From NCBI GenBank assembly GCA_003660555.1, contig QMUK01000032.1, positions 1-11,617 on the forward strand: 11,617 nt of DNA, read 5' to 3'. Origin of the DNA: Thermococci archaeon (lineage in GTDB: Archaea > Hadarchaeota > B88-G9). The position numbers and the translations under genes are program-made. Of the stretch, positions 1 through 11,617 are shown piece by piece (within the stretch, counting starts at the first letter, position 1; the number at the start of each line of letters is the position of its first letter). Below the pieces are notes generated by a model. It ran no database searches. It had not been told where the DNA came from and worked only from the letters and a program-made list of their open reading frames with translations.

Positions 1-361
1 AAGATTAGCAATGGCCTTCAGAAAAGCTATAATTGGAATGGGACTAGAGATGTATCCAAAATGCGAGGAATGTCCTGGATGTTCCTCTAAGAGGAGATTT
101 TGTTCTGATACCATAACAGTGTTTAGGTCACCGTTTAACTCATTTAAGCTAATTAAGGAAGTAATGAAATTCGGAATACTGATCAAACCAGGCATAGGTA
201 AAATGAAACAAGAACTAATAAGGATAGGGCACATGGGAATGACTTCAAATGAGACTCTCATCTCTAATCTGTTAATAGCCCTAGAGAGAGGACTAAAGGA
301 CTTAGGTTTCAAGATAGAGGAGAGTGGACTAGAAATATTCAGGGAGGAATTAAAACGTTGA
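1..361 (+). CDS. Class V aminotransferase (alanine-glyoxylate / serine-pyruvate type), C-terminal part
   Basis: The reading frame is open to the left window edge (frame of position 2), so this is the 3' end of a longer gene. The ATG at 11 is probably internal. The remaining part matches the C-terminal small domain of PLP-dependent class V aminotransferases of the serine-pyruvate/alanine-glyoxylate type: a stretch ending in RIGHMG at about 235, where the arginine normally binds the substrate carboxylate, followed by the closing helix that ends in LKDLGFK. The PLP lysine lies outside the window. An unusual feature is a cysteine-rich insert at about 62-103 (cysteines spaced C-x2-C-x2-C-x6-C) between LEMYPK and SDTITVF, where relatives usually have a short loop. 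The gene overlaps the next start by 4 bases (TTGA), which suggests coupled translation. The family call is firm; the substrate is unknown. Confidence 0.82.
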   Translation, partial: RLAMAFRKAIIGMGLEMYPKCEECPGCSSKRRFCSDTITVFRSPFNSFKLIKEVMKFGILIKPGIGKMKQELIRIGHMGMTSNETLISNLLIALERGLKDLGFKIEESGLEIFREELKR

Positions 362-1554
362 AGGCCAACCTATCTGGGGTTATCTTTGGAGACAATGAAA
401 GAGTGAAAATAATAGGGGCGCTAAACGTATCTCCAGAGTCTTTCTATAAGTATTCCGATAGAGATAGAATAAGAGAAGACTTCCTTAGTTTATCGAGGTA
501 TTCAGATATAATCGACGTTGGAGCCGCATCTACTGCTCCTGGAGTGGAAATGATATCCAAGGAGGAGGAACTGAAGAGAATTGAACTAGCTCTTAAAGAG
601 ATATCCGAAGTGAATCCAGGGATACCGATATCTGTGGATACGCAAAGAGGAGAGGTTGCTGAATTAGCTCTAAATTCTGGAGCTGACATAGTGAACGACG
701 TGAGTGGTCTGAAGGACGAGGAAATGCTCAGGGTGATAGAGGAGTTCCAGCCTCCGCTGATTCTGATGGCGTCTAAGAAAAAACCAGGAGATTGTCTCTC
801 AATCGAAGAAATAATCAAATCTCTTAAGTTAAGTTTGGATCTAGCATTGGAAAGGGGTTGCAATGAGATATTAGTAGATCCAGGAATAGGGTTTGGGAAA
901 CCTCTTTCCCTAAACATAGAGATAATAAGATGCCTACCGGCCATGAGGTGTTTGGGAAGGCCAATACTGGTCGGAATCTCCAGGAAGTCTTTCATCGGAG
1001 AGATAACAGGGAAAGATGTTAAAGAGAGATTATGGGGAAGTTTGGCTGCTACCTCAATATCTGTTTTCCTTGGAGCTCATGGAATAAGGACGCATGACCC
1101 CGAGGAGACTAGGGATTGCGTTAAGGTCTCTGAAGAAATTTCTAGAGGGTACAGATCAATTAAATCTGAAATAGATGGACATGAGATTTCATTGATTGAA
1201 ATAGCGCTTGGAGACCACGTGAAGTATATCTTGAATTTCATAGGGGTCGACGAAGAAGGAATTGAGATCATGAGTAGAAAGGCTAAGCCAATTGGAATAT
1301 TCATAGATAGGCTCAGTACTCCTGAAGCTCTAATTTGTAAGCAAGAGATTTTATCTCTGGGGGGAGATGCTGGGATAAACAAGAGATGCATAGACTTCGA
1401 GACTTCAGAGACAGGAGTATTACTGATTGGAAGTTTTTCACAATTAAAGCTATTCTCAGAGAAATTAAAGAGACAAGGTATGAAATTGAGAGAATTGGGG
1501 AAGATCATGGAGGGGTTTCTAAATGGAGAAATCGGAAAAAAGGAATGGCGATGA
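358..1554 (+). CDS. folP: Dihydropteroate synthase, two-domain form
   Basis: This enzyme joins a pterin diphosphate to an aryl amine in the cytoplasm. In archaea the product feeds methanopterin-type or folate-type C1 carriers. The first ~270 residues carry the whole TIM-barrel signature set in order: GALNVSPESF near residue 20, DVGAAST near 53, SVDTQR near 92, NDVSG near 112, DPGIGFGK near 174, GISRKSFIG near 207 and IRTHD near 243. The remaining ~125 residues form a separate C-terminal domain (for example KQEILSLGGDAG and GVLLIGSFSQ). From memory, a similar extension occurs in the ~390-residue DHPS proteins of some clostridia and other anaerobes. The TTG start at 358 is supported by the SD GGGAGG at 342-347 and the TTGA overlap with the aminotransferase. 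Whether it acts in methanopterin or folate synthesis is inference; the neighbouring F420 gene favours the former. Confidence 0.88.
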   Translation: MKANLSGVIFGDNERVKIIGALNVSPESFYKYSDRDRIREDFLSLSRYSDIIDVGAASTAPGVEMISKEEELKRIELALKEISEVNPGIPISVDTQRGEVAELALNSGADIVNDVSGLKDEEMLRVIEEFQPPLILMASKKKPGDCLSIEEIIKSLKLSLDLALERGCNEILVDPGIGFGKPLSLNIEIIRCLPAMRCLGRPILVGISRKSFIGEITGKDVKERLWGSLAATSISVFLGAHGIRTHDPEETRDCVKVSEEISRGYRSIKSEIDGHEISLIEIALGDHVKYILNFIGVDEEGIEIMSRKAKPIGIFIDRLSTPEALICKQEILSLGGDAGINKRCIDFETSETGVLLIGSFSQLKLFSEKLKRQGMKLRELGKIMEGFLNGEIGKKEWR

Positions 1555-2317
1555 AGTGAAACTAATACCAATTAAAACTAAAGTCATATCTCCTGGAGAA
1601 GACTTAGTCGATTTGATTCCACTTGAATCCTTGAGAGACGGTGACATATTAGTAATATCCAGTAAAGCGGTATCCACCTCTAGGAAAAGATTAGTTTATC
1701 TTTCCAATGTTAAACCTTCCGAGAGAGCTAAATCTCTAGCAAAAAAGTTCGAAATGGATGAGAAGCTAGTCGAAATAATACTAAGGGAGGCTGACCTGAT
1801 AATAGGGGGCGTGAAAGGAGTACTTCTCACTCTGAAGGACGGTAACCTAATGCCAAATGCAGGAGTGGATAGATCCAATTGTCCCAAGGGAACCGTGGTA
1901 TTACTTCCAGAGAATCCATGGGAGGAATCGAAGAGAATATCAGAGGAGATAATGAAGAGATGTGGGAAGAGGATTGGCGTAGTAATATCAGATAGTAGAG
2001 TACAGCCCCTGAGGTTGGGTACTGTTGGTATAGCCCTAGGAGGGTACGGAATCCCATTGGTCACTGACGAACGAGGAAAGGAAGACCTATTTGGCAGAGA
2101 ACTCGAGATCACTTTTCGAGCAGTGGGAGATCAAATAGCCTCAGCTGCCCTCCTCCTAATGGGAGAGAACGGAGAGGGCATACCAATGGTTGTGATCAGA
2201 GGAGTTCCCCTCGATGGAGAGAGTAATGAAATTAAACCAGAGCTATCTCCGAAGAAATGTCTAATAATGGGATCCATCCTGAAGAGATTTCCTAAGTTGC
2301 TTGAGGAGTCTCAGTGA
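1523..2317 (+). CDS. cofE: Coenzyme F420-0:L-glutamate ligase
   Basis: CofE is a GTP-dependent enzyme that adds glutamates to F420-0 to make the redox coenzyme F420. The 264-residue length is near the family norm. Recognisable blocks are DGDILVISSKAVS near residue 38, the nucleotide/metal region LMPNAGVDRSNCPKG near 109, LLPENPW near 127, VVISDSRVQPLRLGTVGIAL near 153, and GDQIASAALLLMGE followed by PMVVIRGV near 202-225. The motif that often reads SDTFGRPWR is divergent here (SDSRVQPLR). I chose ATG 1523 because the SD GGAGGGG at 1509-1515 sits 7 bases upstream; this makes a 32-base overlap with folP. A GTG at 1556 would start closer to the usual family N-terminus but has a weaker SD. The gene ends one base before the oppositely oriented small gene at 2319. 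Confidence 0.92.
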   Translation: MEKSEKRNGDEVKLIPIKTKVISPGEDLVDLIPLESLRDGDILVISSKAVSTSRKRLVYLSNVKPSERAKSLAKKFEMDEKLVEIILREADLIIGGVKGVLLTLKDGNLMPNAGVDRSNCPKGTVVLLPENPWEESKRISEEIMKRCGKRIGVVISDSRVQPLRLGTVGIALGGYGIPLVTDERGKEDLFGRELEITFRAVGDQIASAALLLMGENGEGIPMVVIRGVPLDGESNEIKPELSPKKCLIMGSILKRFPKLLEESQ

Positions 2318-2318
2318 T

Positions 2319-2462
2319 TCACTTCATGAGTTTGACGAGTCCCCACACTATTAGGAAGAGAGCCACCAGAATCCTCAACAACTCAGGTTCAGCTAATATT
2401 AACAGACCTAGGACAAGGGATATCGCTCCAAGCAATTTCTCGTTTTCCCTTAGCAATGACAT
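2319..2462 (-). CDS. Very small two-helix membrane protein (DUF3096-like)
   Basis: This 47-residue protein starts MSLLRENEKLLGA and is made of two hydrophobic helices, roughly residues 10-24 and 29-43, separated by a short turn (AEPELLR). It ends in a basic tail. The size and the pattern of two helices with a P-E-L-L turn resemble the DUF3096-type small archaeal membrane proteins, whose function is unknown. The frame can be extended upstream to 2633, but that would run antisense through tRNA-Asn. The TATA box at 2485-2494 lies about 28 bases before ATG 2462, which fits a nearly leaderless transcript from this start. It is convergent with cofE, with one base between the stops. It could be a chance frame, but the clean double-helix pattern and the promoter position argue for a real gene. 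Confidence 0.6.
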   Translation of the reverse strand: MSLLRENEKLLGAISLVLGLLILAEPELLRILVALFLIVWGLVKLMK

Positions 2463-2484
2463 CCCTCGGTGAGTGGTAGAAACC

Positions 2485-2494
2485 CTTTTATATA
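2485..2494. promoter_or_regulatory. Apparent two-way TATA box for tRNA-Asn and the small membrane gene
   Basis: On the + strand CTTTTATATA is centred about 27 bases before the mature tRNA-Asn 5' end at 2517, the normal archaeal spacing. On the - strand the same bases read TATATAAAAG, about 28 bases before ATG 2462. One near-palindromic TBP site could therefore serve both directions. Seen by position and sequence only. Confidence 0.6.
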
Positions 2495-2516
2495 CCTTGG
2501 GGCACATCCGGGCACG

Positions 2517-2592
2517 GCCGCCGTAGCTCAGCTGGTAGAGCGCCTGGCTGTTAACCAGGTGGTCGCAGGTTCGAATCCTGCCGGCGGCGCCA
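2517..2592 (+). tRNA. tRNA-Asn (GTT), CCA encoded
   Basis: The acceptor stem GCCGCCG (2517-2523) pairs with CGGCGGC (2582-2588), followed by discriminator G 2589 and an encoded CCA (2590-2592). The anticodon stem CCTGG/CCAGG encloses the loop CTGTTAA with anticodon GTT at 2550-2552. The T arm is GCAGG-TTCGAAT-CCTGC (2565-2581). There is no intron. The gene has its own TATA box and is followed 43 bases later by a protein gene on the same strand without a visible promoter of its own. Confidence 0.97.
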
Positions 2593-2635
2593 CCTGGAAC
2601 CCAACTTGAACCCCAATTGAACCGAGGTGTCACCT

Positions 2636-4180
2636 ATGTGTAGACCTAACCTCGCAACTGTATTGATTTTCCTCCTCTTGCCCATGGTATCCATCTCTTC
2701 CGGATGTATCGAGGAAACTAAGGAGAAAGAAAGAACTGAAGTAGTAATTCTGGGCACCACGGACAAGATAGTTAGCTTGGATCCTGCTAAAGCCTATGAC
2801 TATCTCTCTGTCAACGTAATAAACAACGTCTTTGAGGGGCTCGTAGGATACGAAGTTGGTTCCTCTAATATCGTACCGCTTTTGGCAGAGAGTTGGGAAG
2901 TAAAGGACAACGGGATGACCTACTTATTCAAACTCAGAAAAGGGGTTAAATTCCACGATGGCTCTGAGTTCAATGCTGAAGTGATGGAAAAATCCATAAA
3001 AAGGGCTATGGAACTAAAAGGAGATCCATCTTTCCTCTTGGATGTAATAGACGAAGTAAAAGCCGTAGATGAATACACCTTGGAAATAAAGCTGAAGTAT
3101 CCATTTTCTCCATTCTTGTCCGTGTTAGCATTTTCCGTGGCTTCTGCAGTAAGTCCTTCATATGGAGAAGAATTCACAGACGAGGCAATAGGTACTGGGC
3201 CATATAAGTTGGAGAAGTGGACTAGAGACGTTGAGCTAGTACTGGTGAGAAACGAGGAATACTGGGGAGAAAAGGCTAGGACCAAGAGATTCGTCATAAG
3301 ATTCTATCAGGATTCCTCCCAGTTGAGACTTGCAATAGAGAGGGGAGAGATTGACATAGCTTACAGAGAGCTCAAACCCCTTGACATAATAGACCTAAAA
3401 GAAAAGAAAGGAGATCTAATCGTCTTGGAGGGAGATAGTCCGGTAATAAGGTACTTGGTTTTCAACGTTAAGAAGGAGCCATTTAATAATCTTTCAATAA
3501 GAAAGGCCATATCTCTGGCAATAAACAGGAAAGAAATAGCAGAGAAAATCTTCTTCGGGACTGTGAAACCACTATACAGCATGGTTCCAGAGGGGATGTG
3601 GAGTCATTCCGAAGTCTTTCCCGAGAGGGATTTGAAGAGGAGTTCCGAGATCCTCAGGAGTTTAGGATATTCCGAGGAGAAGCCCTTGGAAATAACCCTG
3701 TGGTACACACCAACTCACTATGGTCCAACTGAAGCTGACGTAGCTCAAATGATAAAACAGCAACTAGAGGAGACTGGATTGATTAAAGTAAATCTAGAGA
3801 GTGTTGAATGGGCTACTTACACGGACTACATGAGGAAAGGAACCATGGGATTCTTCCTCCTAGGTTGGTATCCTGATTACCTAGATCCAGACGATTACCT
3901 CTGGCCTTTCCTACAATCGGATGCTAGTCCAAGTCTAGGGTCGTTTTACTCCAACGAGAGAATGGACGAGTTGCTCCTAGAGGCTAGGAAGGCAGAGAGT
4001 AGAGAAGAGAGGGAAAAAATTTATAAGGAGGTCCAGGAGCTACTGGCACAGGAGGTCCCTTACATACCCCTCTGGCAAGGAAGACAGTACGTGGTACTTA
4101 GAAGAGGAGTCAGAGGGGTGGTATTGGAGCCGACTCAGATATTCAGGTACTACATAGTGGAAAAAGGGGCCGTAGGGTAG
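2636..4180 (+). CDS. ABC transporter substrate-binding protein, oligopeptide/dipeptide family 5 (lipoprotein)
   Basis: This is an extracytoplasmic solute-binding protein of the DppA/OppA family (SBP family 5). It would capture peptides, sugars or metal complexes for an ABC importer. The 514 residues include an N-terminal signal with a hydrophobic stretch (LATVLIFLLLPMVSI) and a lipobox-like SSGC with Cys24 as the likely lipid anchor. Family landmarks follow: SLDPAKAYDY near 48, VFEGLVGYE near 66, LAESWEVKDNG near 82, and YLFKLRKGVKFHDGSEFNAE near 94-113, the typical family signature. Later come GTGPYKLEKW and, near the end, a YIPLWQ motif. I chose ATG 2636 because the SD GAGGTG (2624-2629) lies 6 bases upstream; an in-frame GTG at 2627 would overlap that SD. 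No permease or ATPase genes are adjacent. The last 15 bases, including the stop, overlap tRNA-Pro. Confidence 0.9.
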   Translation: MCRPNLATVLIFLLLPMVSISSGCIEETKEKERTEVVILGTTDKIVSLDPAKAYDYLSVNVINNVFEGLVGYEVGSSNIVPLLAESWEVKDNGMTYLFKLRKGVKFHDGSEFNAEVMEKSIKRAMELKGDPSFLLDVIDEVKAVDEYTLEIKLKYPFSPFLSVLAFSVASAVSPSYGEEFTDEAIGTGPYKLEKWTRDVELVLVRNEEYWGEKARTKRFVIRFYQDSSQLRLAIERGEIDIAYRELKPLDIIDLKEKKGDLIVLEGDSPVIRYLVFNVKKEPFNNLSIRKAISLAINRKEIAEKIFFGTVKPLYSMVPEGMWSHSEVFPERDLKRSSEILRSLGYSEEKPLEITLWYTPTHYGPTEADVAQMIKQQLEETGLIKVNLESVEWATYTDYMRKGTMGFFLLGWYPDYLDPDDYLWPFLQSDASPSLGSFYSNERMDELLLEARKAESREEREKIYKEVQELLAQEVPYIPLWQGRQYVVLRRGVRGVVLEPTQIFRYYIVEKGAVG

Positions 4181-4240
4181 CCTGGTCTATCCTTCGGGCT
4201 TTGGGGGCCTGGGACCCCGGTTCGAATCCGGGCGGCCCCA
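4166..4240 (+). tRNA. tRNA-Pro (TGG), overlapping the end of the upstream protein gene
   Basis: The acceptor stem GGGGCCG (4166-4172) pairs with CGGCCCC (4233-4239); the discriminator is A 4240 and CCA is not encoded. The anticodon stem CGGGC (4195-4199) pairs with GCCTG (4207-4211), with anticodon TGG at 4202-4204. The T arm is CCCGG-TTCGAAT-CCGGG (4216-4232). The first 15 bases are also the last codons and TAG stop of the substrate-binding protein gene. No convincing TATA box is visible upstream, only a weak AT-rich spot near 4138-4145 inside the coding sequence. Confidence 0.94.
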
Positions 4241-4243
4241 CTA

Positions 4244-4320
4244 CCCGCCGTAGCTCAGTCTGGGAGAGCGGGGGACTGTAGATCCTCTGGTCGCCGGTTC
4301 AAATCCGGCCGGCGGGACCA
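4244..4320 (+). tRNA. tRNA-Tyr (GTA), CCA encoded
   Basis: It begins three bases after tRNA-Pro. The acceptor stem CCCGCCG (4244-4250) pairs with CGGCGGG (4310-4316); the first pair is C-G, the usual archaeal/eukaryotic tyrosine identity. Discriminator A 4317 and an encoded CCA (4318-4320) follow. The anticodon loop CTGTAGA gives GTA. The T arm is GCCGG-TTCAAAT-CCGGC (4293-4309). No intron is present. rpl18e starts 19 bases downstream, so the tRNA pair is probably on the ribosomal protein transcript. Confidence 0.96.
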
Positions 4321-4339
4321 CATTATTGGAGGAGCCCAA

Positions 4340-4723
4340 ATGCCTAGGAAGAAGAGAGGGAAGAGGAAGTGTCAGAGTACCAATCCCCAACTAATTAACT
4401 TAGTAAGGATGCTCAAGAAGAAATCGAGGGAAGAAGGAGTCAAAATATGGAGAGATTTGGCAGAGAGATTAAGCAAGCCTAGGAGATCTAGAATAGAAGT
4501 GAATCTGAGTAGGATAAACAGATACACTGAAGAGGGGGAAGTAGTAGTGGTGCCGGGAAAAGTCTTGGGTGCTGGAGACTTGGAGCATAGTGTAACAGTA
4601 GCGGCCTTCAAGTTCTCTAGGAATGCCAAGGAGAAAATAGAGAAATCTGGAGGTAGAGCCATTTCCATAGAGGAGCTAATGTTAGAGGTGCCAAGGGGAT
4701 CTGGAGTGAGGATAATGGGGTGA
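4340..4723 (+). CDS. rpl18e: Ribosomal protein L18e (eL18)
   Basis: A component of the large ribosomal subunit, found in archaea and eukaryotes but not bacteria. The 127 residues are close to the archaeal family length. The N-terminus is strongly basic (PRKKRGKRK), followed by [20 protein letters not shown] near residue 19 and the conserved blocks [10 protein letters not shown] near 53, [13 protein letters not shown] near 68, and [10 protein letters not shown] near 84. The end GSGVRIMG matches the family C-terminus. ATG 4340 has the SD GGAGGAG about 5-7 bases upstream (4328-4334). This is the first gene of the classic archaeal cluster rpl18e-rpl13-rps9-rpoN, which is directly downstream here. 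No separate promoter is visible between tRNA-Tyr and this gene. Confidence 0.96.
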
Positions 4724-4727
4724 TTCC

Positions 4728-5162
4728 TTGTTAGTCCTCGATGCAGAAGGTGCTATTTTGGGTAGACTAGCGAGCTACGTGGCTAAAAAGCTTTTGGAAG
4801 GAGAAGAAGTGAGGGTAGTAAACGCAGAGAGGGCAGTTGTAAGCGGTAAGAGAGAATGGGTAATAGAGAAATACCAATCCTTCCTAAACGTCAGAAACAG
4901 GGCTAATCCCAGAAAAGGACCATTTCACGTAAAGAGGCCTGATCTCTTCGTAAAGAAAGTGATAAGAGGCATGCTTCCAAAAAAGAAGAAGAGAGGGAGA
5001 GACGCACTGAAGAGATTAAGGGTTTACTTGGGAGTGCCAGAGGAATTCAAAGGAAAGGCTGAGAAACTTGAATTGTTCAGTTCTTCGAAGATAACCAGAA
5101 CGGATTTAATCACTGTAGGCGAAATATGCCACTTCTTGGGTTGGAAGGGGGAATCTAGTTGA
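4728..5162 (+). CDS. rpl13: Ribosomal protein L13 (uL13)
   Basis: A large-subunit protein that binds 23S rRNA early in assembly. The 144-residue archaeal form begins [20 protein letters not shown], the standard N-terminus with the GRLAS motif, continues with [12 protein letters not shown] near residue 32, and has the block [20 protein letters not shown] near 65, followed by the [20 protein letters not shown] region near 86-104. The TTG start at 4728 is chosen because the protein then begins at the usual family position and the SD GGGGTG (4717-4722) lies just upstream, overlapping the rpl18e stop. The gap to rpl18e is 4 bases and the end overlaps rps9 by 4 bases. Confidence 0.96.
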
Positions 5163-5587
5163 AGGAGATTGTACCGAGAATAATTCAAACTAAGGGAAAG
5201 AGGAAGACTGCCATAGCTAGGGCTGTCTTTAAACCGGGAAAAGGAAGAATAAGGATAAACAAGAAACCTTTGGAAATATATGAGCCAGAATATGCAAGAA
5301 TGAGACTAGAGGAGCCAATAATAATAGCCAAAGAGCTGGGAATAGACGAAATAGATAGGGTAGACGTGGAGATAACTGTAAGGGGTGGAGGTTTCATGGG
5401 ACAGACCGAAGCGGCTAGAATGGCCTTGGCCAGAGGACTCGTGGAATGGACTGGAAATCTAGATCTGAGAAAAGCCTACATGGAATACGATCCATCCATG
5501 CTGAAGGGAGATCCGAGGAGGAAAGAGCCCAAGAAATTCGGAGGACACAGTCACGCTAGGAAGAGAAGACAGAAGTCATATAGGTGA
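5159..5587 (+). CDS. rps9: Ribosomal protein S9 (uS9)
   Basis: A small-subunit protein whose basic C-terminal tail reaches the decoding site and contacts P-site tRNA. The 142 residues show the typical [20 protein letters not shown] opening (residues 8-27), the [14 protein letters not shown] block, and [20 protein letters not shown] near 74-93. The invariant basic tail [11 protein letters not shown] ends the protein, so it is complete. The TTG start at 5159 overlaps the rpl13 stop (TTGA) and has the SD GGGGG at 5147-5151. Its stop TGA (5585-5587) lies 8 bases before the rpoN start. Confidence 0.96.
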
Positions 5588-5595
5588 TTCAGTTG

Positions 5596-5793
5596 ATGAT
5601 TCCAGTAAGGTGTTTCACTTGCGGGAAGCCGATAGGTAGCTACTATTACAAATTCGTCGAGAGAGTAAAAAGGGGAGAAGATCCTGAGAGAGTTTTAGAT
5701 GACCTAGGTTTGAAGAGATATTGCTGCAGGAGAATGATAATATCTCACGTTGATCTAATAGACGAAGTGATAAAGTTCTCCAGGAAGGGGTGA
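5596..5793 (+). CDS. rpoN: DNA-directed RNA polymerase subunit N (Rpb10 homologue)
   Basis: A 65-residue zinc-binding subunit of archaeal RNA polymerase, equivalent to eukaryotic Rpb10, which helps assemble the D/L platform. The sequence begins [14 protein letters not shown], the hallmark N-terminus with the first C-x2-C pair, and has [16 protein letters not shown] near residues 45-60, which carries the second cysteine pair. A GTG at 5584 in the same frame would add four residues, but ATG 5596 restores the invariant family start and has the SD AGGTGA at 5582-5587, made from the end of rps9. The usual archaeal follower, rpoK, is not present. After the TGA stop the same frame stays open for 36 more codons (see 5794-5904). 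Confidence 0.96.
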
Positions 5794-5823
5794 CTATCCT
5801 TCTCTCGTGTTTTCCATTTACTC
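5794..5823 (+). terminator. Pyrimidine-rich stretch after rpoN, possible terminator
   Basis: Directly after the rpoN stop comes a T/C-rich stretch containing CTTCTCTC and a TTTT run. Archaeal intrinsic terminators are T-rich runs, so this may end the ribosomal protein transcript. No hairpin is evident and the T run is short, so this is weak. Confidence 0.2.
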
Positions 5824-5904
5824 AGATGGATCGACGATCCAGATGTGTTCGATAAACTGGTTGAGGCTGCGAAGAAATATCACGAGAAGAAGACTGTCGC
5901 CTAA
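5794..5904 (+). pseudogene. Orphan reading-frame tail behind rpoN, no start codon
   Basis: Thirty-six sense codons end at a TAA (5902-5904). From 5824 onward the frame reads like a genuine protein C-terminus: charged and helical, with WIDDPDVFDKLVEAAKKYHE followed by KKTVA. There is no ATG/GTG/TTG with a ribosome site ahead of it; the first in-frame GTG is at 5845. The frame happens to be the same as rpoN after its TGA. I do not recognise the family. It looks like the tail of a gene whose 5' part is lost, marking the left edge of the degraded region, but readthrough from rpoN or chance coding-like sequence cannot be excluded. Confidence 0.35.
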
Positions 5905-5978
5905 AAGCATGAAAGAGTCATCAACTTCGTGGACAAATTCCTTACTTGATAATCTGCTCCTCAAATTAGGTGCAATTG

Positions 5979-6492
5979 TCAGTTGTTTCTCTGAATCAAT
6001 AGTCTGTTTCTCGCAAGCGTTCTTGTCAACTTTTGATTGCTCATACGAGTTCATGACGTGTTTTGGCACCTGTGCACACCATTTTGCCCGTGCAGAATAT
6101 AATAAAGGACACCTTAGGTCTCTCCATTTGGTAAGTCAGAGCGGGAAATTGATCAGATTCATAAATCGACTTCGGTAAGACCTCGAAAGAACCCTCCAAA
6201 TTTACGTCACTTCCTAAATCAACTGAAGCGACAATATTAACAACCCTTATAGGGGACTTTGCCCTCTTGTCGCATGAGCGTTTGCCAACAAATTGATAGC
6301 CTTGTCTAAGGCAACCGTTGCCTCAGCCTCAGACCTAGCTCCTGAACAGATCATCTTCCCCAACCTAAAGATTAAAACAGCAACCTTGGACGTTCAAGCC
6401 TCAAAACAACCCAGGAAAACCAGCAGAGGAAAAACTGACTTCATCCAATCTAGAGGCAGCTTTTTTAATATCGACACCTGACTCTAATTCCC
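5979..6492 (-). pseudogene. tbp: TATA-binding protein pseudogene, N-terminally truncated and frameshifted
   Basis: Read on the - strand across frames, this is an archaeal TBP. The first repeat begins at SGVDIKKAASRLDEVSFSS and AGFPGL, then continues in another frame with KVAVLIFRLGKMICSGARSE, AEATVALDKAINLL. The second repeat has IRVVNIVASVDLGSDVNLEG, ALTYQMERPKVSFIIF and TGKMVCTGAK. These are the diagnostic VNIVAS, GKM(V/I)C and (S/T)GA(K/R) blocks of both saddle repeats. Lesions I can place: one-base losses near 6407, 6387, in the C run 6252-6255 and in the A run 6031-6034, plus a TGA at 6041-6043. The end of the protein is near the stop at 5979. The first ~15-20 residues of repeat 1 are missing because the gene is joined to a uracil-DNA glycosylase fragment. 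The family is clear; function as written is not possible. Confidence 0.85.
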
Positions 6493-6737
6493 AAAGCCTG
6501 TAGTGCAACTTTGCCCAAAGCCACTATCAGTTTATGCTGGACAGCTTCAAGCTGAACTTGTAAAAATTCCTTACAGGCTCCTATCTCTTTTCTATTTGGC
6601 ATTCTGTTCTTCGGCGTCGGGTATCTTACTGCTTCCGTAAGATAGACTTCTGCCCTTGAAAGGTCTGCCAAAGCCAGCAACCTATCCAAAAATTTTCCAA
6701 CTCTTCTGACAAACAGTCTTCCGAGCTCGTTCTCCAT
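6486..6737 (-). pseudogene. Family 4 uracil-DNA glycosylase fragment, cut at both ends
   Basis: On the - strand the frame reads NELGRLFVRRVGKFLDRLLA, then LADLSRAEVYLTEAVRYPTP KNR, then EIGACKEFLQ and KLIVALGKVALQAL. This is the middle of a family 4 (thermophilic, Fe-S) uracil-DNA glycosylase; the usual pattern is GRPFVGRAGKLLDxLL, LSREEVYITNVVKCRPPxNR and a LG-x-VAL block. The N-terminal Cys pair and the GEAPG catalytic motif are missing, as is the C-terminal His motif. FVGR has become FVRR, and the KC(R)PP cysteine is replaced by Tyr. The frame then runs directly into TBP sequence and hits a stop at 6465. With both active-site motifs absent it cannot be an active glycosylase. Confidence 0.8.
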
Positions 6738-6739
6738 TT

Positions 6740-7012
6740 TTTCCAGATTTGTCGTTCTCATAAATTTCTTTCCTGAAGCTTACTGGAACAGCTTTCAACT
6801 CTCCATAAACTTCTCTGTAAGCTTCAAGAACTCCGTTGGCGAAAGAAGTAAAATCGATGACATGAGAATATTCAACAGTTTCATCCAAGGTTCTCACCCT
6901 TAAGGTTAATTAATGATCTCTTGTCATTCCAGCTTAGTTTAAATGAAATCCTTCTAGGTTTTGCCTTAATGTACCTAGATATAAGCTCGCTAACTATTTC
7001 TTTACTTTTCAT
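6740..7012 (-). pseudogene. Unidentified small gene, apparently split by one frameshift
   Basis: A - strand frame starts at ATG 7012 (MKSKEIVSELISRYIKAKPR) and stops at 6881 after 43 residues. Just before that stop the adjacent frame takes over with good protein character: LDETVEYSHVIDFTSFANGV, then LEAYREVYGELKAVPVSF. A single one-base change near 6885-6895 would join them into a ~90-residue protein that ends where the glycosylase fragment begins. I do not recognise the family. The lack of a clear ribosome site ahead of 7012 and the position among broken genes suggest decay, but the 43-residue frame could also be a short gene in its own right. Confidence 0.35.
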
Positions 7013-7076
7013 GAATTGATTTTTGAAAAATGTAGGAGAATGTTACTGATGGATGTTTATTCCGTTATTTCAATTT

Positions 7077-7602
7077 TTATCCCGAGCCTAGTGGCTGAAA
7101 AAGAGCGCGTGATCGGGTCATCCTTAGAGTCTTGAAGGAATACAAAAGAATATCTAAGCGTTGATTATAGCCTCCTAAATGGGATGTGACTAGGAAGGTG
7201 GCTGTTAGGCTTTTATTATGCTTTAGTCTAATCCCCTTCTTGACTGAGAGAGGCTTGATAGTATTTAGAAGTAGCTTCTTAATCCTTTCAGCCCATTGCT
7301 TGTATCTGTCGACACTCAGGATGATTCTCTTGTATGGTTCGTCTCTCAGTTCCAGACCAAACAGCCCTTTTTCGTTACATACCAAAACTCCTTTCCTCTA
7401 GGCGTATAGTAGGTACCAGCTTTCATTACTCCTGGCAAATAAGTTCTAGGAGCCCTTATTTCTCTCCAGCTTGTCTCAGGGGCTTCAGTCCTTACTTCTA
7501 CTATATGCTCTAAGGAAATCTCAAAATCACGCTTAATAACCAAAACTTTTCCAGATCGCTTAAGTTTATTCTCAACTTCCCGTCACAAATGTTTAGTTTC
7601 AT
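7077..7602 (-). pseudogene. Archaeal PH-like domain protein, frameshifted twice
   Basis: On the - strand the gene begins at ATG 7602 (MKLNICDGKLRINLSDLEKF W). It shifts frame to KRDFEISLEHIVEVRTEAPE, then RAPRTYLPGVMKAGTYYTPR and GKEFWYVTKKG, and shifts again to LFGLELRDEPYKRIILSVD, then QWAERIKKLL. The order of a short leading strand, the LPGVxKAGTYY loop, EFWYV, and ELRDxPYKRIxLxV followed by a closing W-containing helix fits a known group of small archaeal PH-like proteins of unknown role. Both shifts look like the loss of one A: near 7533 and in the A run at 7368-7372. The recognisable protein ends near 7290; the frame continues to the stop at 7077 without family-like sequence. A TATA box at 7622-7631 is correctly placed. 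Confidence 0.72.
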
Positions 7603-7621
7603 CTAGATTTTCACGAATCAA

Positions 7622-7631
7622 ATATTTTAAA
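7622..7631 (-). promoter_or_regulatory. TATA box of the PH-like gene
   Basis: On the - strand TTTAAAATAT lies about 25 bases before ATG 7602, so a transcript would be nearly leaderless. The rest of 7603-7744 is AT-rich intergenic sequence in which I see nothing else. Confidence 0.4.
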
Positions 7632-7744
7632 CTTCATTAACAAATATAACATCAGGAGCCTATCGATTCTTGTGCTTTAAGTTTCTATTTATAAGCCCCT
7701 ATAAAATTACCAGCTCTTATTAGCTCCGTAAATAGTGAATTGCA

Positions 7745-8203
7745 TCATTCGGTTAGTTCAATTATTTCTTCGCAGTATTCCGTGTAGGGGCGGATTTTAT
7801 TGTAGTTTCTGGTGAAGCGTAGCTTTGGGTTGATTTTCTCAATTAGTAATTGGACGGATTTCTCCCATCCTTTTTTGCAAACCTTTCTTGTATCGAATCC
7901 GGCTCTTTTGCAGGCTTCTAGAACTGGACACCAGTTGTATGAGTGCCAAACAATTTTTCTCTCATCTTCATACACTATGGGAGCTTCTTCTGGCTTTAGT
8001 TTCATGAATTCGCGTATAAGCAAAGTGTAGGCCTTCCGAACATCTGAACCCTCAAGTTTAAGCTTATCCTTATTTTTCTCATACCAGCCAAGCCTATTCT
8101 CAATAGACTTCCGATTAATCTCGGAATAGTCATTGCTCTCTTCAGCGGCTCTGATCTCCTCAATAAACTGCCGAATTACCCTTTCTCTCTCATCCTCCTT
8201 CAT
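7745..8203 (-). CDS. Conserved hypothetical cysteine-containing protein
   Basis: An intact 152-residue frame among broken ones. The N-terminal half is highly charged and helical (KEDERERVIRQFIEEIRAAE). The second half carries what look like conserved motifs: WHSYNWCPVLEACKRAGFDT near residues 93-112, VCKKGW near 115, and LRFTRNYNKIRPYTEYCEE near 128-146. Four cysteines (in WCP, EAC, VCK and YCE) with Trp, Tyr and Arg nearby could form a metal or active site. It faintly recalls the L-2-amino-thiazoline-4-carboxylic acid hydrolase family, but I would not assign it. I chose ATG 8203 over the longer start at 8230 because GGGAG (8208-8212) is a good ribosome site. It is divergent from the acetyltransferase at 8284 and shares its TATA region. 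Confidence 0.65.
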   Translation of the reverse strand: MKEDERERVIRQFIEEIRAAEESNDYSEINRKSIENRLGWYEKNKDKLKLEGSDVRKAYTLLIREFMKLKPEEAPIVYEDERKIVWHSYNWCPVLEACKRAGFDTRKVCKKGWEKSVQLLIEKINPKLRFTRNYNKIRPYTEYCEEIIELTE

Positions 8204-8235
8204 GGCACTCCCTCTTTGTAAAATATGCACTAAAC

Positions 8236-8244
8236 TTTATATTT
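8236..8244. promoter_or_regulatory. Shared TATA box between divergent genes
   Basis: TTTATATTT on the + strand reads AAATATAAA on the - strand. It lies about 37 bases before ATG 8203 (-) and about 44 before ATG 8284 (+), leaving short leaders of roughly 10-18 bases in each direction. Position and composition only. Confidence 0.45.
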
Positions 8245-8283
8245 TGTCCTTCACTCTTCCTTGTAATGAAATGGAATATGTGA

Positions 8284-8751
8284 ATGGAAATGATTGAGAG
8301 GGCTTCTGAAGAACATGCCAAGAAAATCTTGTATGTCATTAACGAGAGTAACCGGAAAGCATACAAGGATATAATTCCAGAAAAGCATTTCAGGGAGCCC
8401 GTTCTATCAATCGAAGAGCTTCTGCAGGATTTTAGTAGAATGAGTTTCTATGTTTACAGGCATGAGGGTGAAATTGTTGGAGTTGCGGCTCTTCATGTTT
8501 TGGATAAAGATACGGGAAGGATACGATGGGTCTATGTCCTGCCAGAGTTTCAGAGGAAGGGCATAGGAACGGCACTCGTCACTTATGTTGAGCATGAGGC
8601 TGAGAGATTCGGGTTAAAGAAGCTATGGCTTATTACTGCAGAAAAAGCATATTGGGCCATAAATTTCTATAGAAAACTCGGGTACAGGCAAACGGGAAGA
8701 ATAGAGAGACCATGGGGTAACGATTTGATCATGGAAAAGGAAATCCATTAA
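8284..8751 (+). CDS. GNAT-family N-acetyltransferase
   Basis: An intact 155-residue acetyl-CoA-dependent acetyltransferase of the GNAT fold. The acetyl-CoA binding motif A is clear: WVYVLPEFQRKGIGTALVTY near residues 84-103, containing the Q/R-x-x-G-x-G/A loop (QRKGIG). Motif B appears as AINFYRKLGYRQTG near 124-137, the usual C-terminal signature. The N-terminal region holds a long helix (ASEEHAKKILYVINESN) and a strand ending in VGVAAL near 63-68. The substrate cannot be told; small molecules, protein N-termini or antibiotics are all possible in this family. ATG 8284 directly follows an in-frame TGA; ATG 8290 is an equally possible start, and no strong SD is visible. It is one of only two intact genes in the degraded region. 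Confidence 0.85.
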   Translation: MEMIERASEEHAKKILYVINESNRKAYKDIIPEKHFREPVLSIEELLQDFSRMSFYVYRHEGEIVGVAALHVLDKDTGRIRWVYVLPEFQRKGIGTALVTYVEHEAERFGLKKLWLITAEKAYWAINFYRKLGYRQTGRIERPWGNDLIMEKEIH

Positions 8752-8792
8752 CGTTCTCACTAGAAACCAAAAGCTGTATTTTCCGGATATGG

Positions 8793-8802
8793 ATATATTT
8801 AA
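8793..8802 (+). promoter_or_regulatory. TATA box ahead of the DUF72 pseudogene
   Basis: ATATATTTAA lies about 35 bases before the TTG at 8832 that begins the DUF72 sequence, leaving a leader of roughly 9 bases. Its survival suggests the gene was once expressed. Confidence 0.4.
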
Positions 8803-8831
8803 ATGAGAATTTGCCGATTGCCAAAAAATAT

Positions 8832-9752
8832 TTGATTGGAACGGGCGGCTGGGCTTATTTTCGCGTTCCCGGCATGCATCCATTGGTACTTACTCAAGAA
8901 TATATGATTTTGTTAAGGTGAACTCGACTTTTTACGTACTTCCTTCTTTGAGTAGGGCAGAGCATTGGAGAAAAAATTGTTCCAGAGGATTTTTGAATTT
9001 ACGGTCAGATGCAATCGGGTAGTTTCCCATAAATTCAAATTCACACCAACTAATAATGCGCTGACAGGACAGTTTTTGAGGAAAACGTAAGGGTCTGTAC
9101 AAAACTTAGAGCCGAGTTTCTCCATGTTCAGATTCCAATCACTAAAGCCTGATTACAGTCTAGCTGGATTGATTAGAGAATTCCTTTCGTCAACCAGAAC
9201 AAATGGGGTGGGATTAGCTATTGAAACAAGAGGCATGCAACCCGATGAGAGGTTTCTGAAACTTATGCAAGATCTCAACATAATCCATTGCGTGGATCTA
9301 TCTAAGGGGCGAAAAACAGCGGTAGAGTCTGATGTCCTTTATTCAAGGCTATTTGGTAAAGGTGTGCATAATATTTATCAGCCCACAGATGAGAGCTGAA
9401 AATGATTGATGAAATGGTCTCTGAAGGAGATCATGAAAAAGCCCTTCTGTGTTTCCACTTCGTTAAAATGTATAAGGATGCAGCTAGGCTTAAAGTTTAC
9501 AAGCAGACCGGGGAGTTTCCAATGGTTACTCGATCAACCGGTTTAAGCCCACTCGCAGAAGTCTTAAGCGAAGACGCAAAATTTCCAACTACCAAGCAAA
9601 AGTTGATTTCTGAGCAAGGATGGAAGCTGATAGATTTAACTAGAGACAAGAAGGTCAGAGCTTCAGTCTTGCTTAAGAAGCTTTCAGATGGAACTTTTAG
9701 AAGTTTGGATGATGTAATTGCTGAGCTCTCAGGAAAATTTAAAGGAAGCTGA
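8832..9752 (+). pseudogene. DUF72 family protein pseudogene, near full length, multiple frameshifts
   Basis: From a TTG at 8832 the + strand reads IGTGGWAYFRVPGMHPL, then in shifted frames YSRIYDFVKVNSTFYVLPSL, SRAEHWRK, VVSHKFKFTPTNNAL, FEENVRVCTKLRAEFLHVQI, SLAGLIREFLSSTRTNGVGL AIETRG, and finally MIDEMVSEGDHEKALLCFHF with a ~75-residue tail ending at 9752. This is the DUF72 (YecE-like) TIM-barrel family of unknown function, with the opening G-T-G-G-W, the VNSTFY block and the AIETRG/HCVDLS region. I place lesions near 8886, in A run 8971-8976 (one extra), in T run 8990-8994 (one extra), at a 5-base tandem duplication GACAG GACAG (9063-9072), near 9149, and near 9393 (one G lost). The last ~115 residues are still an open frame from 9402. 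Confidence 0.82.
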
Positions 9753-9782
9753 ACGATGTAATTTACTGGGGCAGCCCGCGAA

Positions 9783-10221
9783 GGTTCGAAATTGCTTGAA
9801 AAGTACAATGTTGCATACACGATTATCGACGAATCTCTTTTGCCGCCAGAGATTAAAGTAACTGCGAAGATAGCCTTATTTTAGATAGCATAGAAAGGGG
9901 ACAAGGCCTTGGTACAATTATAGATGCAGAAAAGAGGAGCTTGAGCCATGGGTACCTAAAATAAGGGAAGTTGCGGAAAAGATTGCTGTGGTTTACGAAC
10001 ATTTCAATAATCATTTTCATGGTTATGTTGTGGAAAACTGCCTTCAGGTTCTCGAAATTATTAGCGAGCTTACACCTGAGCAAATAGAGGACAAGAGAAA
10101 AATCCAAGTCTATTTCAAGACTGCTAAAAGTTCTACCAAAGTTGAGAAACCATTTCTTGAAATGTTTGTTGAACCCACCGAGCTCAGCTTTGATTCCCTT
10201 ATTCGAAGGTTTATTGATTAA
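9783..10221 (+). pseudogene. C-terminal half of a second DUF72 protein, broken
   Basis: Starting near 9783 the frame reads GSKLLEKYNVAYTIIDESLL PPEI, then after a shift RKGTRPWYNYRC, EELEPWVPKIREVAEKIAVV and YEHFNNHFHGYVVENCLQVL, ending at a stop at 10219-10221. The WYNY, FNNHxHGYxVEN order is the standard end of DUF72 proteins and is different in sequence from the preceding DUF72 pseudogene, so this is a second family member, not a repeat of the first. Its N-terminal half is missing. An extra T at 9876-9877 shifts the frame, and a TAG at 9886-9888 stands where the family normally has Trp (RWH). From 9988 to the stop the frame is open. It follows the first DUF72 gene by only ~30 bases. Confidence 0.75.
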
Positions 10222-10275
10222 CAAAGGCTCAAGGGGCAAGAAGGATCGAGGACTAGGAAATGAGCATCCGAAATC

Positions 10276-10280
10276 AGGAG
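10276..10280 (+). promoter_or_regulatory. Ribosome binding site of the SWIM pseudogene
   Basis: AGGAG lies 5 bases before ATG 10286. It supports 10286 as the original start, rather than the longer open frame that overlaps the DUF72 end. Confidence 0.4.
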
Positions 10281-10285
10281 AGAAC

Positions 10286-10567
10286 ATGATCGAGGCAATC
10301 ATCGGGGATTACCATGTTGTAATCGATCTTAAAAATTGCATCATACTCCATGATTGTGCTGACTGGAGCAGATGCATCCTCAAAAAAGGTTCTGCAAGCA
10401 CTCGGCAAGTTATTCTTGACTCTTCCAGATTGAAAGATCTGCTCTCTCTTTCATCGAGGTTGGTCAACGAGTTCGTTATCATTCACTCGAGAATTATCTT
10501 AAAACAGAGAAAAGGGAAGAAATTAGTAGGTTCACATCGTGAAATTGCGTCTCAGTGTGCTTACTAA
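10286..10567 (+). pseudogene. SWIM zinc-finger protein pseudogene
   Basis: The frame from ATG 10286 reads MIEAIIGDYHVVIDLKNCII, then LHDCADWSRCILKK. In a shifted frame the next bases give RFCKH, and in a third LGKLFLTLP, before the original frame resumes with LKDLLSL and RLVNEFVI. The order V-x-I-D, C-x-D-W, then F-C-K-H-L-G-K is the SWIM zinc-finger pattern (C-x-C-x(n)-C-x-H), seen in small archaeal proteins of unknown role and in SWI2/SNF2 and MuDR-type proteins. Losing one A from the run at 10382-10387 and one C near 10400 explains the break; a further shift lies near 10430. The C-x-H ligands are therefore not in frame and the finger cannot form. Sequence after about 10500 shows no family resemblance. 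Confidence 0.7.
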
Positions 10568-10599
10568 ATACCTAAAGCCAGTAAGAAGCAGTTAGGCGC

Positions 10600-11300
10600 T
10601 CAGTGTATGTGCTTCAGTAGTGCGACGTATGTATTGGCTAAAGTACAGCGGTTCTCGTCCATCTTAACTTCTACTTTGATTCTCACTCTTCCTTGGCAAT
10701 GGTAACAGTATCCATGATCTCTAACTAATATCGAATATTCAGTCCAGTGCGAGTGTTTAGTTGCGAATAATCCCCATAGTTTAGTGTAATCTGTCTTCCA
10801 CTTGATTCCCTTTGTGTATAGGTCAGAGTCGTCTATTGTCTCTAGCATGGGCATTGTAATCCCAGAGCTGTAGCCAACGCCTACACTTCCACTGAGCCCA
10901 CTACTAGAAACTCCCAAATCGAATCCCAGATTGAATCCGTGGGTCACACTTCCGGAAGAGGTAGTGGGGCTGTACCTCAACACATAGAAATAGAGTGACT
11001 TTCCCTCTGGTTCCGCACTAACAGATACATAGCGAACGGAAAAGTCATCTTCAGGATTGACTTGTATCCAAATAAATGTTCACCAGGAAGTAATTATAGA
11101 TTGGGTCACTGTCTTCTGGAGCCCTACTCACTCTCTTTTATTTGTACTATGGCGTCCCCGCACCGGGAAGTCAATCGATGTACTTTATAGTCGACTGTCT
11201 CCCATCCTCCACCATTACTCATTGCTCCAGGAATCATTGAAAGTGTTACTAAGGAGGGAAGAAGAAGTAAGACCAGTTTTCGTCTTACATCAGCACTCAT
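10600..11300 (-). pseudogene. Exported protein with signal peptide, frameshifted twice
   Basis: ATG 11300 is preceded by a strong SD (AGGAGGGG at 11306-11313) and begins MSADVRRKLVLLLLPSLVTL, a typical signal peptide of basic start and hydrophobic core. The frame ends early at a TAG after IVQIKESE. Removing one copy of a 4-base tandem duplication (11126-11133, ACTCACTC on +) continues it as RAPEDSDPIYNYFLVNIYLD. A second one-base shift near 11064 leads to NPEDDFSVRYVSVSAEPEGK and the long end, with a glycine/serine-rich segment (NLGFDLGVSSSGLSGSVGVG) and a W/Y/C-containing tail to the stop at 10600. The rebuilt protein is about 225 residues and extracellular; I recognise no family. The start overlaps the upstream gene by 11 bases. 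Confidence 0.6.
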
Positions 11301-11617
11301 CTATACCCCTCCTTCCTAGAGCGTAAACGGTAATCCTCTTCCATAGGTCTTCTATCAGGTCTGGGCCATACACGTAATCCGGAGGAGATGGCTTCTCGGG
11401 CTCAATTAGATACCTAGTGTCCCACATGTAGAGGTTTATCTCGAATCCCTCCAAGTTCTCTGTTCTCACGTCGCAGGGATCCGGGTAGTTGTAGTAGGAG
11501 TAGCCCCTCTCCGGATAATAGGAGGAGGGTTCGAAGTATATGCTCACGAAGTAGTAAACCTCTTCCGGGAAGTGTTGCTCATCTATTCCCCTGGCTTTCC
11601 TTAGCAGGACCTCACTT
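11290..11617 (-). CDS. 3' end of an unidentified protein, upstream partner of the exported gene
   Basis: The frame is open from the right window edge to a TGA at 11290-11292 (about 108 codons seen). The sequence is rich in Tyr, Pro, Glu and Asp, for example IYFEPSSYYPERGYSYYNYP and YLIEPEKPSPPDYVYGPDLI, and ends in LWKRITVYALGRRGIDEC. Such a Tyr/Pro-rich composition suits a surface-exposed or extracellular protein, but no signal is visible since the N-terminus is outside the window. I do not recognise the family. Its last codons hold the SD and ATG of the next gene, so the two are probably translated together and may act together. Confidence 0.6.
   Translation of the reverse strand, partial: SEVLLRKARGIDEQHFPEEVYYFVSIYFEPSSYYPERGYSYYNYPDPCDVRTENLEGFEINLYMWDTRYLIEPEKPSPPDYVYGPDLIEDLWKRITVYALGRRGIDEC

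Follow-up and report, generated by a model that had tools for sequence, protein, structure and literature searches.

How does a protein gene end when its stop codon is part of a tRNA, and does this arrangement serve a purpose? The question is raised by contig QMUK01000032.1 (contig C32, 11,617 nt; this whole stretch is called the window here) of an archaeal genome in draft form (1.30 Mb in 150 contigs, 91% complete), which is the sole representative of its family among 28 available genomes of its phylum. The gene of an SBP_bac_5 solute-binding lipoprotein of the peptide/nickel ABC type (SBP) is located at 2636–4180 on the + strand, and tRNA-Pro(UGG) is located at 4166–4241 on the same strand. 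The 15 shared nucleotides (4166–4180) are read as the codons GGG GCC GTA GGG (GAVG) and TAG in the protein gene, and as positions 1–15 of tRNA-Pro, comprising 7 acceptor bases, U8 and A9, and G10–G15. The stop codon TAG (4178–4180) corresponds to U13-A14-G15 of the tRNA. The sequence-only reading had placed the end of SBP 15 nt inside tRNA-Pro, and this is exact, with the open reading frame, Pfam, the homologues, ARAGORN and Rfam (4166–4240/41) all in agreement.

The reading frame of SBP extends from 2627 to 4180 with no earlier in-frame stop, and its product matches PF00496 (SBP_bac_5) at 1.1e-99. The GTG codon at 2627 is probably not the start; ATG at 2636 is favoured because GAGGTG (2624–2629) resembles a Shine-Dalgarno sequence for it. 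Homologues from three archaea of other phyla (46–50% identity) can be aligned from residue 6–11 to residue 512–513 of 517, which argues that the frame is coding right up to the tRNA. These homologues end in ...FRYSTLYKE*, ...FRYSTLYKEG* and ...LTYSTIYKS*, and the window protein ends in ...FRYYIVEK followed by the tRNA-encoded GAVG. By this alignment, the conserved protein stops at the start of the tRNA, and the overlap contributes four extra, unconserved residues. Reading of TAG as a sense codon was considered and rejected, as 19 of 49 long frames in the loci of this genome finish with TAG, which therefore seems to be an ordinary stop. Only two cloverleaves are apparent from folding of the region 4130–4345 (z = 0.29). 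SBP has no adjacent permease genes; the two closest homologous loci have an apparent permease gene directly 3′ of the SBP gene, and eight permease-domain matches are found elsewhere in the window genome.

SBP is part of an array of genes on the + strand. It is preceded by tRNA-Asn(GUU) (2517–2592), located 43 nt 5′ of the SBP start codon. The BRE/TATA-like promoter of this tRNA, AAACCCTTTTATata (2480–2491, 12.0 bits), scores higher than any other + strand promoter candidate in the window and is likely the upstream start of the array. On the other side, tRNA-Tyr(GUA) (4244–4320) begins 2 nt 3′ of tRNA-Pro, and the gene for ribosomal protein L18e (rpl18e, 4340–4723) follows after 19 nt, which leaves no space for a promoter of its own. 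The + strand frames downstream of L18e begin at 4728, 5159 and 5584; the first two are presumably L13 and S9, names given from their sequence and position, and the third is RNA polymerase subunit N. For both tRNA-Pro(UGG) and tRNA-Tyr, a single copy was found in the assembly. The bodies of tRNA-Pro(UGG) and of tRNA-Pro(CGG) on contig C115 are nearly identical; the two genes differ in the anticodon base and the encoded CCA end. The right part of the window (5800–11617) has few convincing genes and resembles decayed or unfamiliar sequence. It contains a UDG fragment (6465–6761) with a possible frameshifted continuation (6682–6897), a short, weak DUF72-like frame (9124–9399), and one intact GNAT gene (8284–8751).

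The position of the stop codon reflects the makeup of tRNAs themselves, in which U8 and A14 are nearly universal. T8 and A14 yield a TAG at tRNA positions 8–10 or 13–15, each in roughly one of two archaeal tRNAs surveyed. Of 200 tRNAs, 113 close one frame with a stop whose last base is nt 10, and 97 close a second frame with a stop whose last base is nt 15. Therefore, once a gene near a tRNA has lost its own stop, its frame will often be closed within 10–15 nt, at the cost of 3–4 extra residues.

The same arrangement is found at other places in the genome. All 42 tRNA genes found in it were screened for same-strand frames entering them, and three further genes, each confirmed by Pfam, end 10 nt inside a tRNA with the stop T8-A9-G10. 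These are pgk (phosphoglycerate kinase, contig C5) in tRNA-Thr(UGU), rpiA (ribose-5-phosphate isomerase, contig C7) in an intron-containing tRNA, and a GNAT acetyltransferase gene (contig C115) in tRNA-Pro(CGG). The overlap is thus not confined to transporters. Overlaps of this kind affect 4 of 42 tRNAs in the window genome and no more than 3 of the 303 surveyed in 21 other archaeal genomes, of which ten belong to the same phylum. The enrichment has a Fisher p value of 0.005, which is only approximate because coverage of the other genomes is partial, uneven and biased toward high-scoring tRNAs. In the first of the survey cases, a PfkB kinase ends 10 nt inside tRNA-Ile (genome G003). In the second, a metallo-β-lactamase-fold protein ends 11 nt inside tRNA-Thr (G029), where the predicted tRNA start probably differs by one base. 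In the third, a 250-aa frame reaches 56 nt into tRNA-Asp (G005); it has no Pfam match and, judged by eye, looks like a homing endonuclease of the LAGLIDADG type. Every overlap with a Pfam-confirmed gene thus ends at nt 10 or nt 15 (11 nt in G029). Further frames entering tRNAs in the survey were dropped, as they appear to be antisense or chance frames.

The direction of change can be read from rpiA alone. The same intron-containing tRNA lies 3′ of rpiA in 15 of 17 relatives, but there rpiA has its own stop and is separated from the tRNA by a gap of 25–240 nt (median 27), with no overlap. The window genome alone, against these 17 relatives, has the overlap. Because the relatives keep a separate stop and a gap, the overlap at rpiA is, by this comparison, a derived, lineage-specific state. 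This pairing of rpiA and tRNA is unusually stable across the phylum, and ARAGORN types the tRNA as Met or Ser, varying by genome. For SBP the polarity is taken from rpiA by analogy, and the overlap would then be derived as well. No close counterpart of SBP was found within the phylum, a scan of the genome contigs for SBP relatives gave only distant SBPs, and none of 29 other SBP-family loci has a tRNA directly 3′ of the SBP gene. No tRNA was found 3′ of pgk or of the GNAT gene in relatives, and the tRNA found 5′ of rpl18e in relatives, in the g13 genomes, is tRNA-Leu and not Pro or Tyr.

Whether RNase P can act on the SBP mRNA depends on how the array is transcribed. A promoter motif, AAAG.TTTATAT, was learned from the upstream regions of the window genome's own tRNAs; it starts mostly at −39 to −33 of the tRNA genes, with a peak at −36. 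With an archaeal TATA-to-start distance of about 26–27 nt (e.g. PMC3491384), the motif puts the transcription start at about the first base of the tRNA, and most tRNAs here should therefore have hardly any leader. The motif is located about 5 nt further upstream of the tRNAs in the Thermococcus-like genomes G032 and G054, whereas TATA boxes are similarly close to the tRNA genes in relatives within the phylum. Such short leaders prompted the idea that RNase P had been lost, a state known from Nanoarchaeum. This was rejected, as the window genome retains a gene for RNase P RNA (211.8 bits).

The BRE/TATA box that most tRNA genes of this genome carry at −36 is absent from tRNA-Pro, where the score is −0.5 bits, a value that 37% of coding windows reach. 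An internal promoter near 4138–4145, suggested earlier as a feature to look for, is not borne out (−0.5 bits, p = 0.96 against synonymous recodings), and transcription of SBP and tRNA-Pro as one RNA becomes more likely. There is no promoter-like match in the region 4040–4340 (best 3.4 bits) or between tRNA-Asn and the SBP start, and no T-rich terminator in the form of a run of at least four T in 3948–4755. Scans for sigma-70 promoters and intrinsic terminators are uninformative for an archaeon. As promoter and terminator motifs are missing, we infer a common transcript for tRNA-Pro, tRNA-Tyr and the L18e operon that includes at least the 3′ part of SBP and probably all of it.

These observations can be explained by compaction, a reading that we consider probable. 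Loss of intergenic sequence would have removed the original stop codon, and the bases of the tRNA would provide a new one, the overlap being a by-product with no dedicated regulatory role. SBP, tRNA-Pro, tRNA-Tyr and the L18e operon would be transcribed together, either from the tRNA-Asn promoter at 2480 or from an internal one near 4015. RNase P would then release tRNA-Pro at 4166, presumably with high efficiency since the only copies found of tRNA-Pro(UGG) and tRNA-Tyr lie here. The cleaved mRNA would end in frame after the AAA codon that precedes the tRNA, and it would encode all of SBP except GAVG, as the homologues end at the start of the tRNA. Ribosomes that arrive at the TAG while the tRNA is still unfolded and uncut would terminate normally, and those on the cleaved mRNA would need nonstop rescue, for which Pelota (aPelota) and an NFACT/Rqc2-type gene are encoded in the genome. 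The cost of the overlap to SBP is probably small and tolerated.

The sequence-only reading had gone further on this point. Its proposal that a cut by RNase P at 4166 removes the SBP stop from a shared transcript agrees with the geometry and with the presence of RNase P RNA. Its claim that tRNA maturation and full-length translation exclude each other on every molecule goes too far, since a ribosome may get to the stop before folding and cleavage of the tRNA.

Among the other explanations, separate transcription is the one that survives best, and it is compatible with compaction. Here tRNA-Pro, tRNA-Tyr and L18e would start inside the SBP gene, from a candidate internal promoter, AAAAATTTATAA (4015–4026, + strand, 9.5 bits, predicted start at about 4051), and RNase P would act mostly on RNAs without a complete SBP frame. 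The score of this box is within the range of real tRNA promoters. Moreover, a similar box (9.8 bits) lies 44 nt 5′ of the tRNA that rpiA overlaps, and at the GNAT gene a box of 4.7 bits, a score reached by 4% of coding windows, occupies the usual place. Haloferax has 1153 internal starts and a tRNA whose leader is 300 nt long (PMC4983044). However, the box at 4015 is unexceptional for the encoded peptide, no better than random synonymous coding (p = 0.21), and it would require a 115-nt leader, whereas the other tRNAs here have almost none. In addition, an SBP mRNA containing its stop would still extend into the tRNA. We regard separate transcription as unlikely.

A regulatory role for the overlap is possible on the geometry, but in our judgement improbable. 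Maturation of tRNA-Pro would make a nonstop SBP mRNA and thereby cap the level of the transporter, perhaps coupled to the demand for the tRNA. The geometry is right, a shared transcript is likely, and RNase P, Pelota and NFACT are all encoded; the same has been suggested for selB and tRNA-Sec (Mukai 2021, PMC8124441). The excess of overlaps over the relatives could also mean a selected function. On the other hand, cleavage would remove merely four unconserved residues, and pgk, rpiA and the GNAT gene, which are overlapped alike, have no common function calling for such control. The overlap is conserved in none of the relatives compared, and processing of the only copies found of tRNA-Pro(UGG) and tRNA-Tyr is not freely reducible. 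The earlier suggestion that the overlap limits transporter levels is thus unsupported; an overlap unique to this sequence had been named as evidence against it, and none is present in the SBP relatives.

It is more doubtful still, to the point of being very unlikely, that this lineage uses the 5′ ends of tRNAs systematically as stops and mRNA ends, with rescue by Pelota and NFACT as part of normal expression. If this were true, RNase P would make several housekeeping and transporter mRNAs nonstop, and completion of translation would compete with tRNA maturation. An assembly artefact, in which the nearly identical tRNA-Pro(UGG) and tRNA-Pro(CGG) acted as a repeat in a draft of 150 contigs and SBP was joined to the wrong tRNA, is extremely unlikely, as both tRNA-Pro copies are overlapped by their upstream genes and exchanging these genes still gives an overlap, pgk and rpiA run into other tRNAs, and unrelated genomes have similar junctions.

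Ordinary tRNA genes can close the frame of a preceding gene through their invariant bases, and this has recurred within one archaeal genome. The four gene pairs offer naturally occurring material for studying how archaeal cells resolve a clash between RNase P and the ribosome on one RNA. They are also a warning for annotation, since rules barring overlap between coding sequences and tRNAs would shorten or drop such genes.

Transcripts shared by tRNAs and protein genes are known in archaea. tRNA-Lys of Thermococcus kodakarensis lies within the 5′-UTR of TK0306 (PMC4247193), and Haloferax volcanii has tRNAs without a proximal start (PMC4983044); the available text of both papers describes no overlap with a coding sequence, which is the difference from SBP. 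As described there, these tRNAs resemble tRNA-Pro in being located on the transcript of a protein gene and in needing both 5′ and 3′ processing.

Mitochondria often restore a cut stop codon through polyadenylation. In comparison, the entire TAG is inside the tRNA here, and a repair of this kind is not known. The likeness is to animal mitochondria with tRNA punctuation and overlap of genes and tRNAs, such as those of Armadillidium vulgare (cited in PMC8124441), where tRNAs between protein genes are excised and thereby set the ends of the mRNAs.

For overlap between a coding sequence and a tRNA in prokaryotes, our literature search found one direct precedent, selB and tRNA-Sec (Mukai 2021, PMC8124441). 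The selB frames enter or traverse tRNA-Sec (selC) in Alphaproteobacteria, Gammaproteobacteria and Nitrospirae, and in some Gammaproteobacteria the selB stop is inside tRNA-Sec, at nt 46–48 in Dyella/Luteibacter. It was proposed in that study that tRNA processing creates a nonstop mRNA, with tRNA and protein as alternatives, and the either-tRNA-or-protein mechanism of the sequence-only reading is therefore not new. SBP shares with selB a coding frame that enters a functional tRNA on the same strand and stops inside it. The selB overlap has been conserved in many species and extends over half of the tRNA or its full length, and the protein works with that tRNA. In contrast, no conservation was found for SBP, rpiA, pgk or GNAT among relatives, all from outside the family, and neither the ABC-transporter SBP nor the other three proteins have a functional link to their tRNAs. 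The overlap of SBP and tRNA-Pro is thus a lineage-specific, archaeal one of 15 nt at the 5′ end of a functionally unrelated tRNA, and it is one of four such gene pairs in the same genome.
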